Source of the DNA: Favolaschia claudopus
Taxonomy: Eukaryota > Basidiomycota > Agaricomycetes > Agaricales > Mycenaceae
Length of the DNA stretch: 64,000 nucleotides
NCBI GenBank assembly: GCA_037176885.1
Contig: JAWWNJ010000065.1
Location: 992,001-1,056,000, forward strand
Reading direction: 5' to 3'
Shown here: positions 1 through 64,000 of the stretch, piece by piece
Numbering within the stretch: position 1 is the stretch's first letter
Layout of the letters: each line of letters opens with the position of its first letter
Program-made: the position numbers and the translations under genes
The notes under the pieces: model-generated
Seen by the model: only the letters and a program-made list of their open reading frames with translations
Databases searched by the model: none
Told to the model about the DNA's origin: nothing

Positions 1-78
1 GCAGCACGAACCGCACCCCCAACGCCCATAGGAAAATTGCATGTCATGTGACCGCGTAAATGGTGGATTACCAATGGA

Positions 79-174
79 CAAGCTTTAGCTCTCTGCCTTC
101 GGCACGGGCCACTCGCTGCGCTCGCGGCGTGCCTACGGCGGTCACACAGCTCTTCGAGGCTGCCGCCCCAAACC
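79..174. repeat. Dispersed repeat, copy 1 (partner at 56462-56560)
   Basis: This stretch (aagctttagctc, then ctcgctgcgctcg, then gccgccccaaacc) recurs in the same orientation at 56462-56560 with roughly 80% identity by eye. Both copies lie upstream of a DIRS fragment (300 and 57583), but at different distances, so they need not belong to that element. No coding potential is visible. Identity of the repeat family is unknown. Confidence 0.6.
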
Positions 175-299
175 CTAGTCCCGGATGCCCATAATACCTT
201 TCTCCGCAATCCTTACCGGGGGTGTTTCCATATTAGTCAATAGAGGACATTTTTGACGGATGATTGATGTTGAAAGAGTACATATATACAAGTTACTCG

Positions 300-560
300 G
301 CGCTCTTGAGGGAGATCTTCCTTCTTGCGCTATCTTTTGGCTTTTCCATCTCCTGCGTGTGGGTTTCCTCTGAACAGAACTACCTTGCTGACGCACTCTC
401 TCGTTTTGACATGCCACGTCTTCGCCCATTGTTACCTCAATTCTTCGCCTCACAGCACACTCCCTTCCCCCACCTCCCGCCGGATGGCCTGAACGGGTCG
501 ATCAACCACCGCTCGTCGCCTACTTCCTCTGGCACGGCCTCGCTGCCTCCACCCGCGGCG
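300..560 (+). pseudogene. DIRS RNase H domain, C-terminal remnant
   Basis: The translation contains LLREIFLLALSF and then SSEQNYLADALSRFD, the typical C-terminal signature of the RNase H domain of DIRS and gypsy elements (the ADALSR motif). Only the last part of the domain is present. The reading frame then overlaps the recombinase frame, which is the normal DIRS arrangement. The same peptide occurs in the copy at 36-38 kb. It is non-functional because reverse transcriptase and the catalytic part of RNase H are absent. Confidence 0.75.
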
Positions 561-598
561 TCAACCAGACGGCTCGCAACTCCTTCGAGTCTTTCTGC

Positions 599-1702
599 AT
601 GCGAAAATACGGTGCTGACGGTGCCTCTCCATACCCATACCCCGCCTCAGAAGCCCACCTTCTCGAATGGGCGGCATCCCTCCCTCCGGGCTGCAGTGCG
701 AAAACAATCAAGCGCTACATTGGTGCCCTCAAGTCCTTCCATACTGACCTCGGATACGAATCCCGCCCCTTTGAACCACGCGTTCTTGAGCGTGTGATTC
801 GTGGCATACGCCGGGTGTACGGGGATGCAGAACGTAAGGAGCGACTTCCTATTACGCAGCCCGTCCTAGCCCAGATTATTGCCTCCCTCTCCAACCCTAT
901 CTCCCTTCCGCGGGGTGTTTCTCGTGAGCTAGCCGAGACTCGCCGAGTTGCCTACGCCCTGGCCTTTGCAGGTTTTCTTCGCTGCGGCGAAATCACCTAC
1001 GACTCTTTCGATGGCGCTTTCAACCTCAAGCGCCGCGACATCATCATTCAAAACGACGAGTACCTCACCGTTGACCTCCCGGTCTCAAAAACCGACCCCT
1101 TTCGCGCTGGGGTGCGCATCACTATCGCAAAAACTGGCTTGCCCACCTGTGCCTACACCCTCCTCCGCGCCCACCTTAATAAGCCGGGCAAGCCCGACGA
1201 CCCGCTGTTTGTGGGCCGGCGTACTCGCGATGGTACAGGCTATGGAGCTTTCTCGCGGAAGCTTTTCATCGACTGTTTGAAGGCCTGTCTCACTCATGTC
1301 GGGATTTCATCGTCAGGATATTCGGGCCATAGTTTCCGCCGTGGCGCTGCCACTTGGGCTCGACTCATCGGTCTCTCCGACCTTGACATTCAGCGCCTGG
1401 GCCGTTGGACTTCTGACTGCTTCAAACTATACATTGACACGCCACCTGATGTCATTGTGGGGTTGAGTAAACGCCTTCTCTCCGACCCCCCACTTATTCA
1501 ACCAACCTCCATGGTTGTCGCCCGGGATTGGTTTGGCGCGGCGACGATGCCCTCTAGCCGCACCCCTTTTCTTGCTCTCTTGGCCTCAGCTCACCCTCCT
1601 CGCTGTCCCGGCAACCCCTCCTCCCTCGGGCTGCCTTGTCTTCCTGGGTTCCGGCCCGAGAGCGCTCGCTGCGAGGTCACATCACCCTCACCGCAATCAT
1701 AA
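599..1702 (+). CDS. DIRS tyrosine recombinase (YR)
   Basis: This 367-residue open frame is the integrase-like tyrosine recombinase of a DIRS element. The N-terminal SAM-like core-binding region is about residues 1-100. The catalytic domain has Arg I in FLRCGEIT (about residue 120), the HxxR box HSFRRGAATWA (about residue 245) and a candidate nucleophile tyrosine in FKLYID (about residue 277). The frame is open upstream of the first ATG for some 60 codons and overlaps the RNase H frame, so the true start may be earlier. After about residue 300 the sequence becomes low-complexity and may be untranslated. All catalytic residues are present, so this recombinase may still be active in trans. Confidence 0.8.
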   Translation: MRKYGADGASPYPYPASEAHLLEWAASLPPGCSAKTIKRYIGALKSFHTDLGYESRPFEPRVLERVIRGIRRVYGDAERKERLPITQPVLAQIIASLSNPISLPRGVSRELAETRRVAYALAFAGFLRCGEITYDSFDGAFNLKRRDIIIQNDEYLTVDLPVSKTDPFRAGVRITIAKTGLPTCAYTLLRAHLNKPGKPDDPLFVGRRTRDGTGYGAFSRKLFIDCLKACLTHVGISSSGYSGHSFRRGAATWARLIGLSDLDIQRLGRWTSDCFKLYIDTPPDVIVGLSKRLLSDPPLIQPTSMVVARDWFGAATMPSSRTPFLALLASAHPPRCPGNPSSLGLPCLPGFRPESARCEVTSPSPQS

Positions 1703-1760
1703 ATATACCATCCTTTTTCCTCCCTCCCTTAGCACGAGCTCGCAGCATTCCTACGGCCCA

Positions 1761-1840
1761 AATACCTTCGCAATAGTGGAATCGACCCGTTTTCGGGAGG
1801 CCGTCGGTTCGAACCTGGGAGGTGAATTACCTTTTTTTTT
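1761..1840 (+). ncRNA. tRNA-like head (tRNA pseudogene or SINE) ending in a T run
   Basis: Immediately after the DIRS 3' end there is an A-box-like stretch (about 1768-1780, tcgcaatagtgg), a CCCG/CGGG stem around the anticodon position, and a perfect internal B box (ggttcgaacc, 1806-1815), followed by nine Ts at 1832-1840 that would end Pol III transcription. The acceptor stem pairs poorly, so a working tRNA is unlikely. A tRNA-derived SINE head or a degenerate tRNA fits better. Confidence 0.4.
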
Positions 1841-1859
1841 GCGTACTTCCAGTCAAGCA

Positions 1860-2147
1860 CTTTGAATAAGCCTCGAATACTTTGAACAAGTTTCGGATAC
1901 TTCGAGCAAGTGTCTGCTGTACTCATTGTATCCTGGTTAGCATTGTCGAATCAGCGGACCCCTAAGAATGGCTAGTTCTTCATTCATTTGCTGGATTCCA
2001 TGCCTAACCCAGCATTCTTTTGCTGGATTCTGTGTCCTGCAATTACCTTTCCAAAACCGCAGGAAAAATTTTGGATTACAGTGAGTTCCGTTGGGGGAAG
2101 AGTTTCCTAACCCTAACCAGGATTGGCTTGCTGAATTCTGAAAAAAA

Positions 2148-2180
<33 letters not shown>
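1860..2180. repeat. Non-coding stretch with short direct repeats and an A/G tract
   Basis: Three imperfect copies of a unit like tactttgaacaagt lie at 1850-1915, three of tgctggattc at about 1988-2035, and a purine tract of (aaaaag)n type at 2142-2180. No gene is apparent. The purine tract is the 3' tail of the minus-strand tRNA-like sequence described next. Confidence 0.5.
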
Positions 2181-2181
<1 letters not shown>

Positions 2182-2265
2182 TTCCTTCACCCAGAGTCGA
2201 ACTCAAACCGTCGGGAAAAGGGTTACGTATATAATTGCAACGTCAACCACTACCGTTGGATAAGT
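2181..2265 (-). ncRNA. tRNA-like SINE head, minus strand
   Basis: On the minus strand an A-box-like sequence (ggtagtggttgacg, complement of 2241-2254), an anticodon-arm-like stem (gttgc/gtaac) and a B-box-like gagttcgactc (complement of 2194-2204) occur in the right order and spacing, followed by a long T/C-rich tail. It resembles the plus-strand tRNA-like sequence at 1761 in its T-arm region but is a separate locus. A tRNA-derived SINE is the best explanation; structure was judged by eye. Confidence 0.35.
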
Positions 2266-2800
2266 CTTCAATTCATCCCCTTCCGTTCATTCAACAACAC
2301 GCTCATTAAATAATCTCTCTCTCCCTTTCGCGATCTTCGTTTCTGATTCACGCAACCCCATTATAGTACCTCACTCTCCTACATACACTAGTTCCTCATT
2401 CACACGTTCACGTCTCTCCTCGTCATACCATTTTCCTTACACGATACCAAATTTCCATTTCCTTTCTGTTTACCGCAATCGTCCCGTAACCTACCAGTGA
2501 TCATGTAACCTTAACCTCCCCTCTTGTACTGCCGCATAGCCTCACTGGCCAGGTACGGCATATAATAGAACTTCAAGTCAAGTCAAGTCAACTACACCAG
2601 AGAGCATTTGGATTGGTTGGAGGTGTAGCCTTCACATCACCGGCTAAATCACCAATTGCCTTATTAGGAATGTCATTGTGGGGGAGTGCGCCAGCCTTCC
2701 GCCCTCAACCTCGCCGACTCCCCTTCTCGCGGGCTGGACGCACCTCACACCCGCCCCCGAGATCGTCTCACCAGACGCTTCCCCCTACCTCCCGAGCTTC

Positions 2801-3324
2801 ATGGCGTCTTCATCGACGAACTTGACGGCAAAAGCTGACGCACCGACATTCGGACCTGCATATCGCGACACGCTCTCGCGCGCATTCCTGCCTCCACCAC
2901 AAGCGGTCAACTCGGATCCCGGGCCGTACCTTCATGCGTGAGAACCGTGCTAACCTTTCTCTTCTGCCTCTGCCTGACATGTCGTCGCAGCTCTTCTCTT
3001 CACGTCCTTGCCCTCCCTCCACCTACACCTTCTCAAGCACTTACGATCGCCGTTTCCCTCGTGTGCGTCGTACACTTTTGTGTCCGAATCTCGTTGGCTT
3101 ACATGCAGGATGTTGGGGTGTTGTTCAACGAGTGGGCTGAGGAGAACGATAGGCCAGGGCGCGATGCTAAATCGCTTGAGGATTGGTATAAGCGGGTGCG
3201 TCGTCTCAACTCTTCTTCAGCACGTCTCCGACACCATTTTGTTCAGCTCCTTCGCAAGAAAAGCCTACCGGATCCGGCACCTGTCCTCCCGAGGTCAAGG
3301 AAGCACACCACATCGAAGACATGA
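2801..3324 (+). pseudogene. Possible spliced gene fragment with a Myb/SANT-like segment
   Basis: Exon 1 (2801-2937, beginning MASSSTNLTAK) meets a GTGAGA donor. A typical acceptor (ttacatgcag) at 3108 leads into a helical segment containing FNEWAEENDRP and KSLEDWYKRVRRL, which resembles the third helix region of small Myb/SANT-like domains (inference). The obvious donor and acceptor are out of phase by one base, so either the junction is misplaced or the gene is broken. Splicing, function and family are all uncertain. Confidence 0.3.
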
Positions 3325-4580
3325 GTGACAAGGTAGCGAAGACAATCATTAAATGAGTGTGGGTGTAAGTATGAGTAAGAGACAACGAGCAACGTCATGT
3401 GTTGACGCTGATGGTCGGAAGCCATGGGTGTGCGAGTCTTGCAGAGGTGCGAAAAAGTGCAGATGAGTCAAGAATAACCAGATTCATTCGAGTAGACACA
3501 TGTGTATTGCCAAGTTATGGTCTTGCTGATGTCCGAGAGTCATATACGCGCGGTAGAGAGTGAAGGAGCAAAGCAAGGGCCAAGATACACGCGTCACCGA
3601 CAGCGTGTGAGTGATTGATCGCGTCCAAAAAAGGGAATTCCCTATTTGAGAAGGGTGGGGGGTCCGCAAAAAAACTTCGATCCTTAGTGTAGATTTCGCG
3701 GATCGGTTCCCCCTTGACTTTCATCGAATGTTTTGAGACTGAGTTATTCCACATGGAGCCCTGGGGCATTCCTTGAGGTCAGGATGATAGAGTGGGATGG
3801 TTATAATGAATGCACATTTTTGCTTCTCAAGAAAACCTTGATAGACTGACTTCAAACAAGTGGTCTGTGGTATTTTTGATGATGTGCTGCTCTATAGAAT
3901 TATTAAGAAAAAGAAAAGGCGCCAAACATATCCTATTCACGTTAGGAAACAAGGGACTCGCCGGCAAAAAAGTACGGTGTCCCAAAGACAAAAAAAAAAA
4001 AAAAAAAAAAAAAGACCAGTTTCACGATAAAAATTAAAACGTGCCAGCCGAACCGAACCCTCTTCACGACCATCCAACTTACTGGAACATATGAATTACC
4101 AATCGACGAGAGTGACCACAGCAAAGCATACCAACCGGTAGGATACATCCACCACTGGGTTCCCGCCTATTACTGCATTTGGTAAGTATTTCCCTATTTG
4201 GGAATGTCAGACTGGGGGAGGCGTGGGTCTCTCCTTGTCTTACTTGCACGGCCGAGAACTCGTCTTCGTCTCGGCTGTACGACTCGCGGGCCGACGGTGT
4301 CAGCACTGTGTATGGTACGAACTTGAAGTTCTCGAAGGCATCCTCCGCTTCCTGCGATATGACTGTAATGTAATCAGGATTCCGGTCCTCAGGACGGTAG
4401 AGGGCAAGTGGCTATGCGGCCAGTACAATAGGCGAGACGCGCGGCCATGGGAGCCGGTGTCCCGAGCAGTGGGCGACTATGCGGTCGCCTGTCAGGGGAC
4501 TCCACAGCTATGACGTCTTCCGACTTGAGTAGAAGTTCTCTGTCCAGAAGACATCATGCTGTGCTACTTATGTCATATCT
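3325..4580. other. Anonymous non-coding stretch
   Basis: No convincing gene is seen. A 23-base A tract lies at about 3991-4013. A short plus-strand reading at 3365-3467 contains a CESCRGAKKC-like peptide, reminiscent of a Zn2Cys6 start but far too short. The five bases 4576-4580 (tatct) are the left target duplication of the copia element. Confidence 0.5.
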
Positions 4581-4845
4581 TAATAGAATACAGTAAGTAT
4601 AAACTCAGTCGTGGAGGAAACGACTCGTGTATTATATACCTGATAGAATACAGTAAGTATAAACTACCAGGAGAATCAGTAAGCTGTAAGGACAGTAGAT
4701 ACGAGTGCACATACCTCAGTCGTGGAGGAAACGACTGAGGAATGTGACGGTGACACGATACTACATGAGGAGCGTGTGACGCGTAACTCTACGGATAGCG
4801 AGTTGGAATGTACGGTAAGTAAACGGAATAATAAATACTTCAACA
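4581..4845 (-). repeat. copia 3' LTR
   Basis: It is a direct repeat of 11381-11655. On the minus strand it begins TGTTGAAG and ends in TA in place of the expected CA (a C-to-T change). It contains two copies of gatagaatacagtaagtata and two copies of a small hairpin (agtcgt...acgact at about 4607 and 4712). It ends next to a polypurine tract. LTR-LTR divergence, including a 10-base length difference, suggests the insertion is not recent. Confidence 0.9.
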
Positions 4846-4854
4846 CTCCCCCTC
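4846..4854 (-). other. Polypurine tract
   Basis: On the minus strand gagggggag abuts the TGTTGAAG start of the 3' LTR, which is the expected position for the plus-strand primer of a retroelement. Confidence 0.75.
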
Positions 4855-7800
4855 AACGAGCATCCGGTCGGGGAGCCATGCCCAACATCTTGACGAGAGT
4901 CTTGTGGCGTGGTGCCGGCAATGGTTTCGTGAATAAGTCGGCAACATTCACTTCCGTAGGGACGTAAACAGGGACGATGCAGCGATGGAGGACTGCTTCA
5001 CGGATCCACCAGATGGCAATGTGGACGTGCTTTGTTCGAGCGGTGACTTCATCAGTATTGACAATCATCCGGATGGTGGAAGTATTGTGAAGTCGGTCCG
5101 GGAGGTAGTAAGAAACCAAGCTCGAACAGAAGAGAGCGGAGCCACATGATTTCACGCCCGACGTGTGTGCCAGCGTAGAGCTCGGCTTCGCCAGTCGAAA
5201 GAGCCGTGGAGGTTTGCTTCTTCGCTGACCAAGCGATTAAGCTGGATCCGATGAAGACAGCATACCCAGAAATGGATCGGGCGTGATCCTTTGAGTTTGC
5301 CCAATCTGAATCGCTGAAAGCGTGAAGGGTAAGGTCTTCATTGCCGCCTAGAACAAGGACAGAGTCGCGTGTGGTTTTGAGGTACGCGAGGATCCGTTTA
5401 ACGGCTTCCCAATGAGCTTCACCGGGGTTGGAGCTAAATTGCGATACGGACTGGACTGCCTTTGTGATGTCTGGACGGCATTGAACAGCGGCATGCATAA
5501 GCGAACCAACGGCGTGCTGGTAGGGTACGTTGGCCATGCGCTGGAGTTCTTCCGAAGTCTGAGGAGATTGAGACTTGGAAAGCGGAGCGGCCGACGTGTT
5601 GACTGGCGAGTATACGGGCCGTGCATCCTCCATGCGATACCGAGCCACAATCGAGTCAATATAGAAGCGATGAGACAAGGAGATGGTGCGGTTCGCACGA
5701 TCACGCAGGATTTCGAGGCCAAGAATGGATTTTGACTCTCCCAAGTCCTTGATTCGGACATGCTCGGAAATCTGCTTCTTTAAAAGTTTGACCTCTGCAA
5801 CAGAGGAGCAGAATAATCCAAGATCATCAACGTGGGCGCTGATGATGGAAATAGCCTTCTCCAGGCGACGAATAAAGACGCACGGATCAGCAATGCACAC
5901 CCGGAAACTAATCTTGACCAAAATGGAACGTAACTTTTGGTACCAGAGAAGTGCGGCTTGCTTTAACCCGTAAATTCCCCTTTTCAGGAGACAGACATAG
6001 TCCTCCTTTCCACGAACACGATCGCCCTGAGGCTGTCGCATGTAGATAGGTGGCTCGTCTGGATCCGTCTCGCTGTTGAGAAAGGCGGAGTCGACGTCCA
6101 CAACGTGAAATTCCCAGTCCAGCGTTGCAGCTAGGGTTAGGAGGTAACGAAGCGACTCTGACTTCACAACAGGAGCAAAAGACATCGAAAAATCGATACC
6201 TGGCCGCTGGGGTGTACCCTGAGCACATAGACGAGCTTTGTACCGAGTGATGGCACCAGTACTGTCGTGCTTCAAGGCATAGGCCCAGAGCGAACCAAGC
6301 GGAGTCACACCGGGAGGTGGTGGGACAAGTTCCCATGTACCCATCCTCGCAATGCTATCGAGCTCGACTTCCATCGCGCTCTCCCACTCGGAACGATCGG
6401 GCGATTCCATCGCTTCCTTGTAGTTGCGAGGAACTTCGCCGGGACCAATGATATGAGCGTACTCAAATTCGTCCCAGGATTCCGCGAAAGCAGAATCTTC
6501 CGGCGCACGGTCAGGGTCCTCTGGAGCTGGCGCTGCTGCTAAGCCTGAATTAAGGTTTGCGGCGGCGGCCTTGAGCTCAGCGGCTTCCCGGATACGGGTA
6601 GATGTGTCGCGCGGAGGTGGTAGAGGACGAGGTTGACGAGGTGCCCGGGGTTTAGGTTGTGACACGACATCCGCAGGTCCAGCCGGAGCAGGAGGGGATG
6701 GTGCACGAGGAGGTACCGGATTGGCAGTTGGAGGCGTAGAAGTGGAGGAAGGAGGGCTGTAATCATCATCATCAGCTTCGGTCGAAGACGATTTGAGAGA
6801 AGAATATTTGTATGAGTGTATCTCCCCCTCAGCCCGAAATTCCCCACAATTTGAGTTGTCGTCGAATTTGATATGAGTCGACGATCCGAAGGTACGCTTT
6901 GAGGGGCGATAAACCTTCCAAGCCTTGCGATCATCCGGGTACCCAACAAAAATAACCGATTCGCCGCGATGGTCGAACTCTTTGCGATTAGGATTGCCGT
7001 TATAGAGGTAAGCCCTGCAACCGAAACGGTGAAAAGACCTGTACTTCGGCTGCTTACGGTTTGGGAAGCGGATGGAGAAAGGGGTACGAAGGTCGAGAGC
7101 GCTGTGTGGGTTAAGGTTTTTGACATAGACCATGTAATTGCTGGCCTCAGCCCACATGCTAAGCGGCAGGTCGGCGTCGATGAGGACGGTGCGAACGCGG
7201 TCAAAAATAGACCTAAACTGACGTTCGGCGACACCGTTCTGTTCAGGAGTACGTGGAGCGCTGGTTTTGAGCTGAATACCACGTGCCTTCAAGAACCGCT
7301 TCAGGTCTTCGTTGATAAATTCACCCCCATTATCGACGTGCCAGACCTTAAGCTTGCGACCTGTCTCACGCTCGACCATCTCCAACCACTCCTTGAATGC
7401 GGCTACTGCATCACTCTTGTGACGCAGGTAAAACATCCAAATCCAGCGAGAGCAGTCATCGGTGAAAGCGAGGGCATATTTCGATCCGTTCAGAGTACGG
7501 ACTGGAGCAGTCCAAAGATCTGAATGAACGTGATCGAGAATATGTTCGGCATTTTCCTCTTCCGAAGGAGGAAAAGAGGCACGAGTCATCTTGCCCTCCA
7601 TGCAAGATTGACATACCGGCGGCTCAGCATTGAGTTCCGCCGTAGATAGTTTCACACCTGAAATGTGACCCTTCCGAACGAGAGCGCGCAGCGCAGAGTA
7701 GCCTAGATGCCCTAGACGCTGATGCAGCTCCTCAAGCTTTGAGGTCGGAGGTCGAGACGAGGTGGAAAAAGAATTCTCCGTCGACGAGGAGGAATCGAGG

Positions 7801-8165
7801 TGATAGAGGCGATCGCTGCCGAGAGAGGCGGTCAGAATAACCTTCTCGGACGAAATGAGGTTGCGGATGAGCTTGCCACTGTCACCCTTCTCAAAGGTAA
7901 CACAGCGTCCACCGCCAAAGACGGTGTAACAGTCCGCCTGATCAAGCCGCGAAACTGATATAAGCGTCGGCTGGGAGTCAGGGACATAACAGGTATCTTT
8001 CAACCTGAGTCGGACGTTACCACCCTTAGGATGGGACGCTAGTAGCTGTGCTTCACCGCGACCCTCGATTTTCCTCGAACCGTTGCCGAACCCGCTGATA
8101 TTTTCGGATACGGCTTGGGCGTAAGAAACGAAGTCGCGTCGAACGGAGTGAATGTGTGTCGATGT
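4853..8165 (-). pseudogene. copia pol: integrase, reverse transcriptase, RNase H (frameshifted at the 3' end)
   Basis: About 1050 residues are open in one frame. In order they show a GAG-pre-integrase HHCC zinc site (HQRLGHLG ... CQSCMEGKM), an integrase core with D (SDLWT), D (HVDNGGEF) and E (PEQNGVAER), a Pro-rich linker, reverse transcriptase with SAFLNSE and AHVDDLGLF (the copia form of YVDD), and RNase H with SDSDWANS and GEAELYA. Near 5100-5155 the frame shifts, and the normal copia C-terminus (TKHVHIAI ... VADLFTKPL) continues in another frame down to 4853. The N-terminus is cut by the insertion at 8166. The protein would act in the retroelement's virus-like particle, but this copy is broken. 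Confidence 0.88.
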
Positions 8166-10154
8166 TTGGCAGTAATACTGGGCCATAATTCGAAGTGTCG
8201 TAGAAAAAACACGCACCCCTTCACAAATTAGCACACAAGTTGGTTTTGTTGATTTACACACCTTGAGGCATCAGAATATGTGCACAAGTCAACATTTTCC
8301 AAAATATTCACACCCCTTGCTTTATCACAACAAAAGTGCACAGGTTGCTCTGCGCATTTTTTTTTACTGCGCAGGTAAGGAAATGTGCCGAAAAAATGCA
8401 CAGGACAGAGCGCACCACTTTTACGCACCTTCGCGGCACCAACAAAAGAAATGCACAGGTTCAGGTTGTAAGTAATTCCTTTTACGAAATAAATGATACC
8501 TTGCCCGTTAGTGTATTCCAGCCTCTGATTTCAGAAGACAACGCAAGGGTTTGGGAGCGCAACATAATTGCATCAGGAATCGTCGGGGATCTTCTTCACT
8601 TTTGAATCTTATCATCAGCTTTCATTTCTTTCAATTCTCTTCACCTCGCCACCGAAACATTCGTCCTGTACCAATACTCAAATATCTTTGCTGAATCCTG
8701 AGACTCGGATTCTTAGACTTCGAATTAAGTGCGCTTCAACTCAGTTCAAATTCCGTCCAATAGAAGCCAAGGGTGCAATGATGTGTCAGTTCAACAGTAA
8801 GCCATCAAAATTCATTCATGTGCTGGACTCCTTCGATTCATCTGGTTCGAAGCTGGATCTGCCAGTCTCAACGGCGGCCATTTCCAAGCCATTTCCGAGT
8901 TCAGTCGATTTCGGCAATCAGCCGCAATATTTTCAATTCCATCGGTCAAGGGTAGAGGCGGTAAATGTGTCGCCGTGTGAAATTCAGAGCATGGTACGGG
9001 AATAACGGTGTGATGGATATCGGTATTATCCGGCTCTCGAGTCTTCCCGCGCGCTCGGCGCATTCTCGGCATTGACAATCATGGGACCGTGTTCATGACG
9101 TCAATGCTGCTAAGTTCTTTCTCTTAGCAGCAAATCGTCATACCTCCCTCTTGGATCGGCACCGATCAGATTCAATATACGACTTGCAACATCTGAACGA
9201 GTCACCGAGAGGTATAGTAGAATAATCCACTACTTTCCTCAATATTCCATTGACTTCTTGAACATTCTATAATCACTCGGCAAAAACCGAAGTTTAGGAT
9301 CATCCTAAATTGAAAGAAAAATTTAAAATTTTAGCAACAAATTAAGTAGGCCCTAAACTGATACAAAAACGTTAAGTAAAGGACCAGCAAAAACCGTTCC
9401 CAAAACATCAAGTTTTGGCAACAGTTTCTGAAGGTCCGAAACAAAAAGATTCAGACTCACCTAAACGGGTCGCACCGAAACAATAAGTTTCGGCAACAGT
9501 TTTGGCGGTGTTGCCGAAACTTTTGATTTCGGTGCTTCCAAAAGGACTTTTGGGCTGTCCAGAACAACGGTAGCCTGTAGGGGACTCACTCTGGTTAGGG
9601 CATTACCTGAAGCTGCAAGTAATGGTTCCAAAGTATAGAGGTGTCTACCTCAACCAAGCGCCCGAGTTGCCCGAGACGTCGGGTTTCGGGCATAGTAGGC
9701 GGAGAAACGGCGAGCTAAGTGGCAAGACGAGTGCGGAGCGACGTGGGAAGAAGCAAGAGAAACGAACGTCATGTGACCGAACCACGCTGTCAAATCGATT
9801 TGATCCGCCGAACCTGTGCAAAAGTTGAACCGACTGGGTTGTGTAAATAAATTGGGGTGAGTTTGGCGCTACTTGTGCACCATTTGCTGAACTCTACCTG
9901 TGCATTTTTTGTTTGAGGTAAAGAACCTGTGCAGTTTTTGCATTCCGTGGGGTTGTGTATTTTTTTTGATGTACCGAAACAACTTGCGCAACAACTTTCA
10001 AGAAATTTCATTGATGTGAGTTTTCAGTCAAAATACAGTCAGCTGTGTAATTTTTTACTTCATCAAGCTCAGGGTGTGCACCATAACTTCAAAAATATCC
10101 TCCCCTGTGTCAAAAAGTGCGAGTTTGGAATTATGGCCCACTATTACAGCCATA
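8166..10154. mobile_element. Non-autonomous hAT-like DNA transposon inserted in the copia protease
   Basis: The ends are inverted repeats: ttggcagtaatactgggcc at the left, and the complement of the right end reads tatggctgtaatagtgggcc. The flanks carry a 7-bp exact duplication (tcgatgt at 8159-8165 and 10155-10161; 8 bp with one mismatch). The terminal 250-300 bp at both ends are packed with TGTGCA-like repeats in opposite orientation, as in subterminal transposase-binding repeats of hAT and CACTA elements. No transposase is encoded, so it depends on another element. The superfamily call rests on TIR style and duplication length. Confidence 0.75.
9472..9535. repeat. Imperfect 26-bp inverted repeat (hairpin)
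   Basis: Arms 9472-9498 (gcaccgaaacaataagtttc...) and 9510-9535 (...cttttgatttcggtgc) are complementary with few mismatches around an 11-base loop. It lies in the middle of the hAT-like insertion and could be a small internal MITE remnant. Confidence 0.6.
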
Positions 10155-11226
10155 TCGATGTACCGGAATCGATGATGGTAGACGCACCCGCTGTACGTGC
10201 ACTGTACGCGGAGTTGTTGGTCTGGGAGCATGACGTCGGAGGTGTAGCCGGAATGCTCTCATCACGCAGGGAGTTAAGAGGAGAAGTCGGCCACGGAGGG
10301 CCATTAAGCTTTTCTCGAAGCGTACATTATTGGATTTTTCGTCTCCCCCTCCATCCGTATTGTGGGCCTTCTCCTTGCCCTTACCCCTCTTCCCCTTCTT
10401 TTTATGCTGCTGCTGCTTCGGGCCCTGACCGGCCTTACCGCCACCCGGTTGCCAGCAGTCGTCCGCGATATGACCTTCATGCTTGCAGTTACGACAGAAT
10501 TTCGTACCGCGAGCGATGGCAGCGTGCTCCAACGCTGCGAGGGCAGACTCCTGCGACTGACCCTCGGTCTTCGGGGGACTTTCTGCGGCGACGGGAATCG
10601 AGGACACCCTGGATCGTAGAGACCAGAGTAGTTGTGTCGTCAATCTTGGCGCTCTGGACAAGGGAATAGTAGGATTTGGGGTCGTCTGGATCGGAGGGAA
10701 GAGTGGAGAGGAAGATGGCGCTAACGATAGGACCGGGGATACTGAATCCGGCCTTCGTAAGATGAGTCTGCGCTTTCTGGAAGTCCTTCACATGCTGATC
10801 GAGTGCGAGCGTGTCATCGTCAAGGAGGGGACGAGTGAGCTGACGCAACCAGAGCATAATACCCCCAGTCCCAGTCTGCCCAAACTCGGTCTCGAGAGCG
10901 GTCCAAGCTTGGTGGACAGTGTCATAGTCTGAGACTTTGACGACGAGCTCGCTGTCGACAGAAGACAGCAAATATGAGAGTGCGGACCTGTCCTTCTTCT
11001 TCCAAATCCTGTGCTCCTCCGCAGACGCCTTGTCCCCCGGCTTAGATACCGTGGAAACAATATCCCAGATTTCGATTGTCTCGTACGCTGACTTCATCCG
11101 TTTGGACCACGGGAAGTACCCGGTTTCGTCCTTGAGGCGGTCCTCCCCGCGCGGAAAGAAAGTCCCAGCGCCGTGGGGTAAATCCCAGGAAGAAGCCGTC
11201 GAAGTTTTGGTGTCCGGATCGGGCAT
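10155..11226 (-). pseudogene. copia gag with zinc knuckle and protease start (frameshifted)
   Basis: The frame starting at 11226 (MPDPDTKTSTAS) is a typical copia gag with a UBN2-type capsid region (AWTALETEFGQTG ... LSTLPSDP). A one-base lesion near 10570 moves the frame, after which the CCHC knuckle CRNCKHEGHIADDCW (about 10485) and a basic region follow. The last residues before the insertion point encode an aspartic protease DSG motif; the matching THIH continuation lies on the far side at 8158. The insertion therefore splits the protease catalytic site. Gag would form the particle shell and bind RNA; this copy cannot. Confidence 0.85.
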
Positions 11227-11367
11227 GACGTGTCAGCGAGAAGTCGACAAGTTTGGCGTAGAATGTGGCGGGAAGCAGGGTAGATGTGGGGAATGAGATA
11301 ATAAAAAGAGTCGTCGAGTTTTCGACAAGTAGCGGTCCGGTACTGGCTGAGATTAAGCAGAGGCGCG

Positions 11368-11380
11368 GTGGCCCATAACC
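11368..11380 (-). promoter_or_regulatory. Primer-binding site matching the tRNA-iMet anticodon arm
   Basis: Adjacent to the 5' LTR the minus strand reads ggttatgggccac. This is complementary, with about one mismatch, to the anticodon arm of initiator methionine tRNA (tgggcccataacc) and not to a tRNA 3' end. Copia-type elements are known to prime from a tRNA-iMet half molecule, so the site fits the family. The match was judged from memory of the tRNA. Confidence 0.65.
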
Positions 11381-11655
11381 TGATAGAATACAGTAAGTAT
11401 AAACTCAGTCGTGGAGGAAACGACTCGTGTATTATATACCTGATAGAATACAGTAAGTATAAACTACCAGGAGAATCAGTAAGCTGTAAGGACAGTAGAT
11501 ACGAGTGCACATACCTCAGTCGTAGAGGAAACGACTGAGGAATGTGACGGTGACACAAAGCTACATAAGGAATGTGTGACGCGTAACGGAACGGATTGCG
11601 AGTTGGAGAATGTAAGGTATGTACGGTAAATGGAAGAGAAATAAATACTTCAACA
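11381..11655 (-). repeat. copia 5' LTR
   Basis: This 275-bp LTR is the partner of 4581-4845. It starts tgatag and ends cttcaaca on the plus strand, giving intact TG...CA termini on the minus strand. It carries the same internal duplications and hairpins as the other LTR. Transcription of the element would start here and run leftward. Confidence 0.9.
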
Positions 11656-11857
11656 TATCTTACGTCACCTCTTGTATATAGAGTAGTCCGCTGGGGATCA
11701 GAGATCCCCAGGTTTGTTATCAACTTGGTTCCTGGGCCCTTCTCCCCTCACAGCATAACAAACCTTCTATTCGACTCTGGCACTCTCCTAGCCCCAGTCG
11801 ACCACTCTACCTCCTACTCTGCCCTCACCCTACCATCGACCTCACACCTCCCTTGCT

Positions 11858-12896
11858 ATGGCAACCCCCTCGGCCCCTCAGGATCTCTATTCCTACTGCG
11901 AAGCGAACTGGAGCGCCTTCATGATCGCCTCCATCGCCTTGAGTTTGGAGACGCTGCAGCTTCTACACCCCGGGGGCACGCCTGGCGCTCCCACTGGGAT
12001 GGTGCTCGCTGGGGCTCTGCCCCTACAACCCCAGCCCCTACCCCTGCTATCATCGCTGTCGGCCACACCACCATACCACTTGCCGAAACCCTCCCTACTG
12101 CTGAGGACTCACCGTCCCGCTACTCCTGTACGCTTGTGGTGCCTGACTCGGTTGTCGGGCATATCGTTGGCCGTGGTGGTAAGGGTCTCCATCAGTCGCA
12201 CGACGTCTCCGGCGCCCAGCTTCGAGCCTATACGGATAAGGCTTCCCCCCTGGAGCGCCGTGTCTCTATCCGTGGTACCGACCAGCAAGTCGGTGAAGCG
12301 CTGATTGCGCTTGGGAAGCGGTTCATGCGTAAGCGTATCCGCTCCAAGAAGAAAGGTCCGTCACGCCCTTCTGGGGACCTTGCCCCTCCCCCTCCTAGCC
12401 CGGCGCTGGTTTCGCTGGACGTTTCGAGTGAGGGCGCTTGCCCGCTGAAGAAGCGCGCACACCCTCCCTATTTGCCTCTGGCCCCTGCTTCGGTTCGACC
12501 CCCTCCAGCGGCCAGTGCTCAGCTGCGCCCAGTTGGCGCCGCTATACGACCACGGAAGTCTGGGGTGCGATTCGCACCACAGGAGTCTTCTTACCACGCC
12601 TCTCACTCCCTACCCCATATCCCTGCTACCACCTCTATTCCTACGCAGGTAATGGCGTCCCCTATTCCTACTCCCCACCCCAGCTCTACTCCTCATGTCC
12701 CCTCGGTGGCCATGCCCACTGCTGTCCCATCCCCCTCTCCACGCTCAGCAGCTCCTTCGCCCATGGCCATTGACGCTGTTCGACCTGAAAGGGGACGTCG
12801 CCAACAGACGGCACGGCGAGGCGGTGCAGTGTCTGCGTCTGACGCGCGGATTGACTCCCAGGGCAACCTACTCTTCCGTGGCGATCCAGAATTTTG
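11858..12896 (+). pseudogene. KH-domain retroelement-type ORF (gag/ORF1-like), frameshifted near the start
   Basis: From the ATG at 11858 (MATPSAPQDLYSYC) the frame must shift by one near 11920 to enter a long open frame ending at 12896. That frame has a heptad-like segment (LHDRLHRLE), then a KH RNA-binding domain at about 12118-12330 with the GxxG loop in IVGRGGKG, then a long Pro/Ser-rich, probably disordered tail. KH-domain ORFs of this kind recur in basidiomycete repeats and I infer a nucleic-acid-binding ORF1/gag role. No pol follows within the window. The copia element inserted just upstream. Confidence 0.6.
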
Positions 12897-12962
12897 AAGG
12901 ATCGTTCATTCTACTGGGATTTGGTCTTCGTCGGGGCGATGAATCTTGAAGAGGGGGTGAGC

Positions 12963-13375
12963 TGTGAGGTGTGATGCGGGTCGTCTTGCATCCAGTTCGC
13001 ATGGCTTCACGGTATTGAAGCAGGACCTCCGAAGCAGCCACTACGGCGCTAGACGGTGTCCGTAGAGGAAGAGCCGAGGAGGAGGAGGTCGTCGTGAGTC
13101 GCAAGGCCGTTGTAACCCATCGGTAAGGGATTGTATGACCCTCAGTCGGGCTCCTGTGACCTAGGAGGCACGGGGAACAGTTATACGCATGTTCAGGCTA
13201 GCAACGGGTCCTGGGTGGTTAGCCTTCGGCGGTAGCGCCGCCGCTCGTTAAGATTCCTCTTAACCGTAGGATATGGTGGTCAAAGTTAAGCAAGATTATT
13301 ATTATGTAATAGTTGACAAGCGGAATGTAAGGTAGCAAGCGTGTAAGTAAGTAAATATAATATAGCCCTATCACA
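12963..13375 (+). repeat. Candidate LTR following the KH ORF
   Basis: A purine-rich tract (gaagagggggtga) precedes a 413-bp block that begins TGTGAGG and ends CCTATCACA, giving TGTGA...TCACA terminal inverted bases typical of LTRs. No matching 5' LTR is found left of the KH ORF, so this may be a lone 3' LTR or a coincidence. Confidence 0.35.
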
Positions 13376-13429
13376 GTGCCCCCCACACGGTTGGTGCCTG
13401 CCATGAAGCAGAAATTGAGTATGCTCATC

Positions 13430-14110
13430 CCATGATAGCATCACAATGGCCCCCCAAACTCTGCATCGCTAGGATGAAGAGATTCCCACCAAGGAGAAAA
13501 AAAAAAAAAGTCGGCCAGCTTTATTGGAGAATGCGGCAGGATGCTCTGCATCAATGGCTGCCGCAATGGCATGCTGCCTATCCTCAGCTGGCAGCCAGCT
13601 AGCAGAGCTACACAAGGAAGGTCTTCATCTGTAGACTCTGGACTGCGCCTGCAGTGCGCCCTGGCTAAGCTCTCTGTGTTCCACAGAGATCCTTGGGCCA
13701 GCCTCTGTTGCTCTCGTCTGGAAAGAGGTATGAGCTATGGTGCATCCCAGACGCTAGGCTCTGCTAATGCTCTGCCCGCTGCGAGTCACAGACTCGGGGT
13801 ATGCACGCTGGGGGGAATAGCAGAGCTATGGAGGCATAGCCTCTAATGCATAGACTCTGCAGTATCGCCCCAGCAATGCTCCAGGTCTTCCCTCAAGGCA
13901 GCACCTTGTAGCTGTTTAGGCCAGCCCGTATTGCTCCTGTCTGACCTGCAGGGTATGTTGAGTGCATCCCTGGCGCTATAGAGCTGACGCTCCAGCAGCC
14001 TCTGAGTCTACGCTATGCACTCCCTATACATCCCCTACAGCCCCCCACTTTTTTTTCATGTAGTCCATGCGAAGACGCTGAGCAGGATCTGCATGACGAA
14101 AAATTATTCC
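13430..14110. repeat. Diverged internal duplication with A-tract borders
   Basis: A segment at about 13690-13760 (gggccagcctctgttgctc...gtgcatccc) recurs with substitutions at about 13918-13985. Related A tracts (aaaaaagtcgg) lie at 13498-13513 and 14134-14148. Motifs such as ctctgc and agctctg recur throughout. No gene is supported. Confidence 0.45.
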
Positions 14111-15890
14111 TCCATATTTGTAGGTTTTGCGGAAGAAAAAAAAAGTCGGAGGGAAAAATGGGTGCTGTTGCGAAGCAGGTGAATGTGGAGGCCAGAAGTC
14201 GAGTCCAGGGGAAAGAGAAGACGGAACGGATGGTGATGTGTCAGGCCGGATGACTCTGAGGAAGGGATATGGAAATGGGTTTGAGATGCAGCAGTATGAT
14301 GGGCAGGAAGACCACAGGCAAGTCGAAGGGGCGAAGCTGAATATGATGGGAGTGTCGTGGCACGGGCAAATAAAGTGCATTGAGAAGCATATGACATAAT
14401 TGGCCATCGAGATCGTGGCCGTCGGTAGGTAAGTAAGTGTGTAGGTAGAATTGGGAGAGACGGCATAATGGAGAAACGAGACACAGGACGTAGCGACTAG
14501 CGCACAGACCCGTGTTGGATAGTGTTGCATCTGTAGCTTCTGCTTGGGGTAGGATGAAGCTGCAGATGCATACCCTTAACTTCGCCTCCTTCGGAAGTCG
14601 AGGAAGCACTGAGACACTGACCAGCAGCGAATCGACCGCGCTCGGTGTGAATAAGAGAGGGACTTGAATCTCGCAAGTCGCTCTGGGAATGTGTCGTGAA
14701 AGCACAGCTTCCTCGTCAAGCATGTTCGGAATGCGTAGGAATAACTGGTAGCACGTAAATGTGCAGGGACAAGACAGACAGCAGGGGCAGCTAATGGCGA
14801 GACTGGTCGGCACATCTCACGCAGCGCTCCACAGCTGATATGAATAGGGAATACGGGAAGCGGAATGACTAGCGCATTTAAGCACGGCAAGTTGACGCGG
14901 ATTGCCAAGGAACCGTGGCAACGCGTTGCTAGCGCCAGATGTAGGACAGGATGCGAGAAGCAAGGCAGCGTTCAAAAACGCGCCCGCGACTCGAGCGGTG
15001 AGATGGGGTAGGAGTGGCGAGCAGGTCGATCACAAGAGTGTATGGGACAGACAGCCGCCAGATGTGCATTGTAGAATGAATCGGCGAGAAGAGTGAGCTC
15101 GAAGATGTATGAGACAGACACCCGCAGCTACACCCGTGATTGAATGGCGCGGAGCAGTAGCGGTACCGTCTTCGTTGCGGCGTTGCTCCAGAATCCAGAT
15201 CCCTCAGCCCCCCAGCGACAGCGCACGAAGAATGAAACTTCAAAATCGCTTCCGGCCCCAGCGACGACAAAAGAAGGAGAAAAAATTTGAGATCATAAAT
15301 CCCAGCCTCCGCGTGCCCCATGCGCCTGAGGCCGAACTTCCGCTCAAATGCGCAGCGAAAAGCGAAATCGGCATGGAATGCCAGCGGAAGAAGCAAAACG
15401 GAGCACGAATAAATGACTAACTATGCAGCTCTGACGAGTCAGCGTCGGCGCTTCGTAGCCGTTGTCAATGCGGGGAACGAGGAGATGCGCTGCATCGTCG
15501 GCATGGCGCGGTGTATAAGAAGACGGGAATTGAAGCATGCTAAAACTTGAGGAGGTTCGGTTGTCGTCAAAGCTGCAGTTGAGGAAAGAGTTGAAAGGTC
15601 AAGATGCGGGATCTAGCGGGTAGAAGTGACCGATGATATTCAAGAGACGAGCGAGCCTCGATAACGGATAAGAGAAGGAGAAGGCGCGTCGGCGGTGAAT
15701 GATGTTCGGGGTATCGGAACCGAAAGTCGACGCTCCTTCCCTCCCGCTTTTCTCAATGACATCTTGTCCTTCAACAGCTTCAACGCCCCCCAAGATGCTA
15801 GCTCCGTGAAAAAAGAGCTTGACTTCGAGATAATATGCCTACAATTGGACATCGCGCTAAGATGGAGAGTGGAAGTCGAGTTTTGGAGGT
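14110..15890. other. No gene identified
   Basis: Short open frames occur on both strands but none shows a recognisable domain, consistent codon structure or paired splice sites that I can defend. The stretch may contain exons of an unknown gene. Confidence 0.4.
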
Positions 15891-15893
15891 GCA

Positions 15894-16085
15894 ATGTGGA
15901 CGACGGTGAGTCGGGATCTGTCCAAGCACACTCGCTATATGGGGACCGTGGTCCCTAGGTACGTCGTATACTCCGTTTTCAATCTGCCTTGGCGGCTAAC
16001 TGATACCGTACGCCCTTGCAGCGCGGTTGACCGCTTCACCTTCCGTGCTCAGAAGCCCCCCAGCACGGCCATTACCGTCGAGTGA
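15894..16085 (+). CDS. Small two-exon ORF, 42 residues, unknown
   Basis: Exon 1 (15894-15958, MWTTVSRDLSKHTRY...) is followed by a textbook intron at 15959-16021 with GTACGT donor, ggctaactga branch site and ttgcag acceptor. Exon 2 (16022-16085) continues in phase to a stop. The quality of the intron is the main support. The predicted peptide is basic with no signal peptide or membrane segment. Upstream exons are possible. No family is recognised. Confidence 0.35.
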   Translation: MWTTVSRDLSKHTRYMGTVVPRYVVYSVFNLPWRLTDTVRPCSAVDRFTFRAQKPPSTAITVE

Positions 16086-16520
16086 ATTCAAGCAAAGCAA
16101 AGGAATTAAGCGTAGGGAAGGAGGCATAAGGTTGTGAAGAAGCGTGTCCGAGGAACGCGATTGGCGATGGGAGGGGTGCGCGAGGTGATTGGCTAAAGAC
16201 TATGAAGAAGTGCGCGACCGGGCGAGCGGGCTCGCGGTACGCCTCCGCATTCACTTCTCATAGAGCGTTAACGCTAGCAAGTGAGTTATGCGCGCAGCGG
16301 GAGAAAAGTAGTCGATGGACTCGTCGTAGAATGGAGGTCGAAGGACCTCGCTAGGAGGCGAGTGAACTCAGAGTAGGCTCCTCAGTTTTCTCTGCCACGA
16401 CGAGCTAGTTAACAACGACTCAAGCTTAGGGCGCCGGCTGCCCTCCGCTCGGAGATTCCTCACTCGATAACCAATTAAGTTACCATCAGAAAGGCGGTCT
16501 CAGGTGTGCAACCAGACGAC

Positions 16521-16536
16521 GAAGCGTCAGCGCTTC
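16521..16536. repeat. Palindromic gaagcg-tcag-cgcttc repeat, first of three
   Basis: A 16-bp palindrome with a 4-bp spacer. Near-identical copies lie at 16803-16819 and 18030-18045, the latter two inside a larger duplicated segment. It may be the hairpin tip of a short dispersed element. Confidence 0.6.
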
Positions 16537-16779
16537 CTCAAACAACGATTGTTGTAATCCCCACGTATCCCATCCCCAATCACCTTCCAGTCTCCCTACT
16601 TAATCCTCTACCCAATTGCCCAAAGTATCGCCAGCTTTCAGCCGTTCGCTCAGCGGCGGCCGAGGTCGACGCCAAGATGAGCCGAGCCCCCCACGCTGGA
16701 GATCGCAATACCGGCGGAGGCGGCCCGTGGAAGTTCGAGGAGAATCGACTGTCCAAGCCCCCAACGTGCATCTTCAAAG

Positions 16780-17075
16780 GACGTAGGCATGCGGCTAGAC
16801 GCGGAGCGTCAGCGCTTCCTCGTCAAACTGCACCGAAGCTGCCTAGATCCACTTCGACGTCACAAGCTCATCCGGTCCCAGCAGCGTCGTCAAGTACCGA
16901 GAATTACTTGCTTCCAAAGGCGGCCGCGTCCGATGGTGCTCCCTTCACACCCTCAATGAGCGCCAATGCCAGTCGATACGGCGGCCTGCGAGACTATACA
17001 TGCCGCCTAGGAAGAGATCTCCGACCAAACCCTGCGTTTCAGAAAGGTTCGAAGTGCGTCATTGACTTTCTTTCG
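16780..17075. repeat. Diverged direct repeat, copy 1 (copy 2 at 18007-18366)
   Basis: Both copies open with ggcatgc.gctagacg followed by the gaagcg palindrome, share a central ctatacatgccgc / ctacacatgccgc block, and close with gtgcgtcat.gacttc. They are diverged in between. The region is openly readable on the plus strand (about 195 codons from 16506), but the absence of any domain and the repeat structure argue against calling a gene. Confidence 0.55.
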
Positions 17076-17258
17076 GATCGTAATAGCTTGTGAATGCCCC
17101 CCAGCGCGAACGCCGCCCAGGCACAACCATTGAAGGCGCTTTATGTCGACGTGGTCACCGAGCCGGGATCAGCGCCTAACTATAGGGAATGTTGTCCTCT
17201 TCGCTTCAGTCTCTACTGAGGACAACGGTTAACGAAGGTAATCTACGGAACGCGAGGC

Positions 17259-17425
17259 ATGGCGGTTGGCGGAGGAAAGGGACACGCGAGACGGTACGTC
17301 TCGCGGATTTGCAGAGCGTTTGCTAACGATGCTCTTAGGCAGTTTCCCCAAGTCTTCGTTGTCAAGTACGATGACTCGCTGCCCCCCATTGGCGACACCC
17401 CTCGGCCGCGCTTCGCAATCATATG
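17259..17425 (+). CDS. Small two-exon ORF, 40 residues, with a diverged duplicate downstream
   Basis: ATG 17259 (MAVGGGKGHARR) reads to a GTACGT donor. The 45-nt intron 17294-17338 has a ttgctaacga branch and cttag acceptor, and the second exon (QFPQVFVVKYDD...) ends at 17425. About 250 bp downstream (17590-17690) a diverged copy of exon 2 with interrupting stops is seen (KFPNLPPVILQ...). Function is unknown; the well-formed intron and the duplication suggest a real or once-real gene. Confidence 0.35.
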
Positions 17426-18006
17426 ATTGGGATTCGCAGCATGAAGAGGGAGAGAGGTGCAGGTTGAGTATTCACTGCCAGAAACCTCGAGGTACGTCTA
17501 CTGCGCTCGTAGATCTCCGCTCCCAACAACGTGTCACAGGCTATCGGAAGCCGTGCACTGTTCCGTGGACGCCCATAGAACTCTCTCCTAGCACAGTTCA
17601 AGTTCCCCAACCTCCCGCCTGTAATCCTGCAATCCGACACTCCCACTGGCGACTCCGACTAGCCGCGCTGCCGGATCGAATGATATGACCGGGGTTCGCA
17701 GCTTGCACACAAAGAGAGCGGAAGTTGATCGTCGACGGAGTACTATGCGGCGAAGGAGAGGTTGTGAGGAATGCCGAGCGGCGCAAAGCAGAGCAAAGTG
17801 GCCAAGGGAAAGCGAGGCGGGAGGCGGACGATCGTAAGGGAAGGCGCTACAAGAGGACAACTGATCCAAGGTGCGTTTTGCCAGCTCGTATCGCGTTGAG
17901 AGGTGGCTAACGAGAAGATAGTAGGATAGACATGTATCACCAAGTCACAAGTGTCCGTGTGTAGTTTGTTAATCTATTGGGGCCTCCCGAGCGCGTACGT
18001 TCCAAA

Positions 18007-18366
18007 AACGAAGGCATGCAGCTAGACGTGAAGCGTCAGCGCTTCCCCGTCCTCTTTTTCTTTCGGCTCGACTAGAACAACATCCACAACCCATCTCAAT
18101 ACCCCTCGAACCGCTTCAGCGTCTCAACATTCAGATTCATCCAATCTCAGCAGTGCTAAAAACAGTGCGTCGTCGATCGTGGAAACCCACTTCTTCAGAA
18201 CAGCTGCGTTCCCCGGCGCTCAAACCGAACTTTGCGCTCAACCGTACTCGACAGGCGAGCGTCAGAGCTAGTAAGTGCTGCCTGTGGAACTACACATGCC
18301 GCTGATGCAGGGGTCTCCAAAAGTCTCAGCAGTCCGTGAAGATTTGGGAGTGCGTCATAGACTTCA
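18007..18366. repeat. Diverged direct repeat, copy 2
   Basis: This is the partner of 16780-17075 in the same orientation, with the gaagcg palindrome at 18030-18045. The two copies lie about 1.2 kb apart and bracket the small ORF at 17259. Confidence 0.55.
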
Positions 18367-19050
18367 AAGGCAACGTCGTCCGCCTCATTGAATTCTCGTC
18401 CAAACCAGATCCTTTCAACATCTATCAATCCGCCGAATCTCTGAGAAGAGGGAAACACTCCGTCTGCACGCAATTTGCGCGTTTTGTCGGTCAAAATAGC
18501 GGAGCCTGGCGACCGTATTTGAACGACAGCCACTATATTAGGCAGGGTTGGCACGGGTGGTGGTGGTATGGGCTGTCATGAATCAAGTAATAATCTCAGT
18601 ATGTCATCATTATTATCTTACGATCGCTCGTTGTCTCCGTTTCAACATCCCTTACCTACCTAATTTCTAATCCCCCCATTCCTTACTTACAGTTGTTATG
18701 GCGTCTCTCTGTAATAAGTAGCTGGTATCTACCAAATTCAGCTTGCCTTTTTCCACCCACATTCTTGCCTCAGCTGCGCACAATTCGCATTTGCCTAACC
18801 CACTGTGCTCTTCGTAGTGCTCATTCGCTCTTGCTACTCCTCTGGACACCCGCTTCAAGACCTTGTAAGGATTCGCTCTTGCATTCTCTTGGACGACCCC
18901 GCGCGCTAAGCTTGTCTGTAAACGGATTTCTGGACTCTATATTTTGCATTCAACAAGAATACATCCGTATTCTACAACAACTCGTGGACACATTGGGAAA
19001 TCCGTCAAACACAGATCCCTAGCGCTCACCATCCTCTCTGCTCTCTCGTA
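18367..19050. other. Non-coding leader region before the gypsy gag
   Basis: No gene is visible. The 18600-19050 stretch is T/C-rich and immediately precedes the gag ATG, so it may contain the 5' LTR and leader of the gypsy element, but I could not find a second LTR to confirm this. Confidence 0.35.
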
Positions 19051-20630
19051 CCATCATGAGCAGAGAACCAACATCTCCGCGTGCACCGCAGGACGCAGGT
19101 CTCGCCTCCGGAGCCGCCGCACCCTTCGTTAACAACACCGCCGACGTCGCTGTCGACGAGCAGCTTGTTAACCTGAACACTCCTCCACGCTCCGTCCATT
19201 CCCCCGCGCCATCTGTCGAGTTCATCGACGAAAGCTTCCTCGTCGCCGAGCTCACGGAGTTCGCTGGACCATGTCTCACCACCGACATCGATCATACCGT
19301 GGCTATTACCAGGTATACGATGAGCCCTCCGATCTTCAGTTCCTCGCGCATCCTGAACAATAAGTTTCCCGACCTTATTGCTCGCCGTGATCAAGCGTTG
19401 GAATTTGGTGCAGTCGCATTCGCGAAGAACTACTCACCGTCGCTGTCACATCGGTTGAAGTTGCGCAATTGGTGAATGGAGGTGGACCCGTGTATCGTCT
19501 GCAGATGGTAACATGGTGGGGCTTCTGGAAGAGATTGGATGATCTCCGCAGACGCTCCAAGGACGCTATCGTGGCGTTGGGTGGAAGATTTGGCTCGCCA
19601 AATGTGCCAACTTGGGGACGCAGCGAGGATCCGCAGGCTTTATACTCCGCAAACGAGTTTGACATTCTTGCAATTTGTTTCCGCGCAGAGGTTGAACATT
19701 ACCTGGTACTTCTGGATGAACGCTTTGACTTCGTCAACGACGAACCTCGTCCACCGAGTGAGGAGGCCATGAACTACTATCAGCAGTCGCTCAGTGGTGT
19801 GGCGCCACAGGCAACTCACTCAGTTGCAAGCAACTCGTCGTTTGAAGGTGTTCTCCATCCAGTTTCCCCTTCCACTCCTCCTCCTGCGGACAGACCAACG
19901 CCAATTAAACGAGAAGCAACGATCCTTTGTCCGATGTTGAAGAAATTGTTCCTCCTCCTCTTCCTCGTGACTCCGTTCCGCCAAAGGCATTCCGCAAAGC
20001 TGCCACGCAGGGCTCTGGCTTTCAACTTCAAACCGCCTTTGGTCCCTTCACTTACAAGGGTGAAAAGCGTGCCAGTGTGAAACGTGGTGCCCCACCTCAC
20101 ACGTCAGGGCTTGGGATTCAACTTCCATCCCAGACTCCGCTGCCCTCATCCAGTGCTCGTTTCCGCTCATCCCAGACGCCATCTCGATTCGCAAATCCAA
20201 ACCCTCCTGATCCAGGCGATGATCCAAGCGATTCGGAGAATGATCGTCGTGGAAGGAAGCCAGATCATCGTGGGTCAAGTCGGGGAAATGGAGGGAACGG
20301 TTCAGGCAAACCACCTGGAAAACCGTCATCTCGTCATGCTGGAGCAGGTGGAGGTCCCGGAGATGATTCGGGTGGTTCGGATAATGAGAATCGTTACGAT
20401 GGAAGACGTTCAGGTGGTCCTAATTCCAGATGGAATGACTTGAACGCTTTTCGTTCAGTTGTGGATAAAAAGAATGAGCGGAAGTCGGATCGTTATTTCG
20501 ACATGAAACTGAAGGAATCGGACGTGCCGAAATGGGACGGTGACCCCGACAAGCTCATGCGATGGGTTCAACGCCTCAACGGACTCGCTTCTGAAGGGCC
20601 TGTGGCATGTGAACAACTTGGGACTAGGTA

Positions 20631-21207
20631 CAGTTGAACATCTCATAATGCATAGTGTCCGTGGACCCCCAAGCGCTATGCATTATGAGCAATACGCATT
20701 CCTGCATACTGTCACACCGTGTGACATATGTGACACTGTCACGAACTTACTATATATGGGAGTGCGGCAGATGCCGGATTGTCCACCAGTTGTCGTAAAA
20801 GCGGTCAAAATCTTGGATTTAGCTGTAACATGTTATAATCTGGTGTTTTTGACGTGAATAGTACGCATATGCGTGAAGAGTGACACAAACGGGCAAATTG
20901 TCACCAAATTGTATCAATTTTGCGATCTCATAATGCATAATGCACTAAAAACTTGCCCCAAACCTTATGCATTAGTCAATATGAGAAAATGCATAAAACA
21001 CCAGCCTACCAAGTTGGTGGATTTCCTGTATCTAAAGTTTGTAAGTAGGTAGCTAAGAGATGAATCTCTCCAAGGAAAGTGCTATAGTAGCGAGAAAAAA
21101 TGCTAGTAAGAACAAAACCGAGCGACATAAGTAGGGGAGGACCCCAAAACACTATGCAGAATGAGGTTTATGCATTGTGAGCATATGCATTATGAGATGT
21201 TCAACTG
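20631..21207. mobile_element. TIR element A, TA target site (577 bp)
   Basis: The termini are perfect inverted repeats (CAGTTGAACATCTCATAATG at the left, its complement at the right), flanked by TA at 20629-20630 and 21208-21209, the hallmark of Tc1/mariner-type insertion. The interior is AT-rich with repeated catgcat motifs and encodes nothing. Element A inserted into the TA that borders element B, so A is younger. Confidence 0.85.
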
Positions 21208-21455
21208 TATACAGTTGCGGCGAAATTAAATGCATTACCAGAAAAATTTTCATCCCCTCTGACTTGGAAGCGCCGGGAGAAGGCTTGATATAGCTCCATG
21301 ATACAATGGGAGGTCTGTACGTGCAGGAAGTAGGTTGTTTGCATCACGATTGAGCAAGAATGGTGCAATCAAGGTGCAATAAGCTGTAATCTAGATCGGC
21401 CAATCGGAGCCGAAATCAACTTTCACGTGGATCCTTTTGACCGTCCAAACATCTA

Positions 21456-21890
21456 TGGTGCCCTCCACTAAGTCACCACCACTGCTTGACTAGTCCCAAA
21501 TCTGCCGTAGGCTGAGATTTTTTTCTGCCTACCTCTTTTAGTGCCAGAGATCGGTGCTTTTGCTTGGATTTTACTCGAGCTTCGCCAATGAAATTCATGC
21601 TTTCACGTCAACCAGCAGCGCCATATCATATGTGCACACATAGCGGTATTGGGAACGTGTGAGTGAGCGTAAATGGAGGGGGATGCGAACGTTTGTAGGC
21701 TGCAGTCCCAATTTTTTGGGGGGTGGAACTCTTATATCTCCCTCAATTTTGCCGCCAATAAAAATCCCTCTTGCCAAAAGTTTCTACCAATGGAATAGAG
21801 CATTTTGGCAAGAGGGATAAGAAATCCGGATTTTCCTGCCCGCGTAGTAGCTGTTGTCAGCAATTGGTGGTGACTTAGTGGAGGGCACCA
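21456..21890. mobile_element. TIR element C nested in element B, TA target site (435 bp)
   Basis: Perfect TIRs beginning TGGTGCCCTCCACTAAGTCA (left, 21456) and complementary at 21865-21890 are flanked by TA at 21454-21455 and 21891-21892. It lies wholly within element B, so it inserted after B. It is non-coding and contains a strong hairpin at 21764-21818. Confidence 0.85.
21764..21818. repeat. 16-bp perfect hairpin inside element C
   Basis: atccctcttgccaaaa at 21764-21779 is exactly complementary to 21803-21818, with a 23-base loop. It is near the centre of element C and could be the ends of a still smaller insertion. Confidence 0.65.
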
Positions 21891-22577
21891 TAAATTGGCG
21901 ACACCAATGTTGAGCTTGCGATGACTCGGCCGCGTTGCCCTGTCCAGAGCTGTTTTAACAGGAATTTCCTTTTATGGTAATGCATTTAATTTCGCCGCAA
22001 CTTTAGCTCCACGTTGCCTTGACGGAAACGCTGCGAGTTGGTGGTTTGCCTTGGATCCAAGTTATCAAGAAGAGATTGGACAAAACTGGCTTACTTTCCG
22101 ATATGCGGCTGGAGAATTCTTCTTATCCAACACTTGGCTCAATCGTACCCGCGGCAAGGCATTACGTATGACCTATCGCGATGGGGAGCACAAGAAGGAG
22201 AGACCATCTCAATATTTCATCATAGCTGGACGGTTGTCGACTTCCATCGTGCTATTGTGTTCCACGAAGAAACCCTGCTGGGTTTGCCAACGGACCATGT
22301 TGATATGTTCAAACATAGCAACCGGGATATCTCAGCATACAAATCGCATGAAAAAGCGGATGCCATGTCTCGCGCTCACCTTGTTGGATCCTCTCCAACC
22401 TTGCCCCCTCCGTGCTTTCCAAAGGACGACAGTAGACAGCGCACTCGTCGAAAAGTTCGTGATGGAAGAGTCTCGAGTACTGAGCGCGTTGTGATTCCAG
22501 CGAAGACTAGTCGACTCGTGAAGGCGAACAACTCCTAGTGAGAAAAACACCTCAAGTAGCACGGAAATGTTGACGAT

Positions 22578-23317
22578 GTGTATGGAAGCGCGGACACCTT
22601 CATTTCGTCAAATCCCGCCATTCACATCGCCAATTTCTCCGACTTTCTCGTGATCATTTCAGAGGGACAAGTCGTTGGGACGGCTCATAGTCCACATACC
22701 TGGCTCGATAAAGGTTCCAAGATGTCCCCAGCTCGCAAAGCTCGCGCCGAAGCTCACGCGAATTTTATTCGTCAGCTGGCTGAAATTCAGTCGCCGGATA
22801 ATTCAGCGGATGTTAGCCTGAATCGCACCGAATCCAACGTGTCTTCGAAGGCCCACCAAAATGCGACTGGAGAGGACGATCCTGCCGCTGAAGAACCGCT
22901 GAAAGGAGGTCCCAAGGCCGCTGAGACGCCGCCAGAGGTTGTTGAATCATCAAAACTTCTCGACGCGCTGGATTTCTCCAAAAATCTAACGGCTGAACAA
23001 CGACAAGGTCTGGAAGATGTTTGCGTCAAAAACAGCACGGGCTTTGGACTTGACGGGCGACTTGGAACGTAAATGGTCGTACCTGATGAATTCCCGCTCC
23101 CCAGACAAGACGACGTTCTTCAGGCTCTTGAAGGATCTCAGTGGTTGACTACTCTGGATGCTCTCGCGGGATTTACTCAACTCACCATGCATCCGGATTC
23201 AGCGGAGAAATTGGCTTTTCGAACTCATCGCGGACTCTGGCAATTTGCTCGAATGCCATTTGGATATCGCAATGGCCCGAGCGTTTTCCAACGCGTCATG
23301 AACACGGTGCAATTCAG
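22578..23317 (+). pseudogene. Ty3/gypsy pol remnant (reverse transcriptase start)
   Basis: The frame from 22578 has the region that precedes reverse transcriptase in basidiomycete gypsy elements (NFSDFLVIISEGQVVG ... TWLDKGSKMSPARKARAEAH) and ends after FGLDGRLGT. After a stop, a second frame at 23073 gives FPLPRQDDVLQALEG, STLDA-type and GLWQFARMPFG reverse-transcriptase motifs, then breaks off at about 23317. Some 60 residues expected between the two pieces are missing. The catalytic DD motif is absent, so it is dead. Confidence 0.8.
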
Positions 23318-23920
23318 ACCGATGTAAACTGATGCAATGCAGTTCAAGTCGATGTAATGCAATACACTTCTCGATGCACCTCGATGCAAAGTGATGCAGT
23401 CGATCCGTTGCCGCGATCAATGCGATGTGACTTGGTATCTTTCAACCCCGGCCAAACTACGCAGTTGAGGTGCTTGAGGCATGTACTTATTTGCCTGCTG
23501 CAGCAAAAATTTCGGCAATCAGTGCCGAGTTTATTGAGATCTGGCCGGACTTTTTTTGTCGTATTGTCTCACCGTGTTTGGAGCTTTTCAGTGACCGGAT
23601 TTTGTATATGTACTACCCACCCAATGTCCATTAGATGTGAATAAAGGCTAAACCATGTCTCATACACTCGAGCTCACCCGTCCTTTGGCTGTTGTGCGAA
23701 AAAATTCCTTTTTAGGAAAGACACTTAAAGTCGCCGTCAATGGTTGTATTGAGTTACTCGAGATATAATGCAACTATTGCACCGTGACCCGGGCCTTCAA
23801 AATATCCATCGTTTCAAATATCATTTCCTCCTTCTCTTCAAGGATTCTGGCGAAAACAGATGGGCCGTCTAGATTAGGCTCACCTGATCGCAGATCGTCA
23901 GTTAGAAAGTTTAAATGTGT
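23317..23920. repeat. Short gatgcaa-type repeats, then anonymous DNA
   Basis: From about 23317 to 23425 units such as cgatgtaa, gatgcaatgcag and cgatgcacctcgatgcaaag recur, probably slipped-strand repeats at the point where the gypsy remnant was truncated. Nothing recognisable follows until the end of the GTPase gene. Confidence 0.4.
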
Positions 23921-26900
23921 CTAAATCACCTTACCCGTGAGAAACAAGGGGACATCTGGCAATGTTTGGTGCAATCCAACTAGCAGTTCGCTGCGTGCCA
24001 AGTGGATGCAGCTAGCGAAGGAAGTTTGAATGTCTGTTTTCAACGTTTGGAAGATTGTTTGCGCAGATTGCTCCAAGAACACTTCGTTTGCCTGCAAACA
24101 CGGTTGAATGAGGTTGGAATGAGGAATCAAGAAACAAGCTCAGCACTTGCCTTCTACAGTGGAAGGTCAGAATTGATTTCGCAGAAGCACTCAAGTACGA
24201 CACACCTTCATTCTATCAAAGCGTTTGTGACCTGGGGAGGTGTCCGCAACTGACGCATACTGTGGTGCAAGGGCGCGTTTGATTGCTGGAGCCCAAATTC
24301 GACTACTTTGACGTTGCTGAACTGTTACCAGGGTCTCAACCCTGGTGAAAAGGCGCTCGACAGAGGTGTCGAGTGATTGGCTGAATTTGTCCAAGGGTTT
24401 TTGAACTTTTTCAGCCAACTTTCGTACAGTCAAGAGCACGCGAGTTTGAAGATCCTGGGTGGAAGAATGAGCAAACTGACAAGAGCACGAAATTTGTTCA
24501 ATGACCTTAGCACATTCTGACATTAAAGCCGGGATTTCTTCGTTGAAACCTGAGTGCCATCGGGTGCGCAGAGACGCCGACTCCGCAACCGCAGCCGTAA
24601 GACGCACGTTGAGGTTAATCGACCCAAACTCGCCATGACGCCTCATGAGTGCAAGATACTGGTTCCATTTGCACTGCTGAGCTATAGTCTGAAAGACGTA
24701 GGGACTTTGACCTCGCGCCTGGATTGCATGGAAATCAAGGAAACCCGCAGAATAACGGAAGGAGACTTACTTCGTCAATTGCGGCATTGGCCTCGCCCAA
24801 AATCTTTGTCAGGACATCATTCACAGAATCGACCAGGGAATGAACCCGGCCAATGCAGAACTGTAAACCCACGAACATCATAGACTGGCAATAAGAATTA
24901 ATGCCAGTGACAAACATTTTCAAGATCCAGAATTTCTTGTTGGTATCTGGTCTGGCCTTCAGGTATAGATGGGCCGCGAGTGAGCAACCGATACGTCAGG
25001 GAAAGCAGGTCAATGGCTCTCTGAACCGTGTGTTGGCTCCCGACGCGTACCAAATGATCATGCAATTCTGGGATCCGAGTCTAGAAAAGAGCCGTGAACT
25101 GCGAAGCTGGTTGCTCATGGCAATTGCCACTGACCGCGTCTTTCGAGGAAAAAACCCTGCTTTCGACTTGATTGTTCTGTAACCCTAAGAAAAACCTGTT
25201 CCAATAAGGATATGCCCAAAGCCGCAAATGTCGTCGCGCACAGGTAATCAGAGCTGCCGACACAAAAAATCGGAACACATGGAGAATCTCTTGCTCCCGG
25301 AAGCTGGGAAATTTCTGCATATAGGGCCTGGCACTTCTGCTGCAATGCCTTTGTTACGGAGACGATTCGTCGTTCCTATATGATCAGAAACAACGTTGAT
25401 TGCGACTGGTGATTCACGGCGACATACTGCTAAGTCCCCTTGTCTTTCGAATACCAGTGCCTTCCTAGCCGCCTGAAGGCTGCTTAATCGTTCACGCAGC
25501 TGGGGAACTTTCGGGTCTTGACGTTCATTTCTCCTCTGGATTTGCTTTTCCAGTTTTTGTATGGCACCCTGGTTCTTTTTGATTTCCTGAGCCTGATAAA
25601 TAATTTGACAAACGCAATTGAGTTATGGCCCACCTCGTCCTTGTTGGAAGTTATGAAGTCATTGTTTCCCACCACCTGAGACCGAATTCGTACAACAGCC
25701 CTCGTAGTGATGGGAACTCACATCGTTTTGTGTAAGAACCAAGACGACGGAATTTTCACGGAATCTACCATCTACTATCATTTGCGACAGGCTGCCAGGC
25801 AATGAAGGGGAATTTCAGAAGGAACAAGTTAGCATACTATTTTTTGAGATAGCCCTGTATGCCCTGCATTAAGGGATCCCAGGTCAACAGCATACTAGCC
25901 GTATACGTGTCAGGCCTTACATCATCGTCGATCGCCCTCTGAACCGCTGACACTGTGGATGCGACATGAAGTTCATGATTGGCAGATATGACGCATTGCA
26001 TACCTAGAAGAACCGTATTGGCGTCTTGCATATACCTGTCGGCTACCTGGTTCCTGACTGGACATGCGGCATCCATCAGCTCGAAAAGCAGAAGGAAGCA
26101 ACGACAGAAAAGAAAAGCAAGAGCAAGAAAGAAAGAAACAAAAAAAAAAAAAAAAAAAAAAAAAGAAAAAGTGCGCACCAACATCTGCATCTCCATGACC
26201 AGGGAGGTCCACAAGAGTGATGCCAGTACGTAACACTGGAAATGGGCCGTTAATTTTCACTCTATATCGATGTCAAAATCGTAAAGTCAGTGGGAAAGTG
26301 ACTATTAACATCTCGACCAACGGCCAAAGGTAGTCCTGCCACAGAAGCTGCAACTGCGCCAGAGATGAGACACGGTAGCGCATAAGAGCATCCGAACATT
26401 CACCTGCTGCCCCATTTCCTTTGCATCACTTGAAACAGTGGTGGTTGTATCCAGCTTGCTCTTCACAGCTTCATCGTCCAACAAAGTTCCCAGCAGCGAT
26501 GGCGCACACCAGTCCACGGTTTCTACTTGCCGTAAGCTACTTGATCTTCAGCGCGGCTGGAAAAATTGGTGCACTCGGACGCACTGCGGATATATCTAAA
26601 CAAAAGAACCAGAGTCACTGATGAGATGTTACAGCTAGCAAATACAAGGGAGGCAACCAACTTCAAACAACTTTTGCCGAGCGTACAGGACATCGTTGTC
26701 GGCGGAATCCCCTGCGTCTTGGCTGGGTTTCCATCGAATCATTGATGCACAATTTTTGCACAGAATCAACATACACATCAGCCAACAGAAGCTTCAAGTC
26801 CTGCGCGAGGGTGAGAAATGTATTGGTCCACTGGCGGCCCTTACTAGTTCCCATTGCTGCCGGGTTTTGTACACAACCGTGGCCAGAACGTGCGGACCAG

Positions 26901-27520
26901 CCCCGTATGATACTTCGGTGACAACTGAAGTACAAGCCGCTCCCTAAGGATTAGTAGGTTTAAGTAGCAACGATGACAAGAGGCATGAGGATGTAAATCA
27001 ACCATATCGGAGACAGAAAGCAGCGAGCAACCCAAAACGGCATTGAGCAGGGTGGATTTGCCACTCTGACGTCAAACAGTCAGAGTACGATGAGGTTCCA
27101 AACATAGACACGGACCCCTGTAAGGTTTCAGTTCCTCAAACGGCAGAACAAAATCAAAAACAAAAAGATGGATTACCTGTTCTTCCCACCACAGCAACCT
27201 TGTGATTTGCCTGCAAAGCGCCATCACCCAGGAGCTGAATAGTATCGTGCATGTCGTGCTGTCGTTCCGGAGCTACGTTTTCGACAATCTTCAACCGCTC
27301 GACGACGTCCGAGACAAGGTCTGCGGATCAGCAGCTTCGACCAAAGGATCAAGACGCCAACAAAAAGGACATACGAAATGCTTCCTTCAACTCGGTGTCT
27401 TCAACGGACTCATTCACTTCATCATTTATCTAGAACACTCAACAGCAACCCTCACTGTTTTGGGGAGGGACAAACCGATGCAATCGAGCTCAAAGGGCTT
27501 GAACTGCGGCTGCTGGACAT
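23921..27520 (-). CDS. Dynamin-type P-loop GTPase gene, intron-rich
   Basis: From ATG 27520 (MSSSRSSSPLSS) exons joined by good short introns give a regulatory start (DVVERLKIVENVAPERQ), the P-loop VAVVGRT / SGKSTLLNAVLG (27190-27050), GAACTSVVTEVSYG, the dynamin G3 box LVDLPGHGDAD (about 26195), a G4-like LVLTQND (about 25725), a predicted coiled coil (KKNQGAIQKLEKQIQRR, about 25570), and a helical C-terminus ending at 23921. Dynamin-superfamily GTPases remodel membranes or self-assemble; this branch in mushrooms is of unknown role. One intron (about 26050-26185) is mostly a pyrimidine tract. At the P-loop the splice junction is two bases out of phase, so either a non-obvious site is used or this copy is damaged. 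Exon borders are partly inferred. Confidence 0.7.
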
Positions 27521-27841
27521 CGCAGACTGAGACTAAGTGCCAGGCACGTGATCAATACGTTTGACCGGGGACAGTGGGTCCATTCCGTAGGTTCGGATCA
27601 AGCCGCCTTCTCAACTCACATGACATTCACGTGCGGACACACGAAGTCCGAGCATACGACACTAAAATTGAGGTATTTTATCAATTCAAGTGCATGAGCA
27701 TATGGGTACACTTCCATTAACTGATCCTTAACTTGTTTTATGAGCGTTGGTGCTGAATTACGAGCAGTAGACAATTATGAGGACATTGGCCTTTTTTGGT
27801 AGTTTGGACCAAGCCTCTCTCCGAGTTAGTCCGGCTTGCCC

Positions 27842-28496
27842 GGACCGGAGAAGGCTTGTTCCGAACCTATCCATTCCGAGGGTGACGGCAAAACGGTCGA
27901 GATTCCCACGGTGGGTCATTGTTTTCCCTGCTCCAAGGGGAAATCCCTCGGCCGGGAAAACGCGTTTTCGGCACTAGTGCTGGGTAAAATTGCCCTATGT
28001 AAATTACATCACGGGAATTTTACATGTAGTTTACAGTGTAAAATACGTTATTTACATCCAGGGTCTCAAAGTCCGTGTAAAATAGCGTAAAATACTGAAT
28101 GAGGCAGAAGCTCAAAAGCGCTCAAACGCGGCTGGAATCAGCCTTCAGGATTTCAAAAACAGGTTCAAGAGCAACTTTGAATCCAATTCCAGTGCATTTG
28201 TGACAGATCAATCGTCCGGCACCGATCGGCACACTTTTGACCATCGAGAATGAGATTTTTTTAGACACTGGGAGCGTGGGAATTTTTGAATTTTACATGT
28301 ACTTTACATGTAAATTACATCTGTTCCCTCGGCCCGCTTTGAACTTACAGTAAATTACATGGCCGGGGAGCAATTTTACACAGCACTATTCGGCACCCAG
28401 AAAAGCCTCGGAATGACCGATTTTTCGAATCTCGACCGTTTTGCTGTCACCCTCGGAATGGAGATTCCATTGGAGAAGTTCCCTTTCTCCCTCCCG
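27842..28496. mobile_element. Long-TIR element (foldback-like), split by a hAT MITE
   Basis: About 75 bp at the left (27842-27925, containing attccgagggtgacggcaaa and acggtcgagattc) is the inverted complement of 28400-28480. The outer ends fade gradually and no target duplication could be fixed, so the limits are approximate. A hAT MITE inserted at its centre. The element lies directly upstream of the kinase-like gene and may contain part of its promoter. Confidence 0.6.
27975..28388. mobile_element. hAT MITE (TAGTGCTG ends, 414 bp)
   Basis: TIRs TAGTGCTGGGTAAAATTGC and the complement of 28370-28388 are flanked by a perfect 8-bp duplication ttcggcac (27967-27974 and 28389-28396), the hAT signature. 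The interior is filled with tttaca / tgtaaa repeats in both orientations. Its end sequence resembles the hAT element at 39454. Confidence 0.88.
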
Positions 28497-28550
28497 CACC
28501 AAGAAAACTGGTCACGTGTTGGATGACGTGGCAGGACTGAGCCTTTTCAC

Positions 28551-30636
28551 ATGGTATCCAGCTTGCCTCCTGCCTCGGGTTTGTCAATGCTGCCCCCCAC
28601 AGCTCCACCACCCGGTTCTTCGACGCATCTCAACCTGACCACGACTCGGCGCAGGAAGCCCCAAGGCAACAACTGGGAACTTACACCTACCAATGCAAGC
28701 CAGGCTCTCGATCCTGCTTTTGGTCCCGACTTCACGTTCTCCGATATATTAACCCTCCGATTACCCGCAGTCAGGGACGTATCCCAAAGTGACCACACCA
28801 CACCCTACAGCAATCGGTACCCGTCCCCAACTCCGCCCCGCTTCTATCTCCGGGATGATGGCCTAGTTCCCGCTCTCATTGATATGTTCCAATCGATGTT
28901 GGATCAAAAGTGCAGAGTTCACAATCGACGTCTAGGGGATTGTAATACACCACCAGATGCCCGGGTTGCCTGGGACTTCTTGAAGAACCACGTGGACAGT
29001 ACTCAGTATACAAACGAAGGCTTTGTGGCCGCGTACGCTATCCATATCAATAACATTTTGGCAGTTATTACATCAACGGCAGTACCTGCGCGACCTCAGC
29101 GTCCATTCAGGAGTTCTCGCAGTGCGGTGACCAGATGATCATCAGAGCCATACGACAGGAGAGGCCGAATCTGTCACCTATCAATTGGCCCATCAGCGGG
29201 GTGGGTGTGGAGTGGAAGACATCCAGAGTCTTCCAGCACCATCGACATGAACTGGGTGACTTCTCAGTTATTGGCGAGGCAGGGGCTGAGAGCATGGAGG
29301 GTATCATGAAGAAGGCAAGTTATTTATCTCGAGCGGCCCGTCCTCCATTGCTGACCCGTGTCATCCAGATGGGCCTGCACATGAACACGGTTGAGAACCA
29401 CATGCGTAGTGAAGTTGACAGGATACAGAGCTCGACCGGACTTGTTTATCCTGGGCCTGCCACTTATCGGCCAACGAACCGGTTCGGCGCTATTTTCACG
29501 GGGTCGAATCTTGTGATGTTGGAAGCCAGTGAGTCCATATCCTCTGCGGGCTAAGCTCTACAATGATCAATACATTATACAACAGTCACTGGTGTGCTGG
29601 GGAATGAGGAAACAGTCCCTGGTTTGGCGTACACAGTTGTCAGTGTAGCAGCGCCCCCCAGCCCCTTGGGAGACCCTTCCTTCAGCATCATCGCTTTGCT
29701 GCTTGCTGCACTTTATGATGGGGGGCCTCGTAGCACAATCGATGACTTGGGTGAGGCTGCGCGGAATATTTGGAGCCAATACCAATGGCTGCTGGAACAG
29801 CGGCCTCAGCCAAGCCCAGGTGACCAAAGCAATCTGCATCCTACGGGCAGCAGCGCGTCCTACGGGAAAGGAGATGGATCGAAGTTTCAGTACAGTGGAA
29901 CTCAGCAGTATCAGCTCGTCGTAAGTTTTCAACTTGCACGCTGGGGTAGAATTTGATTTCCAGAAAGGATTTGAAATACGACATAGAAGGTTTTGACACG
30001 CCAGCACGTCCACTCTTTTGTTACTCTGAGGACAGCTGCTTTGGCCGAATACCGTGCGGACACTGTGTGGACGAGGAGAACCGTATCGTACTCGAGCTGG
30101 ATCCAAAGGGTGCCCGGACGGGAAGCCGCGCAGCTGGTTTTCGTGGTAAAGTGCACAGACGCGACCACAAGGACATCGACATTTTCCTTAAGACTTACTC
30201 GCGGCGTCTTGTTGCATTTTTAGAACGAGAACTTATGGCATACATCAGGCTCAAAGAGTTGACCTGCGTTCCCCGGGTATTGGCCGTGATCGCCGAGCCT
30301 TTCGGGGGGTATGCTGGGCTTGTACTGGAGGATGCAGGTATTCAGCTGGGATCTGGTGATTGGGACGATGTGGAGCTTTCTACCGAAGATAGGTGAGTGC
30401 TGGTGCCTGCGATGAGAAGTTGGGCTCATTTCTGCTGCAGGATTCTTCTGTACTCTTCCATGAAACAGATCCACGCAGCAGGCGTTGTGCACTCTGACGT
30501 TGCACCAAGGAACGTTGTGCGTGGCCCGCAGGGTGCACTGTCTGTCATCGACTTCGAGTCGGCATCTGTTGGCCATCAATGTTCAGGGGATGACTGCGAA
30601 GAGCTGAAGTATCTCCACGAAGAATTGCACTTGTAA
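28551..30636 (+). CDS. Protein-kinase-like gene with N-terminal unknown region
   Basis: ATG 28551 opens a Ser/Pro-rich first exon. A junction near 29060-29100 is unresolved. Exon ...-29528, 29586-29920, 29968-30392 and 30442-30636 are in phase with GT-AG borders. The C-terminal part resembles fungal kinase-like proteins: a basic beta-strand region (GFRGKVHRRDHKDID), an alpha-C-like helix, the hinge-like GLVLEDAG, the catalytic loop HSDVAPRN (HxDxxxxN) and VIDFESA in the place of DFG. The glycine-rich loop is not obvious, so activity is uncertain. No transmembrane segment is seen. Its upstream region consists of nested MITEs. Confidence 0.65.
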
Positions 30637-30639
30637 ACG

Positions 30640-32670
30640 CAGTGTCTCAGGCACATTGAGGATAACTTTTGGCTGTAGGAAATGGTCACATACTACTACT
30701 GAGTACATACACGATTAGTACGTAGCATATCCGTTCGGGTGGCCTACTGTAGTGAATAATGCCAAAAACACACTCACCTTTGAAAACTCGGTAGAATCGG
30801 GCCTTACATATATTATATTTCGAGGTCCAAGCGGCGCGACATCATCATGTGACCGTGTCGAGATGACGCAGCGCGAGTCTTTTGCCAACGCGCGGGAGCA
30901 TTCGGCATCGCACACACAAGTTCTCTTGTACACACTCTCTGGCACCAACCGTCGTTTGGGCTACTCGACACGCACAATGTCAACGCCACTTCACACATCC
31001 TCGCCACTTTGAACTTACTCAAAGCCGCTGGGTCCCCTTGAACGCGACAACCCCGTTCCTCATTCCCTCCCTCCCCGTCTTTTCCCCCGTCTTCTCTTCC
31101 CTCCGCATGCGCCTCTCTCCTCTCCTCCTCTCACTTCTTTACCCTGGCAACTGGCCAAATCACGCCCTCCACAGATTAAAAGAACATTACACAAAGAAGC
31201 CGCGCAAGTTGAAGCCGCGCAGATTCCTTTTGGGGCTGTTGGGTGGGTCTCGTATTTATCTTTTTCTTTCATTGTTTTTGGGGGTGAGGCGAGGGCGGCG
31301 TGAATGTGCCATCGATGGGGAGGAGGAGGTGAGGGAAATGGTGGTAGAATACGGCGAGGCGAGGTACATGCCGAAGTAGTTGGGTGAAGGAGGGGTGGAA
31401 GGTGTTCGTCGAGAAGGGGACGAGGCGAAGGTAGAGCAGATGATCCCGAGGGGAGGGGTGAAGAATATGACGAGGAGGAGAACGAGCAGCTAGTGTCGGA
31501 GATGATGAGGAAGGCAATATACACAGGATGCGATGGGTTGACGGAGGGGCGAGGTGGAAAGGAAATTGATGAGGGACGAGTATGCGCGTGGGTGTGTTGG
31601 GGATATGCGCATACGATGTGTCGGAGGATCCGGAGGAGGAGGGGCAATGAAGGAGGGAAGGACGTGTGCGGGTGAGGGTTCAGACGGTGGAGCTGGATCT
31701 GCTCGTCGCCGTCGACTCCTGTGCACACGCTGGTGCTGCGCTCGTTGCATGCGCACATATTCTACTCCTACGTGGCTGTATCTTCAGCTTTATAACTAGC
31801 ACAATGTGTAACTACACGCAAATCAATTCGAGTATCTGCCTTTTTTTTCTTCTTCTTTTTTTCTTCTATATTGCCCCAGATGAAACACGAGTAAACACTG
31901 GTTGGATTTGTGCGATGCTGTCGATTTCAGTGTTTTTTTGTGGGCTAGATACTATCTAAGGCTGGATATAAATACGAGTATATTAAAATATAATCAATTA
32001 TAATCGTAAAATTATGATTAAATATGCTTCGCCCCATAATCTTAAGGTCTGTGAGTACACTTGGTTGCATTACAATAAATTATGATTATGATATGGTATG
32101 GGGTCTGTATTTAATCATAATCTTAAGGATGGGTGGGGCCAATAAAATGGCATATTCTTGGGTATACAGTGTCTGTTGAGTACCTGAAGCTCTTATCTGA
32201 CCATAGGTAAATAGTGTGGTCTCTCCAACTCACCCGATAACTCAAATTCAACCCCAGTTCGGCAGTGTTTGGAACTTGCTGTCAACCGTGGGACATTATT
32301 GATGCCATGTTTTATGCACTCAAACAATGTCTAATGAGACTAAAAACTACTTTCAAGGGTTGTAACAACTTCAAATTTGACCTAAGGCCTCTGGATTGGG
32401 AAGTAAAATTAGTCTTTTAGTAAGGATTCATCCCTCAACATGAAGACCATCGGTGTAGCTCGCAGTGGGCCTACATTCTGGGAACAGTTTCAGGACTTCA
32501 CACTGATCTGAGGGGCACAGTCAGGCATTGTAAGGCCTGTAAACTTGCCACGATCATTGGCTCAACGAGCACGTCGGCAACGAGAGCTCGCTGGTGAAAT
32601 TGAGGATCTATTGGACATCGAGGGATATAAAGGTTGTCATAGGTCTCGAGCGCAAACGCTTTTTCCATAC
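30640..32670. other. No gene identified; T/C-rich and AT-rich stretches
   Basis: 30940-31180 is C/T-rich and 31260-31680 is G-rich, giving long but domain-free open frames on both strands. At about 31990-32130 the AT-rich sequence forms an imperfect inverted repeat (attatgattaaata near 32016, tatttaatcataat near 32110) and may be a MITE. 32150-32540 shows nothing recognisable. Confidence 0.4.
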
Positions 32671-32671
32671 A

Positions 32672-32710
32672 GTTGCGGCAAAATCAAATGTCCCTACCAT
32701 AAAAGGAAAT
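32672..32710 (+). mobile_element. Lone terminus of the element-B family
   Basis: tacagttgcggcaaaatcaa at 32672 and the following accataaaaggaaattc match the ends of element B (21212 and the complement of 22003). No partner terminus was found to the right, so it is truncated against the copia remnant. Confidence 0.6.
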
Positions 32711-33900
32711 TCAAATCAATCTTTGCATGGCCGAGACGGCAGTGCCAGACGCGTAGATCGCGCATTTCGGGTGACGCAGTGTTCGCGGAGAAGTTCGCAG
32801 GGCGGCAGTGAAGCTGATAGAGGTGTGGAGTCGGGTGGAGAGATCCGGTGCAGATGGTGGCGCCGCGAGAGTCGAGGATGGTGCAAGATGAGTCGTCGAA
32901 AGTAACAGTGTAGCCGTTGGATTGACAAAAACAGAGAGAAGGCGAACAGATGCGTTGGGGACGAAAAGGACATTGTCGGGAGTAAATCTATCTGTCGCGA
33001 TGGTGCCTATACCGGTTGCGAAAATGGCGCTGCCCTGCAAGCCGTTTATTGCCCGCGGTTCGATCTCCTGCATGCTGACAAAGTCCTCTCGACACGGAGA
33101 GACGTGTACATTCGCTCCCGAGTCGGCGAAAAGCAGGAACTCGGGACCGACGACAGTCGCCGCGTTGGCCGTCCACTCAGACCAGTTGACAGGCAGTACC
33201 GGGTCGACGCTCGCAAGCCAAAGCCCCGGGCCCTCGAGGATCGACGACGGGAGCGGGTTGGGTGACATGCGTCGAGGCGGGAACGGCGGGAGAAGCAGGA
33301 GGAGCAGGAGGAGCAGGAACAGGGACCGGGGTGAGGAGATAGTTAACGCCCGCCAGCGTGGTGTAGGCAGCCCCCGCAGCGTTGTGCTTGATATGACGAA
33401 TTGCACTCGCTAGCTGCCGCGCCTCACGATTCTCCCTAGCCTTTGTCTGCGCCTCGGTGACCGGGCGGCCCGCCATACCACCCCCGGGCCCCTGGTGCGG
33501 TACAGTACGGCCACGTGTGCGTATCAGGCTTGAGGCAGTTAGGCGTCGAACATATCTTCCCAGCAAACTTCCGGGGAGGAGGGCGAGAGTTGGCGCCAGC
33601 CTAGCTGGCTGCGAACGCGAATCCACCGGTCCCCGACGCAGGCGGCTGGGCCATCAAAGCCGCAACGTTGCGGAGCGCGGAAGCGAGAGTCAAGTCCGGC
33701 TGCGCAGTGAGCCCACGAACGAAGTCGTTATTGTGGCGAGAGAGAGCGATGAGGAGGCCGGTGAGGTGGAAGCTGTCAGGGTCTGCGGTGCCAGAAGCCC
33801 AGACGGCGCTGTTGAGATCGCGAAGGGCTGTCAACGGAGCAGCCCTGGGAAATTTCCACCAATTCTCCACTCACCTACAGGCACCCAGAGCTCCATTAGA
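32711..33900 (-). pseudogene. Second Ty1/copia remnant: gag end, protease, pre-integrase
   Basis: On the minus strand a gag-like helical segment (ALRDLNSAVWASGTADPDSF, about 33830) is followed after a frame change by REARQLASAIRHI, a Pro/Val-rich stretch, and a copia protease with FADSGANVH (about 33110), FATGIGTI and DNVLFVPNASVRLLSV. After another frame change the pre-integrase region continues to about 32711, where the sequence stops. It is unrelated in detail to the copia at 4.6-11.7 kb. Integrase and reverse transcriptase are missing, and no LTRs were found. Confidence 0.7.
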
Positions 33901-34188
33901 TCACTCAAAGGTGTCACTCATAGCTAGACAAGTTCTAACCCAGTGATTGTTGTAAAAGCACAATTCACTCACTGTACTAAATCTAATCCCCATCGGCAAG
34001 CCCTTCACCGGCAAAGATTGACGGATCCGAGGACCGCCTTTCCAAAAGGAGGTTTTTCCTGATGCATCCTCGAGGTACCGTGGTCGCGGTACAAAAAGTA
34101 TATGGAGGTTGAATTCAAATGCACGGCAAGGAGGGTTCAATCAAGTATCTATCAGGCCGTTGACCGAATCATCAATGACAGCTATGTA
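33901..34188. other. Short anonymous segment
   Basis: No gene or repeat structure is recognised between the copia remnant and the TIR element. Confidence 0.4.
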
Positions 34189-34544
34189 CAAAACACTGGA
34201 GCGCTCCGAAAAAAAGTTCACACAACGGTTTTGACAGCTCCTGCCTAATTCGGCCAGCCCGCTCCACTCTCTCCAACGACACTCGCCCTTTCGTCACTGC
34301 CCCTGGAACGTCTCGTCTACCATGCCCTACAATACCTTCCGCTACATCCCTCCTGCACACAAGCGGCTCATGATTACCATGGCCGCCAACGGGATGTCCA
34401 ATCAAGAGCATAGGCTGCAACACGAGGTCGCCCCGCCCTGACGCGCCAGCCGTCGACGCAATGGATCCGGCAGTGCCTACCTCATATGGTAACTAACGTC
34501 ATCGCATCAATGGGAACTTTTTCTCGGAGCGCTCCAGTGTTTTG
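34189..34544. mobile_element. TIR element, TA target site (356 bp)
   Basis: Left CAAAACACTGGAGCGCTCCG and its complement at the right end (34522-34544) are flanked by TA at 34187-34188 and 34545-34546. The inverted repeat continues for about 30 bp. No coding capacity. It is a Tc1/mariner-type MITE by target site. Confidence 0.8.
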
Positions 34545-34546
34545 TA

Positions 34547-35665
34547 GATAGCTGGAACAGCAGGGCTCGGGAATTTGCAGTTTAAAGCTTCCGGTTATTA
34601 CTTGGGACTTATCTCCGAAATCCGCCCACTCGGAGTAACTCTAAGTATAATCATTTGTGGCAGTGTTCTTACGCTTACGTATCGTTTGCCACTTATGCCG
34701 TCCACCCAGTGACCCACCCGCTAAGTACCTTCCCACTCCAAGACTATACTCTCTCTACCTGCATCGGTCGGATTCCCCTAGCACATCATCCCGTATTCAT
34801 TGCCCTTTCGGCACCGCGTCTTAGTAGTTGGTTTACTTACGGTATAGAAATGCTGATACAAAAAAAAAAAAAAAAAAAACGAGCCTGTGTTTAAAGACTG
34901 GGAATTCCTATCGCCCAGAAATTACAGATATTGTACAAGTTGTTCTATACATGCACGTGTCTGTTCACGGCGGGGTTGACGCCGCTGTACTGTACAGACC
35001 AACTTATACGACCGGAAAGCCCCTTCCAAAACTACACTTGTCGCAAGTATTCGCTAACACTGTGACGTCCTTGATAAACGGCGCGCCAAGTCTAAGAGTG
35101 AGTGATTTCAATGCTGATAGTTTTCTGCCAGAATCCAGATTATGTGACTCACTGTTGCCTGCAGCTTGACACACAATTGTGAACTTTCTGCTTGTGCGTT
35201 CCACTATGAGCACAATCTGACTTTTCACAGTCTACCTGTTGTATGATATAAATTAGTCGCACACAGGGAACAGCAAGTGAGAAGTGCCTTGACTGTGTTG
35301 ATTGACCAACGGTGTGTGCAGCTATACAGTCGACAGTTTTGCGTCTCGAAACACATGTACAGTATGTATGTCGCTTGAGTGTGCGTCGGATACCCAGATG
35401 TTTGGCTCGATACTGATGGCGGTGGAATTTACCGGTATCCAGATTTGATCCAGATACCGTCGGATTTTCAAACGTGGGCCGGCTTCCGTACAGCCTCTTG
35501 CGCTGCAATGACTTTGAGTCTGACCCGGGAATGCTGCGAGCTCGTGCTGAGGGAGGGACAAGGGGTGATCTGTCAAGCGCCATCAAAGATGAGGCCTTGC
35601 AGTATGCTCGTGTTTGTCAAGGACGTTCAACCACTTGCGCTCGCAAATTAAGATGGCGCTTGAGG
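34547..35665. other. No gene identified
   Basis: A 20-base A tract at about 34860-34879 may be the tail of an old retroposed sequence. The remainder has only short open frames without domains. Confidence 0.4.
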
Positions 35666-36098
35666 GTTACTCCGGCAGCGGATTTGGATCTGGATTTGAT
35701 GGGATTTGGTGGAACTGATGTCTGTATGTAACGTAGTCCGCGGAATGTCCGACATTAGCCGCCGTTGTGTTTGCAACATGCCTGCTCGTCGGCGACGACG
35801 ACGAGCTCCTTCATTGAGCCCATTGCTTGCCTCCAGAACGGCGCACTTTTTGAGAACGGTGTGCTTTGATTACTATATGTTGCCTGCCCAATTTTATTGC
35901 TATGGCAGACCTCTTAAGTGCCAGCGCAGGCGCGGCGGGAAATGGAGCGGGATGGCGGGAAAATGCCGACGAGACAATGCGCTGGCAGTTTGGCGGGAAC
36001 AGTCCCGTCATCAGTTGGCAACGGTGACTGATCGTCACCCATCAGCTCCAAATCCCATCAAATCCAAGTCCAAATCCAAATCCGCTGCCGGAGTGACT
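35666..36098. mobile_element. TIR element next to DIRS copy 2
   Basis: The left end (actccggcagcggatttgga from about 35669, running to about 35715) is the inverted complement of 36040-36095, with a length difference in a ggattt-type repeat. The interior has several ggcggga motifs. No clear target duplication, so the borders are approximate. Confidence 0.6.
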
Positions 36099-36106
36099 CT
36101 GACAGC

Positions 36107-37136
36107 TCACCCCTTGGGGAGGGAGGAAAATAGATGATATATTTATGATTGCGGTGAGGGGTGATGTGACCCTCGCAGCGAGCGCTCTCGGGCCGGAACC
36201 CAGGAAGACAAGGCAGCCCGAGGGAGGAGGGGTTGCCGGGACAGCGAGGAAGGTGAGCTGAGGCCGAGAGAGCAAGAAAAGGGGTGCGGCTAGAGGGCAT
36301 CGTCTCCGCGCCAAACCCATGCCGGGGCGACAACCATGGAGGTTGGTTGAATAAGTGGGGGTCGGAGAGAAGGCGTTTGCTCAACGCCACGATGATATCA
36401 GGTGACGTGTCAATGTACAGTTTGAAGCAACGGCCCAGGCGCTGAATGTCAAAGTCAGAGAGACCAATGCGTCGAGCCCAAGTGGCAGCGCCACGACGGA
36501 AACTATGGCCCGAATATCCTGACGATGAAATCTCGACATAAGTGAGACAGGCCTTCAAATAGTCGATGAAAAGCTTCCGCGAGAAAGCTCCATAGCCTGT
36601 ACCGTCGTGAGTACGCCGGCCCACAAACAGCGGGTCATCGGGCTTACCCGCCTCATTGAGGTGAGCTCGGAGAGGGGTGTAGGCACAGGTGGGCAAGCCA
36701 GTTTTTGCGATAGTGATGCGCACACCAGCACGGAAGGGGTCGGCTTTGGTGGCCGGGAGGTCAACGGAGAGATACTCGTCGTTCTGAATGATGATGTCAC
36801 GGCGCTTGAGGTTGAAAGCACCATCGAAAGAGTCGTAGGTGATCTCACCGCAGCGAAGAAAACCTGCGAAGGCCAGGGCGTAGGCAACTCGGAGAGTCTC
36901 GGCTAGCTCACGAGAAACACCCCGCGGAAGGGAGATAGGGTTGGAGAGGGAGGCAATAATCTGGGCTGGGACGGGCTGCGTAATAGGAAGTCGTTCCTTG
37001 CGTTCTGCATCCCCGTACACCCGGCGTATACCACGAATCACACGCTCGAGAACGCGTGATTCAAAGGGGCGGGATTCGTATCCAAGGTCAGTATGGAAGG
37101 ACTTGAGGGCACCAATCTAGCGCGTGATTGTTTTCG
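36107..37136 (-). pseudogene. DIRS tyrosine recombinase, copy 2
   Basis: The open frame holds the same domains as copy 1: FLRCGEITYDSFDG, HSFRRGAATWA and CFKLYID. In LGRCFKLY three residues that copy 1 has (WTSD region) are deleted, which shortens the stretch before the candidate nucleophile tyrosine. An in-frame break near 37120 separates it from the upstream overlapping region. Probably inactive. Confidence 0.75.
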
Positions 37137-37329
37137 CACTGCAGCCCGGGGGGAGGGATGCTGCCCATTCGAGAAGGTGGGGTTCTGAGGCGGGGTATGG
37201 AGAGGCACCGTCAGCACCGTATTTTCGCATGCAGAAAGACTCGAAGGAGTTGCAAGCCGTCTGGTTGATGCCGCGGGTGGAGGCAGCGAGGCCGTGCCAG
37301 AGGAAGTAGGCGACGAGCGGTGGTTGATC

Positions 37330-37920
37330 GACCCGTTCAGGCCATCCGGCGGGAGGTGGGGGAAGGGAGTGTGCTGTGAGGCGAAGAATTGAGTTAACAA
37401 TGGGCGAAGACGTGGCATGTCAAAACGAGAGAGTGCGTCAGCAAGGTAGTTCTGTTCAGAGGAAACCCACACGCAGGAGATGGAAAAGCCAAAAGATAGC
37501 GCAAGAAGGAAGATCTCCCTCAAGAGCGCCTGTGCAGGCACCTCCCAAATAGAACCCCCATTCAGACCAGCCACGCCGCCAGTGTTGCCAACTCGAAGTA
37601 AGACCCGAGACCCGGCCCAGGCTGGAGATGCCCAAACACGAAGAGCGTGGAGCACGGCCCACAGCTCCTTGAAAAGGATAGACTTTCCCCGGTGTCGCCT
37701 GGGTACTCGTGTCGCAAAAAAAGATCGATAGACCGCCAATTCCTTTCGAGGAAGACCCCCTGGCGTCAGTAAAGATAACCACGCCCGGGCGGTGATGATG
37801 TAGGGACTGGATACCGTTCCAAATCGGAACAAGACGAGACCACCATTCCAAATCACGGCGTGCACCTCTGGGGATGCAACGTCGGCCAAAGGATGGGAAG
37901 TGAGACAGCGCATCGTACAC
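37330..37920 (-). pseudogene. DIRS RNase H, copy 2 (frameshifted)
   Basis: One frame gives the N-terminal part with VVIFTDARGSSSKGIGG; after a shift, another gives RRHRGKSILFKELWAVLHAL, RVLLRVGNTGGVAGLN and YLADALSRFD. Together these are the parts of a DIRS RNase H domain. The frameshift lies near 37700. Confidence 0.75.
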
Positions 37921-38084
37921 GCGACGGATGAAAGCGCGCCTGTACTTGGATTCCCCACTTTGCTGCTGTTTTTCATGACTTTTCGCAAATCTAGTCTTGT
38001 CACGTCTAATGCTCTCGCCCGCGCGCTTGTCTGGGAAAGCCTCGAAAATCCTATACTTGAAAAGAGGGCCAGGCCATCAGTCGC

Positions 38085-38127
38085 GTGACTTTTGACAGAA
38101 AATCACGGGGTGTTTGATCTCGTTCCG
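38085..38127 (+). repeat. 43-bp direct repeat, left copy (right copy 44545-44588)
   Basis: gtgacttttgacagaaaatc and the following 23 bases recur at 44545-44588 with a single-base length difference. The two copies lie just outside the MULE-type element, and the right copy is part of the repeat-family gene at 44571. Confidence 0.85.
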
Positions 38128-38380
38128 GCACATTATTTTAGGAGGCTAAATTGCTTGTTTCTATGTCTAGATTGAATATACCTTCTTAGGATTCCTTCAT
38201 TTAACAACGCAGTTCCCCTGCAAGGCAAACATTCTGCTAGTGAGTAGTACTACTTGAAGACTTCAAGTTCTCGCATTCTAATACAACTTATTGCAATTCA
38301 TTCGATTCAAATACATATACTTGAACGAATACATTGAATTCGATTGAATGAACCACACAGCCATCCAACTAAGCTAAGCT

Positions 38381-41300
38381 TCAGTTTCCTCTGGAAGGCA
38401 CCCGGCAGCTCGTGCGATTGTGCCCAGGCTGGAGGCAGTTCGAGCAGTGAGTTTGTCGACGAACCTGACTTTGCGTCGGACCCTGGCTTCTAGGACCACC
38501 TCCGCGCGGCCTCCCTTCGGTAACACCAGTCAATCTCGCAGTGAGTGGTCTCCCCTTGCTCCGCTCAACAATCGGTGGATCGAATCTTCTCCCTCTGGGC
38601 TTCCTTCATCCTATTGAGAGGTAAATTAATCCTTATTGTTTGAAGTGTACCACACTTACCTTATGTTTGCAAGCTTCTCACGAACTTCGTCCAATTGCTC
38701 CTGAGTCTGAATATTCCCGAGCAGCGAACGAACTTCGGCTGTAAGTGAAGTATAGGCTTTGCGTTGGCCAATCGTACGCGACGTGGGTGGGGGTGTGCGA
38801 TTACTGTCGACAATAGTTCGGGATGAGACTGGGTTGGAAATGAGAGCGGTTGGAAGAGAGGTTGTGTCGAAGTGAATGACACGATTTGTGTGCTGGTTAT
38901 ATGTGACAACCGGTGTAGTTTTCACATTCAGGTTCGCCTCCTGCAACCATCTATAACAGCAGTTTATTAGCCAGTGGAGATATTTGGAATAGAGAGGAAA
39001 AAGACTCACCGATGTCGAATCAAGGACATATGGAGCGGCAAACCAGGTATACTGTGCCAGGCGATCAGATAATGCCAACACACGACACCCACATTGATTC
39101 CCATTGTACAGTCACAGAAATATCGACCGTCAGGTAAGGCTCCAACCGTTTCCGTTTAAAACAGTTTATAAACGGTTATAACCGTTTCCGTTTCCTTTTT
39201 ATTTGCTCGAGGGCTGGAACCTTTTATAAACTGTTTGTAAAAGGTTTAAAAGGTTGTTGGGAATTCAGTGGCTATGAGTGCACTCAGCAGCCAAAATGGA
39301 TGAGAATCTCACTTACCACAGCGTGTCTCAGAGTCTCCCGTCACATCGGTCTTCCATCCCACTGGATTCTCGGCGGTACCGGCTAGTTCCGGCCACTGAT
39401 CGTACGCGATGATGGGGAATCCCGATATGGTAAGCGAGTTTCGAGGTCAACACTAGTGCTGGCCATAAATATGATACGAGAAAATATATTTTGAATATAT
39501 TCAAATAAACATGAATACGATACGGCGCTCGACCTCTTCACTGAATACGAATACGGGTGAATACGAATATGCCAGAATATGGATACGAATACGATACAGC
39601 CGGGGCATATTCGAATATATTTGAATATGTTTGAATACCACTGCGGCGTGATTTGGCCCCTCGGCGGTGCCTCCCGGCCGAGATTTTCCGGGTGATACTG
39701 ATCATTGGGCTATATCAGCCCTGAAGACGACAATCAGCCCGGCAATATCTCCGAGGCATTCGGCATAGATCCGACCAGTGTCTTGGGCATCTCGGCCAAA
39801 CCTTCCATACCGGGATCCTTCGTCTCCGAGCCGTCCCAAGTTGAGATTTGACCTTGTATATGGTGCAGGTCATTCAGGACAGCAAATAGACGGAATATAA
39901 GTGATAATCAAGCATATTGAACACCTATTTGACTTGGTTGATGTGCCAGCTCTAGTAAGTTTTAGGTGAGTGAATATATTCAAATATATTCATAATATAT
40001 TCGTATTCAGCCCCTATGAATATGAATACGATACACTACAAATACGATACGCCGCTGGCGTATTCAAAATCTCAGAATATGCTTGAATATGAATACGATA
40101 CGGAAAATTCGTATCGTATCGTATTTATAGCCAGCACTAGTCAACACCTGAATTGCATGGACTATATGAGAAGGAAGCACCCAGGTGTGCACACAGAATC
40201 CTTCCTTTGCACCACAGGCTAAATTTTAAAAGTTTATCCCCGTTGTTTCGCGCTTTCTAGGTGGTTAGCAAAATTAACCTTTTAAAAACTGTTTTAAACT
40301 GTTTTAAACGGTTTTGTAACCGTTTCCGTTTGTTTTGCCCGGCCGAGCAAACGGAAACTAAAAGGTTGGAGCCTTACCGTCAGGGAGGAGGGCAATAATA
40401 TGAACTGCATTGGATTCGGTGTGTGTGATTTTCAAGAGATGTGAGGGAACCACCCCCTGTTGCCGAACGAGACGCAGAAGAAATCGTGAGCCGATATAAG
40501 CACGATCATTGCTGAAATCATTGAGTTGATTCTAGAATGACGGTTGGTGCGAGTTGTTGGTAGAGTAGAATAGAATTCAATCTAATCAACCTACCGCTTC
40601 TTCTCCTCCCTCCCAGCTATATCCAGGCTCCACCGTGTTCGATGCAAGCGCATATTCCGACTAGCAAATGTCCTATCATCAAAACGGATTATAAATTTGC
40701 AACAGACAGACTTACCCAATCGCGCACACCGTCGGGCTTGAGAAGTGCATCTGCCCTGTAAAAGCCAGAAAGCTCCATCTGCTTGTAGATCGTTTGTAGC
40801 GCAAACGGCCCTGCATGCTTTCTCATGAGGTCGAGAATGGGTTTAAACCGCGTGTCAGTTTGTGTGGGATGCTGTTTGCGCGATAACTGAGACAGAGAAT
40901 TAGCCATCGCTGCAAAAGACAAAGAGAAACGGACTCACAGCCCGAACGCGAATGAGATCATCGCGGGTTTGCTCCTCAGTGCGATCGTTCAGGGCCGAAA
41001 AGAGTTGGTAAAGAGATCTCTTCGGACCCGAGATGAGTTTGACCACCGCATTCTCCCCCTCGACACGATTATTGGTCCGAATTCCAGCCGTGAACACAAC
41101 ACTAATCCATGCCCAAGCCCAGTGGTCGCGAACGGAATACAGATCCTGGAGGTAGGATCTGGCTCTAGGATAGCGCTGTACCAGAGCGGTCCATTTCTCC
41201 TCGAAATCTTCGGGAGAGACAGCCCGGTAGCAGGCCCAAAAGTCCTGTTGGAAGTTGGGCCAATGCTCACCCAGCACTCGTCCGAGATTTTTGCCGACAT

Positions 41301-44265
41301 TGTCTTTAAGGTGCGAAAGACAGTAGACATGGAACGTGAAGACGAGAACATGGGACACAGCAGAGATGAGAGCTCCAGAGCGATCGGAGACGAAAACTTC
41401 AGGATGGACGGACCCTGAGACTTTGAGAGCACAGCTGAGGATCCACTCGTGCGTCTCCGTATCCTCGTATTTCTGCACAGCATACCAGCCGTTGCGAGAG
41501 TGCCGATGTAAATCGATAACGATACCTATCGAGAGGGGATACTGGCGATTGTTTTTGTTGTAACAGTTGTCGTTGATCAGGATGTCTGTATGTCGCAACG
41601 TCAACTGCGCCTGCTGAGGGGATTGCCAGAAGATCGCGATCACCACGCTGTGGGTGTCCAGTCTTATGAAGTACGTCCACCCGGGTTCTTTGCTATTGCG
41701 CTCTGCGAGTGAGGCGGTTATGGCAGCAAAGTCTCCTCCAAGCAGCTCTATCTCGTCGCGCGCCTCCTTCCGAGCCTTGGTGCGCATGTTCGAGATCTGG
41801 CGCGGTTCGAGACGATTCCCGGGAAACTGGACATCGAGCACTTGTCCCGTTTGGCGTCGCGAGAGTGAGTCGGGGAGTTTCGATGCTGCCGCACGCTGAG
41901 CAGCCGTTGGAGGACGCTGTGCTTGGCCGCCCTCGGGTATAGATGGGAGATGATTGTGAGCTGCATCGATGTGGGAAATCCGCCAGTACAGAGACGGTGG
42001 TTTGAGGGGCAGAAAGGCGACTCGAGCCTGGCAATTGGTGCGGCCTGACTTCCCTTTGCGATAGTCCCCAGGATCTATGTGCTCGCCATGCGTCTCAACC
42101 GCGTCACGATACCCATTGCAACGGAGTACGCGTCGGGTGAGATTACCGCTTTCGTCCTTATGGCTCTGCCCGAGAATAAATTTGTAGCCCAGCGCCTCCT
42201 GCGCAGTATAAACAGCAGTGATCCCTTCCTCCAAGGTCGGGTAAACGTTCCCTTCCTTGATCGGACCAAAGCTAAGGACAACCTGCCGAGTCTGGGGAGG
42301 AGGCGCGAGATTCGAGCCAAGGGGAAGCAAGCGGAGAGGAGGAGGAAAATCTTCTGTTTGGCGGGGCGGGGAGACGAGATCAATGGAACTCGGCTGCTCG
42401 CGCTTCACACCTGGGCGGAAGGGGCTGAAAAGGGTAGAGTTGGGTGGAGCGCGGACTGGTGTTCCCTCAGGAGTGCAGAGATCGATAACATCAGGGCTAC
42501 ACAGGTCGACCACTGCTTCCTGTTTGAGGCGGGGAGGCGGAGTCCTCGGCGAATCGAGAACAATGACCGACGCTGGCGATTCCGGAACAGGGGTACGACT
42601 TTTTGGGGGAGCGGCCACTCGCTCACTGATTTCGAATGGGAAGATCGTGTTGGGGGAGAGGGACATGCGAGCTAGCTGGTTGATCGGTGGAGGAGGAGTT
42701 CGAGTTCGAGCAGGTTTTTGGGTTAACGAAAATGGGGCAGCAAGGGAACGTTCGGGCTCAGACGCAAAAACATCTGTGTGAGGGCCAAGAACGGCCGGCT
42801 GCTGTGCGGTAGATTGAATCCAATCGAAGATAGGATGCTCCGACTAAGACAAGAGTGTAAGACATCCAAAAAAGGGATGAAAGTCTGGGTACATACGTTG
42901 GGCGCGAGTTGATCGAGGTTGAAATCATTATATCCGACAGCAACATCGGTAAACAGCGATACCTCGCCATTCGATATGCGAGTGCACGGCATCACCCAAT
43001 CAGAATAAGTCTAGAGATACAAGAGTCAGGTCTCGCACTGAGAATGAAAGAAAGAATACGTACTGTGGTTTTTCCGCGCGCAATAAGATGGTAAAGGAGG
43101 AGATCTTGAAGAATCAAGTCACGAAACAGAGACGATTGCTCAGCCTGCCAGCGAGGAATAGGTAGGCCCGCTCGAAGCTCGACAAAATTCGTTGCGGCGA
43201 TGCCACAGCTGCCTCCTCCACTGTACCCCTGCACATCCATAAGCCCAGACTGAATTGATTGCTGCTGGAGCGGAGGGGCGAAACGATTGAGCCCAGAAAA
43301 TGCCCAACGGAGAATGGGAAGGAGGTCCGGGGCATCGCGGCGATTGAGCGAGTCGCCGAACTCGTAGGGATTGGATAAGAATTTACAAGTCGCAGAGTAA
43401 TGATCGTTCGTCCATGACACAAAACCAATCGAGTCAAGCTGACCGCTGCGAATGCGCTCTCGGATGGCAATAATTTCAGGGCTATATATGGAGAGACAAT
43501 TTCGCGATGTAGATTGGCGCCATTGTCGATCCCTTCGAAGACCTTCCGGAGCTCGCGCGCATTTTCGACGAAGCTGGTGGGCAGAAAGATGAATGAAGGT
43601 TCGACGCCCGGGAACATAGCAGCTCGTCGGAAATAGATGAACTCGGCCCGAGCGTTCATAATATCGTCGAGGATCCAGCGCTCGTCGAGCAAGCAGCCTA
43701 GGTTGTAAAGAGGAGTCTGGGTGACACTAAAACCAGCAAGCGGTTCAGCGAAGCGATTGAGCTTCAACTCCTCAAAGAGAGCGGGGGAAAGAAGACTCTC
43801 TCGCTCAACGCGCGCCAGTAGCCTTGACATAAGACGAAAATTATAATCCTGGTTGTTAGCGCCGACGATAAGGCGTAGCTAAGTAATTATGAGCAAGATA
43901 TCATGATATTTGAATGCGAGACCAACCTTGGAAAAATGATAGCGTACAATCGCACCGCTTTTGAACTGGATACAGACAGAATTGACTCCCAGCTGGTAAA
44001 ATGCTTGCTTTGCATCGGCCATAATGGGCTGCATGTCGGCCATTGAGGGGATTTCCTCCCGCGAGGACACAATAGTCTCTGGAATGGTCACCGGAACGGT
44101 CTGGTCCCAATTCCACTTCGAAACACTGCCATCCGGGAGGATGCGCGGAAGGAGATCGTCTCGAACGAGACCAACGACCTCTCCCAGCGTTACATTGGCC
44201 ATGAACTGGGGAGAGAAACGGGTTTTGGGATGCGGAGCTGAGTAGGCTTCATACGACTCGGACAT
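38381..44265 (-). CDS. Ulp1/C48-like protease fused to a MULE (FAR1-type) transposase with SWIM and zinc knuckle
   Basis: Exons on the minus strand: 44265-43927, 43878-43064, 43010-42897, 42843-40939, 40886-40716, 40662-40595, 40531-39010 (split by the hAT at 39135-40376), 38950-38660, 38603-38381. Domains in order: C48-like protease (LLDERWILDDIMNA; His in TNDHYS at 43402, Asp in FGDSLN at 43354, Gln in DVQGYS at 43231, Cys in GGSCGIA at 43207); disordered linker with SIM-like and sumoylation-like motifs (42570-42370); FAR1-like zinc segment; MULE DDE core with D (LINDNCYN, 41571), D (VSDRSGALI, 41385) and E (RVEGEN, about 41060); SWIM finger CDC...CWH; knuckle CSNCLQPGHNRTSC. Damage: one base lost near 43481, and the hAT insertion. 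All other junctions keep phase. Total about 1400 residues. The transposase would cut and join DNA in the nucleus; the protease role is inferred. Confidence 0.75.
39135..40376. mobile_element. hAT element in the SWIM exon of the transposase gene (1242 bp)
   Basis: TIRs begin TAAGGCTCCAACCGTTT (left) with the complement at 40360-40376. A perfect 8-bp duplication ccgtcagg flanks it (39127-39134 and 40377-40384). Repeated aaacggtt / aaccgttt motifs fill the subterminal parts. The interior holds a second, younger hAT element. No transposase is encoded. Confidence 0.9.
39454..40139. mobile_element. hAT element nested inside the hAT at 39135 (686 bp)
   Basis: TIRs TAGTGCTGGCCATAAATA (left) and the complement at 40120-40139 are flanked by a perfect 8-bp duplication gtcaacac (39446-39453 and 40140-40147). 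The interior is dominated by gaatatattcaaatat and gaatacgatacg repeats. The terminal TAGTGCTGG matches the hAT MITE at 27975, suggesting a shared transposase source. Confidence 0.9.
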
Positions 44266-44570
44266 TGTGGGGAAGAGGGAAAAGAGAAAGGGGAGCCAAG
44301 CAGCACTTGTGCTTGTATATATGAAATTCTCAGTGCAAATTGCGCATGATTTCTTGGATTTGCAATAGCCCTCAAAGATCAAAGATGGAATTTGACGAGT
44401 TTATATATTTGAATCTTGGGCTTCGTACTTGAAGCTGCAGACAGAGCACATTTCAGTTGACTAGAGACAAGGTGTATAGCAATCTGTTATCATTGCAAGC
44501 AATAGCCAGATAGAGCAAGAAGAATGTGAAGCCAGCATCGCGACGTGACTTTTGACAGAAAATCACGGGG

Positions 44571-45326
44571 TTGTTTGATCTCGTTCCGACTCTTCCTTAT
44601 ATCAAGGAAATCACCGTCGCTTTTTTCCGTGGTGCTTTGACGACTTGGACACGGTTCTCATCCGAGTTCGCTCCAGGTGGTTTAATTGACCAATGTTCAG
44701 CGACGGAGAAGCAGCTGGCATGGATGCCGTCAACAAACGATGCTAACGAGGGTGCATTAGGAGCTTACCGGGGCGCCGTTCGAGGTAAACCACTTCTTAC
44801 GCTGCATCAGTACAACGCGTTGGCGATGTATCGGCGAAACGAGACACAAGATTTCATGGACGCGGTGTTCACGGCGGAAGACCACGCTTATATTATGCGG
44901 GAAGCTCGAAGGGTCGATGCGAGCGGCGAGGAAGCGAAGAAACGGGCTCAAATCGTCGATTTCCGTAAGCGGACAGCGGAGATGCAGAAGGCTAAAATCC
45001 TCGCAAAGGCCCGGAAAACTGCTCAGGATCTACAAGAGAACCTCTCTCGCAGGCTTGTCTCTCCATCCGAGATGCCAGGACTCACGATACCCCTCATTCA
45101 CGAGCAACTCAATGCGTATCGTGCTCGTGGAGTGCCAAATATGTTGTCTAACAGCAAGTATCCTCGTAAAGCTGAGAAGCTAGCGGCGCTGCAAGATGCA
45201 TATGGGTGGTATGTGGCTAATGGCCAATCTGTAGCACAGCCTGGGGTGCCAGCAAGTGTTGCGGAGGTTGCTCTTGTAGTTGCGGATGATGTACGGGTCG
45301 AGGACGATGTAGAGATGGAGGAATAA
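44571..45326 (+). pseudogene. 3' part of a multicopy basidiomycete gene, transposase-like
   Basis: The frame is open upstream of 44571 only as far as a stop at about 44553, so the 5' part is missing. The protein has GLFDLVPTLPYIKEI (from about 44565), FFRGALTTWTRFSSEF, WMPSTNDANEGALGAYR, LTLHQYNALAMYRRN, a long charged coiled-coil-like segment and an acidic end. I recall this as the C-terminal part of a repeated Agaricomycete family; the conserved Glu in NEGALG might be the last catalytic residue of an RNase H-fold transposase (inference). The MULE-type element lies immediately upstream and seems to have separated it from its 5' part. Confidence 0.5.
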
Positions 45327-45526
45327 TCATAAAATTCGCTTATTTGCAGTAAATGTAGGATCTAGTGATAGTTTAGACTATATTCGGCGCCCAGATTTTG
45401 CGAGCTTAGGGTCCCAGAGCACAGTAGACGTCGTAGTGGTTGTGAGGAGGAGTGCGGCGCCATTTGATGTGGCTGTGAAGGCTCCCATCAGCCCATCTGA
45501 TGTCCATCGCTGCCCACTCCCACATA

Positions 45527-45681
45527 CTGTACCAATCTGTATGACTGAAACGTAACGGGTAACGGCGGCCTTTTTTCGCTTACAAATCACCCATATAAGG
45601 CAGGTCACCTTCCATAAAAGGGTGATTTGTAAGCCGTTTCAAGCATTTCAGCCTGTAACGGTGTCATACAGATTGGTACAG
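45527..45681. mobile_element. Small TIR element, TA target site (155 bp)
   Basis: CTGTACCAATCTGTATGAC at the left and its complement at the right (45663-45681) are flanked by TA at 45525-45526 and 45682-45683. It sits at the end of a gypsy LTR fragment. A further weak inner inverted repeat (cgtaac, gtaacg) is present. Confidence 0.8.
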
Positions 45682-45684
45682 TAG

Positions 45685-45776
45685 GGCTTTGGGGATTTGA
45701 CAGGAAAGTGGGAAATCTGCAGGAGGCCTGCGTCATAGGTGGCTGTGTAGTGCCAAAAGAGGGAGTTCCCCTGACA
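45685..45776 (-). repeat. gypsy 3' LTR fragment
   Basis: On the minus strand it begins TGTCAGGGGAACTCCC directly after a G-rich polypurine tract (ccaagggggggatga). About 87 bp match 51297-51384 almost exactly. To the left the match is lost at the 155-bp TIR element. Confidence 0.8.
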
Positions 45777-48700
45777 TCATCCCCCCCTTGGAATGCGGCG
45801 CCTCGACGTATAGATCGCACCTGAGCTGGAGTTGACGAGCGGTCACGGAAGGGAAGGGAATCGAAGGCAGCAACAGCAATGGAGCGAGGTTTGGAAGGGT
45901 ATTTGCGGTAGAAAGCAGCGACAGCGTCCGGAAGACATTAGAGTGCTTCACCCATTGATCATGGGACGGGTCATAACCCTTCCAGCGAACAAAGTACCAT
46001 AGACTCCCATAGCGGATCTTGGCATCCAATATCTCCTCGACCTCCCATTGCTTGTCGCCAGGAACGTCAAGGATTGGTGGCGGCTCTTCGTGTCTGGGGC
46101 GAGTGGGGAATGGATCGGCTTCCACAAGCTGAAGTTTCACGACGGGGAAGACAGGGTGGAGGGCAGAGTACCGGTGCGGCAGCTCCAGTTTGAAGACACC
46201 ATTACCGACGACCTTCAGAACCTTGAAGGGGCCGATACGCCGGTGGGAGAATTTCACCGAAGGGCGGGTGGTGCGGATATCTGAAGCATCAACCCACACC
46301 CGGTCACCGACCTTGATGTCGGGAGCTGGCGTCCGCCGGCGGTCATAGTACTGCTTGTACTCTGCTTTGGCCTTGACAAGTGCTGCCTTCGCCTCGGAAA
46401 CCCCTGATGCAATCCGATCGTGGAACTCGTTCACAGCCTCCAACCTAGAGCGTGCAGCGTGGGGCTCAAAGCCCATCCGTGGAAGCCGACCAGTGTCCGT
46501 CATGAACGGTACCTGCTGCGTGGAGGAGTGCATGTGGTTGTTGTATGCAAACTCCGCTGCAGGTAGCAGCTCATCCCAGTCGTCCTGCTTGTAATTGGTG
46601 AAGAGCCGGACGTACTGCTCGAGTTCCTGGTTAACACGCTCCGTTTGGCCATCGGTCTGCGGGTGGTAGGCCGTAGAAGTGGCTGGGGTGACCCCAACGA
46701 GGCGCCAAAGCTCGCGCGTGAACTCTGCAATGAACTGGGTGCCACGATCCGAGATGTACTTCTCTGGCAGGCCATGGTGGCGCCAGACGTTCCGGTAGTA
46801 CAGCCGAGCAGCACCAACCGCGTCGATGGTGGTGTGCCACTCCATGAAGTGCGCTCTCTTCCCAAGGGCACAGACAATGACCATGACTGCATCGTGTCCA
46901 TGGGCATCGGGAAGCTCGACGATAAAGTCGACCGACACGGTGTGCCAGCGCTCTTCTGGGATCTCTGTGGGGTGGAGCTCACCAATCGGCAGTTGACGAA
47001 GCGCCTTGGTACGGCAGCACAAGTCACAAGTCGCGACATACCGACCGACATGGCGCGACAGCTGGGGCCACCAGTAGTTCCGAGACACGAGCTCCAGGGT
47101 CTTGAAACGACCGGCATGGCCTGCAACGCGCGTGTCATGGTGTTGCTCCAGGATGTGTCGGCGGAGGTCCTTGTCTCGGGGGACGACAATCTTCCCCCGG
47201 AAGTAAAGGAGTCCACCTTCAATACGCCATTCCGAAGACCGGGCAGACCGCACACCTCGGGCCTTGAGGAGTTCCTTCGCAGCCAGGGCAATGGGCTCTT
47301 CAAGGTCGGGGTCTCCAGCAAGCGCATCACGAATGTCGCGCAGGAGGGGAGCCTCAGGGCCAGCAATAACCAGGGCTTCGGTGGCCCGAACGTGGAACAG
47401 CTCAGATCGAAGCAGGGTAACGTCCTGGTTATCGTCCTGCACTCCATGGTCCGGTCTCCGAGAAAGCGCGTCAGGGCGACCCATGAGGCGACCCGGTTGG
47501 TGGTGCAGCGAGAAGTCGAAACGGGAGAGGTAGAGAGACCACCGAGCTTGGCGACGGTTGAGCTTCTGGGCCTTCCGGAAATATTCCAGGTTTTTGTGGT
47601 CCGTCCAGATCTCAACCGGGTGCTGCGCGCCCTCAAGGAAGTGGCGCCACTCCTCAAGGGCTCGCACGATTGCAAGCATCTCCTTGTCGTGAATCTCGTA
47701 ATTCCGCTGCACCTCGTTCAGGCTTTTGGAGTAGAACGCAACCGGATGCCACTTGCCATCGTCACCCTGCTGGGAGAGGACAGCACCGGTGGCATAGTCA
47801 GAGCTGTCCGCCTCGAGCCGGTACGGGCGTTCGGGGTTTGGGAGAACCAGAACGAGGTCCCGAGTCACCCGCCGCTTGAGCTCGTCAAAGGCAGCTTGCT
47901 CTTCAGGCCCCCAGGTCCAGGCAATGCCCTTCTTGGTGAGTCTGAAGAGGGCTTGAGCAACGTCTGAGAAGCCCGCAATGAACCGGCGGTAGAAGTTTGT
48001 GAAGCCAAGGAACTGCTGCACATCCTTCTTATTCTCAGGCGCTGGCCAAGCTGCCACTCCTGCAACCTTCACAGGGTCCATCTCGACGTGGTTGTGGGAG
48101 ATAATCACGCCGAGGTACTCAATGGAGGTCCGCTCAAACTCACACTTCTCGGCTCGAAGGTAAAGCTTGTTTGCGCGAAGCCTCCGCAGGACCTCTCGGA
48201 CGATCTCTCGATGCCGACGGATGTCTGAGTGGGCAATGAGGATATCGTCGAGGTAGACCATGACGTCGCCAGAGAGGATAAGATCCTGGAAGATGTCGTT
48301 CATCATGGTCTGGAAGGTTGCAGGGGAGTTGGTCAGACCGAAGTACATGACCAGCGGCTCAAACAGTCCCCGGTTGGTCCGGAACGCTGCCTTCCACTCG
48401 TCGCCTTCACGGATTCAAACGTTGTTAAAGCCCCATCGGACATCGAGCTTCGTGAAGTACCGGGCTCCCCTGAGTCGGTTGATGAGGTCGTTGATTAAGG
48501 GGAGCGGGTAACGATTCTTCACGGTCATAGCGTTTAAAGCTCGATAGTCCTGTACGAACTGAAGTCTGCCGTCCTTCTTCTTGACAAAGAAGACGGGTGA
48601 GGCCATAGGTGATTTTGACGGTCGAATCCGGCCAGTGCCAAGTCCCTCCTCGATGAAGGCATCAAGTTCCTTCTGTTCGAGAGGCGAGATTGGGTAGACC

Positions 48701-49047
48701 TTGCAGTTCGTGGGTTTAGAGTCCGGCACGAGCTCAATGGCATGGTCCCAGGATCGGTGTTCAGGCAGCGAGTCAAAGGACTCCTTGTTGAAAACATCGT
48801 CAAACTCGGCGTCCTGGACTGCCTGAATCTCAAGGGGGAGATGCAGGGAGTTGGCACCGGGTGCAGCAGCAACAGTATAGCGCTGAGGAAGTCTACGTTC
48901 CCAAGGCCTTCGCCGGATGCGTGGGGAACGGAGGGGAGCAGGGGGTACGTCTTTCATTTCGGCAGGTTCAACAGATGTAACATTGGCAGACTCATCATAC
49001 AAACATGCGAAACGATTAGGAGACGCGATCGAGGGCGTACCACTCAC
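45777..49047 (-). pseudogene. Chromodomain Ty3/gypsy pol with one in-frame stop
   Basis: The minus frame runs from 49047 to the LTR with a single TGA at 48416-48418 where an arginine (CGA) would be expected. Domains: start of pol (RPWERRLPQRYTVAA), reverse transcriptase ([40 protein letters not shown]), RNase H ([27 protein letters not shown]), integrase HHCC ([12 protein letters not shown] ... CDLCCRTK) and DDE ([33 protein letters not shown]), and a chromodomain ([14 protein letters not shown] ... [12 protein letters not shown]), which in chromoviruses guides insertion to heterochromatin. The protease expected between LHLPLEIQAV and the reverse transcriptase is deleted. Cannot replicate by itself. 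Confidence 0.9.
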
Positions 49048-49542
49048 TCGTCGCGTGGGAGAAAACCCTGCTCTTCCTCGGCGACTACAGACTCCGGCTC
49101 AGGGAGCGAGTCGGTGGTGGCAACCCGAGCCACCAGTTCGGAGAGGAGCTCGGACCCAAGCTGACGTATGACCTCGTCAAGGACATCAGTGGCTCGGACG
49201 TCAGCCGGGGTGGGGCAATCCCGGGCCAGGTGTGGACCGCCGCATCGGTAGCAGCCACGGGGAGGTCCTCTCCCGGAGCGCGTGCGATCAACGTCCATGG
49301 GGACTACCTGCGGAGGAGCAGGGGCTGGCATGGCCCGAGGAGGAGGCGCAGGGAAGACACCTGCTGGACGTGAGCGAGCGGCTGGCGGAGCTGAGGGGGC
49401 TTTTGGGAGAAGCCCAGCAGCACGAGCCCGCACGTGCGATTCGTACTGGCGGTACGCTCGGGTTCGCCAAGCCATGTAGTCGCGGAGGTCCGGGGGGTTG
49501 CTGGACGAGGTGATGGCCGCATTGATGGCAGGGTCAAGGCCA
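49044..49542 (-). pseudogene. gypsy gag C-terminus with CCHC knuckle
   Basis: The frame contains DLRDYMAWRTRAYRQYESH, a Pro/Ala-rich linker and the knuckle CYRCGGPHLARDCP (about 49240), ending with a stop at 49044 that overlaps the start of the pol frame by a few bases. Upstream at 49543 the coding sequence is cut off by the inverted LTR-like pair, so the capsid N-terminus is lost. Confidence 0.8.
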
Positions 49543-49544
49543 GA

Positions 49545-50523
49545 TGTCAGGGGAACCCCCCGCTTCCCCGACCCGCTCCGCTATTCCTTGCATCACTCCA
49601 GCCTTCTTGGGAACACTACTCCCTCCAGACTTCCCCCTTCGTCACATCTTCCTCCTTCCGACCCCCCGTTCCCTGTGCATGGCCTATTGCCGTAGAGGCC
49701 CATGCCACATGCTGTCCTTACGTACAGTATGCCTCCGTTCCCCTCCTCGACAGACTCCTGTCGACCCTGCGCTCCTACAGCTAGTGCTCAGCGCAACCCG
49801 GTTCCCGACTGGTCTTCTGGTCAGACTTTTAGCCCTCCGAGAGCTCTGGTACCCCGGTCCCCGGGCCGGCTTCCCACGCTCCCCCAGAACTGGGCCAAGC
49901 CCCAGCGGTTCTGTCACCCAAGCCTCGATGCTCCTGCTGTCTCACCCTGGCTCTAGCGCCCTTCCCGGGTTCCCTGGGCTCTATTCCTCCGGTTCCCCGA
50001 CCCTCCGGACCCCGAGCTCCGGCCCTCCGGACTCCGGCTCCGGTTTCCCACGCTCCCCGGACCACAGAGTATCTCCGGGCCTTCATCGGTCTACGATCTC
50101 TGGACCAGTATTGTGATCCTCCCTCTTTTGGGCATATCCCTGGCTCCCTGCTACTGTTGGATCATCTGATCATTGATATCACATCATAGATGCTGTGCTA
50201 CTACATAGTTCCCACACCCCGTGAGAAGTCACGCGTCACGCGCCCTTTTACTGTGACGCGTCGGAACCGGGTTGCGCTGAGCACTAGCTGTAGGAGCGCA
50301 GGGTCAACAGGAGTCTGTCGAGGAGGGGAACGGAGGCATACTGTACGTAAGGACAGCATGTGGCATGGGCCTCTACGGCAATAGGCCATGCACAGGGAAC
50401 GGGGGGTCGGAAGGAGGAAGATGTGACGAAGGGGGAAGTCTGGAGGGAGTAGTGTTCCCAAGAAGGCTGGAGTGATGCAAGGATTAGCGGAGCGGGTCGG
50501 GGAAGCGGGGGGTTCCCCTGACA
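49545..50523. repeat. Inverted pair of 261-bp LTR-like arms
   Basis: 49545-49805 (plus) and 50263-50523 (minus) are inverted copies of the same 261-bp sequence starting TGTCAGGGGAACCCCCCGC, nearly identical over the full length. The 457 bp between is C-rich with repeated ccccgg/cttccc motifs. The arms start like the gypsy LTR at 45776 but then differ. Two LTRs inserted head to head, or a foldback element, are both possible. No target duplication is visible. Confidence 0.75.
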
Positions 50524-50651
50524 CAGTTAATCCCTTGGAGCCTTTCTTCTGCTGTAAGGGCAACCTTTAGGACCCGAGATGTCTCGAGGGTCTAGCGAGG
50601 GAGAATCCAAAGTTAATTAAGAAGCTACTAAGAATACATCACAGCGCACCT

Positions 50652-51157
50652 AGTGTTTTTCCGGCCTTGGCTTGGCCTGAAAGCCGTGGCTTTGGCCCGC
50701 TTTGAGGTGGCTTTGGCTTCTTCAAACCCAAGGCCGGGCCAAACCCCACGGCTTTGGCTTGGCCCGGCCTGGCTTTGGCTTAAGCCATGGCTTTCGGCTG
50801 CCGCTTCCGACTGCTTTCTGTGGGTTGAAAAAATTCATAAGTCGCTCTCAATATGGTATCAATATCATGTAGAAACTTATCTGACCTTCAGGAGGCCCAG
50901 CACACTTAGCCGTGAGTCCCCATCGTCAGTATTGAGGATACACAGCTTGAAAACAAGTCCACACTGGCTTCCCGAGAGGGGGTTCTTGGGGGGTCCACAA
51001 AGCCGTGGCTTTTTGGCCTGGCTTTGGCTTGCGAGATCGTCGAGCCGGGCCAAAAGCCGTCAAAAGCCAAAAGTTTGGCTTGGCTTTGGCCTTGGTACCA
51101 AAGCCAAAAAGCCGGGGCTTTTTGGCCTGAGGCCAAAGCCGGAGAAACACTAACGCT
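50652..51157. mobile_element. hAT-like element rich in GGCTTTGGC repeats (506 bp)
   Basis: The left end agtgtttttccggccttggc and the complement of the right end (agcgttagtgtttctccggc) match apart from six extra bases at the right. An 8-bp duplication gcgcacct flanks it (50644-50651 and 51158-51165). The whole element consists of ggctttgg/ccaaagcc repeats in both orientations. Non-coding. Confidence 0.65.
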
Positions 51158-51384
51158 GCGCACCTAGCGAGGGAGAATCCAAAGAGAAGAAAGGCTGAGG
51201 ATTCCCACGCTAGGTGCAGTAAACATATAGTAACTAGTTCCCACAAGCTCGGAGCAATCGGCAATGATCCCGGGCCAAGTCACGTGCCTTACCATAGGGC
51301 TTTGGGGATTTGACAGGAAAGTGGGAAATCTGCAGGAGGCCTGCGTCATAGGTGGCTGTGTAGTGCCAAAAGAGGGAGTTCCCC

Positions 51385-52212
51385 CAAGGGGCACCCACCG
51401 GCAAAACCCGAGACACGGGGTTAGAGGGGGGTGGGGGTCTCCGACCCAGCCTCTGATTGGTCTAAAAACGCGTTTCCGAAGGTCAAAAAAAAGTAACAGA
51501 AAATATTTGATTACATAATATATTATGTATCCCACGACCAGACCCGAACGGCAACTTTTGGCCAGCTGGGAGGCAGAAGTGTGTGGGATAACACGTTTGA
51601 GCACCAAGGTGTCCCCGAAGTGTGCTGGTACAATCCAAATCACGGCAAAACTTGGACAAATTTCTCAGTTTTTGATAGGAATTACCAAGGGGCACCCATC
51701 CTTAAAATCTTGGACACAGGGTCGGAAAACTGACTTAAGGCTCGGCCGACCCCCACCCCCCCATACATAAGTGTTACATAAGGCCCAAAACGGGTAATTC
51801 CCATCAAAAACTGAGAAAATTTGTCCAAGTTTTGCCGTGATTTGGACTGTACCAGCACACTTCCGGGACACTTTGGTGCTCAAACGTGTTATCTCACACA
51901 ATTTTGCCTCCCAGCTGGCCGAAAGTTGCCGTTCGGGTCTGGTCGTGGGACACCCAATATATTATGTAATCAAATATTTTCTGTTACTTTTTTTTTGACC
52001 TTCGGAAACGCGTTTTTAGACCGATCGGAGGCTGGGTCGGAGACCCCCACCCCCCTCTAACCCCGTGTCTCGGGTTTTGCCGGTGGGTGCCCCTTGGGAA
52101 TTACCCGTTTTGGGGATTATGTAACACCTCCGTATGGGGGGGTGGGCGTCGACCGAGCGTTAAGTCAGTTTTCCGACCTCGTGTCCAAGATTTTAAGGAT
52201 GGGTGCCCCTTG
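51385..52212 (-). mobile_element. hAT MITE of the CAAGGGGCACCC family, outer copy
   Basis: Both ends read CAAGGGGCACCCA inward and a perfect 8-bp duplication agttcccc flanks it (51377-51384 and 52213-52220). It is in reverse orientation to the copy inside it and is the more diverged of the three copies. Excluding the inner copy and its duplication it is about 409 bp long. Confidence 0.9.
51686..52096 (+). mobile_element. hAT MITE of the CAAGGGGCACCC family, inner copy (411 bp)
   Basis: This copy inserted into the outer copy, with the perfect 8-bp duplication ggaattac at 51678-51685 and 52097-52104. It is almost identical to the copy at 61302-61732, differing mainly by a 20-21-bp segment near the right end, so the family was active recently. 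Confidence 0.92.
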
Positions 52213-52226
52213 AGTTCCCCTGACAC

Positions 52227-52604
52227 TCCCTCTCCGACCCTATCTCTCTTCCGCGGGGTGTTTCTCGTGAGCTAGCCGAGACTCTCCGAGCCGCCTACGC
52301 CCTGGCCTTTGCAGGTTTTCTTCGCTGCGGTGAGATCACCTATGACTCCTTCGATGGTGCTTTCAATCTCAAGCGTCGGGACGTCATCGTTCAAAACGAT
52401 GAGTATCTCACTGTCGGCCTCCCCGCCTCTAAAACCGACCCTTTCCGCTCTGGAGTGCGCATCACTATCGCAAAAACTGGCTTGTCCACCTGTGCCTACA
52501 CCCTTCTTCGAGCCCACCTTAATAAGCCAGGCAAGCCCGACGACCCGCTGTTTGTAGGTCGGCGTACCCGCGACAGCACTGGCTATGGAGCCTTCTCGAG
52601 GAAG
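52227..52604 (+). pseudogene. DIRS tyrosine recombinase fragment, copy 3
   Basis: 378 bp match the central part of the recombinase of copy 1 (from SLSNPISLPRGVS through GYGAFSRK). Arg I (FLRCGEIT) is included; the HxxR box and tyrosine are not. It starts two bases after the LTR edge at 52225 and breaks off at 52604, where another element begins. Substitutions are mostly synonymous. Confidence 0.8.
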
Positions 52605-54480
52605 TTTTGTAGTCGTGGGGCACGTTACGTTTGGCCCTGACAGGTCACGTGCTGATGCCTTGCGTGCCCCGGGGCACGCAATGGGTATGGGCATTGCCCT
52701 TGCCAAAAGCGGCAGCTTTGGTTGTGTTTGGTTGGCTGGGGACCTCGGTTCCAACTTCGCAAAAGCTTCAGCCTCTTACAACGGCGTCCTATCCCTTAGG
52801 TCCATTGGTAAAGGTTGTAGGGAATAAGCATCTAAACAAAAGTACTATGCTGGATTTTCGAATTTTGATGTGATTTGGTATGATATCGCCTTTTTTTCGG
52901 AAAACCCAGCACCTTCACAACACAGAGGGAAAATTTGAAAGATCCGGCATAGTACTTTTGTTGAATGATGGATTCTGAACAGAATTGTCCGCGGTGGTCA
53001 AAGGATTGGGCCGGATTTGAAGGACGAGAAGCTTTTCTACGGAGACGACTAGAAACCCCACGTTCTATGGCCCAAATATCCCTGTTTTACTCCACTTAGT
53101 ATTCAGAAAGCTTTCAATGCTTGATATGAATATATCTTGTGAATTCTTGCCAGGTAAATGAGGCAGCAACAGTTGTATGTAGGCGATCAATGGAATTATC
53201 AAAGTAATATGCTGATAACTTTCTCAAATCATCAGAGATTTACTAAAGCCAAAGTAGAACCATGTATGAATTTACTGCCTTCCCAAAGGTTATATGCCAG
53301 ATTTCTTGTTTTCGACCTTCGGGGCTCACAGGACATTGATTTCAGCAAAGTCAAGCTGGAAGTCATAATTTCTGGCAACGAAACACAGGGCTCTGTTAAT
53401 ATTATGATGCACCCGCTTATACCAAGCGAACCTCCCACATAAAGCGTGGTATTCTGAGCCACCGTTCAGCCTGCAGAGCGAGCTGTATGTGCCATTGTTG
53501 AGGCTTGTGACGATTGTGACATGCGTGACGAGGAAACGAAACTGGTTGACTTCTGGTTCAAATTTGAGCCTGAAGCGAGATTCCAAGGTAAAAAGTTTGT
53601 TTTTCGTGCTGTGAAAGCGCTTGGAGGTGTTTTCCATGTTTTCTTTTACTACCTACATCCCGATGGTATGCCATTCCCACCTCAATTGCCCGATATCACT
53701 CGGCAAGGGGGTCTCGGGATTCGAAACTCGGATATCGGGTCGACTTATTTTTTAAGCGTTCGGCCAGACCCCCCCTCCCCCCCTCCCCTCCTATATAGGG
53801 TAGTATATTCCCACCATTGTCAGGCTGCCGTGTTGCCGGTCAACACACCCACCTCAGTAATTTCCGAAACCCACCATTTTTTATATCTGTTTCGTGCGTT
53901 TGAGAGTTTATCGCTAGAAGAAATTCTACAGCTTAATTTCGTGGCCTGACAACAGAAGCAAAATAATCGTTGAATTTTGCGCCGCTAATCTAGCGTGCGA
54001 AAACTGTGCAAATCCGGAACATTATTGCCGCTTTGACAGTCAGATGGGTTCATGAGACGGAAATTTACCCTCGGACAAGTTTAAACCAATTTACAACTGG
54101 TTTATGAGCCTTGGGAAGCTTATGAGTACTAGACACAAGAAATTTTTTAAGGACGATCTGGAGACCCCCCCCCTCCAACCCATGGTACGAAATTTTAATC
54201 CCGACACCCCCTTGTCACTCGGGAGATGAAGAATTTCCTAAATATTTTTACAGATCCATGCTACAAGACATTATTTGAACACTTTCCTCCCTTATGTCCA
54301 TGCTTCTACATCGTTGTGGAACGCAGAAACCGACGGAACATGCGGAGAAGGAATTTGATTGGGGGCAAACAAGGCCAAAGCTGCCGCTTTTGGCAAGGGC
54401 AATGCCCGTACCCACACGCAATCATCAGCTCTGCGATCGGCCTCCGGCCACCCCTCCCCTGTAGTTGCTCTGTGACATGG
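52605..54480. mobile_element. Inverted-repeat-bounded segment (about 1.9 kb)
   Basis: A 39-bp inverted repeat (gggcattgcccttgccaaaa core) pairs 52683-52721 with 54375-54413, and weaker similarity extends outward (gctgatg..ttgcgtg). The borders are not fixed. Inside are two plus-strand open frames without known domains: 53158-53439 (MRQQQLYVGDQW..., containing ARFLVFDLRG) and 53521-53949. They could be exons of a captured gene. The right end is next to anonymous DNA. Confidence 0.45.
52835..52962. mobile_element. 128-bp MITE
   Basis: aacaaaagtactatgctgga at 52835 and the complement of 52940-52962 agree over 23 bp with two differences. It lies inside the inverted-repeat-bounded segment. No certain target duplication. 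Confidence 0.6.
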
Positions 54481-54787
54481 AGATGATCTAGTATTTATTC
54501 TGAGCAATCAAAACATAAACTTGGACCTACAAAATACAATGAACCACTTAATTTTCGACGGACATGGGTGTTGGTGGGCTTTCGGCGCCATTAGAAGCGA
54601 CCACTGCCACTGATTGACATTTTACGTCAAGTTCTTCGGGAATTATAGCGCGCGTCCGTCGCGCCCGACGCGTTTTAAAGTGCGTTGGACGCGTCAACGC
54701 GTCCACGAGGCTGTGGTTGTTACGTGTTTGAGATCCTAGTCAGGAGAAATTTTCTCCTTGCTTCTCTGCACGCTGATTTCTCTCAAA

Positions 54788-55827
54788 ATGGCCCGTATAC
54801 CTCCCGACGGGCTCAACGCGTCCTCGTTGATTGCTGCCAAGGGTTCGGAGCTGAAATTCTGGATCATAAAAACCAATGAATCTGCGGAGAAGAAGGTTCT
54901 CAATGTCAGCGGCACTGTGGAGACTTTGCGGTCGAATCTTGCTGCTTATTACGGCCTTGATCTTACCATCAACCCGCGTGTTGAAACAATAAATGTTCCC
55001 ACTGTCGACGAATCAATACGCGACCGGCAATGGGCTGATTTAGTGACTCTCGGTGTCGAATGGAAAGAGACCATAAAGGCCGGAAAGTCATTCAAACTGC
55101 TAGAACCTGTCGACAGTGAGTGCATCTGCTGTCCTTCATTGTTTATGATTGGATATAAATTAAATGAACAGCTTCGAAGCACGTAGCAGAATCAATCTTA
55201 TCCATGGATCAGGATCACCCCAAGATTCAGGTCACAGTAGTGCATGCACCCACTCTCTCGGTAAGTCTCAAACTGTTGAAGGAACACATTTTGTCTTATC
55301 AAATTATTGATTGGTAGTCAAATCATTCGCAACACAATTCCGCCAATGTGGGCTCCTTCGGTAATCACCTAGTTCCGGGTCTTCATGGTCTTCATACTTC
55401 CACGAGTCTTAGCTCGCGCAACATGATTCCCCAACCCGAAATCTGTTCAACAAACTCATCCACTGCTCCTCCGGAAAACAATACCACGGCTCAACGTGAA
55501 GCCGGTATCTTGGACGACATGTCGACTGTGATAGCCGGGCTTGAGAGATGTGTGGGTCTCCGCCAGGTCATCGAGCAGATACTCGGTATTGACAAAAGTA
55601 ACCGTGAATCGACTCGTATGGTCCGAATATTGCAGTATGTAATAGGTTTAAATGCATCAGAATGTTCTCCTGCATGTTTTGAACGGCACCCGACAAAGGC
55701 CTGCACCAATCCATCAAGCACAACTGATTTCTCGGCGGATTGTAATTTGCGGCTGTTTTGCACTGTTTGTTGCAATAAATGACTGCATTTCCAATTTTCT
55801 TGAAGTTCAAGAACATGCCCTCGGACG
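54788..55827 (+). CDS. Spliced gene of unknown function with SAP-like start (3' end unresolved)
   Basis: ATG 54788 opens MARIPPDGLNASSL. Exons 54788-55115, 55172-55260, 55318-55634 and 55699-55827 join in phase through GT-AG introns of 56, 57 and 64 nt. Residues 35-60 (VSGTVETLRSNLAAYYGLDL) resemble a SAP-type helix-loop-helix, suggesting DNA binding (inference). The middle is Ser/Asn-rich; the next exon has LRQVIEQILGID and then a hydrophobic stretch (VICGCFALFVAI) that could be a buried helix or membrane segment. Exons beyond 55827 are probable but not resolved. The consistent phases argue for a live gene. Confidence 0.55.
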
Positions 55828-55829
55828 GT

Positions 55830-56460
55830 AGGTCATACTTGAGGATCCATTCTAGTTCCTCACTGCTCGAAATCTCTGATTGCATCAATTTCTTGTCAAC
55901 ATTGGACTGGTTCTATTTCAACCATCCCTCCTGCACGGACCCAAATCATTGCGTGACCGTTCAAAGATGCTAAGAGCAAAGAATTTAGCTACAGTCTTGG
56001 TTAATTTCTAATCCATGACAGTGCTGAACCCAATCACCTACACATTCAATATACTTTTATCCCAGAGTAGGCCTCCATGGCTTCCGTAATTCCCCATGTT
56101 TGGTCAAGTAAGGGGCCGAAGAGTTTTCCAGATTGTAGACTTGTTTACCACCTTACTAGACAAAGCAAGTGTGCAAAACATTTGAATAGATCACATGTGC
56201 AAGCTAGAGGTAGCCGAAAGTGGTCTGGAACCGCAGTTGCTAAAATTTCCGTTGAACAATGAGCAGAAGTTGAAAGACACAGGTGAATTTCAAGCTATTG
56301 CCAAAATGGCGCTGGCTCTGAAGAGCCTCAGGAAGAGAGGTTGCCCACAACAACTTGTGTAGGTTTAAGGAATATCCCGACGTATTTTTCAAACTCGAAG
56401 TCTTGGAGAAATATCGCGTGGTCGCGAAGCAATCGTCGGATTAACGGTTACTTTTGTCAA
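55830..56460. other. Possible 3' exons and anonymous DNA
   Basis: No confident exon could be joined to the gene at 54788. Short open frames are present but without support. Confidence 0.3.
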
Positions 56461-56461
56461 C

Positions 56462-56560
56462 AAGCTTTAGCTCCCTGCCTCCGGCACGGCCGACTCGCTG
56501 CGCTCGCCGGCCTCCCTCCGTTCGGTCACACAGCTTGTTGGGACTGGCCGCCCCAAACCC
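56462..56560. repeat. Dispersed repeat, copy 2 (partner at 79-174)
   Basis: Matches 79-174 in the same orientation (aagctttagctc, ctcgctgcgctcg, cggtcacacagct, gccgccccaaacc). Confidence 0.6.
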
Positions 56561-56648
56561 CGCTCCGCTCGCGACGTCTCGTGTGGTCCCGTGGTTTGGT
56601 GTCAAAGTCACATGAAAAAGCATGTGATCCATCAATTCTGATGGCCCG

Positions 56649-57047
56649 GTGCTGTTTTCAAGTTTAGGATACCGAGTAGAGTCGGGGGAGGTGCAAGCAA
56701 TCCGAGATCGTTATGGCCCTTCCGAGCCAGGGCGACGTGGCACCGCCCATTCTTCATGGTCAAAATATTCCAATCTCGTGTCAAAACGGGAGCGCACATA
56801 CCGCGCGCTTACACAGGACTTTGCGGGGGATAAGGATAGGTTCTTCAACTTTTTTACAGTTTCCGCTGTTTCCAAGAAACGAAAACGCCAATCCGAGCCA
56901 CCGTCGTCGACTGAACAGTTTCGATCTTTTCGTAAGATTGTCGAGGCGATTCCGTGGTATGAGAATGATATTTCAGCCGAGCGTCGGAACGAAGAATATC
57001 TTGACAGCACTGGGGAATTTAGCGAGGTGGAATGGGGCAAGCGATGA
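56649..57047 (+). CDS. Hypothetical ORF, 132 residues
   Basis: An open frame with RVESGEVQAIRDRYGPSE, YRALTQDFAGDKDRFFNFF and a basic KKRKR segment. Composition is protein-like (charged, few rare residues), but the start is uncertain, no domain is recognised and no introns are evident. It could be a fragment of a captured or decayed gene. Confidence 0.3.
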   Translation: MLFSSLGYRVESGEVQAIRDRYGPSEPGRRGTAHSSWSKYSNLVSKRERTYRALTQDFAGDKDRFFNFFTVSAVSKKRKRQSEPPSSTEQFRSFRKIVEAIPWYENDISAERRNEEYLDSTGEFSEVEWGKR

Positions 57048-57582
57048 GGGCCGAGGAATTCTTGCGAAATCTGGCGCGAACTAGGGAGAGAACGATACGA
57101 AAAGAAGGCCGGCGAGAGCAAGGGTTGATTGGCATTGTCCTATAGTACACATGTAGTTCTGCGGCTAATAATTTCTATCATAATCATGCATGAATTCGTG
57201 ATTATCGTTAGGTGAATAGAAATATCGGAACACTTCAACTTGTGACCAACCTCCCCACGCAGCAACCATATCGGCTGACCACCGCTTAACCTTGATGCGA
57301 TACTGGCACCCTCCACGGCGGAATGAATGCGTGCCGTAGAGCGCCCAAGATGCATAGCCCAGTCCTCAGCCTTGTAGCTCATAGATTATTGAATAGTTTG
57401 AAAGGCCGGACTCGTGGGTTGCCGCCAGTACCAGAATCATCACCAGAGATCCAGAGAAACGAGAGATATTCGTCGTCGTATGTTGGCAGCAAAGATCATT
57501 TCCGTCACACGTGTCTGGGGGCTTCGGCCGAAAGTAGCGCGATGACAAGACATCTATTTGTCAACGTATCTCAAGTACATCT
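57048..57582. other. Anonymous segment before DIRS copy 4
   Basis: Short frames only; nothing recognised. Confidence 0.35.
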
Positions 57583-57871
57583 AAGGGTTGCGTTAAGCAA
57601 ACGCCTTCTCTCCGACCCCCCACTCACTCAACCAACCTCCATGGTTGTCAACCCGGAATTGGTTTGGCGCGGAGACGATGCTCTGCATTTCTCGCTCTCT
57701 TGGCCTCAGCTCACTCTCCTCGCTGCCCCGGCAACCCCTCCTCCCTCGGGCTGCCTTGTCTTCCTGGGTTCCGGCCCGAGAGCGCTCGCTGCGAGGGTCA
57801 CATCACCCCCTCACCGCAATCATAAATATACCGTCTTTTTTCCTCCCTCTCTCAGCACGAGCTCGCAGCAT
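57583..57871 (+). mobile_element. DIRS 3'-end fragment, copy 4
   Basis: It begins gggttgcgttaagcaaacgc, equivalent to about 1460 of copy 1, and continues through the 3' non-coding region to gcagcattcc. It contains no recombinase active-site residues. The 3' edge agrees with copy 1 to within a few bases, which helps define the element's end. Confidence 0.8.
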
Positions 57872-59295
57872 TCCCTTTCCATTCATCCATCACCGACCCC
57901 AGAACCGCGACGTACTGGACCGGCCTGCCCAAAATTCGAGGCGAGCGGCTACTCTAGTGTACCGACGTTGTTGATAGGCCACCGGGAAACTCGGGAATTT
58001 GGGACCCCCGTTTGTTTAGCTCCTGGCCAGCAAAGACTGGTTAAACCAAGGTTTTACAGCAGCTTCAGTTTCCGTGGCTCGCTGGCGTGATGGAACCGAG
58101 GCGATGGGATCTTGCGATGCGAGCTGGTTACCCGCTCAAAGGCCGACCTCTTTATGCTCCTTTTCCTTTTCTTTCTCGATGTCCTTATGTCCAGTTACCG
58201 TTCCAAGTCGATGGATGCGTTCACCCACCCTCTCCACAACTATACTCTACATACCACGGACGAACTTTCACTCTTACCATCGGTATGAACGAAAATCGAA
58301 AACGAAAACACGGCTAGCTGATATTGATCAGGCGGCCTTCCAGGCCATCAAGTCCATCAATTGCCAGCATTCAGAAACGAAAATGACCGGTTTCAACACG
58401 GCAAAGAAGCCGAAAGGACTGGATTGATGTCACAGTCACAGTATATCAATGTACGTGGTCTATCGTGTCATCGGCCGCTTGCCGAACGCGTCCGAGTGGC
58501 TGTACCAGGTCACGCACACGGCGTGTTTTAACACTCTAAATTATTAATTAATTGAAGAGTGAAGACTACTTCAAAATCATAAATTTTTACGATACCCAAG
58601 TATGAGATTCGTGGCAAACATGATATAGACGAACACGATGGGCAAACAGGAAACAAGAATGGACTACATAAAGTAAACAAATATTATTATTGGCTGAACC
58701 TTTAGGTTAGCCTATTTACGTGTGGGGGAAGATGGAGATTGGGCTGTTTTGCTACAAGTACAAACAAGATTTTAGTCATTGACAATGTGTCATCCAAACT
58801 GAAACCAAGTTCCTTCGTCCAATTCGAATTTAAATTCTTCATTGTACAGCAAGGAAATTATCTGTTTACATTAAGCTGGGATCTACATCTCTAACAGTAC
58901 TTCTTCAGCACCATAAACACCAGCTAAAGAACGGATGCACATTTGGTTGGTCATTTTCGCTTTGTGTGTATCGGTCCGAAAATCAAATCAATGATTACGT
59001 GAGTTGCTCGGCATTTTCCTCTTCCTCAACTCTTCCTCGTTCCATGCTTTGCTACGGTAAATATACACCGCCAAAGTGCAGACACATCGGGAACAGCTGG
59101 GGAGCTCACATGAAGGCACATGTCCCACCACATGTGCGCAGATGGGATCTAGGTGGTTGCCAGCTGGCCGGCGCAGCTGCGCTTCCAGGTGCGGGACACC
59201 TGGCTGCCCATGTGTCGGGCATATATTCAAACCAGCTGCCTTACATCCCGCCAATAATAAATAATTTTTTCACGACTAGCAGGTTCCAATCACAA
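57872..59295. other. No gene identified
   Basis: AT-rich from 58540 to 58960. A small palindrome (ccaggtgcgggacacctgg, 59188-59206) and several cacatgtg motifs lie at 59100-59215. No coding signal is convincing. Confidence 0.4.
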
Positions 59296-62200
59296 CTAAT
59301 CCGAATCACTATTGTTACTGTACTCCTTGTCCGACTTGTCTGACTCGTGCGACATGGCATTCTCTAAGTCCTCTTCACTCCCTGACTCTGCATCCTGCGC
59401 CTCCTTTGCCCTGGCGCTTAGTCGAATTTCTCGGCGCGCTCGACCTGACGCTACGGAAGGTCCGGCTAAGATAGCCGCCGAACTCGTCGACTTTTTCTTG
59501 GTTCCCGTCTTTCGTTTTTTGCTCGGCCTTGGCTGCATTTCTTCAACGTCTGATTCGTTGTCAGTGGCCTCCGGCTTCTTACGCTTGTTTGCTGACGAAG
59601 CTTTTTTGGCAGCCTTTTGGGCCCGAAGAACGGAAGCCAACTCGAAATGTTTTGCGCGCCTGTCCGAATCTGGGAAGAGCGGGATTGGAGCAACCAAGTC
59701 TCTGGGAAGAGTGGCGCGAAGAAGGTGAGAATTGTGAACGGCGTGCATGTTGATGAAAAATCGATCCAGGGGTTGGTGAACAATGTAGTTCTCTACTTGG
59801 TCGGACTCGGTACGTTCTTGCATTCGCAAACGCTGTCCCGAGGCCTCACAATTTGCCGAATGACAGTCGTGCTGAGTGTTGAATTTGAACTTGATGTTCT
59901 ACCAATTCTTTTTAATAACGAGCTACGATAAATTGAAAGCCACTGGATGATTCACCTTGGCTGGGATAATTAAGAATGTGGTTTCAGCGTCGCGACGAAC
60001 AAGGACTGGCATCCCAAATATGTCATCTCGAGCTCCGAGAATTTGGAACATTTCTACAACGAGCACAGCTGCATCCGAATCATCGACGAGAATGTCTGAT
60101 ATGCGACCCGATATAACGGAGGAATTCTGAATTACGTTCAGCCCGATGACACCGAATAAATATATGTATAGTTCCAAACTCACCATCGGTGATGTTGCAA
60201 ATACCCAGGAGCTAAGAAAGCACTCGTCCAAGGATTCGGCAACAACGGAGGAGCACTTTCTCCACAGTGACTCCGGGGCATAATTCCCGAAGTTGAGAGC
60301 GCGAGAGGCACTTGTCGAGCGTAACGCGAAGGTCTTTCTTGCACCCTCGCCTCGCTTCACGGACACCAATTTAAACTCTCCTGGATGATATCGGTTCGTC
60401 AAGACAACCAGCACCGTAGATAATTGCTGAACATACCCGGTTTAGCCGACTCAGGTGCGCTCCACCCAAGAAGCTTTTGTAATACGGGACGTTCTGTCAT
60501 GAATTGGCGGACTCCGCTCCCCGGTCGTTCCCAAGTCCCACCTTCGCCCATGGGCCACCACCCCCCGGTCAAGCGATGTTTCATGCCTTCTTGATCGGCT
60601 AATTGTAGCGCTATATCTCGACTGGGAGCGAGATGATTGGACAAAATAGAGCAGTATCGGAAAACCCCATTGAACGACTCAAAAATTTCAGTAGCTACCC
60701 CGATCAGGGGACCAAACCGAGCCACGTCTTCATCCGCATGCGTTAAGAGGTGATACTTGATCTTCGTAACAATTTTTGAAGGATCGATTTTCGCAAAGAT
60801 ATCAAGAACATTTGCGATTGCAGTTTTGAGGTCAGCCTGCAGATATATTAAGGTTAAGAAATGTACAAGCTGGCGGATGAAGCGCACCCGATACTCCGCT
60901 AGATTGCGGATCTCAGGAACCCAAAGCAGCGCTGAAAGCTCCCCAGCAGCCTTCCAGGCGGTGAATAGATCATCCCTAACAAGGCCGTAGAGGTGAAATA
61001 TGTTCGTCTGCGCAAGAGTCTTTAATTGTCGACCAATCAGTGAGCCAGCATATTGCAAAATATACGCAGACCGAATCGGGTGAATGGAAAGCCCGTCAAC
61101 GGTGGTGGATTGGAGGCGAAGAGCATACTTCTGCTTCTGCTCGACAGACCAGGGAGTATGTGTTATATGCCACACATATTTGATGATTCCGAGTAGGATT
61201 GTGTGCAGGATTTCTATAGGTGTATCTTTCGTGGGGTCGAAACCTTGTTGGATCAGAGACAATTGGACGGCGCGAAAGGGTTTCGAACGATAAAATACGC
61301 ACAAGGGGCACCCATCCTTAAAATCTTGGACACAGGGTCGGAAAACTGACTTAAGGCTCGGCCGACCCCCACCCCCCATACATAAGTGTTGCATAAGGCC
61401 CAAAACGGGTAATTCCCATCAAAAACTGAGAAAATTTGTCCAAGTTTTGCCGTGATTTGGACTGTACCAGCACACTTCCGGGACACTTTGGTGCTCAAAC
61501 GTGTTATCTCACACAATTTTGCCTCCCAGCTGGCCGAAAGTTGCCGTTCGGGTCTGGTCGTGGGACACCCAATATATTATGTAATCAAATATTTTCTGTT
61601 ACTTTTTTTTTGACCTTCGGAAACGCGTTTTTAGACCGATCGGAGGCTGGGTCGGAAAAGTGAAATAAGGTACTTCAGACCCCCACCCCCCTCCAACCCC
61701 GTGTCTCGGGTTTTGCCGGTGGGTGCCCCTTGAATACGCACCTTTGGTGGTCAGAAACCCATTGTAGATTGTATCACGGTTTTCGACTGTCCATTGGATG
61801 AGTTCTTTCTGGATCTCTTCGACAGAGCGCGCAGGGTTGTCTTTTCGCATTTGTTTGAAACGTGCTATCAGATCATCGATCCAAACCTGTGTGTAGGCGT
61901 CCTTGACCCCAGTCTCGGTCTGTAACTCTTTCACAGGCTTGCTAATACCCGAACACGCCATTTCAACCTGCTTTTCGAGCTCGGAAAGAATATATTCTTT
62001 CGTTCGGGGCATACCGGCCTGCAAATAATTCACGATAACCAAGGTGAAATCCATTGTATATTACAAAGACGTGGATAAATACCTCGAAGAGGGCATGGTA
62101 ACCGTCGTCTGTGGCTTTGTCTTTTTGTGATCCGCCTACACGGCACTTTCTGCAAAAACAGTTACCCTTGCCGCCAATATGCGAGCAAATCTCGCTCTGC

Positions 62201-64000
62201 ATTGGATTATCCGATGGTCCAGCGTTGCAGTAAATGCTAATGCAGTGGCCTCCCCGCGCTCGTCTCGGACTTCTACAGGATCAGTATGTGTCTCGCTGTC
62301 AGGAAAAGTTGTCAGCGAATCGAATCGACCAACTGACGAGGAAATCATGCTAACTCAAGTGCCGCCTTGAACTCTCGGAATTGTTCAGCAACGGAAGCGT
62401 GCGGGGAAGTGGAGACGAAGTGAACATGAAACTCTTGCTGGAGGATTCGCCGGGGCAAATTTTGGTGCGTCAGGTACGCATTCCAATGTTTGTTCCAGGA
62501 TTTACTTCGATTTCCGGAGACGTCGTCCGCAAAATAATTGACAAAGCTGGAGTAAAGTGGCCGGCCAGCAGCAATTTTTCGTTTCGGATTTGGCATTCGA
62601 GAATGATGACCGGCGTTTTTGGTCGACGCTATTGGGAATGGTTTTCGGATGCCATCTTGACATTAACGAGTTGTACAGTCTTTCACCGGTCAATGAGACA
62701 AACCGGTCAATGATACAAACGGCCCGTGCGGCATCAATTCATAAGATTTACCTTAGATACTTGGTGGAGGGCTTCGTTCATCTCACCTGCATGCGTATAT
62801 ACATTATCTAGGTCATCGAATGCTTTTTGCCATTTCCAGACCTTTGAGCACTGAGGCAAGTCAAAAAGGTCAATTTTGATCGGCCCATGATTATGTTCAA
62901 CAACGATGATATTGCTTCGTATTTGTCTAGACATACTCTGATAGTGCTTGAGCACCCTCCTAGGTTGCTAGGCACTAGGTGCTGAGAATGCACTATTTTA
63001 ACCAGCCCAGCGTTCTAAGACAGAGTGTTTCCCAAAAAAGGCAACTCATCAAACTTTCGTTTCGAATCCTATATCTCTGCTCAAACTCAGTGGAAACCGG
63101 ATGGCTAATGTCGCAAAAGTGTGTTCCTTAACAGATTGGGCCGAAAATCCGCAGAAAATCCTTGGAATGGCATTTTTGATGTAGTGATTGACATTTGTCT
63201 CATTGATACGGGAAGACCGGTCTCGTGTCGTTTAATGTGTAGCTCCCTCGTTGATTGAGGTAAAACTCTGAGAACTTGCATTACCATTCTAGACAAGTGC
63301 TACAATGTTTCTACCACCTTAGTCTGTTTGTTCAACTCTGAGTCCGTTAATAATTCGATGTGTGAAAATGTTTGTCTCATTGACCGGTGAAAGACTGTAC
63401 GCACCTCCCCATTCTGGGATCTCCCTGTCTTCCTCGAGATTGTGGAAGTTTTGTGTCAATTCGTCAGCGGAAAAATCTGACTCACTTGTTCGTTAAATGA
63501 AATGGAGAATGCATCCGCAAAAACACGTCCCCGAAATTTCACCCAACGAACTGGGATGATTAGTCTTCCATCGCGTAGCCGAGCCACCTCGTTCACATAA
63601 TAATGTTTGAGTCCAGCATCGTACATCGGACTTAGGATGTCAAGGTCCATAGCCTTGCGCCACTTTTCTGCATGCCAGACCTCACGGATGATTCCATCCT
63701 CAGGTATCTCTGGATACACATGGATCAGTTTGCGGGTGGTTGGATTTGCCCAATCCTTCGACCGAAAATACTTCAGCTGAAATCAAGTCAAGAAGGAATC
63801 GTGATGACCTTCGCAATGATTGCTTTCGGATCATTTATATAGAATATATTCCCGAGAGGAGACTTGCATGGGATGGTTGGAATGCCGCACTGGGCCCTTA
63901 GCTGTTTTTGCACCTTGCGTAGCTGATCGAACGATGGAACATTTTTGCAATTTGCTTCCTTCAAAATCCAAAGAAAAACACGCATGAGGGAACTCGAAAT
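59296..64000 (-). CDS. Large spliced gene of a multicopy basidiomycete family (runs off the right edge)
   Basis: Read from the right edge on the minus strand, exons carry [70 protein letters not shown] with [37 protein letters not shown] (a Cys/His zinc-type motif), [19 protein letters not shown], then [72 protein letters not shown] and an acidic, lysine-rich tail ending at 59296. Several junctions are in phase (for example 59944/59898). I recall this as a repeated Agaricomycete family, possibly descended from a Tnp2/CACTA-type transposase, but I cannot prove that. MITEs at 61302 and 62676 lie in or next to introns, so the frame may be intact. Confidence 0.6.
61302..61732 (+). mobile_element. 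hAT MITE of the CAAGGGGCACCC family, copy in an intron
   Basis: CAAGGGGCACCCATCC at the left and the complement of GGTGGGTGCCCCTTG at the right are flanked by the perfect 8-bp duplication aatacgca (61294-61301 and 61733-61740). It sits a few bases inside the GTGCGT donor end of an intron of the surrounding gene (minus strand), enlarging that intron from about 58 to about 500 nt. Nearly identical to 51686-52096. Confidence 0.92.
62676..63397. mobile_element. TIR element, TA target site (722 bp)
   Basis: CAGTCTTTCACCGGTCAATG at the left and its complement at the right are flanked by TA at 62674-62675 and 63398-63399. The inverted repeat is at least 30 bp long and perfect over most of it. It lies between two exons of the surrounding minus-strand gene, with a GTGAGT donor to its right (about 63484), so it most likely occupies an intron. 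Confidence 0.85.

Follow-up and report, generated by a model that had tools for sequence, protein, structure and literature searches.

The region between positions 38381 and 44265 of a 64,000-nucleotide stretch of the Favolaschia claudopus genome (hereafter, the window) raises the question of whether a C48/Ulp1-like protease and a MULE transposase, encoded side by side on the minus strand, are parts of one transposon protein, and what such a protein might do. The initial annotation had described the region as a single transposon gene in which the protease forms the N-terminal half of the transposase. The analyses reported here demonstrate that the protease-transposase fusion is real, and that the window copy is a dead relic of a two-gene agaricomycete Mutator-like transposon. 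The parts of the transposase are ordered as an N-terminal domain, the C48 protease, a linker, a FAR1-like domain, the MULE D-D-E core, a SWIM finger and a CCHC knuckle; the window relic (38381..44265, minus strand) belongs to the first gene, ORF1, of this fungal MULE, and the series from C48-like protease to CCHC can be traced along it.

All features of the window gene lie on the minus strand, and its exons were modelled with GT-AG introns. Exon 1 (43927..44265) encodes the start of the N-terminal domain, and exon 2 (43878-43064) holds the C48/Ulp1-like protease domain (43064..43746), which has one frame break inside it and was identified by HHalign, by the fold match of a relative (P0014) and by its catalytic columns. 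Within this domain lie a WILDD segment (43677-43663), the catalytic His (43400..43402) and Asp (43352..43354), which HHalign aligned to Ulp1 H514 and D531, and the oxyanion Gln (43229..43231) and catalytic Cys (43205..43207), aligned to Ulp1 Q574 and C580 in the register of the HHalign alignment. Exon 3 (42897..43010) encodes a conserved tail of the protease half, and the introns on either side of it (43063-43011 and 42896-42844) are in phase 0, as had been claimed. The linker, FAR1 domain and MULE core are all encoded by exon 4 (40939..42843). In the linker, motif inspection identified a SIM-like motif consisting of a hydrophobic run followed by D-S-P (42553..42570), a psi-K-x-E SUMO-acceptor consensus with two SIM-like cores after it (42466..42528), and a second psi-K-x-E with one SIM-like core after it (42367..42408). 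The FAR1-like DNA-binding domain (41950..42192) was matched by Pfam at E 0.013, under the cut-off, and the MULE transposase domain PF10551 (41299..41577) at 5.8e-10, above it. The two catalytic Asp residues of the transposase (41569..41571 and 41383..41385) and its catalytic Glu (41059..41061) were placed by motif. For the Glu, the choice had been left between E536 and E538; the pattern T-N-x-x-x-E-x-x-N points to the first. Exons 5 (40886-40716), 6 (40660-40595), 7 (40531 to 39010, interrupted by an insert, with 40377..40531 ahead of it), 8 (38950-38660) and 9 (38610 onward) complete the model, with a SWIM zinc finger (39072..39116) and a CCHC zinc knuckle (38405..38446) recognised by motif, the latter in a frame that differs from that of the preceding exon in the window copy. 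The window protein also matched ZSWIM1-3_RNaseH-like at 1.1e-4, under the Pfam cut-off. Altogether, the motif table contains every catalytic residue that the initial annotation had named in the protease and the MULE core, as well as the SWIM and CCHC motifs.

What had been read as one intact gene is broken in the window by two frame breaks and a 1.24-kb nested insert. The first break (43482..43497) falls within the protease domain, between the WILDD and His-Asp-Gln-Cys segments, and exon 2 is uninterrupted in frame in the genomic copies L040 and L041. An intron spanning the break at ~43497-43482 was rejected, the sole short GT-AG pair there being 16 nt apart, and so was a longer GT-AG pair (43542-43457), which would delete a segment conserved among relatives. 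The second break lies near 38575, ahead of the zinc knuckle. The insert in exon 7 (39135..40376) is a nested non-autonomous element of 1,242 bp with an 8-bp duplication (CCTGACGG) and 13-bp perfect inverted ends; L040 and L041 do not have it. Inside it sits a second element (39454..40139), with an 8-bp duplication (GTGTTGAC) and inverted ends matching at 23/25 positions. Identity between the window copy and L040 is 97.97% across 4,192 columns and 92.4% across a further 1,024. Similarity to the full-length element extends from 38128 to 44543, both true termini and ORF2 being absent, and a search for canonical ends of the window copy with 8-11 bp duplications found none. Direct repeats of 44-45 bp (38084-38127 and 44544-44588) were considered and rejected as a target duplication or as the ends of the window gene: the genome contains 604 occurrences of a 21-bp stretch of them and full-length copies run beyond these points, so the repeats seem to be part of another dispersed repeat. 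Another repeat may thus have moved or framed the window copy.

The proposal that the protease is the N-terminal half of the transposase was borne out elsewhere in the genome. Two F. claudopus copies carry the whole fusion in one open frame of nine exons, giving proteins of 1,407 and 1,412 aa. These copies, which lie at C30 and C125, align with the window between 44543 and 38128 at 92-98%, are free of the nested insert and, under the window exon model, reach their first stop at codons 1408 and 1413, past the knuckle. The splice sites at the junction were surveyed in 35 usable rows, comprising the window and 34 loci, six of which are re-fetches of the same places. The first junction intron (43063-43011) keeps its GT in 34 rows and its AG in all 35; the second (42896-42844), named in the initial annotation, keeps GT in 26/35 and AG in 29/35. 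In a group of ten rows at 67% identity, the second intron has both ends in six and neither in four. Searches of the 264.6-Mb genome (460 contigs) scored the best candidates, so that counts and absences are bounds; they placed PF10551 at no fewer than 44 sites and the protease piece of the window at at least 86, or at least 76 after merging. A protease locus lies upstream on the same strand at 20 of the 44 MULE places, 1.3-1.7 kb away in 19 cases and 3.3 kb away in one, and at 24 there is none upstream. Two MULE places have a same-strand protease locus on the other side, 7-7.6 kb away, and no opposite-strand pair within 8 kb was found among the 44.

These data bear on a rival reading, in which a captured Ulp1-like gene and a neighbouring MULE transposase gene were wrongly joined by the initial annotation and by gene predictors alike. 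Most of the 76 merged protease loci have no adjoining MULE match, and their excess over the 44 MULE places would suit two genes, as would the copies L042 and L043, which match the element only across the protease and part of the linker, and the failure of four of the ten rows at 67% identity to keep the second junction intron. Against this stand two copies whose frame stays open across all nine exons, the retention of the junction splice sites in most copies, diverged ones included, the spacing and shared strand of protease and MULE, and the conserved residues on either side of the junction in several genera, and we consider two separate genes very improbable. The open frame, the spacing and the conserved splice sites together argue for a single transcript, as far as genomic sequence can indicate.

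Homologues with both domains, all of them conceptual gene models, were found in Mycena, Pleurotus, Panaeolus, Leucocoprinus, Gymnopus and Ramaria, in agreement with the initial proposal. The protein searches scored the best 7,986-7,989 candidates by shared words, and their counts and absences are likewise bounds. A read-through of the window protein (with X at the breaks) retrieved at least 10 proteins, the matches listed being all from Mycena, and P0002 of M. venus covered 96% of it at 47% identity. A profile search returned at least seven proteins, four of them new, including P0014 of F. claudopus itself. With the MULE region of P0003 as the query, at least 35 proteins were obtained, reaching Pleurotus pulmonarius, Tricholomella constricta, Panaeolus cyanescens, Leucocoprinus birnbaumii, Gymnopus androsaceus and Ramaria rubella. 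The His-Asp-Gln-Cys set is present in P0018 (Mycena sanguinolenta), P0020 (Pleurotus), P0032 (Panaeolus), P0036 (Leucocoprinus), P0038 (Ramaria) and P0039 (Gymnopus), and all six have a Pfam MULE match, which for P0038 and P0039 stays under the cut-off. In Tricholomella P0021, His, Asp and Gln are retained and the Cys stretch is missing. The N-terminal half is lacking from 14 of 39 proteins; 12 of these are predictions of 683-795 aa from contigs 2.5-8.5 kb long, which makes the loss of a first exon as likely as a true absence. Across Agaricomycetes, the protease has retained its catalytic residues.

The nature of the protease domain was examined by profile, by structure and by column conservation. 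Of the two profiles, MULE was recovered (5.8e-10) and Pfam C48 was not: seven diverse relatives gave no C48 match at E up to 10, and the window protein and six other relatives none at E up to 1, in searches whose HMMER filters discard most matches above about 0.1. Nor was the protease revealed by sequence searches of Pfam, NCBIfam or the PDB. HHalign against C48 gave E 8.6e-5 with a probability of 60% (81% in global mode) at ~12% identity to one two-sequence template. A structure prediction for P0014 yielded a papain-like Ulp1/SENP fold, as the initial annotation had anticipated, and the best 23 Foldseek rows for this model are SENP/Ulp SUMO proteases; a viral structure library gave no match at E up to 0.001. 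The structural matches spanned residues 143-376, with approximately residues 1-140 lying outside; the part of the model that corresponds to exon 1 has mostly good confidence, apart from a weak stretch at residues 91-120. The model is weakest at the Gln (pLDDT 57 for block 321-330, below 50 for residues 328-330) and has pLDDT 73-75 around the catalytic Cys. A model of P0004, built with 14 sequences, was poor in the protease domain. The domain has the order and spacing His-Asp-(Gln)-Cys of C48, and across 21 sequences the catalytic columns are conserved in 21 (His), 21 (Asp), 21 (Gln) and 20 (Cys). Only seven columns of the domain are invariant in a set of 20 sequences, and His, Asp and Gln occupy three of them, a coincidence with a chance of ~2e-5 if 230 columns are assumed. 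The column of Ulp1 W448 holds Trp in 20 of 21 sequences, and that of W515, which follows the catalytic His, holds Tyr in 15, Phe in five and Trp in one; in Ulp1 these two tryptophans line the Gly-Gly tunnel.

Two other readings of this domain were weighed. Yeast Ulp1 and human SENP1, SENP2 and SENP8 share with it the predicted fold and the His-Asp-Gln-Cys order; the fungal domain differs in having Tyr/Phe for the Trp after His, in its identity of only ~10-16% to known C48 proteases, and in being fused to a transposase. The NEDD8 protease SENP8 matches the P0014 fold as well as the SUMO proteases do, and this, together with the Tyr/Phe substitution, means that SUMO is not fixed as the substrate. 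Action on NEDD8 or ubiquitin rather than SUMO nevertheless seems unlikely, given that the same protein carries SIM-like motifs with psi-K-x-E and that all of the top 23 Foldseek rows are SUMO proteases. The low identity to known C48 proteases could also mean that the domain has a structural or binding role, for example as a SUMO reader or a dimerisation module, and is devoid of protease activity. This appears more doubtful still, because three of the catalytic residues are among the few invariant columns and because the protease domain is under purifying selection among the F. claudopus genomic copies. A protease that acts on SUMO thus remains the preferred reading.

The linker between protease and FAR1 domain is Pro/Ser-rich and poorly conserved; it keeps SIM-like V/I-I/V-D-L runs followed by Ser/Thr-Pro, with a psi-K-x-E just before one of them. 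Runs of the V/I-I/V-D-L type resemble the consensus of the SUMO-interacting motif. RNF4, a SUMO-targeted ubiquitin ligase, has tandem SIMs of the I/V-V/I-D-L type; the fungal motifs are of similar type, but RNF4 is a ligase and contains neither a protease nor a transposase. In a first count, the acceptor and SIM-like pair occurred in 13 of 13 linkers (those of the window and of 12 proteins; two of the 15 rows had no linker), and shuffles gave 0.00-0.01 each. A broader count with looser spacing, in which the SIM-like core could begin up to eight residues after psi-K-x-E, found the pair in 20 of 30 linkers including the window, against 0.24 expected, and the module was absent from the other 10; ten of 40 rows were left out because they had no anchor. 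As the linkers are related sequences, both counts overstate their independence relative to shuffles. Gymnopus P0039, which is outside the broader count, carries five psi-K-x-E units, and a hydrophobic-D/H-L core comes after every one of them. Both SIM and psi-K-x-E motifs are short, and the module is known at the motif level; at that level, a SUMO-acceptor consensus adjoining a SUMO-binding-like motif appears to be new here, and the linker motifs fit cleavage of SUMO from the transposase itself or from chromatin.

The remainder of the protein and its surroundings are those of a Mutator-like element. The MULE core has the D-D-C-x-x-H-E arrangement, by the same Pfam match and the motif table of relatives, and FAR1 passes the Pfam cut-off in P0003 and P0036. 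Target duplications of MULEs are 8-11 bp long and mostly 9 bp. The element at C30 (550149-558479; 8,331 bp) is bounded by inverted ends of ~41 bp (92.7%) and flanked by a 9-bp target duplication (CATTCTGAA); at C125 the ends lie 10.2 kb apart and are without a target duplication. The 22-bp end sequence occurs 96 times in the genome with at most one mismatch, and 16 end pairs are separated by 750-796 bp, like short non-autonomous derivatives. When 16 end pairs (13 short ones plus C30, C52 and C125) were examined for duplications, 11 had a 9-bp duplication with 8 or 9 of 9 positions matching, and five had none. The element insertions look recent. Downstream of the transposase gene lies the second gene, ORF2, whose product is similar to C-terminal portions of gene models from M. 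venus and F. claudopus; it had no match in Pfam and none in the PDB better than E 0.5. Purifying selection and the long open frames would also fit a host gene domesticated from a MULE, but the many copies in the F. claudopus genome, the seven M. venus gene models that are 56-100% identical over aligned stretches, and the terminal inverted repeats, 9-bp duplications and short non-autonomous derivatives leave that origin barely credible.

The initial annotation knew of no description of this architecture in fungi, and for fungi the protease-transposase architecture does seem to be new: no published fungal case was found in the open-access literature searched, which leaves aside most subscription papers. 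It is not altogether new, since Ulp1 in plant and animal Mutator elements has been published, in passages of PMC2836005 that name hydra, lancelet, Arabidopsis, maize, rice and melon as having Mutator elements with Ulp1 domains, and in a figure legend that presents an alignment of the Ulp1 domains of Mutator transposases. In those elements, as here, an Ulp1/C48 domain is encoded by a Mutator element; by comparison with these non-fungal elements as the passages present them, and with the fungal side alone inspected, the fungal domain goes unrecognised by Pfam, lies at the N-terminus and precedes a linker with SUMO-acceptor and SIM-like motifs. By its parts, namely the FAR1-like domain, the D-D-E core with C-x-x-H, SWIM and CCHC, the fungal element is like the Hop-type MULEs (group 35, with FAR1, SWIM and CCHC), which the main text of a survey of 1,631 MULEs reports from plants, oomycetes, Basidiomycota and Ascomycota (PMC6446971). 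One Hop sub-group has target duplications of 9-10 bp there, compared with 9 bp in the fungal element; the terms Ulp1, protease and SUMO are absent from that main text, and the fungal element differs in having the C48-like domain as its N-terminal part (PMC6446971). The Kaonashi (KIU)/Vandal elements of Arabidopsis are described in a 2026 review as MULEs with a conserved Ulp1 linked to silencing escape, but the Ulp1 there is in a VANC-type gene, one of three and separate from the transposase, and the review section concerned calls the precise role of Ulp1 domains in MULEs unknown (PMC13317346). Ginger1, as treated in the relevant passages of PMC2836005, likewise joins an Ulp1 (or OTU) domain to a DDE transposase; it differs in its Gypsy-integrase-like transposase, its C-terminal protease and its occurrence in animals. 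Grapevine and rice CACTA elements that bear Ulp1 domains, and rice proteins with Tnp2 and ULP1, appear in the pertinent part of PMC2528002, and these belong to another superfamily and to plants. KDZ/Zisupton elements were considered as the source of the Ulp1 domain and set aside, Ulp1 never being mentioned together with Zisupton, KDZ or Kyakuja in the literature listed. Ulp1 domains thus recur in unrelated transposons.

Taken together, these data suggest that the family encodes, in one protein, a transposase with a C48 protease, a linker of SUMO-acceptor and SIM-like motifs, and a MULE core, and that this protein probably desumoylates itself or host proteins. The transposase would bind SUMO via the linker and may itself be sumoylated there, and the protease would take SUMO off the transposase in cis, or off SUMO-coated host proteins in trans, at the donor or target site. 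Removal of SUMO would spare the transposase from SUMO-dependent ubiquitination and loss; alternatively, it would loosen SUMO-dependent silencing or repair complexes, and either route would favour transposition. SUMO is a main signal in heterochromatin and in DNA repair. A stronger version, to which we give somewhat less than an even chance, is that the polypeptide is a self-contained SUMO switch in which an attachment site, binding motifs and the removing enzyme sit beside the DNA-cutting core; if this is true, the element would control its own SUMO state or remove SUMO from silencing and repair complexes at the place where it cuts. The finding also indicates that an Ulp1-like domain can escape Pfam in fungi, and that proteins annotated as MULE or SWIM may hide a protease half. 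With a single protein, copies in open frame, recognisable ends, short non-autonomous derivatives and catalytic residues open to mutation one at a time, the family is tractable, and the question of why transposons carry SUMO proteases becomes directly testable.

The relic, a broken copy of the MULE transposase gene in the window, is framed on both sides by direct repeats (window positions 38084-38127 and 44544-44588), a 21-bp part of which occurs 604 times genome-wide; some of these occurrences form same-strand pairs spaced approximately 210-410 bp apart. Two nested non-autonomous elements were located at 39135-40376 and 39454-40139, each with an 8-bp duplication, and we take both to be hAT-like from the length of that duplication. 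Minus-strand ORFs at 36058-38102 resemble, by eye, the RNase H and tyrosine recombinase of a DIRS-like retroelement; these ORFs stop at the repeat at 38084, and their Pfam support was a weak RVT_3 match only. An 893-amino-acid ORF at 45733-48414 (minus strand) has the appearance of a Gypsy-type polymerase and integrase, and a 256-amino-acid ORF at 44556-45326 (plus strand) starts inside the flanking repeat and is preceded by a splice-acceptor-like sequence.

The MULE carries a second gene, located at positions 829-1809 of L047 (the stretch of contig C30 in F. claudopus) in the same orientation as the transposase gene. Its product resembles the C-terminal parts of the gene-model proteins P0002, P0010, P0011, P0013, P0014, and P0015, and the F. 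claudopus and Mycena venus versions are related; a Pfam search with this product returned no match, and a PDB search no convincing match. At the other end of P0014, from F. claudopus, structure prediction placed an alpha/beta domain (approximately residues 1-140) N-terminal to the protease, mostly with confidence but weakly at residues 91-120.

Sixteen short elements of 750-796 bp in the F. claudopus genome (e.g., C8:1489484-1490247 and C24:750440-751224) share their ends with the autonomous MULE, and many are flanked by 9-bp duplications. Protease-half fragments of the MULE gene were found in the stretches L042 (contig C264) and L043 (contig C136), with 89-95% identity to the window copy and to the full copies. 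The units holding these fragments are 99.2% identical to each other and occur clustered, and L042 also contains a gag sequence, called by eye and presumably copia-like, on the strand opposite the protease-half fragment. Perhaps, then, these units represent a retroelement that carries the MULE fragment as a passenger.
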